Origin: Ligula intestinalis
Lineage: Eukaryota > Platyhelminthes > Cestoda > Diphyllobothriidea > Diphyllobothriidae
Length of the DNA stretch: 64,000 nt
Assembly (NCBI GenBank): GCA_036362985.1
Contig: JAYGXS010000010.1
Location: 3,400,472-3,464,471, forward strand
Reading direction: 5' to 3'
In this document: positions 1-64,000 of the stretch, piece by piece
Position numbering within the stretch: position 1 is the first letter of the stretch
How the letters are laid out: each line of letters starts with the position of its first letter
The notes under the pieces: generated by a model
The model's database searches: none
Told to the model about the DNA's origin: nothing
Seen by the model: only the letters and a program-made list of their open reading frames with translations
Program-made: the position numbers and the translations under genes

Positions 1-1015
1 CGAAAATTATCGCATTAAAGTTACTTTATTCCAAAGAAACATCTTCTTCGAAGATCAATATTTCCATGTTATTCGACTATTTCCTCTATACTTTGGTCCT
101 AATGCCACCACAATAATTTAAGCAGATGAGGAAATCAATGAATGCCGCCTGGTAATTTGTTTCCTCCTAAATCACAAAATGCATGCCCTATAGGATTTCG
201 TTGAGAGAGTGATCACCTGATCGTCTTTGATGGCAATGAAAGTGTCATCGTCATTCCGCGCCCAGTATTACCAGCACCTCTACCTGCTGTAGAACAGCCT
301 GGACCCTGAATTACAAAATCGGCGAACGCGTTGGTGTTCCCTTCACTTGCTCGTGGATTGTAACATCAGTCTTGAAGTACGTCCTGGGACCTTTTCTTTA
401 TCCTTGACCCCAACTTAACGCATAAACTTGACCTACTCGAAGACCAAAATCTGTATGAGCCTCATCTGAAATGTCGGCGGAAGGCTGGCAAATTCCGCCC
501 ACTCAAACGGTACTGGTAGTGATGGTTCTTTCGAACGAACTTTCAGGCAGGCACTACTGCTGTATATGAGGTGCCCATGGAACAAGAAGTTTCTCTAGAA
601 CCCATGGTACACCTTTTTTTCATAAAGAGAATTCAGCTCCACCTCTTCTGCCGCTCTCAACGCCCTGGGAGGTTTTCCGCGATCACATACCAAAGAACTA
701 GTAAAGCTGCAAAGCTCATCGTATCAATAACGTTCTATGCGTACAAATGATGTCGGTAAACTTGAAACTCAGTCGTTACATGCGAACGTTGGTTTATTTG
801 TGGATACTATGGTTACCCGTTCCCACGTTTGTCGTCTAGTCACGTATTCGTGTCAACCTCAAGCTTCTATTTGCGGGCAGGGCTTCCACAGTCACTAGCG
901 GACGCCAACGCAAAGCTTAGTAGAGGACACAGCTAACGGAGAATTCTGACGGAGCCATTTGTAAGCCCTTTTGCTCAGTGCAGTTTGTCCAACCTAAAGA
1001 TTCGTCTCTTATAAC
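1..1015. other. No gene recognised
   Basis: I see no exon with convincing splice sites, no RNA gene and no repeat shared with the rest of the window. Open frames are short and carry no recognisable domain. Confidence 0.5.
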
Positions 1016-1200
1016 CATGTGTGTTCCTGTATCAACATTGGTTTTGTCCCCCATTTAAATGTTAGGAAGAAAAGGCAGGACAGTATAGCAGATATTACTT
1101 TACTGTCAGTTCTACTAGTATCTGAGCTCTGTTTCCTGTGTGTCCAACAGCTTGTCTTCTGTGTCCGACCGCAGCTTATGTTCTGTCGTCGTCTCGGCCA
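1016..1200. repeat. Interspersed repeat R5, copy 1
   Basis: This stretch is similar to 38990-39140. Both begin with GTGTGTTCCTGT followed by a TCAA block, share a GTTAGGAAGA block, and then a segment around TACTTTACTGT. The second copy lies directly left of a Penelope-like element. The class is unknown; an LTR fragment is possible but not shown. Confidence 0.5.
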
Positions 1201-1929
1201 ACAGCGTTCCGTAGCTCTAGCAGCTGGGTCACGGATAGCTAGCAGCAGAATCGCCGGTTGTCTGTAGCGCGTCTCCAGCAGCAGAATGGTGCCTACTTTG
1301 TCTTGTCCTAATGTCCGCCCTTTTAAGATCGTTTGTAAATGCAGGAAGTGGTTGCCAGTAAGGTCCCCTTGTTCTGGTCCCTTGAGGATTGCATTTGGTA
1401 AAGGTTCGTTTCATCCAATTACCAACTCCGAAATCCAACCAAGATGTTTGAGTTTTCTGCCTTCCTTAACTAACAGTTTTTTTAGTTCTGGCTAAAATGT
1501 TTTACATATATGGCTTCGGCTAGGGATGAAATAGGGTTAGCTGCAAAAATAGATCCTGACGTTACGTTATCGCAAAACAAGAACGCCTACAAGCTTTCCT
1601 AGAATAACAGCTGCTCGTAAGCAGCTATATACCAACAGAAATGGGTAGTATGGTATGCACATTCGGTCAGATCCAATCTACAACGAATAAATAATATGTA
1701 AAGGATTATTTTGCAGTATAAATTTGAAGCAAGCCAAAATAGCGGAATTTATTAGTGCCAATATATTTCTAGAGTGCTGATCAACTGCTTATCCTTATCC
1801 AATAAATTTACTGGCTAACATTTTCCACTGAACCCAGACGAAATTGTTCTCAAACATTCAGACCTTAAATCGACTATATTATGTTCAGAGGCTTTATCAG
1901 TGGGATTATACTTTTTGTGGGCCCAACAG

Positions 1930-2155
1930 AAGAATAACCCCAGCTGAGATTTGGGCACAAATGGAGGACTTAAACGCTCAACTTGCTGACTTAATACGTA
2001 GGTCCAATGAAGACGTGAGCCGGCTTAATACAACATTTGTGCACATTGCTCACTAATATCGTATTCCTCCGGTAACAAAAATGACGCCTTTGACTAAAGA
2101 GCATAAGGCTACGCTTAGCGAATTAAAACATCACGAACAAATTAGAATTTCCTAG
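1930..2155 (+). pseudogene. Coiled-coil exon-like segment, possibly nucleoporin Nup58-like
   Basis: After an acceptor-like CAACAG an open frame reads ITPAEIWAQMEDLN and continues amphipathic through NEDVSRLNTTF. It meets TAA at 2054-2056. The same frame stays open beyond that stop (YRIPPVTKMTPLTKEH) until TAG at 2153-2155, so the stop may be a disabling Gln-to-stop change or an assembly error. The ITPAEI start and heptad spacing recall the coiled-coil region of Nup58/p45, which begins ITPQDL, but the match is short and from memory. No other exons of such a gene were found. It could also be chance open sequence. Confidence 0.25.
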
Positions 2156-3044
2156 CCTGATAGAGGCAATGGAGTTGCTAGCCACAGTTAATGCAGTGGC
2201 ATTTTGTCTAGCAAAACCTGCGCTGTGCTGTCTAAAAACGCTAGTACTTGCAGTTTTCCTCCCCTGGCCGACTGTGTACAAGAATCCCACACCGCCAGAA
2301 GTCACGACGTCGAAAGCCACTCAGCCTAACACCCTGCTACCTGCAGCAACAGAACACACCGCGCGACCACGCTACTCGCAGTCACAGGGAGCACGCCTCG
2401 CGTCTGACGTCGACCGTGAGAACGGCCCTCAGCTGCATGCGCGCTACAGCCCAACGTGCCTGGCGCATTGAGTCCAACATGAACGAGCCGATGGAACAAG
2501 AAGATGACTAATTGCCCCCCTCCCCTATCTCAAGAAGTATATAAGTACTGTACACAATTACCCACTTTACTCGCTTATTGTTTATATCACTGTAAAGGTC
2601 TGATAACGAATCACCGAAAACAGCTGTTTGACAAGATGACCTTTCAATCGTATACGAAATGGGACTTTTTGCAGAACTCATCCCCAATTGTTCCCTGTAC
2701 CAATACAATATCGGTCCAGTAAACAGCGGAACTAACTATGATTCTCATGCATAGATGTTCACTGCACGAATAGGAGGCGTATCGGGTAAATAGCGAGAGT
2801 GACTACAATTTTCATGCATATATGTTAACTGCAGCAATACAGGACAGATAAGGTAAACGGCGCGTGTAGCCACGCTTTTCATATATAGACGTTCGCTGAC
2901 ATTAGCATTTATCGTTCTGCGATTTATCAAGGATATTGTGTTATTTAGAAGTACTAGCATTTTGGCAAAGGGAAAATTGTGTAAATGTGAAAATCGGTCG
3001 TACAAAGAACACCTTAGTTTTAAATCTAGAGAAAGCCCGTTCAT

Positions 3045-3720
3045 AACAAAAAACCAAATGAATGAATCAGCGCGGGAATAATTACGTTGGACAATAATCC
3101 TTCTGTAAAATTATTGGGTAAATATGCTTGAATATTGCGTGCAATTTTAATTATGACTGTTACCGAATAGGCCAAATTCATTACTGTTACCGAGGCCCTC
3201 GTCTTCCACCGTTCCTTGAAGTGTTTGTAAATACCAAATAATCCTATGTGGCGGTTGGTGCCTGACCTTAACGAATCCTCGGCCATTTTGGAGGGGCAAA
3301 CCCCGACTGTGCGTGTTTTATACCATGCAAAGGCGTGTCCTGTTTAGGGGCACTGTAGAGTCACTTGAGACTAATGGTTTACGACTATTAACGGTTAATT
3401 GGTGGTCGTGAATGCGAGTGATGACGGATCTCCATGTTTGGCCACAGTATACAGAATCAAAACCTCCGCATGGGATGTTGTAAATGCCCTCCTTCTTACC
3501 GAGTTAGCCAACCCTTTCCATGTGATGAAGCAGCTGGGTGCGTCAAGCATACATCGGTTTGGTGTTTCCACAATTGCCTTGAATCCAGTTCAGACATTTT
3601 CCTTATTAAAGGGAGGATTCGCCTTGTTTTTATTTTGGACGCTTTAGTGGAACTATCTGGTTCTTTTGTGTTGCGTTGTTGGTGTTTTATGCATCGGCGT
3701 ATATAACACCTGGGGTAACC
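3045..3720 (-). mobile_element. Penelope-like element remnant (GIY-YIG region)
   Basis: The block near 3280-3350 (GGAGGGGCAAACCCCGAC, then a CATGCAAAGG motif) matches 57040-57100, which is the antisense of a GIY-YIG endonuclease C-terminus. The minus-strand translation across 3390-3560 can be aligned to that domain (YTVAKHGDP against VYCGHTGRF). The copy has many stops and frameshifts and is an old, dead remnant of the same family as 56742-57310 and 58348-60017. Confidence 0.55.
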
Positions 3721-4344
3721 ATTGCGGGAAAACAAATCAAACAGATAATTGAGCTCGAGTCGGTAAGGTTCTTCGTCAGAGCAAGGTTTCTGCGCTCCGC
3801 GTAGCAGACTGTTGACGGTACTCCTTTAAAGACTCATAGGGTTGTTGCTCTCACATTTCAGCGTAACTTCCGCATCTGTTTGCTTGCAGCAGACGGCTGT
3901 TCGCTGCACGAGAAGATCCAAAAATGGGAGTTCGTTGTTAACCTCCCTGTCGAGCGTTCATTCAATGCCCGAAATAGGTCAAATGCTGCGATTGCGGAGA
4001 GCCTTGATTCGGTAATTTTTAACGACAACGAATGTGTTAATCGATGGAAGGGCTGTTGATTATAGCTTCTGCATTGTTATTTCGGCAAAGAATCCAGGTA
4101 TGGGTGACCCCGTTGGGGCTCATTGTAACTGCTGATGGTGTGAATGATCAAATGAATACATGGTTTCTAGGCAAAGGTCCATACGTTCAAGTAAGGCACC
4201 TACAGGAACCTTCGTTTAGTAGGTCTTCGGGACTTCATCCTTACATTGCCTTGCTCTATCAAGTGGTATGGGGATGAATAGGGAACCGACCTCTGTTATT
4301 TTCTTCTTTGAACAGTATTTACTTCATGGACGAGATTAAAAGGC

Positions 4345-4530
4345 CTCAAATCATTACGTCGGTTAGGGATATGACTCAATATCTCGCAGTATGATAGCTG
4401 CTTGATTACTCACGTCTCCCCAACAAAACGCTGTCGTCTACAAATGATTTAGTGCCACCACGATCATACCGCAATTGAATATCTTGTCGATGCCCGCAAG
4501 TCCATGACCCAGTGCATGTGGTCGGGGTCA
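4345..4530. repeat. Interspersed repeat R3, copy 1
   Basis: About 185 bp similar to 48815-49010. Both contain CTCAAATCATTACGTC, a CTCGCAGT block, and CAAATGATTTAGTGCCACCA. In the second copy this block lies directly upstream of the reverse-transcriptase segment of a LINE, so it may be part of that element. Confidence 0.55.
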
Positions 4531-4855
4531 CAGGCCTGGCATAACATTACCAGACCGACCAGGTTCGGTGAGACACGCTTGTCCCATTCGAATGAAACCA
4601 AGCCGGAAATTACTATTTCTGCCCACAACAAGGAGCGTTCCGAATGCTAAACATCATAATCCAACTTACTGCATTATATCAAACAATACTTATCAAAATA
4701 TATCTTAAAGCAGTTTTTTTTCTCTTATATTTTTTGGAATTACGTGGCTCACTGAACTTTGCTACCGACCTAGGAGATTTTTAGTCACTGCCTCTTTCTC
4801 AGCTTCACCATATTACCTGATATTTTACTGTCATTTAAGAAAATGTCTGTTCAGA

Positions 4856-5470
4856 ATCGGATCTGAATGAATGTGTATAACATAGTACTAATTTCTGTTG
4901 TTATACAGTTGCTTACGAGCAGCTGTCATTGCCATCTTTGTACTTTTTTACCACAGCAAAAATTTTATAGAAAACGGGACCCTTGGGTCTTACAGATGCA
5001 ATTAATTTATTTGTTACATTTGCTTCTTGCAGGCACTGTCAGCGACTCTTACTTTCGTTCGTATTGGCAATTTTTTGGATGGAATGACCTCCTCCCGGTA
5101 GAGGAAACAGGACTACCAGTATCTTTCACCGTTAGGCGAAGCACAACACCAACTGCATTCGGGCTTTGCCAAAAGTCTGACTGAATATGTATAACATACT
5201 ACTCATTTCTGTTGTTATACAGTTGCTTACGAGCATCATCATCTGTATTTCTTTTTGCAAGAGCAATAATTTTGTAGTAAAAAGAGCCCCTTTTGCCTTA
5301 AATGCACCAGCTATTGATTTATTACATCTACTTCTTGTCAGTCACTGCCTGGGACTCTTACTTTCCTTCTTTTTGGAAATTTATTTGGAAGGAATGTGCT
5401 CCTGTCGGAAGAGGAAACAGGATTACTCGAATCCTCCACCGTGGAGCCTAAAATTCACACGTGAGGCAGC
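4856..5470 (+). repeat. Tandem duplication of a ~314-bp unit
   Basis: Two adjacent units align at an offset of about 314 bp. Both carry TGTATAACATA, then TTCTGTTGTTATACAG followed by TTGCTTACGAGC, then a T-rich hydrophobic-coding stretch and an AGAGGAAACAGGA block. Each has an open frame starting near the repeat start (4867-5184 and 5187-5483) encoding ISVVIQLLTS near its N-terminus. The frames diverge further on and the unit length is not a multiple of three, so coding function is doubtful. Confidence 0.6.
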
Positions 5471-5483
5471 CCAGCGAACGTGA

Positions 5484-6754
5484 AAAAAAATCGATTAACC
5501 TACGGCTGACACGTGCAGCCACACATTCAAATGGCTGATCGATAATGACAGTTTATGCTTTGGCAAACGAGAGGCGGCCCAGCTGTCGGCGAAGACACAA
5601 CATCGTTCCGGCAAGCACTAAAATGTTGTCAGCTTCTTATCCCGGAACCCTTGCATTTGCAAACTTGGTGCCGTGTCTCTCCTTAGGGAAAACGTCACAA
5701 CTCAGCAAGTTGGGACATCACTTAAAATTAGATGGTGCCCTGGATACCTGCAAGCTTCCCAAACGTGAGAAATGTCCAAGAGTATCATAGGGATTCATGT
5801 GTGCAAAGGTAATTTTGTCGTTAAAAATACACAACCATGTACGTCTATACAGGTTTGTCTACTCGGATGAATGAAGTGCTGAAGAGTACGTGGGAGTTGA
5901 AGGCTATTAATAGCCAACACTCTGAGAATGAAAACCGCAGAAAATTTCTTAAAACCGACCAGATCACCTTCTCTTCTGCCATGATCCAGATTCTCACGAG
6001 GGGGACAGTATGCAGCGCTAGATGGTGTTGGTTTCAGCTGGCCCGTCTCTATGGGCCACGGTGGACGCTATAACAAAGAGCAGGTAAGAGGTGTTAAACT
6101 TTTTATATTCCTAGGTACTTGAACCCCAATTCAAGCCAGCGAATTAGCTGACAATCTTGCTAGTATGGTCACCAGCATACTGGCAGTAAGATACTAGCTT
6201 AATGTCCATCCGAATGGCTGAAACATTTATTTAATGATAAGATTTGTGGATGCAGCTTGTGGCCGCATAGGTTAGAGACTTCCTTGCATGCTAACTGTTC
6301 TCTGGATTAAGTGTGCTTACCATGCGTTGGCAACGGACTGCTTTCACAATATAAGAGTTTACCTAATTCCACAATAGCAAAAATTTATCTTGGGCCGGTA
6401 TCGGATAAGGGACGGCATGGGACAGCCGTTTTCCGTCGGTCTTCTTTTCAACGACACAACGGCTATTGCTGCTGCCGCATAACGGTCGATAGACTCCGCA
6501 AAAGCAGCCATGGAGGCATCTTTAGTTGCCTCACACAAGAGTAATCTCGTGTAACCGGAGCGCGTTTAACGGCCGGCATTCGGCCACAGATCTGCGATTT
6601 TCGGTGCATCGGTGAGTATGATCTATCCTCTGATACATTCTTCAATTTTGAAGTTTTCTTTTTTTTAATTTCCTCAGAAAATATTTATTGATTTGGAGTT
6701 GATCTGTTCTTTGCTAGGGTACATAGGCGTGAAACGAAATTGGATATGAATAGT
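5484..6754. other. No gene recognised
   Basis: Only short frames without domains are present. The stretch 6235-6570 has weak similarity to 8320-8650 (both include an ACCATG-GTTGG-like block and a GC-rich trinucleotide run), probably an old repeat. Confidence 0.4.
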
Positions 6755-6950
6755 TGAGCCATCAGTCACTGTGCGATAACCACGTTACATTCAATTAACT
6801 GCCAATAGGTGGCTAGTGGTATATATTAGGGTAATGTCCAACACTGACGCATTCAAAAGTTAAAGTGTAATATTTTCAGCCGGAGGCACAATCTTTTCAT
6901 TGGTTGTTCATGGTCGCACAATCTTTTCCTTCCCCTTGTCCACATTATTA
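6755..6950. repeat. Interspersed repeat R2, copy 1
   Basis: This stretch matches 10545-10745 and, more weakly, 8205-8290. Shared blocks are CACTGTGCGATAAC, CGCATTCAAAAGTT, GGAGGCACAATCTTTTCATT and TGTCCACATTATTA. The unit is about 195 bp, its class is unknown, and no coding potential is seen. Confidence 0.6.
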
Positions 6951-6964
6951 CCCTTCGTCGGTAG

Positions 6965-7512
6965 AAGTACTTCGTGGGGCCGCAATGGGGGCGCGCCGGT
7001 GGGTCCCTCGCTCTTACGGACAACTAATTTTAGGGGAGATGACGGGTGCGGCATGTCCGGGAACCAATCAGTTTGCAATAATCCTGTAAAATTAAAAGTT
7101 ACGAGGGTAAGTTGGGGCGCGTACTCTAACCTCGGGCGGGGACACTGAAATACATGTCAATATCATGATCACCCCCCACCGAGCCAACAGCGAGCACGTC
7201 TATGTCGAGGGAGTGTGCCGTGACCACGGACGAGGTCACTTGGGGTACATTTTTTGAAGCATTGCTAATCCCAACCAGAGTAAAGGTGAGTAAGTGCAGA
7301 AATTGGAAGACTGTAGAAACTTGCCCTAGTTAAAATTGGTAAGTAAGCGGTTATTTTCATGGTTGCTTTTAAAGGCAATTCGACTTACTATACTGACCTA
7401 AGCAGTTATTGTATCCCGCGGCCTTCCGAAGAGCCCACTGTAGGTCATTGCCGTCATCATCATCATCATCATCATCAGCATCATCATCAGCATCAGCATC
7501 ATCATCATCATC

Positions 7513-7565
<53 letters not shown>

Positions 7566-7690
7566 CATCATCATCATCATCATCTAATCCCTACTGGGCC
7601 AAAGGCCAGCGTGCAGAACACTGAAAGATTGTTGGTAATTCAACCTACGTATAATTTATAAGTAGGTGGTTATAATACATAAGGGCCCTC
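6965..7690 (+). repeat. Interspersed repeat R1, copy 1, with internal microsatellite
   Basis: One of four copies of a ~480-610 bp repeat in the window (others at 26140-26745, 35130-35605 and 36930-37410 on the minus strand). Diagnostic blocks are a CTCGGGCGAGGT-like segment, GTAAGTAAGCGGTTATT, and a 3' end reading AATTCAACCTACG followed by TATAATACATAAGG. No protein domain is visible. The class could be a MITE or a SINE-like element. This copy is lengthened by a (CAT)n tract. Confidence 0.6.
7454..7584 (+). repeat. (CAT)n microsatellite
   Basis: An almost pure ATC/CAT tract of about 130 bp with a few CAG interruptions. It makes frames that look like poly-His, poly-Ser or poly-Met; these are artefacts. 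It sits exactly where the homologous R1 copy at about 26626 has only CTTCATCAAATCC. Confidence 0.95.
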
Positions 7691-8204
7691 GTGCAGCACG
7701 AGTAGGTACTCTCACTGTTTCCTCTTTTCTCTGATGATTACTTGTTTTCATCGCATGAGTGGTTTTCTCTACTATTCGAAGTGAAACCGAAAGACGTGAT
7801 GCAATTTAGCCCTCAAACCGTATAAACAGACAAGGTTCGTAATTGAGTACTTTTGCAGGAAGTTATGAAGAATTCTCGTCAAGAGGGCTAAAATATCGTC
7901 AGCATACTGGAAGACGGAGATTGTATAGTGCAATGAATGGCAAAATGGAAAGGCTACCGTTAGTATTGTACTGTTCAAAGGTATGATAGGTCATCTGTCG
8001 AGTTAGAATCTGGGCGTTTATTTTTGAAAGACTTTGGTGCAACAGAGTATACTCTACTTACTCCAACAGTACTTATGTAACTAATGCAGTTGAAAGGCTG
8101 CCCAACCTACTCTGCTCTCCTGGGGTATCATTTTTTTAAAAAAATTTTCGACACATATGGTTGACATCTAGGCGCGGAACGAAGTGGTGTGCGAGAATTT
8201 GGGC

Positions 8205-8290
8205 TGACGTCCATGAGTCAATGTGGGATAACTGGGTTTGCATTTATTCAGTTGTCAATAGGCAGCTTGTAGCATATATTAAGGTCCACA
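8205..8290. repeat. Interspersed repeat R2, fragment
   Basis: A diverged fragment of the R2 family: GGGATAACTGGGTT, GTCAATAGGCAGC and CATATATTAAGG correspond to the first third of 6755-6950. Confidence 0.4.
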
Positions 8291-8591
8291 ATGACCTGGT
8301 CAGGAGCTCCACTGGCAAATAAATAGCAATATATTTGTATGCAATCTATCGACTCTAGCGCAGCTTATAGAATTGTTTATATACTCACTGCTCTCCAACG
8401 CTTTAGCGTGCTCACCATGTATTGGCTGCTCGAGAGTGTCGGCTCTGAATAGTGCTGCGACAAAATGCCCTGACCGTATTCCACAAGGGGTAAAGAATAA
8501 CCATGTGCCGATTCCGCGCGAATCTACAGTTGCCTCAGTGAAGAGGGACAGCGTAGCGCCGGAAGGTAAGGAAGCAATGGTGCAACGGTCA

Positions 8592-8613
8592 TTGTTGCTG
8601 CTGCTGCTGCTGT
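8592..8613 (+). repeat. Short (TGC)n tract
   Basis: A run of about seven GCT/TGC units. The overlapping 136-codon frame (8373-8783) shows no domain and is probably not a gene. Confidence 0.8.
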
Positions 8614-8649
8614 TCAAAACAACTGACAGAGACCGTCGTTCACCGTTTT

Positions 8650-10060
8650 TATTATCTGTTACGCTGTGTGTGAACTTCCCTGGGGGATATTCTATAACAT
8701 CAATTGGTCGAATTCCCAGACCAATTGCTCAGTGTTCCAGGAGGTCGCTTTATACTCCGCGCATTGCTCCAAATTGCATATAAGAGGGAAAACATGTCAA
8801 AATTTATTTCTGTCGACACTATAATATTCCCTTGAATACTAAGTAAGGGAAGACTGAATAAAACGGGGAAACAGCTCTACTGCGGGAAAATTAACTGAAC
8901 AGAGGGGGCTGCGTCACGCACCAGTTGCTAGCTATGTATGCACGCCAGGCGTGTGAGGCCTTGGCTGCGGGATGAATGCTCTGTCGTTTGCAGCGAATCC
9001 AATTCAGCGGCGGTATCGATTAACTGCGAGCGTACGCGCGGCTACTCCCCGACAGCGAGCGTGCAAAAGGAAAATAGCACGCAGCAACAAGCAAGCCTTG
9101 ACGCATAATGCTTCCAAAATACAACAATCTAGGCAGAGACCTCCAGGTGCCACTATAGCTGGTATCATTTCGGTAAAATGGGACCTAAGGGTCCCCCGAC
9201 GAAAGACCGAGCGAGGGTTAAAAAACACATGGTCGTGACATGTGCAGCAATCAAGTCTTCAGAGATGGCTGGAAACCTATCAGTTTAAATACGTTAGTAA
9301 AATATTTGAAACTTGTCTGAGCGGGCCAGAACGCCCAGTGAGAGCGAACCAAACGTCTGCTTACTTAGCACGCCAATATCTGCTATAAATACTGCTCTCT
9401 TTGTACCTTAACTCTGCTTCGTCCGATGATGATTTGCTCAAGTTAAAATCCGAAATTACAGAACACTTTAATTGTTGTTCCCTTAACCCCTTCTTCCACT
9501 TCCGCATTGCTAACCGAAACTCACGTCTTCGGTCCTTTAAACATAATTTCGTAGGTAGTGCGGTGTGAGCGATACACCGGTCGCTAGGTTCCTGACATCT
9601 CACTTGCAACCGTGAACCTGTTTTTCTGTTTTGATAAAGTTTATCCAGTCATCTTAAAGTTGCATGGGGGCTCAAATCACCAGTAACATCAAACTATTCG
9701 CTACGTTGTAACAGGACATGTATTTGTCTGACTTTGGCATTGCAACATCTTGAAAAACACAACTAACAGAGTTGTCGGCACACTGAGCTCGATACTTCAG
9801 AGAGAGCTGCGACCACCTCTAGTTCACAATTGTATGTCACACATACGAGTGATCAGATGCTACCGATTCGCCTAGCTCTGTGTTGGATACTCCGCCACGA
9901 ATCCGCTCTCGAAACTGCTTTCACGAACCACCGTGGAACAGTTAAGCTGTCCAGTGAAGCCCACTGGTGGGAAACTGGGTTCGAGGGGCCAATATACCGA
10001 TGCCCTGCCCGCCGGATTGTTTAATAAAATGACGAGAAGATATCTCTTGACGTCAGACAG
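8650..10060. other. No gene recognised
   Basis: I see no splice-consistent exon, no repeat shared with other parts of the window and no RNA gene. Short frames lack domains. Confidence 0.4.
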
Positions 10061-10067
10061 TCATGAA

Positions 10068-10155
10068 ATCAACATTCACCATTCATTTTGATTTGTCCTG
10101 TCAAATCTCATTTGCGTTATTTTGTGGTTGGTCATCAATGCTTACTGACTGGTAA
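10068..10155 (+). repeat. Inverted repeat, left arm
   Basis: Contains CGTTATTTTGTGGTTGGTCA followed by a CTTACTGAC block; the reverse complement is at 12402-12490. Flanking bases (TTTTGATTT, CAAAT) also match, giving arms of about 80 bp around 2.25 kb. This could be a mobile element with inverted ends or two opposed copies of a short repeat. Confidence 0.65.
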
Positions 10156-10544
10156 ACTTCCCGCTTATGCTCCAACGACTCTCGTATGTCATATTTGCGA
10201 TGATCAAGTTAATTTGCTAAATTTGAAATATTTAAAAAATAGTTTTTCTCTTTTTCAGACGCAGGAGGCGACTACTTGTTTGTCACTGAAACACACAGTC
10301 TTATACCCGTGGCAGAGCGTTGCCAAATATTTCGCCCCCACCACACTCCTATGGTGGAAAACCTTCGAAGTGAAGCAGCAGACCCTTGCAGAAGAGACCA
10401 GCAGTGCTATGGCAACGTGTGTTTTCTTATATATACTCCAATTTTGAATTTGTTACTTTTTAATTTTCACAGCATGTAACCTTGGACTTGAAGTAAATCA
10501 GCATTATGCTGGGGTCTCCAGGTGGGGAGCGAAATGGGCTTAGG

Positions 10545-10745
10545 ATATTTGGGCCATCCGTCACTGTACGATAACTGCGTTGTATTAATTAAACCGCCTA
10601 TAGGTGGTAGGATAATGCCCAACACTAACGCATTCAAAAGTTGAAGCTTAATATTTTCAGTCGGAGGCACAATCTTTTCATTGGTTTTTAATGGTCGCAC
10701 TATTTTTGCTCCCACCCATGTCCACATTATTATCCTTCCTATATA
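10545..10745. repeat. Interspersed repeat R2, copy 2
   Basis: Matches 6755-6950 over nearly its full length, including the shared GGAGGCACAATCTTTTCATT. Confidence 0.6.
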
Positions 10746-11029
10746 CTCTGAAAACTTCTTCACCGTTGTCCGTATTGTTGTCTTTCCATTTTTCTCCATC
10801 ACCTACTTCTTAGCGGCATGAGTGAAAGCAAAAGTGCAATTAAGCTATGAAGGTAGACACCCCTGCACCAGCCCTACCTTCGAAAAAACTGCGTCCGATC
10901 TCTGTTCCACCGAGAATACCGCAGTTGCAACAGCGAATTTCTCCTCAAGACATCTAATCATTTTTGTAAAGGTCTGTATTAGGCGTCATGCACAACCGCT
11001 TGGGGTTCAGCCCCAAACGACGGAGATAA

Positions 11030-11165
11030 GGGAGACTGCTATGGCCAGTTCGGGATTATTTGCCACCATTGGCCCTTCATAGTCGATCTAAAGTGCAGAT
11101 CAGGCGAGATTCGAACCCGTGACCTTTGGTCATTGAGTCTAAAACTGTGCTATTGCACCACAAAC
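11030..11165 (-). repeat. tRNA-derived SINE, minus orientation
   Basis: On the minus strand a tRNA-like head with the B-box-like GGTTCGAATCT is followed by a body that ends near ATGGCCAGTTCGGG on +. The arrangement matches the better-preserved copy at 45555-45695. Confidence 0.55.
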
Positions 11166-11199
11166 AAATGTTAACATTCCAGATCTAAAATGCAAAGAA

Positions 11200-11330
11200 A
11201 AAGAGCCCGTGAGTCACTGGTTAGAGCATTGGACTTCTGCTTAACAGTTTGTGGACTCGAGCCTCGACTGCTGCACCACGGGAAATGCTCACAAGATATG
11301 GGTGGTCATGCAGTTTTTCATTTGATGAAG
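11200..11330 (+). repeat. tRNA-derived SINE head, plus orientation
   Basis: CACTGGTTAGAGCATTGGAC is A-box-like, followed by GGACTCGAGCC as a B-box, spaced as in a tRNA. It sits tail to tail with the opposed SINE just upstream. The body downstream is diverged. Confidence 0.5.
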
Positions 11331-11550
11331 CTGCACGAACCACATTATAACAGAGGACGTTCGTCACACAAAGTAGGCCCAATGGCTGCTTAAGCATGTG
11401 GCCCTTTATTATGATAACGATTCAAACTATTTTCTCTTTTGCAGATGATCATTTTTCTCCCGGCCGAGAAGAACACAACCGGAAATGTTTGGAAAGCTTT
11501 GCAGCACTGATGCAGGACTAATGACTGCTGACTATCGAACGGGAATGCAG

Positions 11551-11697
11551 GCAGTCACGAGATTAGTGCAAATGCAATAGTTGTGTATGCCGGAGCGGTG
11601 ACCTCCGAACAACCATATTTCCGCGTACACAGGTCCGAGTTAGAGAGATTGGCAGACCTCTATGGAAATGTATCCAGCACTGAGTATAAAAAACTAG
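11551..11697 (+). pseudogene. Exon-like unit A of a degenerate exon-repeat group
   Basis: Bounded by an acceptor GAATGCAG and a good donor CTAG/gtaagt. The open frame includes TSEQPYFRVHRSELERLADL and ends SSTEYKKL, amphipathic in character. Similar units follow at 12640-12830 and, more weakly, 13680-13740. The phase at the donor is 1, but the next exon-like block (11829) read in that phase meets a stop, so a functional gene is not supported. Function unknown. Confidence 0.35.
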
Positions 11698-11828
11698 GTA
11701 AGTTGGGTTGGTTACCATATATGTGTACTGGAGTTTAACAAATGTATCCTCTCTATTCGTAAGGGGCAAATGAATGCAAGTACAAATATATGTATATTGT
11801 ACCTTCGGTGATGGTTTTTGTTTCATAG

Positions 11829-11987
11829 CCATCCCACAAGGAGGAGCGTGAGGCGGTTGCTGGAGTGGACGGAACAACCAGCGAAACACTGGATGTCCTT
11901 CCACCCTCAAAAGTGGTCTCAGCCGAAGCCGTGGCGCAGCTAATACAGTCCGCTGATATCCACTGTGTACCGCTAAAAGGAAACTGA
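11829..11987 (+). pseudogene. Terminal-exon-like segment
   Basis: It follows a pyrimidine-rich acceptor (TTTTTGTTTCATAG). One frame is open to TGA at 11985-11987 and reads SHKEEREAVAGVDG, later SAEAVAQLIQSADIH. Joining it to unit A in phase gives an early stop, so either another exon lies between or this is pseudogene material. Product not recognised. Confidence 0.3.
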
Positions 11988-12401
11988 GTAAGACGCAAGG
12001 CTATAATATCATCCACCTACCGGGAGAATAACCTAGTTTCCCGTGACTGAGATACCGTAAAGTCGGCCTTGATTGGCTGATTCCTTACTGATTTTCATAC
12101 CGTATCTGAAATAAAAACGTGTTCTTCAGAATAAGCGCATGAGTTCATGAACCATGCAACCTAACCATAGTACTGCTGTTCCCTTGTACACGGGAAAGCT
12201 ATTTCACTCTGTAAGGTGGTCCACCATACTTGGGTGGTGGGGATGTCGAAGTTGGCATTTCTGTGCCACGTGCATTATACTGTGCGTTTCGGTGGCAAAA
12301 AAGTAACCGCTTCCCGCGTCTGTTAATAAAAAAAAAACCATTTTCAAATCAGCCAAGTAACTTGAACACCTCAAATATGACAAATGATAGCCGTTGGTTA
12401 T

Positions 12402-12490
12402 TTAAAGGGAGGTTTTGCTGTCAGTAAGCGTTTATGACCAACCACAAAATAACGGAAATGGAATTTGGCAGAAAAAATCAAAATTAATGT
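12402..12490 (-). repeat. Inverted repeat, right arm
   Basis: Reverse complement of 10068-10155; the shared core is TGACCAACCACAAAATAACG. Confidence 0.65.
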
Positions 12491-12639
12491 ACGGAAGTCG
12501 GTGTTACGATAATCTGACCTCAGAAGATCCCTTCTCGGTATTTTATTAAACAATCCGATGGGTAGGCCGGATGTTTATGGCCTTTCAAACCCAGTTTCTC
12601 GGCAGCCGTGTTCACACAGTGGGCTCCACTGGAAATTCT

Positions 12640-12830
12640 TAGCTGCTCCACGGTTGTTGGCGACTGCAGTTTCGACAGCGGATTCGTAGCCCTCTCTGGC
12701 GAAGTGTCCAACGCAGATCCAGCCGGAGCGGTAGCATCCGATCAATCATACGTGCGTGCAAACACCTCGGAACTAGAGGAACTTGTAGCCCTCTAAGGCG
12801 AGGTATCCAACCCGGAGTTCAAACAACTAG
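12640..12830 (+). pseudogene. Exon-like unit B with in-frame stop
   Basis: The frame reads VALSGEVSNADPAGAVASDQ, then TSELEELVAL, a TAA stop, then GEVSNPEFKQL up to a donor CTAG/gtgagt. GTAGCCCTCTNNGGCGA occurs twice 99 bp apart, once with TCT and once with TAA, so the unit is itself an in-frame 33-codon duplication. SELExLxxL and the ending KxLG match unit A. The stop makes it a likely dead exon. Confidence 0.4.
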
Positions 12831-13054
12831 GTGAGTAGTGTTTTCCAAACTTTTGCAATCCCCGACTCAGACAAATATATTTCCTGTTAGAACTTAGCGA
12901 CTAGTTTGATGTGACTAGAGATTTAAACCTACATGCAAATTTAAGATGGTTGATTGAAGCCTTATCGGAATAGGAAAAACACTTACAAGGTTGCGAGTGA
13001 TGCGTTCACGTTAGAATTGTTGTTTTTCAGGAACCTAATGACTCGTTTTTCACT

Positions 13055-13165
13055 CACAATGCACAACTTACCAGATCCTATTGGTAGAACCGAACAGTCA
13101 AATTTGGGGTAGCAGTTCGGAAACGAAAGAGGAGATCGAAGGAACAAGGGCAGGATTGATTATAG
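13055..13165. repeat. Direct repeat R6, copy 1
   Basis: Shares CAATGCACAACTTACCAGAT, a TTGGTAG block, GGGTAGCAGT and GATCGAAGGAA with 14280-14395. No coding function is evident. Confidence 0.55.
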
Positions 13166-13679
13166 AGGCCACAAAAAACTCGTCGACTTATTATTTTTAA
13201 AAAAACTACTTTTACATATTCAGTAGCCCTAATTTTAAATTTTTCGTTAAATTCCTCCAGTAAGAGGACGAATTTCCTTTGCACATTTGGCTGAGCCGAT
13301 GTGTAATGGAGGTAATCTTTTAGGTTAGGAATGCTTATACCCGTGTGTACCTTTTTTGAACCTAAGCACACTCGTCTACTGCTGTATGATTGTGTAAATG
13401 AGTCAATGTTTGTGCATCTTGCACGTTCTTTTCAATGGTTTAAGGATTTGCGGTTAGGACGGCTATACTCATGGATATCCTTGTGCACATTGAACACTTT
13501 TTTACTTCGTTTTTTTTAAAATGATTTAGGGCCTTACGGCACGGATTTTGATACTCGAATAACTCATGCTGATCCTCGTTTGTAATTTATAAATGACAGA
13601 GATTAGCGGTTTCTCCAGCTGATATTATCACCCATCATGATAAAAGGTAGACATTAAGCTACCAGCAAGTAATTTCTGT

Positions 13680-13740
13680 TACTGCGCCCTCTCCGATGAA
13701 CCCCAGTTCAAACCACTGGAACACTCAGTCTAGGTCATTC
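13680..13740 (+). pseudogene. Fragment resembling exon-like units A and B
   Basis: A short open frame reads CALSDEPQFKPLEHSV and then a stop. DEPQFKPL matches NPEFKQL of unit B and STEYKKL of unit A. This is probably a third, truncated copy. Confidence 0.25.
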
Positions 13741-14119
13741 ACAGTTTACCATTCTGAACGGTCTGACGATCCGATACAGCTCCACATGACTACGTTGATT
13801 GGTTGATCAAAGTCAGTTCTGCTTTCTGGCTTATTCTTCTTAATATCCCCCGGAGTTTGCAATATACCGAAAACAATCACTGAGAATTTTGTTCTTACTC
13901 GGTTATTTCAGAGCTAACTTTAATTTATTCAAAAGCCTCAAATACAAAATGTGAAAAAAGAAAAGCAATAACCAGCATGAGTTATTCGACTGTCAATGTC
14001 GGTACCATAAAGCCACAAAGTACTTTAAAAAATATGCAAAGTAAACATGTTTTTTTTAAATTAATAAGTTGGTTTGTCAGATTTGCTTAATTTGAGTTGA
14101 CCCAAGTGTGAAAAACTAG

Positions 14120-14198
14120 GCGTTTGGCGGGATTTGAATCCGCGCATCAGAGAAAGCCTTTGCCGGAGGCTAATGCTCTACCGCTAAGCTACAAACGC
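14120..14198 (-). tRNA. tRNA-like gene or tRNA pseudogene
   Basis: On the minus strand, GCGTTTG at the 5' end pairs perfectly with CAAACGC at the 3' end (7 bp). A D-arm (GCTT/GAGC around AGCGGTA) and a T-arm (GCGGA TTCAAAT CCCGC, four pairs) are present. AGCCT/AGGCT forms an anticodon stem enclosing CCGGCAA, which would give anticodon GGC. Position 33 is C rather than T, there are extra bases before the anticodon stem, and the variable region is long (79 nt in total). These faults favour a tRNA pseudogene or SINE founder over a working tRNA. Confidence 0.5.
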
Positions 14199-14279
14199 CC
14201 GCTACACGCCATGAGTTTAATCACACAATTCTTTAAGCATTCTTTAACATGGGCCTTGTAACTAACCTATCGACTGGTT

Positions 14280-14395
14280 AATTGCTTGCAATGCACAACT
14301 TACCAGATTATGTTGGTAGGAGCGGAAAGGCGAGTTCCGGGTAGCAGTCAGAAAGTGGAAGGAAAGATCGAAGGAAGAAGAATTTTAGGGGCCGG
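14280..14395. repeat. Direct repeat R6, copy 2
   Basis: Counterpart of 13055-13165; it lies about 80 bp beyond the tRNA-like gene. Confidence 0.55.
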
Positions 14396-14810
14396 TAGTT
14401 TCGGATTCTAATTTGAGCTCATCATCATAGGGTGTAGCAAATTGATGGCACAAGCAAGGCAGTATTTATAGCGGATATTGCCGTGATAAGTGTTAGACCT
14501 TTGGTTCGCCATCATTTGGGCGTTTTGGCCTACTCACAAAGAGTGTCAGATATATTAATAACCTATTTTAACCAATAGGTGCCCAACCATCTCTGAAGAC
14601 TTGATCGTTGCATATTTCGTGACCGCATTTTTTCAACTCTGATTTGTCTTCGTCTTACCGAATTGACACAGCCACCTGGTTGTGTCAATTCGGTATGGTT
14701 AATTTTCCAGCAGTACAGCTGTTCCCCGTTTATTCCGTCTTCCCTTATGATTTGGGGAATATCCTTGTGTCGACACAGCAATAACTTTCGACATGATTTA
14801 TCTCTTATAG

Positions 14811-14969
14811 GCAGTATGGAGGAATGCGCGGACTATACAGGAGGCCTCTGGGAACACTGCGCAATTGGTTTGGGAATTCAACCGATTGATGTTAGCGAAT
14901 ACTCTCCAACGATGCTTGCGCACAGAGAATAAAACTGGCAAACGAATGTCTCCTGCAGTTCGCGTTTAA
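14811..14969 (+). CDS. Possible terminal exon, unknown product
   Basis: A good acceptor (TTTATCTCTTATAG) is followed by a frame AVWRNARTIQEASGN, later EFNRLMLANTLQRCLR, ending at TAA 14967-14969. A second frame from the same acceptor is also open (SMEECADYTGG to 14932), so the true reading is undecided. No domain is recognised and no matching upstream exon was found. Confidence 0.2.
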   Translation, partial: AVWRNARTIQEASGNTAQLVWEFNRLMLANTLQRCLRTENKTGKRMSPAVRV

Positions 14970-15492
14970 CGGTAGCAGCAAAATTAACGGCAGCCGCAAC
15001 AACCCATATTGTGGTGTTCATGCAACCTGAATCCGCCGTGCAAACAGCCGGGAATATGTAGAGGTTAACACCTTTACCTGCTCTTGGATGTAGCTTTTGC
15101 CGTGACCTGTGGGCACAAAAGCCAACACTAGCATGCGCCAGACACTGTCCGCCCCCTTATGGTAACCTGGATTACGGCGGAGGGGAAGAAGTCCATTTTG
15201 TCGGTTATTCACAAACTTTCTAGGTCGCTGCGCATTCCCTGACGATGGGGACAGACGATTGAACAAAGCTGTATAAATAAACCTATAATTTTTTTCTCCA
15301 ATATATATCTACATCTGCGCGCAGGTGTGTCTTTGGTTTTCCCAGTTCATTTCCACGTTGGGGAAGCTTGCAGGTATCCCTCTGTAGCGATGCATATGCG
15401 TCAGGATCTGTATATCAATGTTTTCAAATGGCATCTCTGCCCGAAGCATAATCTGTAAAACATTTTAGTCAGCTGCGAAAGTAGTGTTAGAA

Positions 15493-15853
15493 GAAGAAGA
15501 AGAGGATGTGATCAGTGGAAAGTTGTCTTACCGAGAGAATAAGTCACGTATGAAGGGCTGGACCCAGCAACAACTCTGAGGACAGTGAGAATTATTGTCG
15601 CACAATTATCGAGTTCGCATCTGACACGGACGAGATCATCACCGCACCAGTTAAGACCCCCATGAGGTGGATACATGAGCTTTTAAGTATCATATGCATG
15701 CTGATGACCACTAAAAACTATAAATACTTGCAAAATGTATATGTTTAACCTCTCTCTGCCCATGTCTCAGACTATCATAAGATTATCTCTGATTAAGGAT
15801 TCTCGACAGATTCCGAAACGAACATTTCCAAAGATTGCATATTCTTCTTCTTT
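15493..15853 (+). mobile_element. Short non-autonomous Penelope-like element
   Basis: About 360 bp bounded by GAAGAAGAAGA plus GATGTGATCAGTGGAAA on the left and the inverted equivalent on the right. The interior matches 39620-39900 of a longer Penelope copy: CAACAACTCTGAGGACAG, an ATGACCACTA block and ACTATAAATAC as a TATA box. Near the right end CTCTGATTAAGGATTC, a short loop and GATTCCGAAACG form a hammerhead-like fold with a degenerate core (CTGATTA instead of CUGANGA). No endonuclease frame remains. Confidence 0.6.
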
Positions 15854-15859
15854 ACTGCT

Positions 15860-17155
15860 TCCTGGGACTGGAATTTTCACATCTATTGGCTTTTACTAAA
15901 GAAGCGCAAAGAACTTCCCCACTTTGAGTGTGAATATTTAGGAGTCGATAGGTTAAAAACGGGAAAGTTTCCCAAATAGATAATCAAGGATGACCGTTTA
16001 GGCTGGACAAACTTCAGTCAGAAAATCAGCCGAAGGGTTAAGGTAGCTTAGAACAAGTGTTAAGTTAGCGGAACAGGGACAAACAGTTAGCCAGACGCAT
16101 GCAATTGGTAAGAATAATCAGGTTACTGAATATTGACGTACAAGGAAGAGGCAAACTGATCCTGCATTATTGGAAACCGATAAGAAGAAGGTACGATTTC
16201 AAACGGGTAGCATTGCATTTGCGCGCAGTTTAAATTGTTTTCCATTATGAAGCAAAGGATTAAATACGCTAGCGTCGAAGTTCAAACAATGCGAGATGCA
16301 GAAGCCATGTGAGTGCTACTTTTAAGCTAATCTGGGGGTTGAAACGAGGAGGATAGTGAGGGTGAAGCCGTTGGAGAAGTTTTTTGTAATTTAAGATTAA
16401 ATTTCTGACAAATGCAAGAAATGATATAATTTGGCTTGAATTAAGTCCTTCGAGAGAAACCGCAAGTAACAGCTCATGCACGAAACCCATTACATCAGGC
16501 AGCTTGCCGACTATGAGAACAACGCCGATGGTTACTTTCAGGGAAACTCCCTGGACCCACTGGAACAACGGCGAGAGAGTGTAAGTTGGGGAGTATTCAT
16601 TGACCTTAGCCGAGCGCAGGTTAGATGGTAGGTGGTAGGTGACATCGGGGCGAGCGCGCCTAAAAGGGGGCTGGCGTCCAAGTCAAAGGAGGATTTAAAC
16701 TGGCGCACGAACCAACTACTGCTTCTTAGAGAATCCACGGAGGAAGAAAACGTAAAGCATGCCTACTGAAAATAAAAGAGTAGTTTTTAAGTTTTGAAAA
16801 AAAATGTTTGGCCTCAAAATTGCTTCTTGCCGAGTCGTCTAGCGCCAGCGCCAGGGCACCAAATTGTTAAGGAATCATGATGCGCAAGTCCGCCAAGTGT
16901 GTTGAACGTTCAGCAGGTCACGGACCAAACGCCGGCTCCCAAGCAATTTGGACACAAGCGGGCAATTATTATCGACAGGTGGGAGCCGTTTATTGCCATA
17001 AGTATGCAGTAGTATCTTGTATCTCCCTGTGCATAAATAACCCGCTTCGGCTTTGTCTCTGGTGATGGATCCGCGATGCATTTCAAAATGTTAGGCGAAC
17101 AAATGCTTCGCCCTGTCATCAGATCTGCTTCTTGTGAATTGCTTTCTTATAATTT
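15860..17155. other. No gene recognised
   Basis: Minus-strand frames at 16269-16568 and 16538-16738 have no recognisable domain. I see no shared repeat. Confidence 0.4.
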
Positions 17156-17159
17156 GCAT

Positions 17160-17535
17160 TCAGTTTTCATATCTCCAATGTAAACACGCTGACGACTGCC
17201 TGTTAAAAAGTCAACTAAGCATTTAAGAAGATTTCCAGTCGCACCCATTTGATGTAGCTTTGAGATTACTCACATGTGTTGAACCTTGTCGAACGCCTTG
17301 CTGAAGTTAATGTAGATCGCATCAACCAACGAATTCATTTCCAAACAATTTGATCACTTTTCATGGATTTTAGCGGGCTAATGAGACCAAACCGATCACT
17401 TCGGAATACATGTTGCGCTCCACTTAGCAAATTGTTCTCCCCATTTGGTCTTATTACTTTCGATTTGATTACTTTCTCCATTGCTTTGCAATTAATGCTT
17501 GTCAGACTATCTGGTCTCAAGCTATAATGCGACGC
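17160..17535 (-). mobile_element. Non-LTR retrotransposon RT fragment (CR1/Jockey-like)
   Basis: The minus-strand translation gives SLTSINCKAMEKVI, then NLLSGAQHVFRSDR, and in shifted frames INFSKAFDKV and SRQRVYIGD. These are successive landmarks of CR1/Jockey-type reverse transcriptases: the SLTS..CK..E motif, the QHGFR motif and the FSKAFD catalytic block. Several frameshifts and stops show the copy is dead. It points opposite to the RT fragment at 18370-19370, so either an inversion or two insertions occurred. Confidence 0.75.
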
Positions 17536-18369
17536 TAATGGAACTATTCAATATCGTCAGACCATAAACAACCCGCCAAAGTTAGAAGGAATATTTGGCG
17601 TGATGAATTTGATAAAATGGAGTCCAAAATTAACAACAATAACAAGGAATCTGCTTTCTCCGGCAATATAATGGATGATTATAATGGCGCAGGGAGTTAT
17701 TATATACTCTCCCGAGAAACCACTGTCCGGTAACATGGAAGCAGCTACGCAACCGTATCTAGTAACTAAGTCAAGCCCTGCAGAAATAAGCAAACAAAAA
17801 GCACAGATTGTGGAGCAATTCTCTCGCTGATAGCAATCTCATATCCATTTATGCATACAAAGCGTAGGGGAGCGTGATGAAGTAACTTATCTTCAGGAAA
17901 AGTCAAGACTTTGAAAAAGCGGTGGTGGGACAAGCAGTTACAAATCTGAGGTTATTCTACAGCTACTTACGAACAATCACACGAGGCAGGGACCCAGTCC
18001 CCTAACTGAAGACAAGAGAAGAACAGGAAAGAAGGGATGATGGAGCAATTTTTAAATTGGTCCCTACGATTGAAGGCGAATTAATCCCACCCAACTATGG
18101 CTTGGATTGTGATTGAGGTAACTCTAGCTGGAGTAACTGTTCGTCGAGCTTGCTAGAAGAGTTTGCGGATGAGCTAGCTTGACCGTTTGCTATGTTTTCA
18201 ATACCTTCAGCTGTTTATTCACCGATTGGAAATGCGAACAGATAACGCTGCTGTATGGAAGAGGCAGAAAGGATTCACTGTCTCGTACATAAACTCAGCC
18301 AAATGCGTGTTAGAAGAAACCTTCCGAAGTGGATTTGATGCTTCCTATTTGGCCGCTCTAAGACTGGCC

Positions 18370-19370
18370 GTGTCGGCAACCAGCAGTTGCAATTAAGAGT
18401 GGTGTTCCCAAGGACTCTGGAATTGGTCCTATATTAGTCACTTTATAAACGAACAACTGCGCCCTTGAAATTGATCGTGATCTAGCTATTCTTGGGGATA
18501 ATATTACGATTTGGAGCGTCATTGAAAATGCTGCTGAAGAAAAGCTTTCGCAAGAAAACCTAAATCGACTTCAAGTTTCGTCGAAGGACATGATTGCTGG
18601 TTAATGAGAAAAAAGTTCACTATTCGGCGTGTTGGACGACCCAACTCTCATAATTGCATGGATATCTGCCTGAATAGCATCCAACTGCAAGCAGTGGACG
18701 CGCAAATAGATGTAGGATTGTGTGTCACAACTGCATTGTGCAAATTTAGCCTAGTCTGTGATGTCCGTCCTGTGCCATGTTCAAAGAGCTTTCGCCACCT
18801 TTTAAAAGACTGCTTCGCTAAAGGCTTTGGAACTTGAATTCAATCTCGAAGGCTGCAGACCGTGTGCATGGAAAGACCTCAATTACTTCAAAAAAGTTCG
18901 AAGGTGTGCATCAAAGCTTGTGACCGGACATGGCTAATTACCCTATTAAACGTGTTTATGTAATTTTGACCGATTTCCTTCAAGTTACAGGCAGCTGCGT
19001 GGTGACATGATACCAGTATTTCGTATAATGCGCGGTCATGACTGCTCTATTGTACTTGGCGAATTCTTAGAGTAAGCAACCACTACAAACTTAAGAGGAA
19101 TTCGATTAAACAACGTTCCATTACTGGCAACGCCAGAGTTTCTGCGTACTAGCTATGTAAGAAGAGGGATTTCAAAGGTATTTACCTATATTGACCTAAT
19201 AAAACTGAACTGAACTAACGGGGACCAAGCTGGACACGCGATTGTTCTTCCATTACAATAACGTGGTCGAAGCTTGGAATGCTCTGTCTCTGTGTGTTCT
19301 GATGTCCGCTTACATTGAAGAGGAAGCTAGAGGAAGCAATGCTGACTTTACCACCGTCTGACTTAAGATT
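18370..19370 (+). mobile_element. Non-LTR retrotransposon 3' region (CR1-like)
   Basis: Degraded frames in order: SGVPKDSGIGPILV (the S.VPQGSVLGP block), a stretch with a decayed catalytic site (LGDNITIW), the downstream ASKLVTGHG, YRQLRGDMIPVFRIMRG and LRTSYVRRGISK, and finally TRLFFHYNNVVEAWNALS. This order matches the C-terminal half of platyhelminth CR1-like polymerases. Many stops are present; it is a fossil. It lies upstream of WTAP with no obvious effect on it. Confidence 0.75.
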
Positions 19371-19379
19371 CAGTGGTGA

Positions 19380-21560
19380 ATGTGAATCAAATGATCACCG
19401 TAATTATTGACATTTAAGAACACCCTCAGAAATTTTAACTAAAGGAGTACCAGCATCGGCAACCAATAGAGAACGTGCGAAATTTTATAAACGTGTGTGC
19501 TACAACTTGTCCATAAGTTTAACGTTCGCGTTGTTCTTTTGCAGTCGTTTACGCCGTAAGTAATGCATGCATAATTTTTAACATTTGAAATGGGTCAGCC
19601 AACTAACCGGTGATGCCTACTACACCATGCCTTTGTTAGTGGTTTGCCTTTGATCATGCACTAACCCGACGAGGCTGCCTGTATGTTAGTTTTCCGACAG
19701 TTGCTTATGTCCTTCTTTAAGTAAATGAGAAACTAGGAGTTAATTTTGCATCGTTGGAGTAATTTTATTTCAAAATCGTGCCAGACATACAGCACAGAAA
19801 ACAGTTAAGGCTGATCAGCCTTATGTAAGGCGTTTCAGTCGTGATATATCCGGCCCTGGTACGTGTCGTTCATGCTTCGTTCTGAAAATGTTCCCGTGGT
19901 ATTTCGTGGTATTTCGACGCTGAATATAAAGGCATGCTTTCTATCACGATAACGGTGCAAAATAAGTGTGGCTTGTGATATTAACACGAGCAGGTGTACG
20001 TAAATGCATTGGGACAATGTTTAACTGAAAAAGTTCTGTTGAGCAATTGATTTGAATCCCAATTCCATGCGCCTGGCCTGGGTCATTTAAACCAGCACTG
20101 ATAAAAATTTCCACTTTGGTATCCATCTTATTGATCGATAATGCTGCTGAATAAGTGACTGATGCGGAGTTTTACGGCAAAACAAAAATACCCAGTTTCG
20201 TACATAAATCAAGATATGTCGGTAACAGCCAATCGTATAACTTAAAGAGTTCACATTTATAGCCGACTGGACGTTCAGCTCTTTCGGGTAAGCTCTTGAC
20301 TTCTAAAATGCTGTATTTGGAAAGGACGTATCTGCCGTCATATTGCTTGAACTGTATGCACAATACTTGGCTGAACCTTTTTCTCATGATGTGCCTGTTT
20401 ATTAACTGATCATTTAATTAGATCTATAACTTACAAAGTTGTCAAATTTCCTCTGCTTTATAAGTATACCTGGGTTTTGGGTCACGATTACTCTGAAGAC
20501 TACTTTACGGTCTTCTGTTTACTCCGCGAAAAAAAACACAGAGTAGAAGACTGTCAGTATACTTAATAATGCCAAAATACTGGCACTCTACACTCCTTCA
20601 CTCTCTTGTATAATAGCACAAAAGATCTCTGTCTTGGTATATTTCTCATTGATTCGGGGGCCTTTTCTCTTCATTTAAAGGTAAACTATTTACCATATTC
20701 GAACATATAGACCTTGCGTTTTATTTAAAAATCATGCACTGAAAAAACAACGCATTAGTATTACTTTGATTTCATGCTTTTCAAAACAGCCTCCTTGACG
20801 GGAGTGTTTTACAGATGAGTTGCGACCTGTCTAAGCGGCTTTGCCCTTTACGATTAGGTAGCCCCCACCGTTATCGTCAACTTCACGGCAAGGTCACGTT
20901 TCTCGCCCTTTGTCTACCCTGTTCCCACACTGATAAAGTGGAAATACATTCAATGGCCGTTAGCACGGGAGCGAATTTGTCCACTCGATGCTTTCTGACG
21001 TTTGTGTGTTTCCCTGGTGCCATATGCCGGCATATTATAGGCATGTGTATGCCAGCAAAATGGCCGCACGTTGATTGGCTGAGATATTCACGGATAAAGT
21101 GTTGTCAGTGTGGTCATGACTGTGATTGTTGCATGAATCTCTGTAAAAAATCTGAAGGTCAACAGGCTCAGCCTCAAAAAGTATGCTTTTGAACGAACGG
21201 ACACTACTATTTTTGGTGGTTCCAGGATTTCAACGCGCTCTACCTGCGCTATCATTCGCAATAAGAGCTATTTACATGGTTCCAAGAGAATCAAAGTGAT
21301 GTATTAGAAAGCAAGCCACTTTATGCCGGAATTATGCCAACATGGGGCATGGAAATACCGGCATTAAACCAGTATATTGCTGTAAGTGTTTATGACTAGC
21401 TATTCTATTTCTGCAGCGATTGCGGCACCTGTCTTTTCCTTCACGCGTCGCTGGCTCCTGATGGGTATTGTTCCCCGGGCTTTATTGTATTGCAAAAGCT
21501 TTTGGACTCTAAACCGTTTTTATAGGTTACCTTCTCCCCAGAATATGTATGTCTTTTATT
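19380..21560. other. No gene recognised
   Basis: This is the region upstream of WTAP. The longest frame (20815-21192, Cys-rich) has no domain or splice support. An imperfect inverted repeat (GGTCTTCTG with a CAGAGTAGAAGAC partner) lies near 20510-20550. I cannot identify a promoter by sequence. Confidence 0.4.
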
Positions 21561-21567
21561 GCAGACG

Positions 21568-24500
21568 ATGTCGGGCGCTTATGGCACGGATGGTAACCAA
21601 TCATCCAAAAATTCGTTGGAAGATATGGAAAACATGTTTGTTATTCCGTATTTATTCCTATTCCAATTTATAGTATCAACCAGCAAGTTGCAGCTATAGG
21701 ACAGCTGGGTGCTTCGCTTTCCGCGCTAGAGAAAGAAAACGAACGTTTGGGTAATTATTTCTCATTTTAACTTCTCGCTCTGCCGAGGTGCATCATATAT
21801 TTTCCAGACGTTGCTTGTTTATTTTTTTACGGTCGTCATAAAACCCACTAATCTACTGGCCCTTGGGACGTGTTTTCTGCACGAATAGTTAACTCACCGC
21901 ACGTGTGTGTGTGATAGTTCTACTAAACAAGGACTCACGTTTTCATCATCTGCGATGTTTGAGTCGCGTTTTATGCAGGAATTACAACCACCAGTGCCGC
22001 GGCCCTCGCTTGCTCGTCCATTTGCTTTTACTTGAAGAAGAGGTAGAGAAGAATATGTTTTGCTTGCCTCGAGTGCTGTCCTGACTTGTCCTAGTTTTCT
22101 GGATAGGACTAAAAAGGCGATGGTGCTAAGACAAAAGATAAAATCCTTGTAATATGTTTTTTTCTTACACGGGTGCACTTCAACTCCTTTTTGTTTTATA
22201 GATCCAATTCAATTAGCTTCATTATTAAATTTCCTATTTTGTTGTCCACACTGCCACTGCAGAGTGCTTCTCTTCGATACACCTCTGATTTATTCCACCT
22301 ATTTGTGCTGACTTATCTTTTACATTTGTATACCTACTAGGTTGGTTTGCCGCAGCTTTGGTTACCCTTGCTGAAGGTCCTACTATTAATCTCCTTCCCA
22401 CTGTAAGACATTTTTTAATTCAGTAGAAGAAGTACTTTGGGAGATTAAAAAGCTGAACTTTCAAAACCGGTATATCAACCAGAAAGCAGATAGGGAAAGC
22501 TGGGCGACCCACTGATGAGCCGGAGCCCTCGCAGCTGTGTCAAGCAGCGGCAGAATACCGGCGAAACACGTGTCTGGGGTCTTTTAGCAAGTACTTAGGC
22601 TGTTAGTATGGTAAGTTACAACAACTTTATCATCTGCACCGAGAGAGGCCTCAACTATGAGTAGTAAACTGGGTCGTAAAGACCGAAACTGCTGAAAGTT
22701 AATACTCCAGAGGCAAATTTGCAAACTAAGTGGGCGCAGAAGCAGAGAAACAATTTCATTACATGCTCTGCTGAGGTCTACTATAAAGCGTTACTGGCTA
22801 TCTTTAAAAATTCAGGCAGGAATCGCTCAGGTGGCCGCACGACGAATTTTCAGTAGTCCTTTTTGTCGGTCTTCTGTTTTCGTGCGATAATGGAAGACCG
22901 ACAAAAAACCTACTGAATGTGTGTTGTTAGGTGTTTATAATACATAAATATCCCTCAAAGACCCCACAACTAAATCTTCCTTTTATATGTCTTTCTTCTT
23001 CTCTGCCCTTAAACCAGCCGCAGAACAGCGAGCAGTCAAGTCAAGTACTGTAAAGGCCGATGCGGAAGCTCTCCAACGCTTCGTGGCCAGTGAATTCCGT
23101 TTGGCTCAGGCGCAGACCTTTCTGGTAGGTTTCTTCTTAACTGCAGCAGTCCTTAACGCAGGTTCACTACTCCAAAAAACAACAGCCCTACAAGCGGGCC
23201 CGCTTCTCTGTGTCTTCTGTTTCGACAGAGAAAACAACCGTGGTGACGACGACGACACCAGCTTCTATACTTGGTCAACTTCACCATGGCGGGCTTCTCA
23301 GTCCAGCCCTGAGCGCACTCTATAGGGCCGCTATCGAGCACGCGAAAGTCACCAAGATGAAGCTTAAACAGAGCTTCGATGACCTAACGGCTTGGAAGTT
23401 CTCTCCCGACAGGTATGTTACAAAACACCGTCGTCTTATCTCAGTGAATTGCCAATGTAGTCAGTCCTCAGGCTATATCCCCCGCTAAGATTGTGGAGGG
23501 CAATAATAGGAGTGTCGGTAGAAGCGAGTTCTAGGAAACAGTTCAGAATAGAAAAAGATGCAATCACTGGAACAAGAAGTTTATTTTCCTGTCGAGAATC
23601 CTTGATCATAGCTAACCGTTGAGTGGTGTGAGGCATACGCATTGTCATAAAACAGAGCTTCGATGACCTCACGGCTTGGGAGTTCTCCCCCGACAGGTAT
23701 GTTACAAAATAGCGTCGTTTCATCTCATTGAGATTTCCTTTTATCCGAATTGCCATTGTCTTCGTCAGCACCGGAGACCGAATACCGAAGGTTCAAGAAC
23801 CACTTCCATTTCCTGACTGACTGGGCTGACCCTCACCTTGACGTTTCCAGTTAGGTAACGGTTTAGGGTCGAGGGCAATGACACTGAGCTCGTGAGTTTT
23901 ACGGTTGCGAATGTGGCCAAACCACCTCAGCCGTCTTTCCTGAGTGGCCTAGGATATCCTTGCGATGTTGTCGCAGCGAGCGCGGACTGTCTCATGTGAG
24001 ACGAAGTCGGTGTACTTCATTCGAAGGATGGTCCTCAATCAGTAGTGGTCACATAACTTCAATTTTCGTTCATCTTCCACGCGCATAGCCCAGCATTCGC
24101 ATCCGCATAGAAGAAAAGACCGTACAGATGCGTGATACACGTGGACCTTCGTTGTAATAGAAATATCGCGTGGGGTCCATAGGCACTTTCAAAGGCTAGA
24201 GAAAACTCCCTGAGCTGCGTCAATTCGGGACATACTAACTGGTGCACTAACCAAGTCCAGTGACTACAGAACTTAAAACGGACTTCTCCTATGGCACTGT
24301 AGTGCTTTGGATGAAAGTAGGATAAATCATTGGTGGTATTAAAATATACTAAAATGGCTACTTTATGAATTTCAGTAGGCTAAATTGCGCATGTTCATTT
24401 AAGTTGGCGTAGTAGTTGTAGACGGGTCGCTTCTACTTCAACCCGTCTTGCCAGTCCTGCTACTACGTCTTCGACTCTTAACCCCTTAAAGTGGTAATTG

Positions 24501-27500
24501 CATGAGTACACATTCCTTAGCTCAGGGAGTTAGAAGTGATAGACGGGCTGCTTCAACTTAGCTACGACAAGACTTTCACACTAAACTTATTACGATCATT
24601 TTCATCATCCCCCAAAGAAGACGAAGAAGAAGGTTCAAGGATATGGACCGAGTTATATTGGGACTGACGTTTCGGACACTCCCTTGTTTCCATCGTCAGA
24701 CTAACGTGGTGGTTGTTTTTGATTGCCGGGACTGTTTCAACCTCGCTGCATGCCTGTTATTGTATCCATGCTCAGCGCACGAACTTTGACCTGCTTGTTC
24801 GCTGCTGACTGTCCGTGAGCTTGACTGCTGGGTGGCTCGTGCGACCTTTGTCCCCTTTGCGGCTGTCGTAATTGTTGGCAAGTCAGTGCGCTTACTGGCC
24901 TATCCCTCGTCCACCGGCGGACCAATCACTTGTTGCTGCCCGCATGAGTTCATGTCAACCTCGTGTGCGCGGTAACGGTGAGGTAGCGTTCCAAGCTGGT
25001 CACCTGGTCCCTGGCCGACCCCTCTCCTCTCTTCCTCTGATCTCAGTTATACTCCACACTTGTGTCTTCTTCGCCGTCCTGTTTGCCTGGTTTGAACTGA
25101 CTCGAGCCGCTTACGTACCACCTGGTAAGCAGGATGAAGGCCTATGGCTCTGTTAAGTGTGCCAGTCGAAATCAACTTTCCAGCAGAAGTCTAGCCATCT
25201 TGTAATTGGCTCGGCCTATTACCCTTGCATTGTCGAAGGCGAAGGTGTGCTTTTTCTGCCGTACGTGTTCATAGCCCATAGCTTATCCTCGCGGTTGATT
25301 GCGATAGTCCGAAACATCAGTCCCAATATAACTCGGTCCATGTCCTTGAACCTTTTTCTTCGTCTTTTTGGGGGATGATGAAAAAGATGAGATATCTGGA
25401 CCTCAAATCTTTGTATATAGTACATATTACGATGCATTGTGATTGTTGACAAGATGAATAATATTAGTAAACGGGGGAGGAGTATTTTTAATACTGTTGA
25501 CTGCACTTTTCTTGTGCTTTTCATACTATTAGCTTTCTCAAGTGTCATCTTTTTTAAATAATTCAAATCCAGCCCTTCAGGAAAGCGTCTCATGACCTGC
25601 ATGCGTCAATTGCTGGCGAAAAACGAAAGCCTCGGACGTGTCAACGAGGCTGACCGCTTGGCTTCCCTGGAGTCTGAGGCTGCGATGCAGACTACTTGCA
25701 TAGAGGAATTTCTGAAAACTAATCAAGGTAACCATCCTTCACTGGCGACGACGCATATCTTTTAGAACTTGAGTCTGTGCTAGAGGAGTCTTCGTTTGAT
25801 TTGGAGGGCCTCCAAAGTAGCCTCCTTATACTCAAGCAACAACTTTGTCTGGCCGAGTCCCTTCTAGATGAACTCAAGGTGATTCACGTTTTCTTTCTAT
25901 CATATTTGAGTTATCATGCTAACACTGTAATCTACTCCATTCCTATATATTTTAATGAATATCATTGCCGCCTATAGTCAACGTAACAGACAAAATTCGA
26001 ACGTGATACTGATATAGGCATCCAAGGTAAATTTGGAACTTTGCCAGAAATACCTGAGCTATGCATGCTATCAGCCTTTTCAATTAGTGTCGCTTAATAC
26101 TATCAATCCATTCGCTCTCTGAAAGCATGTTCGGTAGGGATTCCTTGTGGGGCCGCCTGGGGATCCTGTGGAGCGCGCCCCTCAGGCTCACGGGCACCTG
26201 GCTTTAGGGCAGAGGACGGATGGGGCATGACAGGAAACAAATTAGATCGCAATATTTCTGCAAAATAAAAAAAGTTACGAGGACAAGTTGGGTCGCGTCC
26301 TCAAACCTTGTTAGAAGACACTGAAATGCGCTTAAATATAATCACTAACCCCCTGCCCAAACAACAGCGAATGCGTGTATGTAGAGGGAATGGGCCTTAC
26401 CTCGGGCGAGGTCATTGAGGTACATTTTCTAGCGGAAACACCAACTAGAAAAAAGGACAACGCAGTACAAATGTGCAAAGATTCTGGGAATCACCCAACT
26501 TAAAATTTGTAAGTAAGTGGTTATTCCCGTGGTTAATTTAAAAGGCTAATTTCGCTTAGTATGGTGACTTAAGCGGTTATTGTATGCGGCGATCTTCGGA
26601 GGACCACTCTGTAGTTCAATGCCTTCATCAAATCCCTGCTGGACCGACGGATGGCGTGTAGAAAACTAGAAGATTGTGGGCAATCCAACCCACTCAAAAC
26701 ATTTAGGTAGGTGGCTATAATACATAAGGACCTTTTGAACACCCCACAAGGAAGCCCTACCGCATGTTCTTATCCAGTGTGCTCCAGAAGTATCTTCATT
26801 TTGCTCAGCTGACAGATATGGCCAAGTTTCTTACTGTTCAATATCGTTTTGTCTAACAAGCAATTCTCTCGTCGCAATGCTTTCTGTTGACTTTCGGATG
26901 ATCGACACATAGTGAACGTTCAGCAACGAGTGTCAATGTCTCCCAGTTTCAACTGTCAAGACAGCAAGCTCTTAGATCAATGGTTAGATCGTTATACTTC
27001 TGATCAAAATGTCACGAGTTGGAGGTGCAGGTGGTGCAGTTGGTTATGAATGGGTGATAACGGTTAATGTGTGTCTCCTTTGTTTTTGCCGGCAATGCTA
27101 TCTGCGACATGATCAGAGAGCAGTAGCAGATACTTATAGCGTATGCACAGGAGTTTGCAGTCATTACTGCAAACATATAACGACAATTAACCGTAATTGC
27201 CTTCTTGCGTGTTGATGGTTTGCTGAAAGGCATGCGGGCTCTGACCTGCTGACCTTCCATCACGCATGGAGGACTCGGGCGTGATGATTGTTCGGCCATC
27301 TGGCCCTCCGGTGTTGGCGTAGGATGACGCGGTGGCCTGTCCGTCCACCAAGTGGCGGCTTGCTTTGGCCAAAATGAGTTTCAGCACCAAATATGGATTT
27401 GGCAAACCGTTGCACTTTTTAATGGATTTGGGGCCCGTGAACCATAACTCGAGTAATTCTCGGCTCACCCGATTGTCACCCGTTGCGAGAATTTCGGTCT

Positions 27501-28777
27501 CATCGAATTTGAGTGTGTGGCCGGGTCTCGTCGAATGAGCCACAACTTGAAATTGTCAGCATTTCGCCACAATGCTGCCGCGTGTTCGGCAATTCGCGTC
27601 TCGAGAAGTCTGCCAGTTTCTTCGGCATAGTTTTTTTGCCCGCAACTGCATCAGATCCGGTAGATGACTCCAGATGTTTTGAGGGCGTGGCAGTTGGTCT
27701 CATTATCTGACGCCTTGTCGTTGCCTCCGACCTGTGTGGGCGGCCAACAGCCTTCGAGACCTTTTTTACGTACGGGATCGCTCGCCAATTTTGGGGTCGG
27801 TGTGACTTTTTTGGCCATCTCGTTTGTCTTCGATAGTGAATCCACGAGGGACCTCGAAAAGTCAGGTGAATCAATGTATTGTCCCAGCGATCGAGTCGTC
27901 TTCTTCTCAATGCTCTCTGCCGCTGTGCGACTGTTGGCAGGGCTCGAGAAGAAGCCTTAAGGTAGAACTGGACGAGTGATTTCCGTTAGCAATCGGTGAA
28001 CTTTCTGTTAGGAGCCATCCTAACCGATTCGCTCGCACGCAGCTCCGGGTGATTCGCTCTCACGACACGCTATCGATCCGCTAACACGCAGCGCATGTGG
28101 TGATACCGCGCAAACTGCGGCCAGGCTTAACACACCAATTGGCTCGCCACTCACTTGAGGACACAATCTGTTTGGTCCGGTCTTGTAACGCTTTGCTTGT
28201 CTTAAATATATGCCGTTCTAGGTATGCTAGTAGACTTTCATTTTTGCACAGTTGCTGTTGTGTTCTCCTTGGGAATTCAAACAAGGTGTAATTGGATGGT
28301 AACGTTTAGACTTGTGGCAACATTATACCACATTCATGGAAACAATGGATCGTATTTATTTTCAACCTCAATCCCTTCATTGTGTAATAAAGACAGAGTG
28401 GCACAGGAAACTTTGAACCTGTTTTGTCCGCAAAAAGGACCAACCTACAAAGTCTTTCTTTCTTTCTTTTTTCACAGAGGGAATATGAAGTGCATTGTCC
28501 CGGCCAGGTAGATGCCCTGATTGAGGCCGCTCTCACTGACCTCAGCCAGCTACAGGAGGAGGTTCCTGAAAACGAACCCGAGTCTCTTGACGTCGTCAGT
28601 GGTGACGCTGCCGATCGGCTGTTGCAGGAGAAGGAGGGCGAAAAGGAAGAAGAAGAAGAAGTGGAAGCATACGAAGAAAATTTCAGTCAAGAAAGAGACC
28701 ATGATGATGGCTCTACGTGCAAGCCGGAAGAAAGCGAAGGCGCCCCTTCGCAGGCGGAGTTGACCGAAAATACATAG
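21568..28777 (+). CDS. WTAP: WTAP / Fl(2)d, m6A methyltransferase complex subunit
   Basis: Exons: 21568-21635, 21674-21750, 23024-23124, 23162-23412, an inferred microexon 23510-23517, 25581-25727, 25766-25878, 28478-28777 (TAG). Phases agree throughout and give about 354 aa; human WTAP is 396. WTAP is the coiled-coil adaptor that holds the METTL3-METTL14 writer in nuclear speckles. Direct evidence: LTAWKFSPDR matches the family's LSAWKFTPDS. The next exon KRLMTCMRQLLAKNESLGR matches KKLMAKCRMLIQENQELGR. Exon 25766 (EGLQSSLLILKQQL) matches EGMQSTILVLQQQL. The C-terminal exon is acidic (EKEGEKEEEEEVEAYEE), where relatives have a low-complexity tail. An acceptor (TTTTATTGCAG) lies 3 bp before the ATG, suggesting a 5'UTR intron or spliced-leader addition. 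Three introns are 37-38 bp; the larger ones hold repeats. The N-terminal exons and the microexon are less certain than the core. Confidence 0.85.
22506..22581 (+). ncRNA. Hammerhead ribozyme motif, minimal PLE-type
   Basis: All conserved parts occur in order: stem I strand GACCCA, core CTGATGA, stem II GCCGG...CCGGC with a 34-nt loop, core GAAA, a tiny stem III (AC-ACGT-GT), cleavage triplet GTC at 22572-22574, and stem I return strand TGGGGTC (one bulged G). This is the minimal type I hammerhead with very short stem III described in Penelope-like elements and retrozymes. It lies in WTAP intron 2 in the sense direction. The surrounding element was not delimited. Activity is untested; the long stem II loop is unusual. 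Confidence 0.7.
22851..22915 (+). repeat. Long perfect hairpin in WTAP intron 2
   Basis: TTTTTGTCGGTCTTC at 22860-22874 is exactly complementary to GAAGACCGACAAAAA at 22893-22907, with an 18-nt loop. Outside this CAGTAG pairs with CTACTG, giving arms of about 24 bp. ATTTTCAGTAG also occurs at the end of other repeats (about 32588), so this may be a short inverted-repeat element. It lies about 110 bp upstream of a WTAP acceptor. Confidence 0.8.
23510..23517 (+). other. WTAP: Putative 8-nt microexon of WTAP
   Basis: Exon 23162-23412 ends in phase 2 (GAC AG), while exon 25581 must start in phase 1 (GA AAG CGT) to read the conserved KRLM block, so a segment of length 2 mod 3 is missing. GAGTGTCG, flanked by ATAATAG and gtagaa, supplies it and reads PDRSVGKRLM, against PDSQTGKKLM in human WTAP. 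The acceptor has a weak pyrimidine tract. Other candidates in the 2.1-kb interval cannot be excluded. Confidence 0.45.
23545..23645. mobile_element. Penelope-like element terminal fragment
   Basis: GATGCAATCACTGGAACAAG, then TTTATTTTCCTG, then GAATCCTTGATCATAG matches the termini at 61437-61515 and 39165-39215. It lies between the two copies of the duplicated WTAP exon end. Confidence 0.5.
23650..23738 (+). pseudogene. WTAP: Duplicated 3' end of WTAP exon plus donor
   Basis: About 75-90 bp closely matching 23366-23453: codes KQSFDDLTAWEFSPDR (E replaces K after W) followed by the same donor gtatgttacaaaa. ATAAAACAG just upstream could act as an acceptor. The original exon keeps the complete upstream sequence, so this copy is either inert or an alternative donor-containing fragment. 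Confidence 0.7.
24598..25395 (-). mobile_element. Penelope-like element with inverted termini
   Basis: The ends are inverted copies of about 85 bp: TCATCCCCCAAAGAAGACGA, then GGACCGAGTTATATTGGGAC and a TGACGTTTCGGAC block on the left, mirrored at 25310-25395. Minus-strand translation near 25290-25140 gives, in shifted frames, an AINREDKL segment, ARVIGRANYKMARLLLESW and related blocks, the C-terminal part of a GIY-YIG endonuclease. The same blocks occur in 47657-48783. It sits in the 2.1-kb WTAP intron in antisense. Frameshifts show it is inactive. Confidence 0.7.
24660..24705 (-). ncRNA. Hammerhead-like motif in Penelope terminus
   Basis: Minus strand: CTGACGA, a stem II TGGAAAC/GTGTCC with one mismatch, GAAAC, then GTC. 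Stem I pairing is poor. It probably derives from the ribozyme carried by this family's terminal repeats. Confidence 0.45.
26140..26745 (+). repeat. Interspersed repeat R1, copy 2
   Basis: Lies in the last WTAP intron in sense. It matches 6965-7690 along its length but without the (CAT)n expansion, and ends GGTGGCTATAATACATAAGG. Confidence 0.65.
26950..27025 (+). repeat. tRNA-like SINE fragment
   Basis: GATCAATGGTTAGATCGTTA resembles a tRNA A-box region, followed by CACGAGTTGGAGG where a B-box would be. It is diverged and low in certainty. Confidence 0.25.
27187..27910 (-). mobile_element. Penelope-like element, GIY-YIG C-terminal region
   Basis: The minus strand encodes AHSTRPGHTLKFDETEILAT followed by GDNRVSRELLELWFTGP, nearly the same as the plus-strand copy at 39369-39710. 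Upstream on the minus strand are diverged frames over 27500-27900. The distal end at 27880-27900 carries TTGTCCCAGCGATCGAGTC, the family's terminal motif. It is antisense within the last WTAP intron and broken by frameshifts. Confidence 0.7.
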
Positions 28778-28984
28778 TGTTAGGCGATCTGCTGCTAGGC
28801 AGAATTGTTTGCCTACCGGTCTGACATGTCGCCCCCCCGCCATTTTCTTTCCTCTCTTACCTCCATTTACCACTCAGAACTTGTACAGTTTATCGTTATT
28901 GCCCCACGATTATAAAGAATATAATGTGCTTACAACATACTGAATCCTCTAATGACTTTTATTTAGCTGTTTGATGTCTGTTGC

Positions 28985-29001
28985 TGTCTTCTTCTTCTTC
29001 T

Positions 29002-29035
<34 letters not shown>

Positions 29036-29237
29036 TTTCTTCTTCTTTTTCTTTGTCTTCTTCTTATTCGTCTTCTTTTTTTTCTTCTTTTTCTATTTCT
29101 TCTTTCTTCTTCTTCTTCTTCTTCTTCTTCTTCCTCTTCTATTTCTTCTTCTTTTTTTCTTCTTCTTCTTCTTATTCGTCTTCTTTTTTTTCTTCTTCTT
29201 CTTCTATTTCTTCTTTCTTCTTCTTCGTCTTCTTCTC
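28985..29237 (+). repeat. (CTT)n tract with higher-order repeat
   Basis: About 250 bp of nearly pure CTT, directly after the WTAP 3' region. A ~108-bp unit containing TTATTCGTCTTCTTTTTTT and CTATTTCTTC occurs twice (29064 and 29172), so the tract grew partly by segmental duplication. The poly-Ser, poly-Phe and poly-Leu frames are artefacts. Confidence 0.95.
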
Positions 29238-29414
29238 AGACAGTCAGTTGTCTTGGCGACAGGGCCCATCATGGCGTTCGTTTAAACAAACAATATTTTC
29301 GTTATCTTCTTCTGTAACGGAACTGCTGGGAATGCCCCCCGTTCCCACGGCGAGTCAGTCGCGCAGACAAGCACGCATGCGCGCGTTGACCGCGCTGCAT
29401 AATCCACAGCGTTG

Positions 29415-29700
29415 TGCATTGGTTGTGGCCACAGAGCTCTCGTGAGATCTGATTGGTCCATGTCTGCGAGAAGTTACTCGGCGGTTCTAGGACTCCCTTC
29501 TGGGAGCTGATTGGATAGAATGTAACCAATACCACGTGATACTTGTTCAAAAATTCACGAGTACAACTCGATTTTCCGAAGATCTTTCTTTTCACCATCT
29601 TATCTTTAACCGTAGAGATCTCGTCATATCTGATTGGTTCATGCTTCCTCTTCAAGTGAATCGAACACAACATAGCCCATCTGGACAGACTGCTATAAAT
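29415..29700 (+). promoter_or_regulatory. CCAAT-box cluster with TATA box
   Basis: Five CCAAT or reverse ATTGG motifs lie near 29418, 29452, 29510, 29524 and 29632, followed by CTATAAATAC at about 29693. An AATAAA lies about 400 bp further (30105). TATAAATA is also seen inside Penelope copies (15718, 39820), so this may be the promoter of a mobile element or LTR rather than of a cellular gene. No convincing product follows. Confidence 0.45.
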
Positions 29701-30565
29701 ACACACGGCGGGAATGATTTGTTAGTCTTGAATACATTGTCTTCGCGGCCAATCGTGTTCTCATTCTCTTCCGTGTTCGTGCTTTGGGGGACAACTGGCA
29801 ACGAAGCATGGGTAGTGCCTCTCAGTCGTTGACTGACTGGTTACCCCTCTTCATGCAGGGCTGCTCTCACCCTTCTGAGATCCAATTGTCTGTATGCACA
29901 TGCAATGCCAGTCTTCAGCCAACTACGGTCCCTGCAGCCTGGAAGGCGCTGGCACTTTCTCTCACCTCTGATTCCCTGTTGGTGACTGCGCTCGCGCTCC
30001 CACTGGGTTTCAGGCCCTACTGCGGGTGTCCGAGTAGCTAGGCGGTCACTAGACGGTGGGGGAGAGAGTGATGTGGACCCTAAGCGCGCTTCTCTCCTCA
30101 CTATAATAAATCTGAATGCACTTGAATCTATCACGGTGCGCTAAAAGCCGTGGCTTAGAAGGTTTGCCAACTGACGGGAAAACTCGGGCCCCCTACGTAG
30201 CTGCTCCTTCCGTACGCGTGTGTCTGTGTGTGCGTACGGGAGGAGAGGGAGGACTAAGAGTCAGGCTGCAATGGCTCCCTCTTAATGTGGCCTTTATGGC
30301 TCTCCCGCGCAGTCGGGAGCATACCTAGCGAAATGGCTGTGTCAAGTGTGCGCATGTTGAGTAATAACCGCTCCAGCCATCTACACCCTCCCTCATCCCC
30401 GGTCTTATTGACTTTGTCTTTACACCGAAAACGGAGGTGAGTGGCGAGCGAGTGGGTGGATTCTGTGCGAGTCTGCCTAAACTCCTGTTTTCTCTCGCAC
30501 GAGTTCTCTGCGTTGCTCCTGCTTGCTGTCGCCGCTTTCGTGTTGCTTGCCCAGCTTGCCTCTGT

Positions 30566-30625
30566 GTATGCTGCGGCTTGCTTCAGCGTATGCTGCGGCT
30601 TGCTTCAGCGTTTGCTGCGGCTGTT
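30566..30625 (+). repeat. 22-bp tandem repeat
   Basis: Two exact units of GTATGCTGCGGCTTGCTTCA plus GC and a partial third. It is part of the foldback left arm. Confidence 0.9.
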
Positions 30626-30789
30626 GGAGCACGTGTTGCCCATCGTCGAAATCGACGGGGGAACTGTCGTGTGTGTGTGTATCAGTCTAAGGCTGGGTAA
30701 GGTTATTACCATATTTATTATTTGGGTAATCTGTGCTCTGCTATGTTTGATGACTTGACATGGTTAGTACTTACGATTGAACCCGGCGA

Positions 30790-30840
30790 GGCAGTGACGT
30801 AGTGGTTAGAGCTATACGAGCGTTACCGCATCTGAAAGTG
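30790..30840 (+). repeat. tRNA-like SINE head fragment
   Basis: GCAGTGACGTAGTGGTTAGA is A-box-like and lies inside the foldback element, opposed to the SINE at 31140-31278. Only the first third of a tRNA-like sequence is recognisable. Confidence 0.35.
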
Positions 30841-31139
30841 GAGTTTTTTTCCCACATAAATCTAATGAAATTATAACCAACTAAACGGGTTATTTTAGGA
30901 ATCCAAACGGCTTACCGGATTCCCAAATTCGAATTAGCAAAATTTATGTGCTTTGCTGTCCTGAAACACAGTTATAACTTCGACTGAGAATCCTTTGTTT
31001 AAACACCACGTCATTTTACACGCTATGTAATTACTCTAGTTTTTTACTACGGATCGGCGCCCACCCATCGCATGTTGTTCCCTGGGGCTCTCCCACAGCT
31101 GAACAGCGGGTAGTACTTTAAGCGAAATAGTATTACTGG

Positions 31140-31278
31140 AGACTAAAGTGATCATTCCGGGCTCATTAGTCGTTATCAGCCGGTCATGTCCAGCCCCAAT
31201 GGGTAGCGACCCCCGAGGTCCTGACCCGTGACCTTGTTAACCAGAAGTCCAACACATTAACCACTGCGCCACAGACTC
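31140..31278 (-). repeat. tRNA-derived SINE
   Basis: On +, GCTCATTAGTCGTTATCAGC and then a tRNA-like head in reverse (CCAACACATTAACCACTGCG). It corresponds to the family at 45555-45695 and is inserted inside the foldback element. Confidence 0.6.
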
Positions 31279-31549
31279 GTAGACTTCCCGGTTTCTATCG
31301 GGATACGACAGTTCCCCCGTCGACTTCGACGATGGGCACCGCGTGTTCCAACAAGGCGCAGCAAACGCTGAAGCACTCCCGAAGCAGACGCTGAGACAAG
31401 CTGCACAAAGGCTACGGCAAGCTGAGGCAGCGCAGCGAACTACCGCGAACGAAAACAAGTTTAAAGCAGACTCGCGGATAATCTGCCCACTCGCTCGCTC
31501 GCCACTTCCGTTTCGGGATATCGGGATGAAACAATAATAGATAAGCGCT

Positions 31550-31630
31550 CAGCGGTCGGTAACAGAATTTATTTGTCGCATTGCGTCTTGGGGCTCCCTA
31601 TCGAGCTTCGTCAGCAGTCACTCAACGGCT
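31550..31630. mobile_element. Terminus-like fragment of a Penelope-type element
   Basis: TTTATTTGTCGCATTGCG, then GGGGCTCCCTATCGAGC and TTCGTCAGC repeats the layout of other termini: reverse polyadenylation signal, stem, reverse CTGACGA core. The GAAA core is not preserved, so a functional hammerhead is unlikely. Confidence 0.35.
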
Positions 31631-32008
31631 AGCGTATATTATAGGCAGAAATATATTACCGACAAAGACAACGGGAGATTAGAATGACCCTTTCTGGATC
31701 ATTAGCTTTTAACAAGTGGAGTTTTTGAGCACAGAATAATGTTTATAGTGTATAAATCTTCGACACTTGTCCGCCAGGTTGTCCCCAGTCAAATGAAAAG
31801 GTATACAATAAACAGTTAACTTAAAGCGATGCCTGACGCAAGATTCATTGGTTGGACAGTATGTAAGCCAACAGATGTCACTTGCATTTAATTATAGGGT
31901 CGAAAGCGGCTGTTAATGATTCAATCTGACCTTAAGAAATTTACACTTGGTATCTAAATCGATATTACTATTAATGAGGCTACGTCTAAATGTATTATTT
32001 TCAGAAAT

Positions 32009-32300
32009 TCACGGGGTTTCCCTATTGTAGAGTTGTAAATTTGTGATACGTATGTTCACGATCACCCGGGTTGGATGGTCTTGTCTCCTCACCGCTACCT
32101 TATGTTTGCGCAGAAGCGTTGAAAAAGCATTCACAGTCTGACCAAAATAGACGTCGTCACAAACGGCACATGAATTTTTGTAAGCAATACATTTTCCATC
32201 GATATAGCCCCCCTCCCCCATCCCGTCCCTCTGGCATACAAGCTGCGTGCGCAAGGTTGTTCTGCGTCTTTTGTCCGATATCGGTTTCAGGAAATGCAAA
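32009..32300 (-). mobile_element. Penelope-like GIY-YIG remnant
   Basis: The minus-strand frame reads CIAYKNSCAVCDDVYFGQTV followed by LLRKHKVAVRRQD. This matches the GIY-YIG pattern YKxxCxxCxxVYxGxT....R.HexxAVRR. A short, isolated remnant just upstream of the BLOC1S2 start. Confidence 0.65.
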
Positions 32301-32372
32301 TACATTATTCACGTCTTTTTGATAGTCTTGCAGTCGTATCATCTTCATACATTTTAGCCCCCCCTCCCGACT

Positions 32373-35300
32373 ATGTCTATGGAAGCCGCTCCCCGGTCGG
32401 AAGCGATTGCCAAGGAGGCATGTCTGCGCAAGCTGTCGGAAGAGGCTGCCGATGCGGTTACCAAGTACGTCAGCGACACCCTCAGTTGTAAGTATTCTGT
32501 TCGTGTGTCTCATTATGCGCTCTACTCTGCGTAGTCATGACGTCGCCTGATGGAAGGTATTCGTTATAAACAAACACTACTTGCAAATTTTCAGTAGGTT
32601 GAATTTACACCAATCCATCCACACTTTCTGAAGTATGTTAACAAATAGGAGTTGTTATGGTTTTTTTTTGCGGTCTATAGGCTTCCTTCTTAGTCTTTTT
32701 GTCCATTGCGGGGCAGTCTCACCTACATTTTTTTAGTTCAGAAAGACACTTACAAAGGGCTGTATTTTCGCTCTTATTGCACAGTTATCATGCACCGATA
32801 CGGCCCCTGGTGCACCCCACTGTTTCCTTCCCCTTAAATCACGATTATTATAAGGCATATGGGCCGATAGACTTTTGTTACTGGGCGGCCCTAACGTTTT
32901 TCTATGAAAAGCAACATTTTTGACATCTTCGTAATGATCCGGAAAACTAAATTTCGCAACGAAACAGGGTTGTTTCAGGGAAAATTTTCTATTATTTGGA
33001 AGCATTTAAAATAACACGATCAAATTAGTCTATTTATGTTCAGTACTTACCTGGAAATATTGATGGGCAAGACTGTCTTGTAGGGCAGCCAAAATATATA
33101 TTCCTCCCGCCCAACTGTCCTACAGAATAGGGGTGTATTATTGAATTCTTTGAGAAGAAGAAGAAGACTCGATCGCTGGGACAATATGTTGTCCCAGCGA
33201 TCGAGTCTTCTTCTTCTTCTTCTTCTTCTTCTTCTTCTTCTTCTTCTTCTTCGCAATTGCTTTCTGGGCCACGGATGTTCTCTTGTTTTAAATTCTTGGT
33301 TAACGAGTGTAGAACGAATATGTAATTTTGGTGAAAATGGACCAAAGAATATCAACTTAAGGCCACTTATACTTGTTTTAATGTGCTAAATAGAATCAAC
33401 ACTATCTAAATAAACTCCTTTTGCTCAGGCAACTGACGTCCATTGATAGAAATTTGACTTTATATTGGCAGAATTTAACAAATAAGGGAAAGTCAGACTA
33501 CTGCAGAACCTAAAAGTAAATTATTATTACAAGTCAAAGGCAAGTAAGACCTCTAATGGCAGTCCTACCTACTTGTTAACTGTCATAATAGATTGAGACA
33601 AGTTATCAGTATTTGGAGGCTCATTCTGCACGCTTGCGTTAAAAAACCTAAGGTGTACGTACTTATGTGTAGAACCTGTATATCCTTGGTGAGCGTTGCA
33701 ATATTTACTGACTGCTTAGTTCATGTATGTATGTCTGAAATCATGTGGTTTGCAAAAATGCGTCAGAGGCAATGGTCCGGTAAGCCAGAATGTCTGGTCT
33801 GGTATGCCCGTCCAGAAACGGTTGACATAAGTTCAGGGAGCACAACTCCGATACAAGCAAAATGCGCGTCCTAGGAAGAAATTGAGAAGTAGATGTGATG
33901 GTTGGGGCAAAACCTATGTTCGCCTGAAGTTAAGGAATATCTCTCAAACTCATCCCCAGAAACTCGTTTCTTCTTTGTCTCCATTTCAGCCTAGAATGAC
34001 AAGCACATCTTTTGGCTTAACTCCCACCACCAGCAAGACTCGGGTTCTGAAGCAGGCTTGTAGGAAATGACAGTGATCGCTACTCACTAAAATCTGAGTT
34101 TTGGAGAAAAAAAACGATTTGACTCTGACGATTGTTGTGAGCTGGTTGTGAGCCCTCACAGAACTTCTTAATTGACATCGCGGGGAGGTCATGTGCTTGT
34201 CCGATCTGTCAATAAACTGCGTCAAAGCATTCATGGGTTAAGTTACCAGTAGCGATGGCAATTACTAGGCGTTTGCAAAGTTAGGTGTCAGTTTGACTTT
34301 GTACCTCCTCATGCCTTAGCAGGGGACGCCGGCAACTCAGTATCAACCTCAGTATATTTGAGGTCTATGAAGGTGGGTTGCCTTTGAGTTCCCTATTTGT
34401 ACATGTGTGTCGTGATAGCAAACAAAAATGGTATCTTATTTTGTTGGCGAGGCCGATTAACCTGAGTCATGAAGTCGGACATAGCTTTTTTTAAGATTTG
34501 AAGGGGAGGGTAATGCAGAAGTCAGCGGGATCATCAGTGTGTGATACTCTCTTGCTGATTGCTGTTACGGAATTGGGGTGTAACATTGAATTCTTGGTTA
34601 ACGAGTGTAAAACGAATATGTAATCGTGGCGACAATGGGCCAGATAATATTAAATTCAGGCCACTTATACTTGTTTTAATGTGCTAAATAGAATAAACTT
34701 CATCAACATACACTCCTGTTGCCCAGCTAACTCAGGTCTATTAATGGACCTTTGAGGTTCTATTGACGGAATTTAAAGAAACAGCGAAATTCGATGTTAT
34801 ATTGGCAGAATTTAACGAAGAAAGGTAAATCCGGCCTACTGCAAAATGGAAAAGCCAGTAGGACCCCTAATGATAGTCCTACCCCAGATACTTTTGCAGC
34901 CCTCATCAAACCACACCTCACTCTAGTGTGCCTTACTTAGAAAACCTCCCTCTGGACACATAAGCACCGACTTTTGTTATTAATGGGAAAATATCAAAAT
35001 GGGTCGACGCCGATAGTGATAGCTTGCTCTAAAAGTACGACAGCTGTTTTTTTAATCGGGATATTAAGCCATTTTGTAAGATTATATCGTGGGGTCATAT
35101 GGAAAAAGTGTAAGCGCACCCCGCGAGCTACCGTTCACCAATGGTTTTGGTAAATAAAAAGGTTGTGTCGCGTACTCAAACCTTGGGAGAAGGCACTGAA
35201 ATAAGATTTAATATCACCGCTAACCCCCCTCCCGACAAACGGCGAACGCGTATATGGAGGGGGAGTGTGCCCAAACCTCGGGCGAGGTTACTGAACGAAA

Positions 35301-38300
35301 TTTTCCAGTGGTATCACCAACATCAACTGGGAAAAGTACAAAGAAGAACGAAACTGGCGAGATTATGTAAATCACCCTACTTAAAAAATTACAAGTAAGC
35401 GATAATTCCCGTGGTTAGTTCAAAAGTCCAACTTTTCTTAGTTTGCCGATTATAGCAATTATGGAATGCGGTTGCCTTCGAAGAACCGCTCTGCAGTTAA
35501 ATGCAATAAGCAATTCCCAGCTGAGACGATGGTTGGCGTGCAGAAAACCGGAAGATTATAGGTAATTCAACCTACTGAACATTTGTGAGTAGTTGATTAT
35601 TCTAGATAGGGAAAAAATCCGACCGCTGTATATAACCTCACTAGCCATTTGATGCACACGCTCTACCATTTGGCAATCTGCAAAGCGAATCGGATTGAAA
35701 AGTCTTATTTTCTTGAGCAGGGTGGGCTTCTACTTCGTACATGCCAGAAATTATTGAAGTTTTTGATTGGCTATACCGTGAAACCTCGGTTAACGGATTT
35801 AATCCGTCCAGCACTGAGGTCGTCATGTAAAACACTCGTCTTGCGAAACGTAGCTAGTCAAATCGCATCAATTCACTGCTTATTTACAGGCGATCAAGAA
35901 CCCACTGTTAAGATGTTAGCCGAACCAAATACTAGCAACGTTTGGAGGCTTTCCTAAGGTGTCGAGCTTAGCCAAAATGTCTTTGTTCGTTAACTCTGGC
36001 CGCACGCACACGAGCCTACATAAGGCTCGAGGGTCAACTGGTCGCGTGATGTTTTCCCAATGTGGCCAACCAGGTCACAAGAGAACGAGCAGACAATCTC
36101 TTATAAGCCACCGTCACCCCCTGACAACGAGAGCTGCAACAGCGAACGAATGGTGACGCCAATCCGCTCCCAATGCAGGGCTCGTCCCGAGGCGGGACAC
36201 AAAGAGTTGCAGCCACACCGGATAGCGAGGACGCTGGAGATCAATCCAGCAAGGCAACAGCCACCCGAGACATGTCCTCCGGGTTTTGTACACAATAAAC
36301 CCTCCTCCGGGTTGATTCGAGAATTCTGCCCTCATTGTGTTCTTCCTTGGGGATTTCAACAGGGCGTAATTCTACGGTGACACTCGTCAGATGTCATCCT
36401 TATAACAATAGCGGCGCTGAACCCGTCGTTATAACAACGGCGACGCAGGTGAGATTGTTCCCCTGTTATCGTTACAACTCAACGCGACGTCAGTAAGTTA
36501 GAATTATAACACTGGCGACGCAGGTGAGATTGTTCCTCGGGATGTGACAACAATATGTGACGCACATTTCAACATGTGTATTTCCGCGGAGCAATTACTG
36601 TCCTTCGAAAGTGTCGTGATCTCACCAGGCCTCACACGGCGTTGGGGTCTTAACATCATTGGCGACACTGCCAGTTGTCACCCCTACAACGTGGCGTCGG
36701 AGAACTCACCATTTCTATCATCACCTCGTTATAACACCCACGCCCTAGAGAGTAATACTCACCGGCAGACACAGGCGGACAAACATGTACTGAAAACTCG
36801 TTAGTTGAACGGAAGCTCGTCCGACGAAACAAATGTTCTGCTAGTTGCTCGCAGATGGAACTGCTTGTCACCGAGTCTCCACTTGATGTGGAATAATTGG
36901 CAAAGATTCTTTGGTATGACTATGTCGTGAGGTCTTTGAAAGGCCCTTATGTATTATAGTCACCTACTTAATTTTTTAAGTAGGTTGAATTACCTATAAT
37001 CTTCTGGCTTTCTACACGCCATTCATCGATCCAGCTGGGATCTGCTGATGGCATTGAACTGCAGACTGGTTCTCTGAAGGTAACCGAATTCCTTAATTGC
37101 TAAAATCAGCGAAGAAAGAAAACTTGGTCTTTTGAAATAAACACTGGAATTATAGCTTACTTACAAATTTTAAGTAGGGTGATTTACATAATCTCCCCAC
37201 TTTTTTTACTTCGTTTAACTTTTTCCCAGTTGGTGCTAGTGATATCACTGAAAAAAATGTCTCTAATTTACCTCGCCCGAGGTTGGGGCACACTCCCCCT
37301 ACATACACGCGTTCGCCGCTGGTCGGGCGGGGGATAAGCGATGATATTAAAGCTCATTTCAGTGTGTTCTCCCAAGGTTTGAGTACGCGACCAAACTTGC
37401 CCTCGTAAATTTTGTATTTAACATAAATATTGGGATCTAATTTGCTCCCTGACATGCATAGCTCCTCCTCTCCCCGAAAATCAGGTGTGCTTGAGCCTGC
37501 GGGGCGCGCTTCACACTTTCTCCAGACGACCCCACGACATAACTCTACCGATTCTTTTTATAGAGCAGCTCTGTAACAAGAAACCCCAGGTTTCTGCTTT
37601 ACGAGACCGCTGTCAATTTATTCTTCAGCTCGATTCGAGGGGTTTCTTTATCAAGTTTGCTTCCCTGAAAGCCGTTTCTTTAAATGATTATCATCTTTGG
37701 ATTTTTTACTGTGAACTGATTTCATTGTGTTTTTCTTATTACAACTTCACCTAAATTGAAACTTATTCATATGTTTTGAAAACCCCAGTGAAAACCGATG
37801 GCATTCGACATGTCGCCGAACTTAATCAGGGTGCCCAGGTGAAGTATAACAAAATTGTACAGGATGTTCAGGCCGTTACAGACCAGCTGGAGAGAACTAA
37901 CAGCGAACGTACGTTTTCCGGCTAGCCTGGAATCACAGTTGATCTTGCTTCCTGCATTGACCTTTTTCGTTTATTTCTAACTTTCTCTCGATTTGGCAAT
38001 CCTCAGTAATTTAAAGCAAAGTTTCCCAGGTGCAAAACAGTAGGACTTATTCCGTCCATGACATTTTGGGAGGGCTCATCAGCTGCATCCACTCCAGTGC
38101 ATTAAAAGAGTAACGAATGAGAAAAATACACAATTAAATTGGTGCAGAAAGGTTGAAAAGGTCATGGGGCATGGTCATGAAGGCTAATTATTGAAGTAAG
38201 ATAGTTAAACAAGTTGGAAAGAGAGACATAGGAAAAGGAGTTAAGGCGAAAAGTTGGGCCGGGAACTGGACAAATCTGGCAGCCGGATGTTACCCAGGCA

Positions 38301-41300
38301 AAGCAAAATTAACCATATGTTCTAATTGTTTACATAGGTCGGGTTTTGATCACCTTAAATAGTCTGCCTCCAGGTAGCGCAATGTACGATTTGTTCGTGT
38401 TCGAACATGTACTCATAGGGGCACTTTTAGGGTCCGCAGAATGACCCGTATCTAGCAAGTCTTCTGTAATAGAGAAACGAGTGTTTCGATTTTCCAGTTT
38501 TAAGAGTCAACTAGGCAAGTGCTTCTTGAATCTGGCTGCCAATTTCCTTTGCGCTCGCCTTATATACTTGTATCCGCAGGTGCATGTAAATTCATAAACG
38601 CAATTCGAGTTGGCGTGCAATGGTAAGGCGTCCTTCCGACATCCTTCCTTGTGCCGGTGATAGGTGTAGAATAGGATACACCTTAGGATACCCCTGGTAA
38701 ATCTTAGTCAGTTTTCAAATTAAGTAATGTCATTACTGAACGGAATCTTGTTAAAACTGTCATTACTGATAGGAACCTTGCTAACGCTTCAGCATCTATA
38801 GCATATGCAAACACACACGTCAGTACTTTCAATAACCAAAAAAACTGTCAAATATACCCATATAATTAAGTCAGCTAACATTTTAACAGTTTTTCAAAGC
38901 CATTTATGGCATTTTAAAATGACTATTTTTCGGTAAATAATGCTAACATACCTCAAACTCTCCTGTTTAGGTCACCTCATGTTGTAAACAAGTGTGTTCC
39001 TGTGTCAATACCGGTTATGTTCCCCCAGTACGTGTTAGGAAGAGAAGACAGGATTGGATAACAACTAGTACTTTACTGTTACTTGTACTAACTAGTACAT
39101 GCACTCTGGTCCGTGTGTTCGGTCTCCTCTAGGCAGCATTCTCGTCTAGCAGTGTGTCTACCAGCAGTCTTCCCTGCCTGACGTTTCGGATTCCGTCGGG
39201 AATCCTTAATCATAGATGATGATAACATAGGCATGGTCATGCGCGCCGGGTTATGAGACCGATAGACCACTGCGACGGCAGGAAACGGCTGGAGTCGTTT
39301 ACCGGATCTGGTGCAGTTGTGAACAAAGCAAATATGTCGGAGAAACCGGAAGATTACTCAGGACACGAATGGCCGAGCATGCAGTGGCAGTGAGAACGAA
39401 AGATGCCAACTCTCAGGTTGCAGCTCACTCGACGGGACCCGGCCATATTTTCAGGTTTGACGAGGCCAAAATCGTAGCAAGAGGTGACAACCGTGTGAGC
39501 CGCGAGCTGCTCGAGTCATGGTTCTCTGGCCCCCAGTCAACCAACAAGCGCAACGATTTGGCGTTCCCATACGGTGTACTGAGACATTTCCTGAGCAATA
39601 GAATCAATCACGTGGGAAGGACCGGGTGCAACAACAACTCTGATGACAGCGAGCATAATTGTCTTGCAATTATTAAGCCGGCATCCGATTCTGACAGCAA
39701 ACTGTGGTAATTAGTGAGTCGAACGCGAAGTGTCAAGCCAGTACCGCATCAATTAAGACCCAAGCGGTGATAACAGAAGTGAGCATTTATCTCGCACACA
39801 CGGATGACCACTATGACCTATAAATACCGTGCAGCCTGTGCATGTCTCCACCCTATCTGCGCATGACCATGACCCTGCTATCATCACCTATGATTAAGGA
39901 TTCGCGACGGAATCCGAAACGTCCGGAAAATAAAGTCCTTGTTCCAGTGATCGCATTTTATTCTTCTAAATTCATACGTCCTTTGAACGGTGGACTGGGA
40001 CATTATCGTGCAAAATAATTGTATTCATTTTGCGCCGATTGATGCCGGTGTAACACAAGGCATCTTTAACGATGTTAATGAACACATTGCTGTTAATGCT
40101 GTCCGCAGTGGACCGCCAAATTGGTCGCTCACCGAGCTTAATGGCCATCCAACTCATTGATTCTCAGCAGTTCTTGAATGCTTATGTCGGCGCAGGTTAT
40201 TCCTTCGGAAAGCTTTTTTCCGCATATAACAATCTGCGTCGCCTTAACAGGTTTATCTAAAAACAAGAACTCATCACAGAAGTAAATACACTTCCAGAAT
40301 GAGGGTCGTTACTCAATATACTTTTTTAGCAAAAAAGGCGTTCTCTGATAAGTTTTTTATTTAAAAAGCGGCTTTAGTATAGCCTTTTGTTGGTGGAATT
40401 GAAAGTCCCGCATCCTTCTTCTAATTACCCCCATAGAGCACATCTGCAGATGTTCCCTATTAATAGTCTTTAAAGGCAGATAATGATATTATTTAGTGTA
40501 CAACGAATGAAATCGTCATCCTGCTTACTCGTAGACCGTTTTCGTACGCCCGTATCTAGTAAGTGTTCTGTAATGGAAGAACAAAGGGTTCAATTTTCCT
40601 GTCTGAAAAGTCGACTAAGCAAGTGCTCCTTGGCTCTGGCTGCCAATTGCATTTGCGTTCACCCTATGTACTCGCATCCGTAAGTGCATGTTAGTTCAGA
40701 AACGCAATTTAAGGTGAAGTGCAATGGTAAGGCGTCATTTATATATTCTTTCTGGTGCCTGTAATAGCTGTGCAATTGAGTAAACCTGTTAAATCTAAGT
40801 CAGTTGTCAAATGCAGTAATGCCATTACTGAACGGAATCTTTTTAACGCTTCGGCATTCACAGAATATTCAAACGCACACGTCAGCACTTTCAATAACCA
40901 AAAAGGTTGTCCAACATACCCAAAAACTTCACAGGATAACTAAAAATAATATTTAAAATACAAATTTCCGACGTTACTTCAAATAACCTGGCTTCACTTG
41001 AATCTGAACAGTTTTGGAGAAATTTTCCAGCAATTTTACTTATTTTGGAGTTCCTTCATAGTATAATCAACATTAATATGCAGTTTGGTTCTCTTTTTGG
41101 TAATAGCATAGGAAATACCTTCGATATGAGACTACTCCAAATTTCCCCAAAATTAATGACCATTTCTCTTAACACTTTGACTGCGTGTACCACATATGTC
41201 GCACCTAATTAAAATGACCATTTTCCTAACTAAAGGGCTTTCGCAGAATTCAATCAACTGAATGAATCAAAATAGTGTTACTAAATAAACGCTAAAGTGC

Positions 41301-43504
41301 CCAGTCAAATTTAATTATGAAAGTTGCATGGTTTTTAGCGACTAGTGTAAGTAGCAAAAACATCAGGATTTATGGCATCCATGAAATGTTAGGAGAGCTC
41401 ATCAGCTGCATCCACTCCAATGCATTATAAGAGTAACGAAAGAGAAAAATACAAAATTAAATTGGTGCAGAATGGTCAAAAAGCTCGAAATGCATTTACC
41501 TAACGGACCCGCAAGTTATACTGCGTGAAAGGAAAAATAAATCCTTAAAGGGGGCATATTTCGATGAGTGAAGTATCATTTATTATCTAAGAACTAATAT
41601 GTTTTACCAAAAACTGTCAAATCCAAAAAAGGACCTTAAGTCAGGTCGGAGATAAAAAGTCGTTATGTAAGTGACAAAATGAGGAAAAGTAATAAATAGG
41701 TAACATACTAATATTTTTTTGAATGTTCTTTAGCGTGTGTAACAGCAGTAATTCGGGAGGACATAGATACAACTATGTTGTCAATTGTGTTTTGGTCTAT
41801 GTAATTATGTTGAACAAACGCCAATTTATTTTCCATTGAAAGGTATGTCGGAGCCTTGTGCCAGTTTTGCTTGATTGAGGCGAATATATTTTCAATTGGA
41901 TTGAGGTAGGGACTATTGGGCTGGATGAAAATTGTTCGCAAGCCGCTTGCAGAAAGGCTGGTGTAGTCTTGAAAAATTAGATTATAGTCGTGAGGTAAAT
42001 TATAATCATACCTCCTTTGATCGGTGAGCAGGGGCATTGTCTTGTAGTATAATAGTATCCATTCGTCGCCTGTGAATGTCATTATAACCAAATACATCTT
42101 TGACAATGTTGACATAGACGAAACTGTTAATGTTCTCTTTCGTCGACCGCCAGATTGGTCGCTCACCGAACATGATCGCCATCCAGACCATGAGGCCTCG
42201 ACAATTCTTGAAGGTTGATATCAAAGCAGTCTGTTCTTTGGGAAAGTTCTTTCCGCATATGACCGTATGTGCCGACTTTGTGGACTTGTCTAAGATCAGC
42301 ACTTCATCACAGAAGGAAATGCTTTTCCAAAATGAAACTCTGTGGCTAATGTATTCCTGTGCAAATAAGAAACGTTCCTTAATATGTTTCCTACTTAAAA
42401 ATGGCTTAACCGAAGCCATCCGCAGATTATGGCCAAATTCCCGCATTCTGTTCCTAACTAGGGTCTGAGAGAACATTGACAAATATTCCCTCTGAATAGC
42501 GGTACTGGGCATATAATGATAGATTTTCAACGTTCGACGAATAAAATCGTCATCCTGTTTTGTTGTAGAGCGTTTTAATCAAGGATTCTTCTTTATAGGC
42601 ACTGTTTTATAATTAATAATTCGGGATACTGTGGCCTTGTTTACATCAAACATTCAAGCTAATGAATTACGCGCCAGCCCTTCGGCTGCCATTTTTCGTA
42701 CGCGGACAAAATCATCTTCACATAGATAATTGTCGGACATCGTGAATGCACAGCCCAACACCAAAAAAGGACATATATCGCGCCTTCGCGTTTCTATATC
42801 AAGCTGATAGTTATCGCTGCGGTAAAACAACTTTGTCATACCAATTTATTACTGAAATTTGGGGCACAAAACTTCACGGAATAGCAAAAATATTAAAAAG
42901 TGGAATTCTTCCTTGTTTCCGAAAATTAATGCGATTCCTTCAACTGGAACTCACTTCCATCTGAACAATTTCGGACATTTTCTGGTTCTGGAAGAGATAT
43001 GTTTCATATCTTTTTCACTTACTTTGGAATTTGTCCATAGCATAATGTACATTACTAAAAACTTTGGTTGTTTTATGCGTAATAGCAGAGGGAATTCCTT
43101 CGATATGAGACTACTCTCATTTCCGCGAAAATTAATGTCCGTTTCCTTTAATAAACTTAACTTAAACGGTGATTTTCCTAACGAAAAAGCTTTTGCAGAA
43201 TTGAATGAACGCAGTTAATCACAATAGTGTTTTCAAATATATGCTAAGGTGCCAAGCCAAATTTCATCATGAACGTTGCATGGTCTTTGGCGACTACTGT
43301 AGGCTGCCTTCTGGTACCGAGAACTAAGGAGTACCTGCACGTTTTCGGAATCCTCTTACAAGACTGTTTTAATTCACTCCGTTTTCCTCTTTTAAATAGA
43401 TGACCAACTTGTGGGCACTTTAGCTACTGTGGACGCCTTCTTTCAGTTGTTTCCCGTGCTGGAACGGAACGTTGCCGACCTAGATGCCATGGTTACCAAG
43501 CTAG
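32373..43504 (+). CDS. BLOC1S2: BLOC-1 complex subunit 2 (probable), 3' end uncertain
   Basis: Exons 32373-32487, 37789-37908 and 43400-43504 join in phase (1, 1, 1). BLOC1S2 is a small coiled-coil subunit of BLOC-1/BORC, which act in lysosome-related organelle biogenesis and lysosome positioning. Evidence: ELNQGAQVKYNKIVQDV aligns with the family block NMNKLTSLKYLEMKDI; QLERTNSEHDQL aligns with NLKDLNQKYAGL; PVLERNVADLDAMVTKL aligns with AALEQAAYKLDAYSKKLE. Exon 1 (EACLRKLSEEAADAVTKYVS) fits the N-terminal helix. The ATG lies 15 bp after an acceptor (CATACATTTTAG), consistent with a 5'UTR intron or spliced-leader site. The introns are 5.3 and 5.5 kb and full of repeats. Human BLOC1S2 has about nine further residues; a candidate last exon is 44858-44874. 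Identity is by alignment from memory, moderately sure. Confidence 0.65.
33154..33219. repeat. Perfect 31-bp palindrome of two Penelope termini
   Basis: Arms 33154-33184 and 33189-33219 are exact inverted copies with a 4-nt spacer (TATG). Each contains GAAGAAGAAGAAGA and CTCGATCGCTGGGACAA, the terminal motif seen at 27880 and 54150. A (CTT)n run continues to 33253. The insertion (33151-33297) is flanked by AATTCTT on both sides. Confidence 0.9.
33285..33575. repeat. Direct repeat R8, copy 1 (interrupted)
   Basis: Homologous to 34585-34885: GGTTAACGAGTGTAGAACGA, CCACTTATACTTGTTTTAAT and ATATTGGCAGAATTTAAC are shared. The left edge is split by the 33151-33297 insertion; its outer part resumes at about 33131. 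Confidence 0.75.
34585..34885. repeat. Direct repeat R8, copy 2 (empty site)
   Basis: Uninterrupted counterpart of R8 copy 1. CATTGAATTCTTGGTTAACG shows the target before insertion. Confidence 0.75.
35130..35605 (+). repeat. Interspersed repeat R1, copy 3
   Basis: Begins near AAAAAGGTTGTGTCGCGTACTC and ends AATTCAACCTACTGAACATT. It lacks the 5' part seen in copies 1 and 2. It lies in BLOC1S2 intron 1, about 1.3 kb from the opposed copy 4. Confidence 0.65.
35715..36160 (+). pseudogene. Possible retrotransposon gag remnant
   Basis: A frame around 36049 reads FSQCGQPGHKRTSR, which looks like a CCHC zinc knuckle (C-x2-C-x4-H-x4-C) in which the first and last Cys have become Phe and Arg. Upstream frames have no clear domain. 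No linked reverse transcriptase was found. The call rests on one degenerate motif. Confidence 0.3.
36439..36535 (+). repeat. 75-bp tandem pair
   Basis: GGCGACGCAGGTGAGATTGT occurs at 36439 and 36514, both preceded by TATAACA-like sequence. This is compatible with a duplicated primer-binding region of an LTR element, but no LTR boundaries were found. Confidence 0.6.
36930..37410 (-). repeat. Interspersed repeat R1, copy 4
   Basis: Inverted relative to copies 1-3: starts GGCCCTTATGTATTATAG, contains TACCTCGCCCGAGGTTGGGG and ends near CAAGGTTTGAGTACGCGACC. Confidence 0.65.
38065..38180. repeat. Tc1-associated repeat, edge of copy A
   Basis: GGGCTCATCAGCTGCATCCA and AAGAGTAACGAA match 41375-41480. 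It probably marks one end of the element whose other parts are at 39966-41350. Confidence 0.55.
38430..38640 (-). mobile_element. Penelope-like GIY-YIG remnant
   Basis: The minus strand reads SNCVYEFTCTCGYKYIRRAQ then RKLAARFKKHLP. This matches the family pattern VYxxxCxCGxxYIGRxxRxLxxRxxEHLP with G-to-R decay in YIGR. A second copy is at 40530-40735. Confidence 0.7.
38990..39140. repeat. Interspersed repeat R5, copy 2
   Basis: Counterpart of 1016-1200; abuts the Penelope element at 39165. Confidence 0.5.
39165..39960 (+). mobile_element. Penelope-like element inserted in a Tc1-like copy
   Basis: Inverted ends: TGACGTTTCGGATTCCGTC with GAATCCTTAATCATAG on the left, and TATGATTAAGGATTC with GGAATCCGAAACGTC on the right. 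The frame 39369-39710 reads AAHSTGPGHIFRFDEAKIVA and GDNRVSRELLESWFSGPQST, the C-terminal part of the GIY-YIG endonuclease. CTATAAATACC at about 39820 is a TATA box; CTTGTTCCAGTGATCGCATT closes the right end. Sequence right of 39966 is Tc1-like, corresponding to about 42005 of copy B, so the Penelope element probably landed inside it. Confidence 0.75.
39966..41350 (-). mobile_element. Tc1/mariner-like transposon, copy A (decayed)
   Basis: The minus strand codes MSWMAIKLGERPIWRSTADS, INIVKDALCYTGINRRKMNT and IILHDNVPVHRSKDV. The last is the second catalytic Asp block (QDNAPxH in intact relatives), here with H for Q. The rest is broken. 40980-41350 repeats 42945-43310 of copy B. A Penelope fragment at 40530-40735 interrupts it. 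Confidence 0.7.
40530..40735 (-). mobile_element. Penelope-like GIY-YIG remnant, second copy
   Basis: About 200 bp homologous to 38430-38640 in the same orientation (CCGTATCTAGTAAGTGTTCT, then GCAATGGTAAGGCGTC). It is diverged and non-coding. Confidence 0.65.
41375..43310 (-). mobile_element. Tc1/mariner-like transposon, copy B
   Basis: The transposase frame lies at about 42839-41708 on the minus strand. In order: a helix-turn-helix region (an RKMAAEGLARNSLA block, then VNKATVSRII); first catalytic Asp in SISFCDEVLILD; a VWMAIMFGERPIW block; second Asp in IILQDNAPAHRS; and Glu in SPYLNPIENIFASIK. It needs one frameshift near 42010 and has a stop in the HTH region, so it is inactive. Outer sequences (41375-41480 and 42945-43310) recur at copy A. 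Clear terminal inverted repeats were not found. It lies in BLOC1S2 intron 2 in antisense. Confidence 0.8.
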
Positions 43505-43819
43505 GTATGTGTCTAATGCTTTGATCATCACTTGGTTTGCATTGTATAGAAACCACTGCCGACGAACTCTGCGCCCGTCAAAGGACACCCCATCAGCGTC
43601 AATCAAACACCTGAGTTCATTGTTACTCTCCATCTTCGCCATCATTCCTGCTCTCACTTCCTCTTACCTCTCAACTGGCCTTATCTCTTCTGGAGTTTCC
43701 TACTTCGTGAAGTGTAGATTTTTCTTTGTTTCGAACTTCCTGTTTTTTTTCGAGTTCCTTTGTCCTACCCGTGTTATTTTATTTTCTTGGCTTTCCTCTG
43801 TCATGCGTTTTTGTTAGTT

Positions 43820-44100
43820 TGCCATTTGTCTCGGAGGTATTCTTAGCTTAATTTTGTCCCTCAAGTAGGGAAAATGTCATGACTGTCGGCTCGGACATGT
43901 TAATGAACATACTCACAGCCTCTGTACCTGTACATTCCGCTCTCGCAATGCGAGCGGTTTGAAAACGTTGCGTTTGAATCATAAGACTTTTATAAAGCCT
44001 GTCCGCTTTCCATATATTTTTTACTAACAATGCAATTGTACAGGCCCCCGATGATGAATTCCCGAAAATATATGGGTTTGACAAATTGACTTTTCAAGTT
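43820..44100. repeat. Direct repeat R9, copy 1
   Basis: About 270 bp shared with 44850-45150: GAGGTATTCTTAGCTTAATT, a CGAGCGGT block and CGATGATGAATTCCCGAAAA. Minus-strand frames in the two copies are similar (FGNSSSGACT) but of unknown meaning. Confidence 0.65.
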
Positions 44101-44194
44101 AAAATTTGGGGCGGGTAATATTTGCAGAAGTTAATGTCGTGATCAGGATTGTGTTTGATTAATACGTAGTGTGAGCCAGAAGAAATTTGCTGAA

Positions 44195-44660
44195 CCTACT
44201 TGGTGCTGCACCGTTTTTCCAACTTGCCCCTCTTCTTCTCAGTTTGCTTAACGGAGGCGAACTGAACTACTTCATTGACATATGCTTGGCTTTCTGCGTA
44301 GCGCTTCCCGAGATCGGTTGCATTCTGACGTGGGTTCTGACGGTTGAAGAAGGAGGGGGGTTGAGGAAAGCGGGTTCCAGTAAAGACCTTTTTTTCTTCT
44401 GGCAAAAACTTGCCTTATTTATAGGACTCATGAGTGTTCACAAATAAATGTGGCGTGCTGGGGTGTGGATTGGCTGTGTTTTGCACGAAAATTCGCGGTG
44501 GAAAGCTCTTGAATGTTCGGCCGACCTTGGATGGATTTGCATAAGTAAGCGAAGGTTACGCGCCTTGCAAGGAAGACAACAGTGCGATTAGTTGGACAGC
44601 ACTGACATGAGTCTGAGCTTTCGGACTCGCACAAGAGGCCATCATCAGAGAACGACGGAG
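44195..44660 (-). mobile_element. Penelope-type terminal region with TATA box
   Basis: On the minus strand CTATAAATAAGG (44412-44423) lies downstream of a hammerhead-like motif at 44611-44655, the layout seen in other copies. The outer limits are not defined. Confidence 0.45.
44611..44655 (-). ncRNA. Hammerhead ribozyme motif
   Basis: Minus strand: TCT, core CTGATGA, stem II GGCCTC/GAGTCC around a short loop (partly mismatched), GAAA, then GCTC and AGA. Stem I has three pairs. Both core blocks are intact. Confidence 0.5.
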
Positions 44661-44849
44661 AACAGCAAGAATTGACCTGTTTTTGTAGTCCAGCTGCGAG
44701 GAAATGGGGAAGGGGTGGGGCAGGGTGGTAGCATTCGTGATTGGTTGAGTCCGCGCTGCGTTGTCCTTATTTTCTAACGTGTTATTTTTGTTGGCTTTTC
44801 TCTTTGCTGTCGATCACGCAATCCTGCGTTTCATTGTGAATTTACTTTT

Positions 44850-45150
44850 TGTTTCAGAGGTATTCGTAGCTTAATTTTGTCCCTCAACTAGACCAAATTT
44901 TACGTATATGGCCTCGGAAAAGTTAATGAACAGTGGCCTACTCTGTGCACTCGATCCATAATCAATACTCACAGCCTGCTTAAATTCCCCCTTTTCCAGT
45001 CCAATTTCCTCTACATTCCGATCTCGCAATACGAGCGGTGTGAAATGTTGAGTTTTAATCGTTAGACTTTTATGTATGTATGACATTGTACAGGCCCTCG
45101 ATGATGAATTACCGAAAACATGTGGGTTTGCCAAATTGACTTTTCAAGTT
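44850..45150. repeat. Direct repeat R9, copy 2
   Basis: Counterpart of 43820-44100. Confidence 0.65.
44858..44874 (+). CDS. BLOC1S2: Candidate last exon of BLOC1S2
   Basis: A strong acceptor (TTACTTTTTGTTTCAG) is followed by AG GTA TTC GTA GCT TAA. Joined in phase to 43504 it completes TKLE, as in human BLOC1S2 (KKLE), then adds VFVA and a stop. It lies at the edge of repeat R9 copy 2; the copy 1 equivalent has lost the acceptor AG. The weak point is the very short tail. Confidence 0.3.
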
Positions 45151-45185
45151 AAACATGGGGGAATGCTGAAATAGATCCGACAAAT

Positions 45186-45301
45186 GAAGGGAAGACAGAA
45201 TGGCCATTTCTGGCTTGTTACCCATCATCAGCCAGTCATACCTTAACTCAGGGGTTGTAACCCCCCGAGAGCTCAACGCCCTATCACGGTACCATGGGCT
45301 C
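45186..45301 (-). repeat. tRNA-derived SINE
   Basis: AATGGCCATTTCTGGCTTGT then ATCAGCCAGTCATACC is the family body; the tRNA-like head is decayed (CACGGTACCATGGGCTCC). Confidence 0.7.
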
Positions 45302-45554
45302 CTTGCTTTGTCGTTTGAGATCGGCAGTATGATGAATATATGTTCTTCGCCGGTCTAGTAGAGGAACAATTCAATTGCGTTTTGCCCAGAAGATCACAAC
45401 GTGAACCCACCAGACCGTCACATAGTGACTATGATGACTATCTGGTAAGGGCACATACTTGTCCCGGAAGTGCCTTGAGGCTCGTACTTGAGCGATATCA
45501 GGCTTGTCGCTTAGCGACCTCAGAATATGATGGAGTGGATCCGACAAAGACAAG

Positions 45555-45695
45555 GGAGACCGGAATGGCCATTTCTGGCTTGTTAACCGTCATCAGCCAG
45601 TCATACCCAATCTCAGGGGTCGGAACCCCCGAGATTCGAACCCGGGACCTTTGATCATTGGGTTTACCACCCTACCTCGGCACCACGGGCTCGTT
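45555..45695 (-). repeat. tRNA-derived SINE, best copy
   Basis: The minus strand begins CGAGCCCGTGGTGCCGAGGT and carries GGTTCGAATCTCGG as a B-box, then a conserved body ending GGCCATTCCGGTC. It is the clearest member of the family seen also at 45186, 50610, 31140 and 62290. Confidence 0.8.
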
Positions 45696-45699
45696 GCTA

Positions 45700-46435
45700 T
45701 ATATATATGCCAAAGGTGGGCCAAGTATGTGACCCTATAGTTACTGCGATGTAACATCAATAAATAATAGCGTGGCAGTCTTTGTCGATCCGCTGCAGGG
45801 CTTTATGTATTATTCTTACCTTATCTGGAGCTTGTTGAGGGCTAGTTGCTGTCTCAACACCAGAAGGATCCATAAATAACAATGCTGGCAAGACTGATTG
45901 AATTCGAATAAATTTACAGCTCAAGAAGATTTACAGTGACTCACACGTGATCTCGCTGGACCCTAAATATAGCAGCATCACTAGTAAGGGTTTTTCTCTT
46001 AACTTAACCCACTGCAATGTAGTCTTTCGCGAACCAAAGTCGAACTTCAGTGTTCTATTTTAAACTAAAATGTTGCTTCTGGCCAGTTGTTTTGGCTACC
46101 ACTAGCGGATTAGCGATATAAACAATAGAGAAGCACAAAATTGGTATAGAACAAAGAAAGATAGCTGGATACAGCATTCCGGACGTAAATACTTAAAAAT
46201 GCGTATGCGAAAAGCACTACTAATAACTCTAATGTCATAAAGTTTTCCCATAATCAACCAGTGCTTCAGCAAACAAAATATACTACTTACATCGACTAAG
46301 ACTTCTGTGAGATTTTCGCCAGCATCAGGTCTTTTGTTACAGGTTTAATTTGGTGCCTGGCAAGATCGCAAAACAACCTGTACACATACTGCAGCTGTTT
46401 TATTGACCAGTAAGGCCCCCAAGACTTTAGTGAGC
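45700..46435. other. No gene recognised
   Basis: AT-rich sequence without domain-bearing frames or recognised repeats. Confidence 0.4.
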
Positions 46436-46439
46436 CGCA

Positions 46440-46850
46440 CGCACCCCCACATGAGGTCACGTGACTGCAAGACTCGACCTATTTTTTTGACAGTCACGAG
46501 CTCCGTGCCAGCACCTGGCCTGCGCTGTCAGCCAGCATGTGCGAACACGTGACAATTCCTGTCGAACTATCATTGTCTGGTGCGACCCACAGATCAGTCT
46601 GACCAATCATCCTCAAGGTTGAATAACACAAAGACCGCTCTTTGTGGCCGCTGGGCTGACTGCCGTGAGGCTAGGACTTCGGCAACTGTCCCGCTTGGGT
46701 GCAGGCCTATGCTAGTCTGGCATTCGATTTCGTCCCATCTATTCACCATTCCTTCTGTACATAATAAAATATTCTTACCACTCTGGCCTTCCGTCGTTTT
46801 TTCTTCTCCCTAAGAAATTGGGCCTCGAGATCGTGCTGACAACAGTTTAC
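46440..46850 (+). other. Possible solo LTR
   Basis: GC-richer block with CACGTGAC twice, a CCAAT box (TGACCAATCATCC), and ACATAATAAAATATTC as a polyadenylation signal followed by a T-rich stretch and GTGCTGACAACA. This resembles an LTR layout, but no target duplication or second LTR was found. Confidence 0.25.
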
Positions 46851-47269
46851 CTTATTAACCTTAACTCCTCGACAAGACCTTCAAAAAGGTTGTGTCATCA
46901 ACCTGAAATACAGAATGAAGATTTATTAGCAGGGAGTTGTGTATAATTATTCGCTAATGACGAAGTGTAAGCATATCGTCGAAAGCGTCGGTCGCTCTTG
47001 AAAGACAATAGCTTCCGTGGGTTGATTGTGAAAGAAAAGAGGCGTTGACGTCTAGGAAGTGTATCCAGTGCAATTTTATTTTCTGTAGGACGGTCAGGTA
47101 TTCCGTTTGCAACACACTACTGAATGCAGAATTTTTTAAGGAACATGAAATGTACGATGATTCAACATCGGTGAGGTTGTATTCTATTCAACGTTAGTGT
47201 GATTGCATTTTGCCATGAACATTCTGCCAGAGAAGACTTCTGGATATAATAAAGTGATGTGTAGTGGAT

Positions 47270-50200
47270 TCAAACAATGATCGGGCAGAGTTTTCTCAAG
47301 CCAAGACATTTTTCTTTATCTATGAAGATACTGTTTATCTTTCGATGAAGATCGCACTCCATGAGGCGCTTGAAACTGAAAAGCTTCTGCAGGTTCTTCT
47401 CGCCGGTATGCAATGCCGATTGCAGATTGGCTACAGTTTCGCCAATTTCGGGTAGTTCCTGTACCAACCTAAAACCAAAACAACACTGAAAATTACTGGC
47501 TTTTTTACACACACATCAATATAACAAGGTAGATGCTGTCTTCAGAGGCTCTTCTATCCTTTGACTGTTTATGTCGTATATACCTTAACAGAAACGCATA
47601 ACAGTAACTTAATATGCGAGAAAATTTGAGGCTTAGATAAAATATTCCTAACATCATCCCCGGATGAGAAAGGAGAGGTGACGATTTCTGAGACCAAAGT
47701 ATATTCAGGCTGACGTTTCAAAATCTCTCTCGCTTTCATCGTCAGAGCAAGGTGTCTGTATTCCTGTGTGCGTCAGATAAATGTGAACGACCATTTGCCC
47801 GTGCGTCAGTCGATTGCACCGATTAATTTTCGTGGCTGTTTGAATTGCTCGCGTCTTCGTGAGCTGTGTCAAGTCATTTTTGTGACTCGTGAGCGTTTCC
47901 ATCCTCTTTGCTCGCGACTGCCGGCTTTCGGCCCTGCTTATCTATCTCTGCCCGAGCTGCTGCTCCGTTCTAAGCCGATTTTCGCCTTTTGTGGAGCGCT
48001 TGGTAGGCGGGATGAAAGTCCATGGCTCTGTTTAGTGTGCCAGTCGAGGGCCAACTTTCTAGTAGCAGTCTGACCATCTTGTCGTTGGCCCGGCCTATTA
48101 CCCTTGCTTTTTCAAAGGCAGATTTGTGTTTCTTCTGCTTTACGTGGCCACAGAACAAATACAGCTTATCCTCGCGGTTACTTGCGAGCTGATGCTGTGG
48201 TCTACAGCATACCATGCCAAGACTGCACTGCAAGGTATGTCGGTGAAACGGGCAGCCGCCTTGGCACAAGGTTGCATGAGCATCAGCTCGCAATTAACCA
48301 CGAGGATAAGCTGTATTTGGAAAGCAAGGGTAATAGGCCGAGCCAACGATAAGATGGCTAGATTACTGCTAGAAAGTTGGTCCTCCACTGGCACACTAAA
48401 CAGAGCCATGGACCTTCATCCCGCCTATCAAGCACTCCGCAAAAGGCTAACACCTGCTCAGAACGGAGCAAGAGGTCTGGCGGAGAGAGATAAGCAGGGC
48501 CGAAAGCCGGCAGCTGCGAGCAAAGAGGGTGGAAACGCTCACGAGACACAAAAAAGACTTGACACAGCTCATGAAGACGCGAGCAATTCAAACAGCCACG
48601 AAAATGAATCGGTGCAATCGATTGACGCATGGGCGAAGGGTCGTTCACATCTATCTGACCACACAGGAATACAGATACCTTGCTCTGACGATGGAAGCGA
48701 GCGAGCGAGCTTTTGAAACGTCAGCCAGAATCTACTTTGGTCTCAGAAATCGTCTCCTCTTCTTTCTCATCCGGGGATGATGTAAAGAGTAACAGTAACT
48801 GTATGAATGAGACTCCAATCCCTCAAATCATTACGTCAGGTAAGGATAGGACTCAATACCTCGCAGTGTGATAGCTGCTCGAATATTCACTTCTCCCTGA
48901 CAAAACATTAAGTCGTCTACAAATGATTTAGTGCCACCACGCTCATACCACAATTGGATATCGTGTCGACCCCCACAACACAATGGCCCGGTGCATGTGG
49001 TTTTGGTCACATCAACCCCAATAAGAATCCTTGGTGAAGAATCGAATTCTTTTCCTCTGACTTGTGGAGTTCAACAAGTGTGTCCTCTTTCCCTGATTCT
49101 CTTCAACTTCTTGATCGACTGAGGATGTATCAATCAATTCTACCGGACAGTGGATGTTAAATCATCCCTGAATTCAAAGTACCTGACCTGGAATATGCCG
49201 ATGACATTGTCGTACTTGGTAAAACCCCTCAGACACTACAGCCAACCCTAGACCGAATGACCAGCTTCGCTGCAATTCTTGATCTGACGATAAATGTAAG
49301 CAAAACGAAACTCCTCACTACGTATCTCGGCAAAGCATTACCACTGTTTATCAGCGGTTAACCCATTGAAACAGTTAGCTGCTTCCGCTATTTGGCCTCG
49401 AATATGCTAGCCAACGGACAGGCCAAAGACGATATCAAGCACCGAATCACGCAGGCTTGAAATGCATTTAAGCTGCTAGCCAGACTACTCTGGTCTCGCT
49501 CAGAGAACAGCTTACGTAATAAGCTGCTGATATACAAAATATCAATCAGACCGGTGTTCGCATATGCCTGCGAAACATGGCCAGTGAGAAAGGCAGACAT
49601 CCTATCACTCAAAGTCTCTGACCGTTGGTGTCTTTGACGACTCTTACGAGTTTTCGGGCAGGATCGCATTTCCAATGTCGAGCTATACCGCAGATTTTTC
49701 AAACCCACAAGTCTAGCATCATACATCCAGCATCGCCGATTGTAATGGTTTGGTCATGTCCTGCGCAAGCCATCGACGGACCTCTGCAGATTGGGCATGA
49801 ACTCCTTTCGTAGTGTAAACTGGAGATACCGGCAAGGCGATCAACCGAAGGCATGACTCAGCACCGTCAAGTCGGACGTTGAACGGATGGGCCTCGTAAC
49901 CGTTTACGGCTTGCGAAATTAGAACAAACAATGGGTTAACATCTGCGAGGATTTCGCTTCCGATCGCCGCCAATGGGCCGCCGCTAACCGTGAAGCCGAT
50001 TCATCCAACAGCAGGAGCTAATCGGATCAAGTACAAGTGCAAGAATACTCGTCGCTCAGGCAAAGCAAGCCAATTTCGCGAACACAACTGGCATGCAGAC
50101 ATCGTTGGCAGCTGGCTTGTTGCACAGCCTTCATTAAGTTCATCTTCTTGCAGTAAAGCTGTTCCTATCAACTTTGCATTACCTTACTTGTAATTTTGGG

Positions 50201-53200
50201 ATACTTCTTCTTTCGAACCCTCAACTTGTGACAGCCCAACCTTCCCTATTTTCATTCAATTCTACCAATACAAGGTCGAATGTCCCTTGTTTTCGTGAAA
50301 TTCCGCCGAGATAGTTACCGTCAATGGGCATCAGTTGCCTGAGAAAGAAGAGTATATGTTGCCGGAGTTGATACTATTCAGCTCATTAAAACAACTATAT
50401 GTGGCTTTACTTGAATTTTGCTTGGTCACTTTTGACACAAGTTCATATTTAACACTCATCAACGAAGAATTAACTATTTAACCACAATTCCGTAAGACAA
50501 AGGGGAATAGATATACAGACAGCCCTAAGAGACAGTCTTGCACATAAGTATTGCTAGGTAGGCGCTGCACATAAATAGACCAGTTTGACCATGATAAGAT
50601 GGATTCGACAAAACAAAGGGAGACCGGAATGGCCATTTCTGTCTTATTAGCCGTCATCAGCCAGTCATACCCAATCTCAAGGCTTGGAAGCCCCGAGTTT
50701 GACTATGCTATTCAAAGCACTTCCAAATAATAGGAAATGGTCCTTGAAAAATCCTGATTCGTTGCGAAATTTAGCTTTCCGAATTATAAATAAGAAGGTA
50801 TCCAAATGTTGCGTTTAATTTTATTGAAAACGGTAGAAATTTGTTGTTGTTGGCCCACCCAGTGGCCAAAGGCCTATCTTGCCATGTGTCGTACCGGTTT
50901 TCGTGCGTAAAGGGAAATGAGAAGACACAACAGGCGCCGTACCGGTGCGTGACAACAAAACTGCTGCGGAAAGGATAAAAAGACCAAGAAGGAAGCCTAT
51001 AGGCCAAGTAAACTACTATACCAACTCCTACTGGTTAACATAATCAAACAAATGTTTAGTTTACGTAAATTCGACCTACTGAAAACTTACAAGTAGCTTT
51101 TGTTTGTTAGTAATACCTACCTCAGGCAACCCGCCAATAAGCAACTACCTAGAAACTATTGACCTGCACAAATGCCGAACAATTATTTTAGATCTCTGGG
51201 AATGACTAGTAAGCAGTCTTCACGATCCTTGGGTAAATTTAAATGACAAACAAAAGGATGAGGGTATTTTAGAAATATATCGCAAAATGTAATTACATGG
51301 ATCGTTCTCCCTCACTTTCCTTGGACATCTTCGCTTAGCTTAACCACCAGGGTCTGTGAAGAGCAAACTACGTCTCTAATTTTTCAGAATATTTGATTAA
51401 GTGTCTAAGAATGGAGAAAAAGAATGCAGCGGCTTTAGGTAGTTCACTGCCTTAAACGCTAGATTTGGCGAAATTTATAATGATTCATCAACACCTTGTT
51501 ATATTTATCGCTGACTGCGAACCAGTTAATGCATTTTAACAAAAAAAGTTCTTTGCTATGTCCTCAACTCATTCCCAACTTGCATTTTTAGCACATTTTA
51601 GTGCGCTTTACATATGTTGGGAAATAAACAGACAAATCATTGCAAATTAAATCGGACGTGATATTACGAAAACGGATGAAAGTGGAAAAATACATTCACT
51701 AATTGTTTACTTACTCTGTTTCTGCCTATTTGTTTTTGATGCTGTGCCCCTAACTTACCTTGTATAAGCAGAATCCTGGCAGTTCTCATAACGTTTACGA
51801 TTCAATCGCAGACTGAGCCGGGTCTCTGCAATCCGTCTCGGTTCCTCTTTATCCGTAATGCTCCTTCTCAACATTACAATGTTGCTTTCCACTTCCGCAA
51901 TTTCAGCCATTACCTATAGACAGAATGGAGTGTTAAATTGACCAATATTATGACGTCTTCAATACGTCCGACATCTCATGCAAGCTTTCAAATTTTTCGA
52001 AAGACTGATAGTCACTCCTAAAACGGTATTAACTAAGGTCTTATTAATTATTATCGTGCAGCTTGATCTCGCATCACTTTAGTCACGTCAGGATGTTGGA
52101 TTTTTAAGGAGTTGCCTTCTGTCTTCTCACAAAATGTTTATTCTGTAAAAAAATGGCTACTTACGTAAGTATTAGCTTAACTCGTTTTACTTCACCTGCT
52201 TTTATAAACTGAAGTATATTTTATAGAAAAAATTCACAAAATTATTCATTCTTGTACTCTTTTGGTAGCAAATAACGCGTTTTCCAAATTTTATGCTTAA
52301 CGGAAGGGTATATTTCAGCTTTACAAAAGCTGTTAGATTTTTTACGACTTTGAAGTGTTTATTCATAATACACCGCATCTGGCAATTGTTTTATGCTGCC
52401 TTTTATGTATATAGCGTGGTCCACATCTATCACAAAATTTTATGAGAACTAAGTGACTTCTGGCTCAGACCATAAAGATGTGCACAGCATGCATTTTGAA
52501 AACATTTAATTCAGCTGTAAGATTCTCTAGGTCTCAAACACTTCGGCAAATCAAAAATCTTTAAAAACGAAATATATCATTTGTTGAAGTATAAAATTTG
52601 AAGAAGACGTAATTTTATTACCAAAAGAGTGCAAAAAACTATACTTTTGTTAGTAATTTCCATTAAGCTATTTGCATTTATAAAGGCAGTCAAAACTAAT
52701 GTGTTAAATGCATAGTACCTTAGAAGTCATTTTTTTACCAAATATAATTATCTAAACTATTCCGAGAGGAGCTCTTTAAAAGGTCAGCATTTCGTCGTGA
52801 CTGAAACGATTTGAGATGAAGCTGCACGATAGTCGGCATTACTACCCAACTTAATAGCAGTTTGCGAGTGATTGTCAATCTTTTGCAAGTTTTGGAATTT
52901 TGCATGAAATACCGGCCACGCCATATATTTGAGGTGGGTTCTACATTAGATTCCCTATCTCAGTAAATGTCACCCGGGATTCTGAAATGTGTTCTCGATT
53001 CAAACATATTAATCACATGTGGTTGTAACAAGCTCAACATGTTTTTGGTCACGTGAGGATGACGGCTTCTTAACGAGGATCTCTCAGACCATTAATCAAA
53101 TTTACATACTGTTAAATGTGGCTACTTAAGTAGCATGCATATTCATCATTGATTTGGACTGCCTTTATCAATTCAAATATATTTTAATAAAAAAATTGAC

Positions 53201-56200
53201 GAAAAAATATTCCTTGTACTGGTTTGATAGCGAATTGCGCCTTCTTTAAATTGTATGCTTAAAGAAGGGGTATCTGTTGGTTTTAAAAAAGTTCCTAAAT
53301 TTCCGAATGCTTTTTAAAACTACTGATGGGTATACTTGAATTCAAGGTTTGCAAACTGTGCGCTATGTTCATCCTGTTTAAGGAAAGAACGTGTTCACAT
53401 TCAGTTTAAGGAAGATGTCACACAGTTCTCATAAAATGTTGCAAAAGATTTGGAGCATGCTTTATACATTACAGGCAGCATAAGTAAATTGACCATGTGA
53501 TGTATAATGAATGAACACATCGCAATCGTAAAAATGCTGATGATTAAAAGATTTTGAATATTGAAAGACATCCCTTCTGTAAGTGCAACATTTAAAGAAG
53601 GCGAAATTTGCTACCAAATGAAGATAATGAATATTTTTTTGTATTTTTCCATAAAATATATTCCGGATGGCATTTCATGAGGTAGGTAATCTACTGTATA
53701 TGCGTGCATATATAAATATTCGCACACACCTGCTCAAGACTCGCCCCGATCTCGCATTTAGCCGTCGTCACCTCCCGGATGCGTGCCGATAGGGCAGCAC
53801 TGGCTTCCGACCAGCGCCTGGCTAATGCGTCCACAACCGTCCTGCTGTACCATACGGCTTCCTCGCGTAGCTTAGTGCTGGCCTGTCGAGCTTTCTTGGC
53901 CTTTTCGCAGTTCGCCTTCGTGAACTCCTGCCAGGTTAACGGGACTGTGCAGCTGAGGGTCGCGGGAAGGGGGACAAGATATTGGGAGTTAGGCAGAGGC
54001 ACATTTAGCTTCCAATGCCTGTGAGAATAGATGAATACTATTAAGAACAAAGGTAAGGAACAAAGTTTGGAAACTGTGCACTTCACTGCATCGAAAAACA
54101 AAACCGCCATTGCAAATACAAGTGAACCTGCGAGTCTCAGGAAGTAAGGCAGAAGAGGACGACTCGATCGCGAGTATAATGTAATTTTATTTCTTTTTGT
54201 TATATAGGAGACCTAGTGTGATGTGTTAAGCGCATTTCCAGTCTACTCTTAAATGAATTAACGCAGGTGGAGAGGATAAACTCTACGAGAAGGGCCTTTC
54301 ACGCTGCAACTTCTCTGTTACCGAAGAAGAACTTTCGTTAATCGATCCTTGTTTTGCCGGGGCGTTGTTGAATAGTCGGAATAGCAATAAAACATGACTA
54401 CTCGCTCATCGTGAGTAGTATGGGTTCATGAATAATTTTTACTTGGTTCTACAAAGTAATTTGAACGGCTTTGTCTTGTCGCAAGGTCAGTCTCTTTCTT
54501 GCAAACCTCCCGTCAGCTGAAAATTCACAGTAATACGAAATGTTAAGTCACCGAAAAGGTTTGATTTTGGATGAAACGATGGTGCAATCTTGTGGATTTT
54601 TGCTTCAATATCTCTAATTTTGGGGCAAATGCTCCCAAAATTGACTCAAACATCAGAGATTAAATTTAAATAACTGCGGTTCAAGTGTTTTATTAGACTA
54701 GCGCTACTGATTTGCATCTGACTAGGTGTTTCTACTCAACCACTAGGCAGGTTGGATTGCATATTTTCTGCGGTGAATTTAGCACTCAAAAACTAAAAAT
54801 TATAGTAAATGTGGAGTTTCTATTTTGCGTTATAATTCATAATACAAATTATATGCGGCAAAACTCCTGGAAATATGTATAGCTCAGTGGCAGGGTGGAA
54901 ATTTAAAATGCGATTGTTCAAACCATGTGCCCATGAGTTCGGTCGCATGGTAGCTGCCCAGCTGACGGGAGAACTGGCTGACGTCGACTGCTTCCACGTC
55001 GATTTTCTGTGCAGCACGCTTGTCCGCCATATCCATCTCCAGAGCATGTTTCGCCTCCCGTAGTGACCTACAAATTTATTGCATTGCTGTTTTACTACAG
55101 TATCTGATGAAATATGAAAATCAAAATTTGAGTGGGTAATTTAGCACGCATTTGAGGTTGTAAAGAGGAGGAAGATTCGATCTCTAGAATTATAGTCTTA
55201 TTCTGACCTTTCGGCTCCACATGAGGAGCCATCGTCAGAGTAAAAGAGAAAACACCAAGCGTTGGCTACGCATAAATGGGGTTGGTAGGGCGGGTGGCAA
55301 TTATTGATTGGTCCCTGTCCACGCCACGCCCATTCTCACGCTATCTTATCGTCTGTCTTCTACGCGCGCCCCTGGAGTAATGGCGTGTGACCTTGACGTG
55401 GCAGCCTGCATGCTTGTAGAGGAATAGGATGAACAGGCTTCCTCTGGATTTAAAACTTGAGTGTGTCTATTACGCCTGAATTTCGCTTTTGCGAAATTTT
55501 CTCTTTTTCTTAAAACACTGCTATTTCTAAGCAACGTAATTTTCCTTGTAAAATCGCACTACGCCCTATTACGAAGAACGACAAGACATTAGGGGCTGCA
55601 GCTGAGGTTGTGTTTGAGAAATAGTATGTTATTTGTTGAAAACCCTTGGATTTCATGAGTTAGACGCCCTCCTGTAAGAAGTTAAAACCCTTTCACCCTA
55701 AGATGCAGTCCCACCTAGTATCGTCTTATACTGTTGACTCTGGTTCAATCCACAAATAACTGCAATTCAATTGTCGCAGACTTTCTAATTACAGTTTCTG
55801 CTAACAGTTTCTGTGGTTAAAGGATAAGTTCACGTACTTTCGGAATGGGTGTCTGGATGGCCAACTAATTGAAGCTTCTTTTGAACTGCGGTGGCTACTT
55901 TTATACCTATTATAGTAGAATTTTAATTAGCTTTCGATTGGCTATAGTTAAAAATGAAAGCAATTGATACTCTTGTCCGTCTTGTATACTTGTTAACAGT
56001 TTAAGACTTAGCGATCAATTCAAACAATCAACCGTTCATTTATCACAAGCGACTAGATGTAATGATGTGTCAAAGGCGCAATACTCAATTGCACATTAAT
56101 TGGACTTCTGGGCTGGAGTTATCTCAATATTTCTTAACGACAGCTTTACGTAAATGTCGAGATAGTGTTAAGACAACTGCAGATACGGCTTGAGGCCAAT

Positions 56201-59200
56201 CACTGCGAACCCTTTCCTGATTGGGTGAGAGACGACCCGAATCCGCAAGCCTGCGCAGAGGCAGAGCCTTTTGTTAGCTCCTTTTCTACAGTACACATTC
56301 CAATCAAATCGGTCTTACCCAACTTCTGACTTGGCGGAACCTTCCGTGGTTGACGATCACTCCTCCAAGGTGCCTTTTAGACAAAAATTCACGTCTGCGG
56401 AAATGGCTTGTGAGTAACCTCATCACAACCTTATTTGATTTGCACTATCATGGTAGTCAGACTCTTGTAAACAGTGTACATTTTCCTTCTAGCGTTCACT
56501 GGGTCTATTAAATGATTCCTGTGCAAGCCCTTGTGAGATTTTACGTGATCGCAAAATGTTGCTTTGCGTGCAAAAATCGCTTTTTTGAAGCGTCTTTCGG
56601 GAAAGGTTTTTCAGCAGACTTTTAAAGCATTGTTACCGTGCACGCTCGCAAGTAATTACTTCGAGTATTTCATAGCTCACTCAAATTTTCATCAATAAAA
56701 TGACTCTGAGACAAATGCATCAGAGAATTAACATTTCGGAGTGCTTATACAGTTATATAGTCAAGTAATGTGGGCGCTAATTTGTAGTTGTAATTTGTGT
56801 CACGCCGTCGTGGACATAATTAGCAGTTGCAGTGGCGTAATGGCTAATTGGCAACTGTAATTTAAGTCGGTCCGGCGTCAGTCCAGGTCATCCGGTGTGG
56901 ACGCTAATTGCGGTTCATGTTGGATCATAGTGGTCGGCAGTAGTCTCTTCCACCTTTTTTGAGGTGCTTTTACACTCTAGCCAAATCGATTCACCGGCTG
57001 AATCATCGGAGTGCATGGCCTCAAGAAATGCTCGGCATTTTTTGGAGGGGCAAACCCCGACAATGCCGGTTTTGTCACATGCAAAGGTGTGTACAGTGTC
57101 AAGCCAATGCATAGCTGCTTCGGACAAATTGTCACGTCTCGTCGCTGCCAAATAGTGCTCGTGGATGCATGTGGAGGCAAACCTTCCCGTATGGCCACAG
57201 TATACCGTGTCACAAGCTTCGCATGCGATTTTATAGATAAATTCTTTCTTATCGAGGTATCCAACCCTAGCCTTAGGGTGTGCTAGCTGGGTGCGTAAAT
57301 TGGCCATCGGTTAGTGCGCCACGTTTATCTATTTGTACATACTCTGCCGACGGATATGTGCCACATATGAAAGTTCTCAGAATCAGCTTGACTCTTCAGA
57401 AGGTCCTCGTCGTCTTTAACGCACTTCCATAGGCATGCATACAGCATGCTCAGGAAATTCCCTATCACATGAAATCTCAGTCGAAATTCTGAAATGTGCT
57501 TTTGATTCGAACATAATAATTAAACACCGTTGTACAGCCTAATCTCAATCACATCCATCATATCAGGCTGCCGGCTTTTGGATGGCCTTCTTGTTGACCA
57601 CTGCAAAATTTTATTTTCTAATCAATGACTGCTGATAGATTTTCACTGCTCTTATAAATCCAACTAGAGTTTGTGGGAGAAATGCACGAAAATATTCTTT
57701 CTTTGACGATTTTCTCAGAAAATTACACCTTCTTCGAACTTAGTACTTGAATAAAGGATATCATTCGGTTTCAAAAAGTTTCTTACTATGCGATTTTTAT
57801 AACTATGAAATTTGTACTCATAAAGTAACACATCTTTCGATTTGTTTATACTGCTTATAAGTTATAGCATATACAGTATGGCGAGTCCTGCATGCACCTT
57901 TCATGATGAAGTTTAACCTGATAGTTTAGCATGTATTTTGGCAGGTTATTTTGATCAACTAAGTGGATTTAACAATTAGAAAGGCTTCAGTTTGGAAAAG
58001 TACCCTCTTAGCTAAACTTATGGAGCAAAATAGACACTTATTTTGGCTAAATCATGAGCAAGTTTATATCGAAGAAATCTCCCATGCTATAACGTACGAG
58101 ATAACCAACCTTTTTATAAATATGCATCTTGCTATGGAAGAATTCAAGGATAAGTAAAAAGTGGAAAAATTATCCCTTCCAGAACAGGTAAATTTTGTCC
58201 AAAATTTTTCAGATGCCAGGGAAACCAAGTTTAAGGAATAGCATTTATTTGCAAAAATAAGGTAGGTTTATGTTTAAAAAATAATGTTTAGCTGATTTGT
58301 GAAGTTGTGTTGCAAAAATTGAAAAGAACAATTAACATTTCAAAGTGCTGATACGGTTATATAGTCAAGTAATGTGGGCGCTAATTCGTAGTTACAATTT
58401 ACGGTACGTCGTGGTGGACATAGTTAGCAGTCGCAATGGCGAATGGCTATTTGGCAACTGTCATACGAGTCGGTCCGGGGTCAGCGCTAATTGTGGTTCA
58501 TGATCGTTTACCGTTCTCGGCTGTAGTCTCTTCCACCCTTCTTTGAGGTGTTTGTACATTCCAGCCAAATTCAATTCAGAACTCTACGGAGTTTCTACAG
58601 AAACTAAGGAGAATCACGGTTTCTAATGATGAGATTGTGGTCTCCTTCAAGGTCTTTTCCCTGTTCACCTCCATACCACTCGGTGTAGGAAGGCAATACG
58701 CAGAGGAAGCTCTGAAGAGCTACGAAACGAGGGTTTCTGCAGCTGCTTCACTTGACTTTGTGGACATTTGCCTGGAAAACAATTTTTTTCATTTGATCAT
58801 CGGTACTATCAAAAATTAAAAGGAGCTCAATGGGGTCACCCATATCTGGATTTCTTGCTGAAATCACCATGCAGAAGCTAGAATCAACGAACTCTCCATC
58901 GATTAACCCTAAGTTATGAGTACGATATGTAGACGATACCTTTGATGGCGTAAAAAGGGCCAAATCTAAGTGTTTAACAATCCCATCAACTCAATCATTC
59001 CGGGCATTCAATCACGCTCGAGAAGGGGGTTAAAAACAAACTGCCCTTTTTGGATGTTCCCGTGCAGTGAAATGCTAACGGAACATTATAAACGTCCGTT
59101 TACCGCAAAGACATGCATGTGGAAGTTTTCCTTAACTACGAGAGTAAAAACCCCATCTCTCACAAAAGGAACGCCATCAACAGTCTGCTACGCCGAGCGA

Positions 59201-60358
59201 AGACTCACTACCTTGACAAAGAAACCTATCAAAACGGTCTTAATTATCAGTTTGAATTGTTTTCCGTAACGGGTATCCCGGAGACTTTGTACGCCGATGG
59301 ATAAAACAACAACAACGCAACAACAAGGAACCACATATTTCCAGTTGGTCGCCCTAAGCAAACATATGGTGAATCCCTCCTTATATAAGGAACGTGTCTG
59401 AACCCGTTGAAAGACACTTGAAAAAATACCAAATATAAGTGGCAAACAAACCGATGGCTACTTTTTGTACCCAGCTTGTACACGATAAGAGAGTAGTCAT
59501 CTACAAAATTCCACGCGGAGCTTGTAAAACCGTATATTGTGACCAAGCAGGAAAATCTGTCTCCACACGCATTCACGAGCACCAACTGGCAGCGAAAAGG
59601 CGTGATCATTTGTCCGAAGTGGCTATGCATTGCCTTGACACAGGACACACCTTTGCATGGGACAAAACATGCATCGTTGGTATTTGCCCCTCTAAAAGAC
59701 GTCGAGAATTTCTTGAGGCCATGCACTCCGACGATTCATACATTAACCGGTGTATCGAGTTGCCCAAAGTGCACAAACGCCCTAAAGAAAGGTGGAAGAG
59801 ACTTCAACCGAGAGCTATGTACGAATATGAACCGCAATTAGCGCTCACATCGGATGACCCGGACTGACGCCAGACCGATTCAAATTACAATTGCCAATTA
59901 GCCATCACGCCATTGCGACTGCTAATTCTGTCCATCACGATGTGACGCAAATTGCAACTACCAATTGGCGTCCACACTAGATTACTATCTAGCTGTATAA
60001 GCACTTTCAAATGGTAACTGCTTTTTGTGCATTCTTCTAAAGTCTGATGGCGACCCGGGTATTCAGTGTCGAACATCTACTATATAAGTTTCTTCATTTT
60101 CCTAAAGGGCACCTATTCTTGAAAATCTATAAGCTTCTGCAAAAAATGCCTCGTATAAAAGACGAACATTTAACACGTGAAAGGTGACTGACATACCTGA
60201 GTTCTTTTCCGGCCCTGTTTATCAATTGGCGCAATCCATCTTGGCAACACTTCACCGTGTCCAATTCCTTGAGCAGACACAAGAAAAATAAATCATGGAC
60301 CAAAACGTCTTCAATCCCGTGATGATATAGATCACCAGAGATTTGTTTTTGATTAGAA
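47270..60358 (-). CDS. Tektin family protein, N-terminus missing
   Basis: Five exons in minus order: 60358-60197, 55067-54924, 54018-53730, 51913-51759, 47468-47270 (TGA). Phases agree (2, 2, 2, 0, 2), giving about 315 aa; tektins are usually 400-490, so one or more 5' exons are not identified. Tektins are coiled-coil filaments inside axonemal doublet microtubules of cilia and sperm tails. Evidence: VHDLFFLCLLKELDTVKCCQ matches VHDxVEKxLIREVDLLKCCQ; VPLTWQEFTKANCEKAKKAR matches VPETWxKFTDDNILR; IVMLRRSITDKEEPRRIAET matches the AIKDKEGPLKVAQTRL block; NSIFIDKEKCLGLRKLCP matches the conserved NSLFIDRxKCMxxR ending. The tektin signature nonapeptide RPNVELCRD is here RKRYENCQD, so it is divergent. 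The introns hold a LINE and several Penelope elements. Confidence 0.85.
47706..47750 (-). ncRNA. Hammerhead ribozyme motif, left arm
   Basis: Minus strand: GCT, CTGACGA, an A/T stem II with a GA-rich loop, GAAAC, GTC, then AGC returning stem I (three pairs). Mirror of 48681-48727. Confidence 0.6.
48681..48727 (+). ncRNA. Hammerhead ribozyme motif, right arm
   Basis: GCT, core CTGACGA (48685-48691), stem II GGAAGC/GCTTTT with a GAGC-rich loop, core GAAA (48715-48718), C, GTC (48720-48722), then AGC. Cleavage would follow 48722. Stem III is almost absent, as in Penelope hammerheads. Confidence 0.6.
48815..49010. repeat. Interspersed repeat R3, copy 2
   Basis: Counterpart of 4345-4530; runs directly into the LINE RT segment. 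Confidence 0.55.
48985..50030 (+). mobile_element. Non-LTR retrotransposon, RT and 3' region
   Basis: Translation in shifted frames gives LTCGVQQVCPLSLILFNFLI (RT domain 4), then PDLEYADDIVVLGKT with the YADD catalytic motif (49191-49205), NVSKTKLLTT, CFRYLASNMLA, YKISIRPVFAYACETWPVRK and LYRRFFKPTSLASYIQHRRL, then WFGHVLRKPSTDLCRLGM. This order is typical of RTE- and Jockey-like polymerases common in flatworms. Several stops and frameshifts are present; the copy is dead. It is antisense to the tektin, within its last intron. Confidence 0.85.
50031..51758. other. Intronic sequence of the tektin; one SINE fragment
   Basis: A truncated SINE body lies at 50610-50702 (GACCGGAATGGCCATTTCTG). GACCTACTGAAAACTTACAA near 51072 resembles the R1 end. 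Nothing else is recognised. Confidence 0.5.
51914..53729. other. Tektin intron, AT-rich
   Basis: Two halves are similar: 52090-52800 and 53060-53650 share a series of blocks (CTTCTTAACGAGGAT-like start, then TCAATTCAAATATATTTTA against TTATAAACTGAAGTATATTTTA, then CTTGTACTCTTTTGGTAGCA against CTTGTACTGGTTTGATAGCG). The stretch near 57560-58260 contains related blocks. This is probably an old AT-rich repeat without coding content. Confidence 0.5.
54148..54195. mobile_element. Penelope terminal fragment
   Basis: GAAGAGGACGACTCGATCGCG followed by TTTTATTTC shows the family's end, including a reverse polyadenylation signal; nothing of the body follows. Confidence 0.4.
55160..55345 (-). mobile_element. 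Penelope-type terminus with hammerhead motif
   Basis: GGAGGAAGATTCGATCTCTA and TCTTATTCTGACCTTTCGGC precede the ribozyme; GGCTACGCATAAATGGGG may be the decayed TATA element. The endonuclease part is absent. Confidence 0.5.
55198..55245 (-). ncRNA. Hammerhead ribozyme motif
   Basis: Minus strand: TACTCT, core CTGACGA, stem II GGCTCC/GGAGCC with a 6-nt loop (perfect), core GAAA, G, GTC, then AGAATA. Stem I pairs TCT with AGA, plus one more after a mismatch. It has the best stem II among the Penelope-linked motifs here. Confidence 0.65.
56742..57310 (-). mobile_element. Penelope-like element, truncated, antisense
   Basis: The frame 57307-56915 reads EFIYKIACEACDTVYCGHTG then CIHEHYLAATRRDNLSEAAM, MHWLDTVHTFACDKTGIVGV and SKKCRAFLEAMHSDDS, a nearly intact GIY-YIG domain with Y..Y.G and the R..EH motif (here CIHEH). 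The terminal region 56742-56986 matches 58348-58566 and, inverted, 59785-60017. The RT part is missing. Same strand as the tektin, in its first visible intron. Confidence 0.8.
58348..60017 (+). mobile_element. Penelope-like element with RT, GIY-YIG and long inverted ends
   Basis: Inverted ends of about 220 bp (58348-58566 and 59785-60017; shared ATAGTCAAGTAATGTGGGCG region and GTCTCTTCCACC). RT blocks: VVSFKVFSLFTSIPLGVGRQ, CLENNFFHL, a YVDDTF catalytic motif near 58927 (RYVDDTFDGVKR), SVYRKDMHVEVFLNYESKNP and SHKRNAINSLLRRAKTHYLD. GIY-YIG: VIYKIPRGACKTVYCDQAGK, STRIHEHQLAAKRRDHLSEV, AMHCLDTGHTFAWDKTCIVG. Several frameshifts separate the parts, so it is dead. It is the most complete Penelope copy here and lies antisense in the tektin intron. 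Confidence 0.85.
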
Positions 60359-61436
60359 CTCACACATTAAGAAAATATTATTTTAAAAAGCTGTTACAAG
60401 GAATCACTTGGATTGCAAAAGATACACACTGGTCCTATTATTATTAAGGGACGCTGTTCTGATTTAGTTGTGAGAAAGAAACAAAAGCTTTAGAAAAATA
60501 AGTTTCACCATTTACTCATCAGAATAAGGATGTTACGTGAACAGTTAAAACTGCCGAATATAATGTAAGATTAATTAGTGAGGAGACAATAATTCATTGG
60601 CAGAAACATGATATGTGGATCAATTGTTGTTTGTTTTCATCTAAAACCTGTATCTCCTCCTCGCATAATAGGAACCCTATGTTACGGCAGTCAAGGTAAA
60701 GCAACGCTCAACCTCTCGTCTCTAGCGACTGGTAGTAGGTGTGCATTAGTATTGGCCGACGGCAGCCTGGTGTGGCCAATCACCTTCAAGACTGACTCGC
60801 ACGGGACCTTACCATGAAACCCACCTTCCCCTTTTGGGGGGACGGACGCATGCTCGTCTGAGTGTCAACTTCCTCCAACCTTTCCTCCGCTGCTTTTGTG
60901 CAGGATATACTATTCCTTCCACCTGGCCTCCCCTATCCTCTCTTCCCATATAGAATCGGGCCTGAAGATGACAGCGGCAAGGATCTTCGCCTATTAACTT
61001 AAGCCGCCGCAATATTACCGTGTCCAACTCTCCACACGTTCATCGATGGCTCCGCTTGTTCCTACAGCGCAAAATAAAACAGTCGGATGACCGGCTTCTC
61101 AGCCAGATGGGCAAATAAAAAACTGCCAACTTATTGGGCAGAGCGTTGTGGAGGAAACTTTCGAACACTTTTTCCTTGAAAACTTTAATCACAATGTTCG
61201 TTGCAGCCGCAACAGAAACAAGTAGCACTTCTAGCATTTGATTTTCTTCTATAGCAACTAAATTGGCTTGCATGAAGCTAACAAGAGGATCATTATTCGA
61301 ACAATCTTCGATGATGGTTGCTCCTGAGGTCATAATTAAACCTTTCATAGGATAATCAGGTCTAAACAGCGTTCTCAAGCAAGGCGATAACTGTAAGTTT
61401 GTGGGTCACACACTGAACTAGAAATGTGTGAATTCA
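60359..61436. other. No gene recognised; upstream of first visible tektin exon
   Basis: The minus-strand frame 61040-61378 (LVSFMQANLVAIEENQMLEV, later NIVIKVFKEKVFESFLHNAL) is the longest here. It does not resemble a tektin N-terminus or any family I know and has no proven splice sites. The GC-richer block 60640-61030 looks like repeat DNA. Confidence 0.4.
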
Positions 61437-61570
61437 AAAGACGAAGATGCGATCACTGGAACAAGAGTTTTATTTGCCTGACGTTTCGGATTCCGTCGGG
61501 AATCCTTAGTCATAGGTCATCGTAAACAGGTCTGAGACATGCGCATGTTTCGCAAGTTCGAAACTCGGGT
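61437..61570 (-). mobile_element. Penelope terminus with hammerhead-like fold
   Basis: GATGCGATCACTGGAACAAG, TTTTATTTG and CCTGACGTTTCGGATTCC, then the exact stem GGATTCC/GGAATCC. Minus-strand core: GAAAC intact, CUGANGA degenerate (CTATGACTA). Confidence 0.6.
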
Positions 61571-62289
61571 GCTGTATCACTTGGGATTCGGTTGACTGAA
61601 TGCCGCAGTTAATAAATTTGAAGCGGAAGTTATTTATTAAATTTCGAGAGAGTTTATCAACCTCTTCCTCTGTTTGCATGAATAACAAAGCAATCAGAGA
61701 ACACATCATTTTGAATTTTTACAGACTCGATAATAGCAAGATCTTTTTAACGTTACGCATGGTCATAAGTAATGTCAACTTGATCAGCTCTCTGGAAATA
61801 TATTTGTACAACTAAATTCTGCCGTTGTCGCTTGCTTAAAATTTGTGCCTGGGCAAAAAAAGACGGTGAATAAGTCAGAAAGGGTCATTCTACTCGCATT
61901 TGCCTTTTCTTAGCAATGTTCTTCTGCTGAACTCTTTATTAACAAATTTTGAAGCCTTTAACCTTCTATGCCTCCTAGCCCCAATTCAGCATGCTTTCTA
62001 AAACCATGTTTTGACTTGCTACGCTTAAATAATATATCTTTCTGTTAGGACGGTCCAGCACGCGAGTCGTCACTCTGGCCGTCCTGAGGGAAAGAGAACA
62101 AAAAAAACCTCCGGGCCAGTGGGTGTATCTTTTAACCAGATCGTTTTGAGTTGGCTTTTCGCTCCTGTCTGACCTTGATCTTCGCCTAAAGATGAAGAGC
62201 CCTAGCTTAATTCATATAGAGCCCTAGGGTTTACTGGCCGATTCTAGGATTATTAATTTCTTGTCATCAGAGTTTTCCGGCTCAAACAA
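61571..62289. other. No gene recognised
   Basis: Frames near 61506-61815 overlap each other on both strands without domains. Confidence 0.4.
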
Positions 62290-62445
62290 GGCACCGTGAA
62301 ATAGCTATTTCGGGCTATTGGCCCTCATCAGCCACGGGTAGCCAACTCTAGTGTAGCAGCTGAAATTGCCGCCGCACCCGAGTTTCGAACACGCGCCTCG
62401 CCGGTCAGGGGCAGACGTCCTAACCATTGAGCCATCGAGGTAGAT
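62290..62445 (-). repeat. tRNA-derived SINE
   Basis: The minus strand has ACCTCGATGGCTCAATGGTT (A-box region) and GTGTTCGAAACTCGG (B-box), then a body with GGCTGATGAGGGCC on -. Confidence 0.7.
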
Positions 62446-63929
62446 GTCTAGCCGGTTGTAGATCGGGAGCATATATCGGTGCACAAACAAATAATTAAAT
62501 TCTTAAATTTGTTTGGGAGATATTTAACGACAAGATGTGGATAGATGGGACAACGGAGTTTCGAACCTTCACAAGAAAACCCGTACCTCAGTAACTTCCG
62601 CTTTATTCATATATTCAATAACTGCAAAAATCAGACGGTATGGCCCAAAATTCGTGCAAAATGCATATCTTTGTAAACGTTTCGTCATTAATCGCCTACC
62701 GGTGTGAACGCATTTACGAAAAATTAGAAATCACCATGAAAAACATTAGGCAAATTTAAAACTTAAATAAATTATAAGAAGTACAAGGTGTTTGTTAAGA
62801 AAAATAAAACTTTCCCCATAATGCCCAAGTTCCGGCGACGTAAAAATAGCTATAAATTAGAAAAATAAATGTTGATATTTTCTGAAGTTGACAACTTCAG
62901 GTAGCCAATTTCTTTGCATAAAAAGAGCTTTTCTTTTGCCAAAATTTTTTGTACATATTGGCATAATTTGGAGACTATTTATTTAATCTCATCCTTCAAA
63001 TTCTGGCATAATTTCCAGCGTTTTCAGTTTCTTTATGCGCTCGTCCATCAATTGAGTTTCTGTTCGACAATAGCGGATTCCATAACATAAATTCTGCCAA
63101 AAATAAGACACGGAAGTGGGAACTTCGATTCCGACGAAACAGGATGTCATGTCTAAAGTTACAGGAAAGATTAATCTGCCTATGTCTCAGTCTTTTAAAT
63201 TAACACAGCACCTCAGGCAGTGGAGATTCCTATGCATACAGTCGCGTCGGCAACAGCAGTTTATGTAGCCCCCTAACATACCCCCTAGTCCCAGCATGTT
63301 GTTTTACGAAAACTGTGGTTATAGGGTTTTATGGGTGGAGAATAAGGATATGCAGTAAAATATACTTTAATAACTGTTGTATGCATTTTTATTTTATTGT
63401 ATTTAGAAGTGTTGTTGATTTATATCCAAAAATTGTCCTAATCCGTATTACCTTTTAACGTATTGCGGAAAAACACGATTATCAAATTGCGGCTTTTTTG
63501 AAATTCCCGAAATATAGAAATGGTTGGTATGGGGTCGTCTACTTCAACTTACCTGAGGTCCAACTTTCCATTCTGGAGTTAGGTTAGTAAAGTCTGTGGC
63601 CCTTAGCGTTGCGCACACCTTCAATTTACATGTGGAACAACTTACTCCCAGCGGGTGCGTGAAACAACTTCGACTACATTTTTTCACTTTACACTTACTT
63701 CTAAACATTTTTTTCTCTGTCTTTCCTATTTCCCCACTCCCCAAAACCCTATAACTACTGTTTTCGTAAGGTAACATGCTGGGGCTCAGAGTATAGTAAG
63801 GGGGCTACATAAGCTACCATTTCTGAATTTTATTGACCATTTTCAGACTCCCATGATGCAAAGGGAAGAGTGCTAGCATACCGACCAAGCTGTCCAGCTT
63901 CGAACACTGCATATCCCCGATCTTATACC
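62446..63929. other. No gene recognised
   Basis: AT-rich. 63275-63370 and 63700-63830 are an imperfect inverted pair: TAGCCCCCTAACATACCC and CATGTTGTTTTACGAAAACT against GTTTTCGTAAGGTAACATGC and AAGGGGGCTACATAAGC. No coding signal. Confidence 0.5.
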
Positions 63930-64000
63930 AGCCAGACTGTGAGCTCGTAACTCAACTGTTAGGACTTTCGCCCTGACGGAAGAGATCGCGAGCTCAAACC
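63930..64000 (+). repeat. tRNA-derived SINE head, cut by window end
   Basis: GAGCTCGTAACTCAACTGTT and AGATCGCGAGCTCAAACC resemble A- and B-box regions. The body lies beyond the window. Confidence 0.4.

What the first reader, a model, noticed from the sequence alone, without database searches (positions are those of the whole stretch)
22506..22581. Minimal hammerhead ribozyme motif in a WTAP intron
All conserved blocks are present and correctly spaced: CTGATGA, GAAA, GTC, a 5-bp stem II, a two-pair stem III with ACGT loop, and complementary stem I. It is transcribed in sense inside a pre-mRNA, so self-cleavage could affect intron 2 processing. The 34-nt stem II loop is unusual.
Basis: partly seen in the sequence, partly recalled or inferred. 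Interest (0 to 1): 0.75.

Follow-up and report, generated by a model that had tools for sequence, protein, structure and literature searches.

The report
Retrozyme fragment in tapeworm WTAP intron
The self-cutting RNA motif is real and lies in an intron of a tapeworm gene, but it is a broken copy of a small mobile element repeated in this genome, whose insertions hint at how such elements jump.

Summary
The motif is real: window 22506-22581 holds a complete type I hammerhead core (Rfam RF00163, 28.7 bits, below the curated cut-off of 34). It lies in sense in intron 2 of a genuine WTAP gene of a diphyllobothriid-like tapeworm. It is not a stand-alone intronic ribozyme but part of a truncated copy (22437-22622) of a dispersed, non-coding 335-bp element; the window's own genome gave 126 matches to one unit, a lower bound. 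The element fits metazoan non-LTR retrozymes: type I hammerhead, tandem units, 44.5% GC, target-site duplications. Of 54 pieces in 40 distinct loci, 36 exceed one unit; 45 of 54 3' ends fall at two sites (unit 199-216 and 33-45), against 5 of 54 5' ends. In 12 of 12 adjoining head-to-head insertions the outward 3' ends use one site each. This suggests target-primed reverse transcription of circular or multimeric RNA from two fixed points, possibly by Penelope-like machinery. The single copy's active fold is 6 kcal/mol above the optimum; a modelled dimer adopts a double hammerhead. A strong effect on WTAP splicing is unlikely.

The parts
22437..22622 (+). truncated copy of the 335-bp retrozyme-like element (unit positions 16-199 of reference copy L019:1147-1481, 96.2% identical); 5'-truncated, 3' end beside the main 3'-end cluster of the family
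22506..22581 (+). type I hammerhead ribozyme motif
   Evidence: RF00163 28.7 bits; 23 of 28 family copies read, this one included, keep CTGANGA, GAAA, A15.1/U16.1 and H17
22512..22518 (+). core CUGAUGA
22519..22562 (+). stem II (22519-22523 with 22558-22562) with an inner hairpin 22528-22553 in the 34-nt distal part
   Evidence: stem II end-pair probabilities 0.99
22563..22566 (+). core GAAA
22566..22573 (+). helix III: 8-nt palindrome ACACGUGU; 2 bp plus ACGU loop as a monomer, 8 bp between two molecules as a dimer
22574..22575 (+). predicted cleavage site, after C22574
   Evidence: position of H17 in the motif; not tested
22499..22511 (+). 5' strand of extended stem I (partner 22575-22588)
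22575..22588 (+). 3' strand of extended stem I
21751..23017 (+). WTAP intron 2 (exon 2 ends at 21750, exon 3 starts at 23018)
21568..21635 (+). WTAP exon 1 (ATG at 21568; right boundary approximate)
   Evidence: tblastn with tapeworm WTAP
21675..21750 (+). WTAP exon 2 (left boundary approximate)
23018..23124 (+). WTAP exon 3
23186..23412 (+). WTAP exon 4
25573..25727 (+). WTAP exon 5
25766..25878 (+). WTAP exon 6 (boundaries approximate)
28475..28774 (+). WTAP exon 7

Best explanation
The motif is the hammerhead module of a truncated insertion of a non-autonomous, non-coding, retrozyme-like retroelement (unit 335 bp) into intron 2 of the WTAP gene of a diphyllobothriid-like tapeworm. Shown by sequence: the repeat family, its tandem or over-length units, target-site duplications, clustered 3' ends, scattered 5' ends and head-to-head double insertions. 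Inferred: multimeric transcripts are cut by the ribozyme acting as a dimer, and monomers are ligated into circles. A partner reverse transcriptase, probably of the Penelope-like (PLE) class, nicks target DNA and starts copying the RNA at one of two fixed points (unit about 204, in an AC-rich hairpin, and unit about 36). It often runs more than once round the template. When both target strands are primed, one start point serves each strand. The WTAP copy is a by-product; its effect on WTAP RNA is most likely small. Separate estimates: retrozyme-type fragment 0.9; target-primed copying of circular or multimeric RNA from two start points 0.65; PLE as the partner 0.5; biologically relevant cleavage of WTAP pre-mRNA 0.1.
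For: Genome copies: 69 matches to window 22400-22700, itself included, with only 40 of 2530 first-look candidates scored; 126 matches to one unit, itself included, 40 of 2864 scored. Ends: 49 fetched loci, 9 duplicates dropped, 40 distinct, 54 pieces of at least 60 nt. 3' ends: 25 of 54 at unit 199-216 and 20 of 54 at 33-45. 5' ends: 3 and 2 of 54 in the same bins. 36 of 54 pieces exceed 1.02 units. Within 5 nt of the cleavage junction: 0 of 54 3' ends, 1 of 54 5' ends. Head-to-head pairs: 12 of 12 adjoining pairs, typed in from the listing, use one site each; 2.4e-4 if random. Duplications: 25 of 39 insertions share a word of at least 7 nt at both ends, against 3.0% of 1482 mismatched pairings. 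Site 204 borders the loop ACAACGUC of a hairpin in the circular fold. A PLE reverse transcriptase in vitro starts inside its RNA in an AC-rich stem loop, has two start sites and cuts and extends both strands (PMC11167929, main text read whole). PLE-type GIY-YIG ORFs abound here (150 matches); adjacent pairs under 3 kb in that listing are 9 outward and 0 inward by my reading. The modelled dimer forms a double hammerhead with the core unpaired, -76.9 against 2 x -34.0 kcal/mol.
Against: No RNA data of any kind. Over-length inserts could also come from uncleaved tandem transcripts rather than circles. The start bins were set after seeing the ends, and the loci are the best-scoring ones, not a random sample. 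24 of 54 5' ends lie in unit 250-330, so 5' ends are scattered but not uniform. Only site 204 lies at an AC-rich loop; site 36 does not, and the two sites are unlike in sequence. The circular fold is about 1.9 standard deviations better than 60 mononucleotide shuffles, no more. No similarity (E up to 1) between the unit and 16 PLE loci (1.5 kb either side of the GIY-YIG match), and no hammerhead by descriptor there. The window copy's own duplication is at most 5 nt (ACTTT), which is not significant. The ribozyme core is not more conserved than the rest of the motif: 5 of 345 against 22 of 1707 mismatched cells, with 138 of 5476 outside.
Confidence: 0.85

Rival explanations
1. A domesticated intronic ribozyme: the copy in WTAP intron 2 self-cleaves co-transcriptionally and tunes splicing, as proposed for amniote intronic hammerheads and for the CPEB3 ribozyme.
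For: Sense orientation in a real WTAP intron. Intact core. Stem I reads TGGGGTC where most other copies read TGGGCC; it pairs better, and the Rfam score is 28.7 against 23.2 in the one other copy that I scored (L011). CPEB3 precedent: PMC10919898 (abstract and outline seen).
Against: Indistinguishable in kind from many dispersed copies. The monomer ensemble disfavours the active fold. The intact core is the family norm (23 of 28), so it is no sign of selection here. No cross-species comparison was possible.
Confidence: 0.08
2. A piece of a pseudo-LTR of an autonomous Penelope-like element, not of a separate non-autonomous element.
For: PLEs carry minimal type I hammerheads lacking most of helix III (PMC7761336, passages). 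PLE ORFs abound in this genome and occur in the window.
Against: Units follow each other directly at 335-336 bp in several loci. PLE protein hits fall in only some of the 20 loci and without a fixed arrangement. No similarity of the unit to 16 PLE loci (those stretches may not reach the pseudo-LTRs).
Confidence: 0.12
3. A degenerate copy of the tRNA-headed, hammerhead-carrying SINEs that also sit in the window.
For: Same window and genome hold such SINEs. A one-mismatch B-box-like word lies 53 nt upstream of CTGATGA.
Against: A covariance model of six SINE copies does not list it up to E = 5. Among the blastn rows printed for SINE loci L001-L008 against the window none is at 22506. The 335-bp family has no visible likeness to them.
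Confidence: 0.02
4. Chance resemblance.
For: Score below the Rfam cut-off; unremarkable folding energy.
Against: 0.0067 expected descriptor hits per window; intact in 23 of 28 family copies read.
Confidence: 0.02

Closest known systems
Metazoan non-LTR retrozymes (coral, mussel, axolotl; PMC7229834, sections 13, 14, 17 read; it also mentions analogous repeats in platyhelminths)
   Same: Type I hammerhead, non-coding tandem units of a few hundred bp (150-450 reported; 335 here), GC under 50%, duplications longer than 4 bp
   Different: Here a stem II extension of 34 nt with its own hairpin; two fixed 3'-end sites and head-to-head double insertions. No expression or circle shown here
Penelope-like elements with minimal hammerheads (Anolis PAc; PMC11167929, main text read whole)
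   Same: Very short helix III; reverse transcription starts inside the RNA in an AC-rich stem loop with two sites; both strands primed
   Different: No RT or endonuclease in the unit; the two sites are 168 nt apart, not adjacent, and only one is at an AC-rich loop; no sequence similarity found to 16 local PLE loci
Schistosoma Sm-alpha / Sj-alpha SINE-like elements (PMC2770079, passages) and W-elements (PMC8490949, passages)
   Same: Flatworm hammerhead repeats; W-element hammerheads have an extremely short stem III
   Different: Sm-alpha is tRNA-derived and resembles the other hammerhead family of this window, not the one in the finding
Intronic hammerheads of amniotes (RECK, C10orf118; PMC3088659, passages)
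   Same: Hammerhead in an intron
   Different: Those are conserved at one site across species; this one is a dispersed repeat copy

Membership tests
Type I hammerhead ribozyme | Conserved core CUGANGA / GAAA / NUH | tested here: met
Type I hammerhead ribozyme | Three helices around the core | tested here: met
   helix III only 2 bp as a monomer
Type I hammerhead ribozyme | Rfam RF00163 curated score of 34 bits (a database cut-off, not a biochemical feature) | tested here: not met
   28.7 bits here, 23.2 in copy L011
Type I hammerhead ribozyme | Canonical loop I - loop II tertiary contact | tested here: inconclusive
   stem I has only a bulged G and a C.U mismatch; most SINE hammerheads read in the same genome have a UAC or similar internal loop there. 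Which loop is canonical is recalled, not from a call
Type I hammerhead ribozyme | Self-cleavage | not testable with these tools
   needs a transcript
Metazoan non-LTR retrozyme | Type I hammerhead in a non-coding repeat of about 150-450 bp | tested here: met
   335-bp unit, longest stop-free stretch 66 aa in two units
Metazoan non-LTR retrozyme | Multimeric or tandem copies dispersed in the genome | tested here: met
   36 of 54 pieces exceed one unit; the window copy itself is 0.56 unit
Metazoan non-LTR retrozyme | GC below 50% | tested here: met
   44.5%
Metazoan non-LTR retrozyme | Target-site duplications longer than 4 bp | tested here: met
   25 of 39 with at least 7 nt; not shown for the window copy
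Metazoan non-LTR retrozyme | No LTR, primer binding site or polypurine tract | not tested
   not looked for
Metazoan non-LTR retrozyme | Expression as linear and circular RNA | not testable with these tools
   no RNA data
Penelope-like element | RT and GIY-YIG domains in the element | tested here: not met
   335-bp unit has no ORF of that size; PLE hits in the loci irregular
Conserved intronic ribozyme | Same site conserved across species | not testable with these tools
   no related eukaryotic genome could be searched

The most novel reading that the evidence does not exclude
Hammerhead retrozymes of this tapeworm are inserted by a Penelope-type, two-strand, target-primed reaction on a circular RNA with two dedicated start sites half a circle apart (168 of 335 nt), one used for each target strand. 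The genomic copies would thus be a readable record of circular-RNA retrotransposition.
Probability: 0.35. Interest if true: 0.75.

Novelty: new member of a known kind. Interest (0 to 1): 0.55.

Why it matters
How animal retrozymes are reverse-transcribed and inserted is open; circles as templates and PLEs as the machinery have been proposed (PMC7229834, discussion). The ends of this family give a testable pattern: fixed 3' ends, scattered 5' ends, more than one lap, and paired use of two start sites. The intronic location itself is probably incidental, and shows that an intact hammerhead in an intron is not evidence of a host function when the motif is part of a repeat. In the held library my searches listed no paper on cestode retrozymes, judged by titles and the starts of abstracts; papers not held may exist.

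Tried and rejected
Rejected: relation of the motif to the SINE hammerheads of the window. Led nowhere: a protein search with the exon-4 reading alone (0 matches); DNA patterns in viral contigs (0 hits); internal twofold symmetry of the unit (best circular self-identity 30%; the two start-site contexts no more alike than shuffles, 477 of 500 shuffles scoring as high); an RT query (P0033) whose loci look LINE-like by my reading and whose 16-nt likeness to the unit seems to be the 3' end of those elements; hammerheads near PLE ORFs (none in 16 loci with 1.5 kb flanks). The 8-nt direct repeat AAGTACTT around the motif, which I considered as a target duplication, is not supported: its right-hand copy lies inside the repeated element. 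Papers asked for but not held.

Full report
Observation. The stated blocks are present at the stated coordinates. Rfam's type I hammerhead model matches 22506-22580 at 28.7 bits (E 2.9e-5 for 301 nt; cut-off 34, not reached). Scans of the whole window did not list it (at the cut-off; up to E = 10, probably lost to filters). A descriptor of core plus stems gives 2 loci in the window and 28 hits in 4183 shuffled windows. Folding energies alone are unremarkable (z -1.15 and -0.31). The large stem II 'loop' carries its own hairpin, and stem I extends outwards.

Gene and organism. PLE-type ORFs and WTAP point to a diphyllobothriid-like tapeworm: the closest named proteins are from Dibothriocephalus, Sparganum/Spirometra and Schistocephalus. 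The spliced reading of exons 2-6 stays open and has 7 matches: 84-89% identity in the four closest, then 78, 46 and 47%; Pfam Wtap 84.8 bits. Exons 1-7 are collinear on the + strand. The motif lies in intron 2, 21751-23017, in sense; the predicted cut is about 820 nt after exon 2 and 440 nt before exon 3. The numbering rests on a very short intron 1 whose borders are approximate.

It is a repeat. The window's own genome (644 Mb, 2377 contigs, unnamed) gave 68 further matches to window 22400-22700 from 40 scored candidates, most of them 89-98% identical, several in series at 335-337 bp. One real copy (L019:1147-1481) served as reference unit: 335 nt, 44.5% GC, longest stop-free stretch 66 aa in two units. 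It gave 126 matches, itself included (40 of 2864 first-look candidates scored). The window copy is unit 16-199, 96.2% identical; with a 3-nt deletion allowed it reaches unit about 204. Of 28 hammerheads read in 18 loci, the window's included (the overlapping L013 and L028 dropped), 23 keep core, closing pair and H17. Mismatch rates among copies over 90% identical were 1.3-1.4% in the motif and 2.5% elsewhere, but the copies were chosen by likeness to the motif region, so this is not evidence of selection.

How it inserts. For 40 distinct loci (49 fetched, 9 duplicates dropped; L009, the window itself, not counted) I mapped piece ends on the unit (pieces of at least 86% identity and 60 nt). 3' ends: 25 of 54 at 199-216, 20 of 54 at 33-45, 9 elsewhere. 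5' ends: 3 and 2 of 54 in those bins; 24 of 54 in 250-330, so not uniform. 36 of 54 pieces are longer than one unit. Almost no end coincides with the hammerhead cut (0 of 54 and 1 of 54 within 5 nt). 14 of 40 loci have pieces on both strands. In 12 of them the pieces adjoin, always head to head with 3' ends outward, and in 12 of 12 one 3' end is at site 204 and the other at site 36 (2.4e-4 if random, pairs typed in from the listing, wide bins set after seeing the data). The other two loci (L031, L035) have distant pieces and were left out of that count. 25 of 39 insertions have a shared word of at least 7 nt at both ends against 3.0% of 1482 mismatched pairings; the cluster locus L010 was not used there.

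Reading. Fixed 3' ends with scattered 5' ends and duplications are the mark of target-primed reverse transcription (general knowledge). Passing the cut site, and more than one lap, calls for a circular or multimeric template. Site 204 borders the AC-rich loop of a hairpin in the circular fold (that fold is only about 1.9 standard deviations better than shuffles), which recalls the in vitro behaviour of a PLE reverse transcriptase: internal start in an AC-rich stem loop, two sites, both strands extended (PMC11167929, main text read whole). Site 36 has no such loop. In that system the hammerhead needed protein to cleave and was not needed for insertion. PLE ORFs are numerous here (150 matches, 150 of 32997 candidates scored), and adjacent pairs in that listing point outward in 9 cases and inward in none (my reading; two may be duplicate contigs). 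No sequence link between the unit and 16 PLE loci was found, so PLE as partner remains an inference.

Ribozyme action. In the single copy, the active fold is at -28.0 against -34.0 kcal/mol for the best fold, and the four inner stem I and stem III pairs examined have probabilities of 0.01 or less. Two molecules together adopt the double-hammerhead fold with an 8-bp helix III and an open core, -76.9 against -68.0 kcal/mol for two monomers. Such energies ignore tertiary contacts. Weak helix III with dimer action is known for type I hammerheads (PMC7761336, passages). The lone WTAP copy is thus expected to be slow at best.

Second hammerhead family. The window also holds tRNA-headed SINEs with hammerhead domains, best preserved at 62276-62350 on the minus strand (RF02275, 26.7 bits, cut-off 52). 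Five relatives in the window align with it, with six pairs changed on both sides against 0-2 when slid; Rfam does not list a hammerhead in the two relatives that I submitted alone. Genome-wide there are 31 matches to RF00163, of which 22 exceed the cut-off (73 of 92101 candidates scored). All 8 loci read carry such a hammerhead, L002 of a separate subfamily, and by my reading seven of the eight have a tRNA-like head (L006 is a rearranged copy). This is the Sm-alpha architecture of schistosomes (PMC2770079, passages).

Verdict. A real motif, correctly placed, but a fragment of a mobile element rather than, as far as the evidence goes, a regulated intronic ribozyme. The family behind it is the more interesting object.

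Noticed in passing
window 62276-62474 (-): tRNA-headed SINE with a type I hammerhead (RF02275 26.7 bits, below its cut-off of 52); related to hammerhead SINEs elsewhere in the genome, many over the RF00163 cut-off (L001-L008 read).
   Followed up: partly
window 45501-45639, 45129-45274, 50561-50700, 31137-31220, 11018-11095 (all -): Further hammerhead-derived SINE copies. Three of the five keep CTGATGA and GAAA, with the palindromic helix III AUGGCCAU and U at position 17, but two of these three have a C.A mismatch closing stem II; the other two copies are decayed. Rfam lists no hammerhead in the two tested alone.
   Followed up: partly
window 23366-23447 and 23650-23731 (+): The 3' part of WTAP exon 4 with its splice donor is duplicated 284 bp downstream, 90% identical; not needed by the gene model.
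   Followed up: no
window 22849-22919 (+): 70-nt imperfect foldback between the element and exon 3 (MITE-like or miRNA-like; Rfam mir-208 far below cut-off).
   Followed up: no
G000 C8:19182809/19185044 and eight similar pairs: PLE-type GIY-YIG ORFs in adjacent head-to-head pairs pointing outward, like the retrozyme double insertions.
   Followed up: partly
L010 and on (G000:C5:27445598-27451304): A cluster of many tandem units of the element, the first about 97% and most of the rest about 70-82% identical to the reference unit: perhaps an older subfamily kept as an array.
   Followed up: no
unit positions 36 and 204 of L019:1147-1481: The two 3'-end sites lie 168 nt apart, half of the 335-nt unit; no sequence likeness between them. 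May be coincidence.
   Followed up: partly
G000 C2:64977192-64978037 and C1:1950882-1951714: Two further double insertions in the match list, not fetched and not counted, whose outer matches end at unit 36-37 on one side and 205-208 on the other, as in the 12 counted pairs.
   Followed up: no
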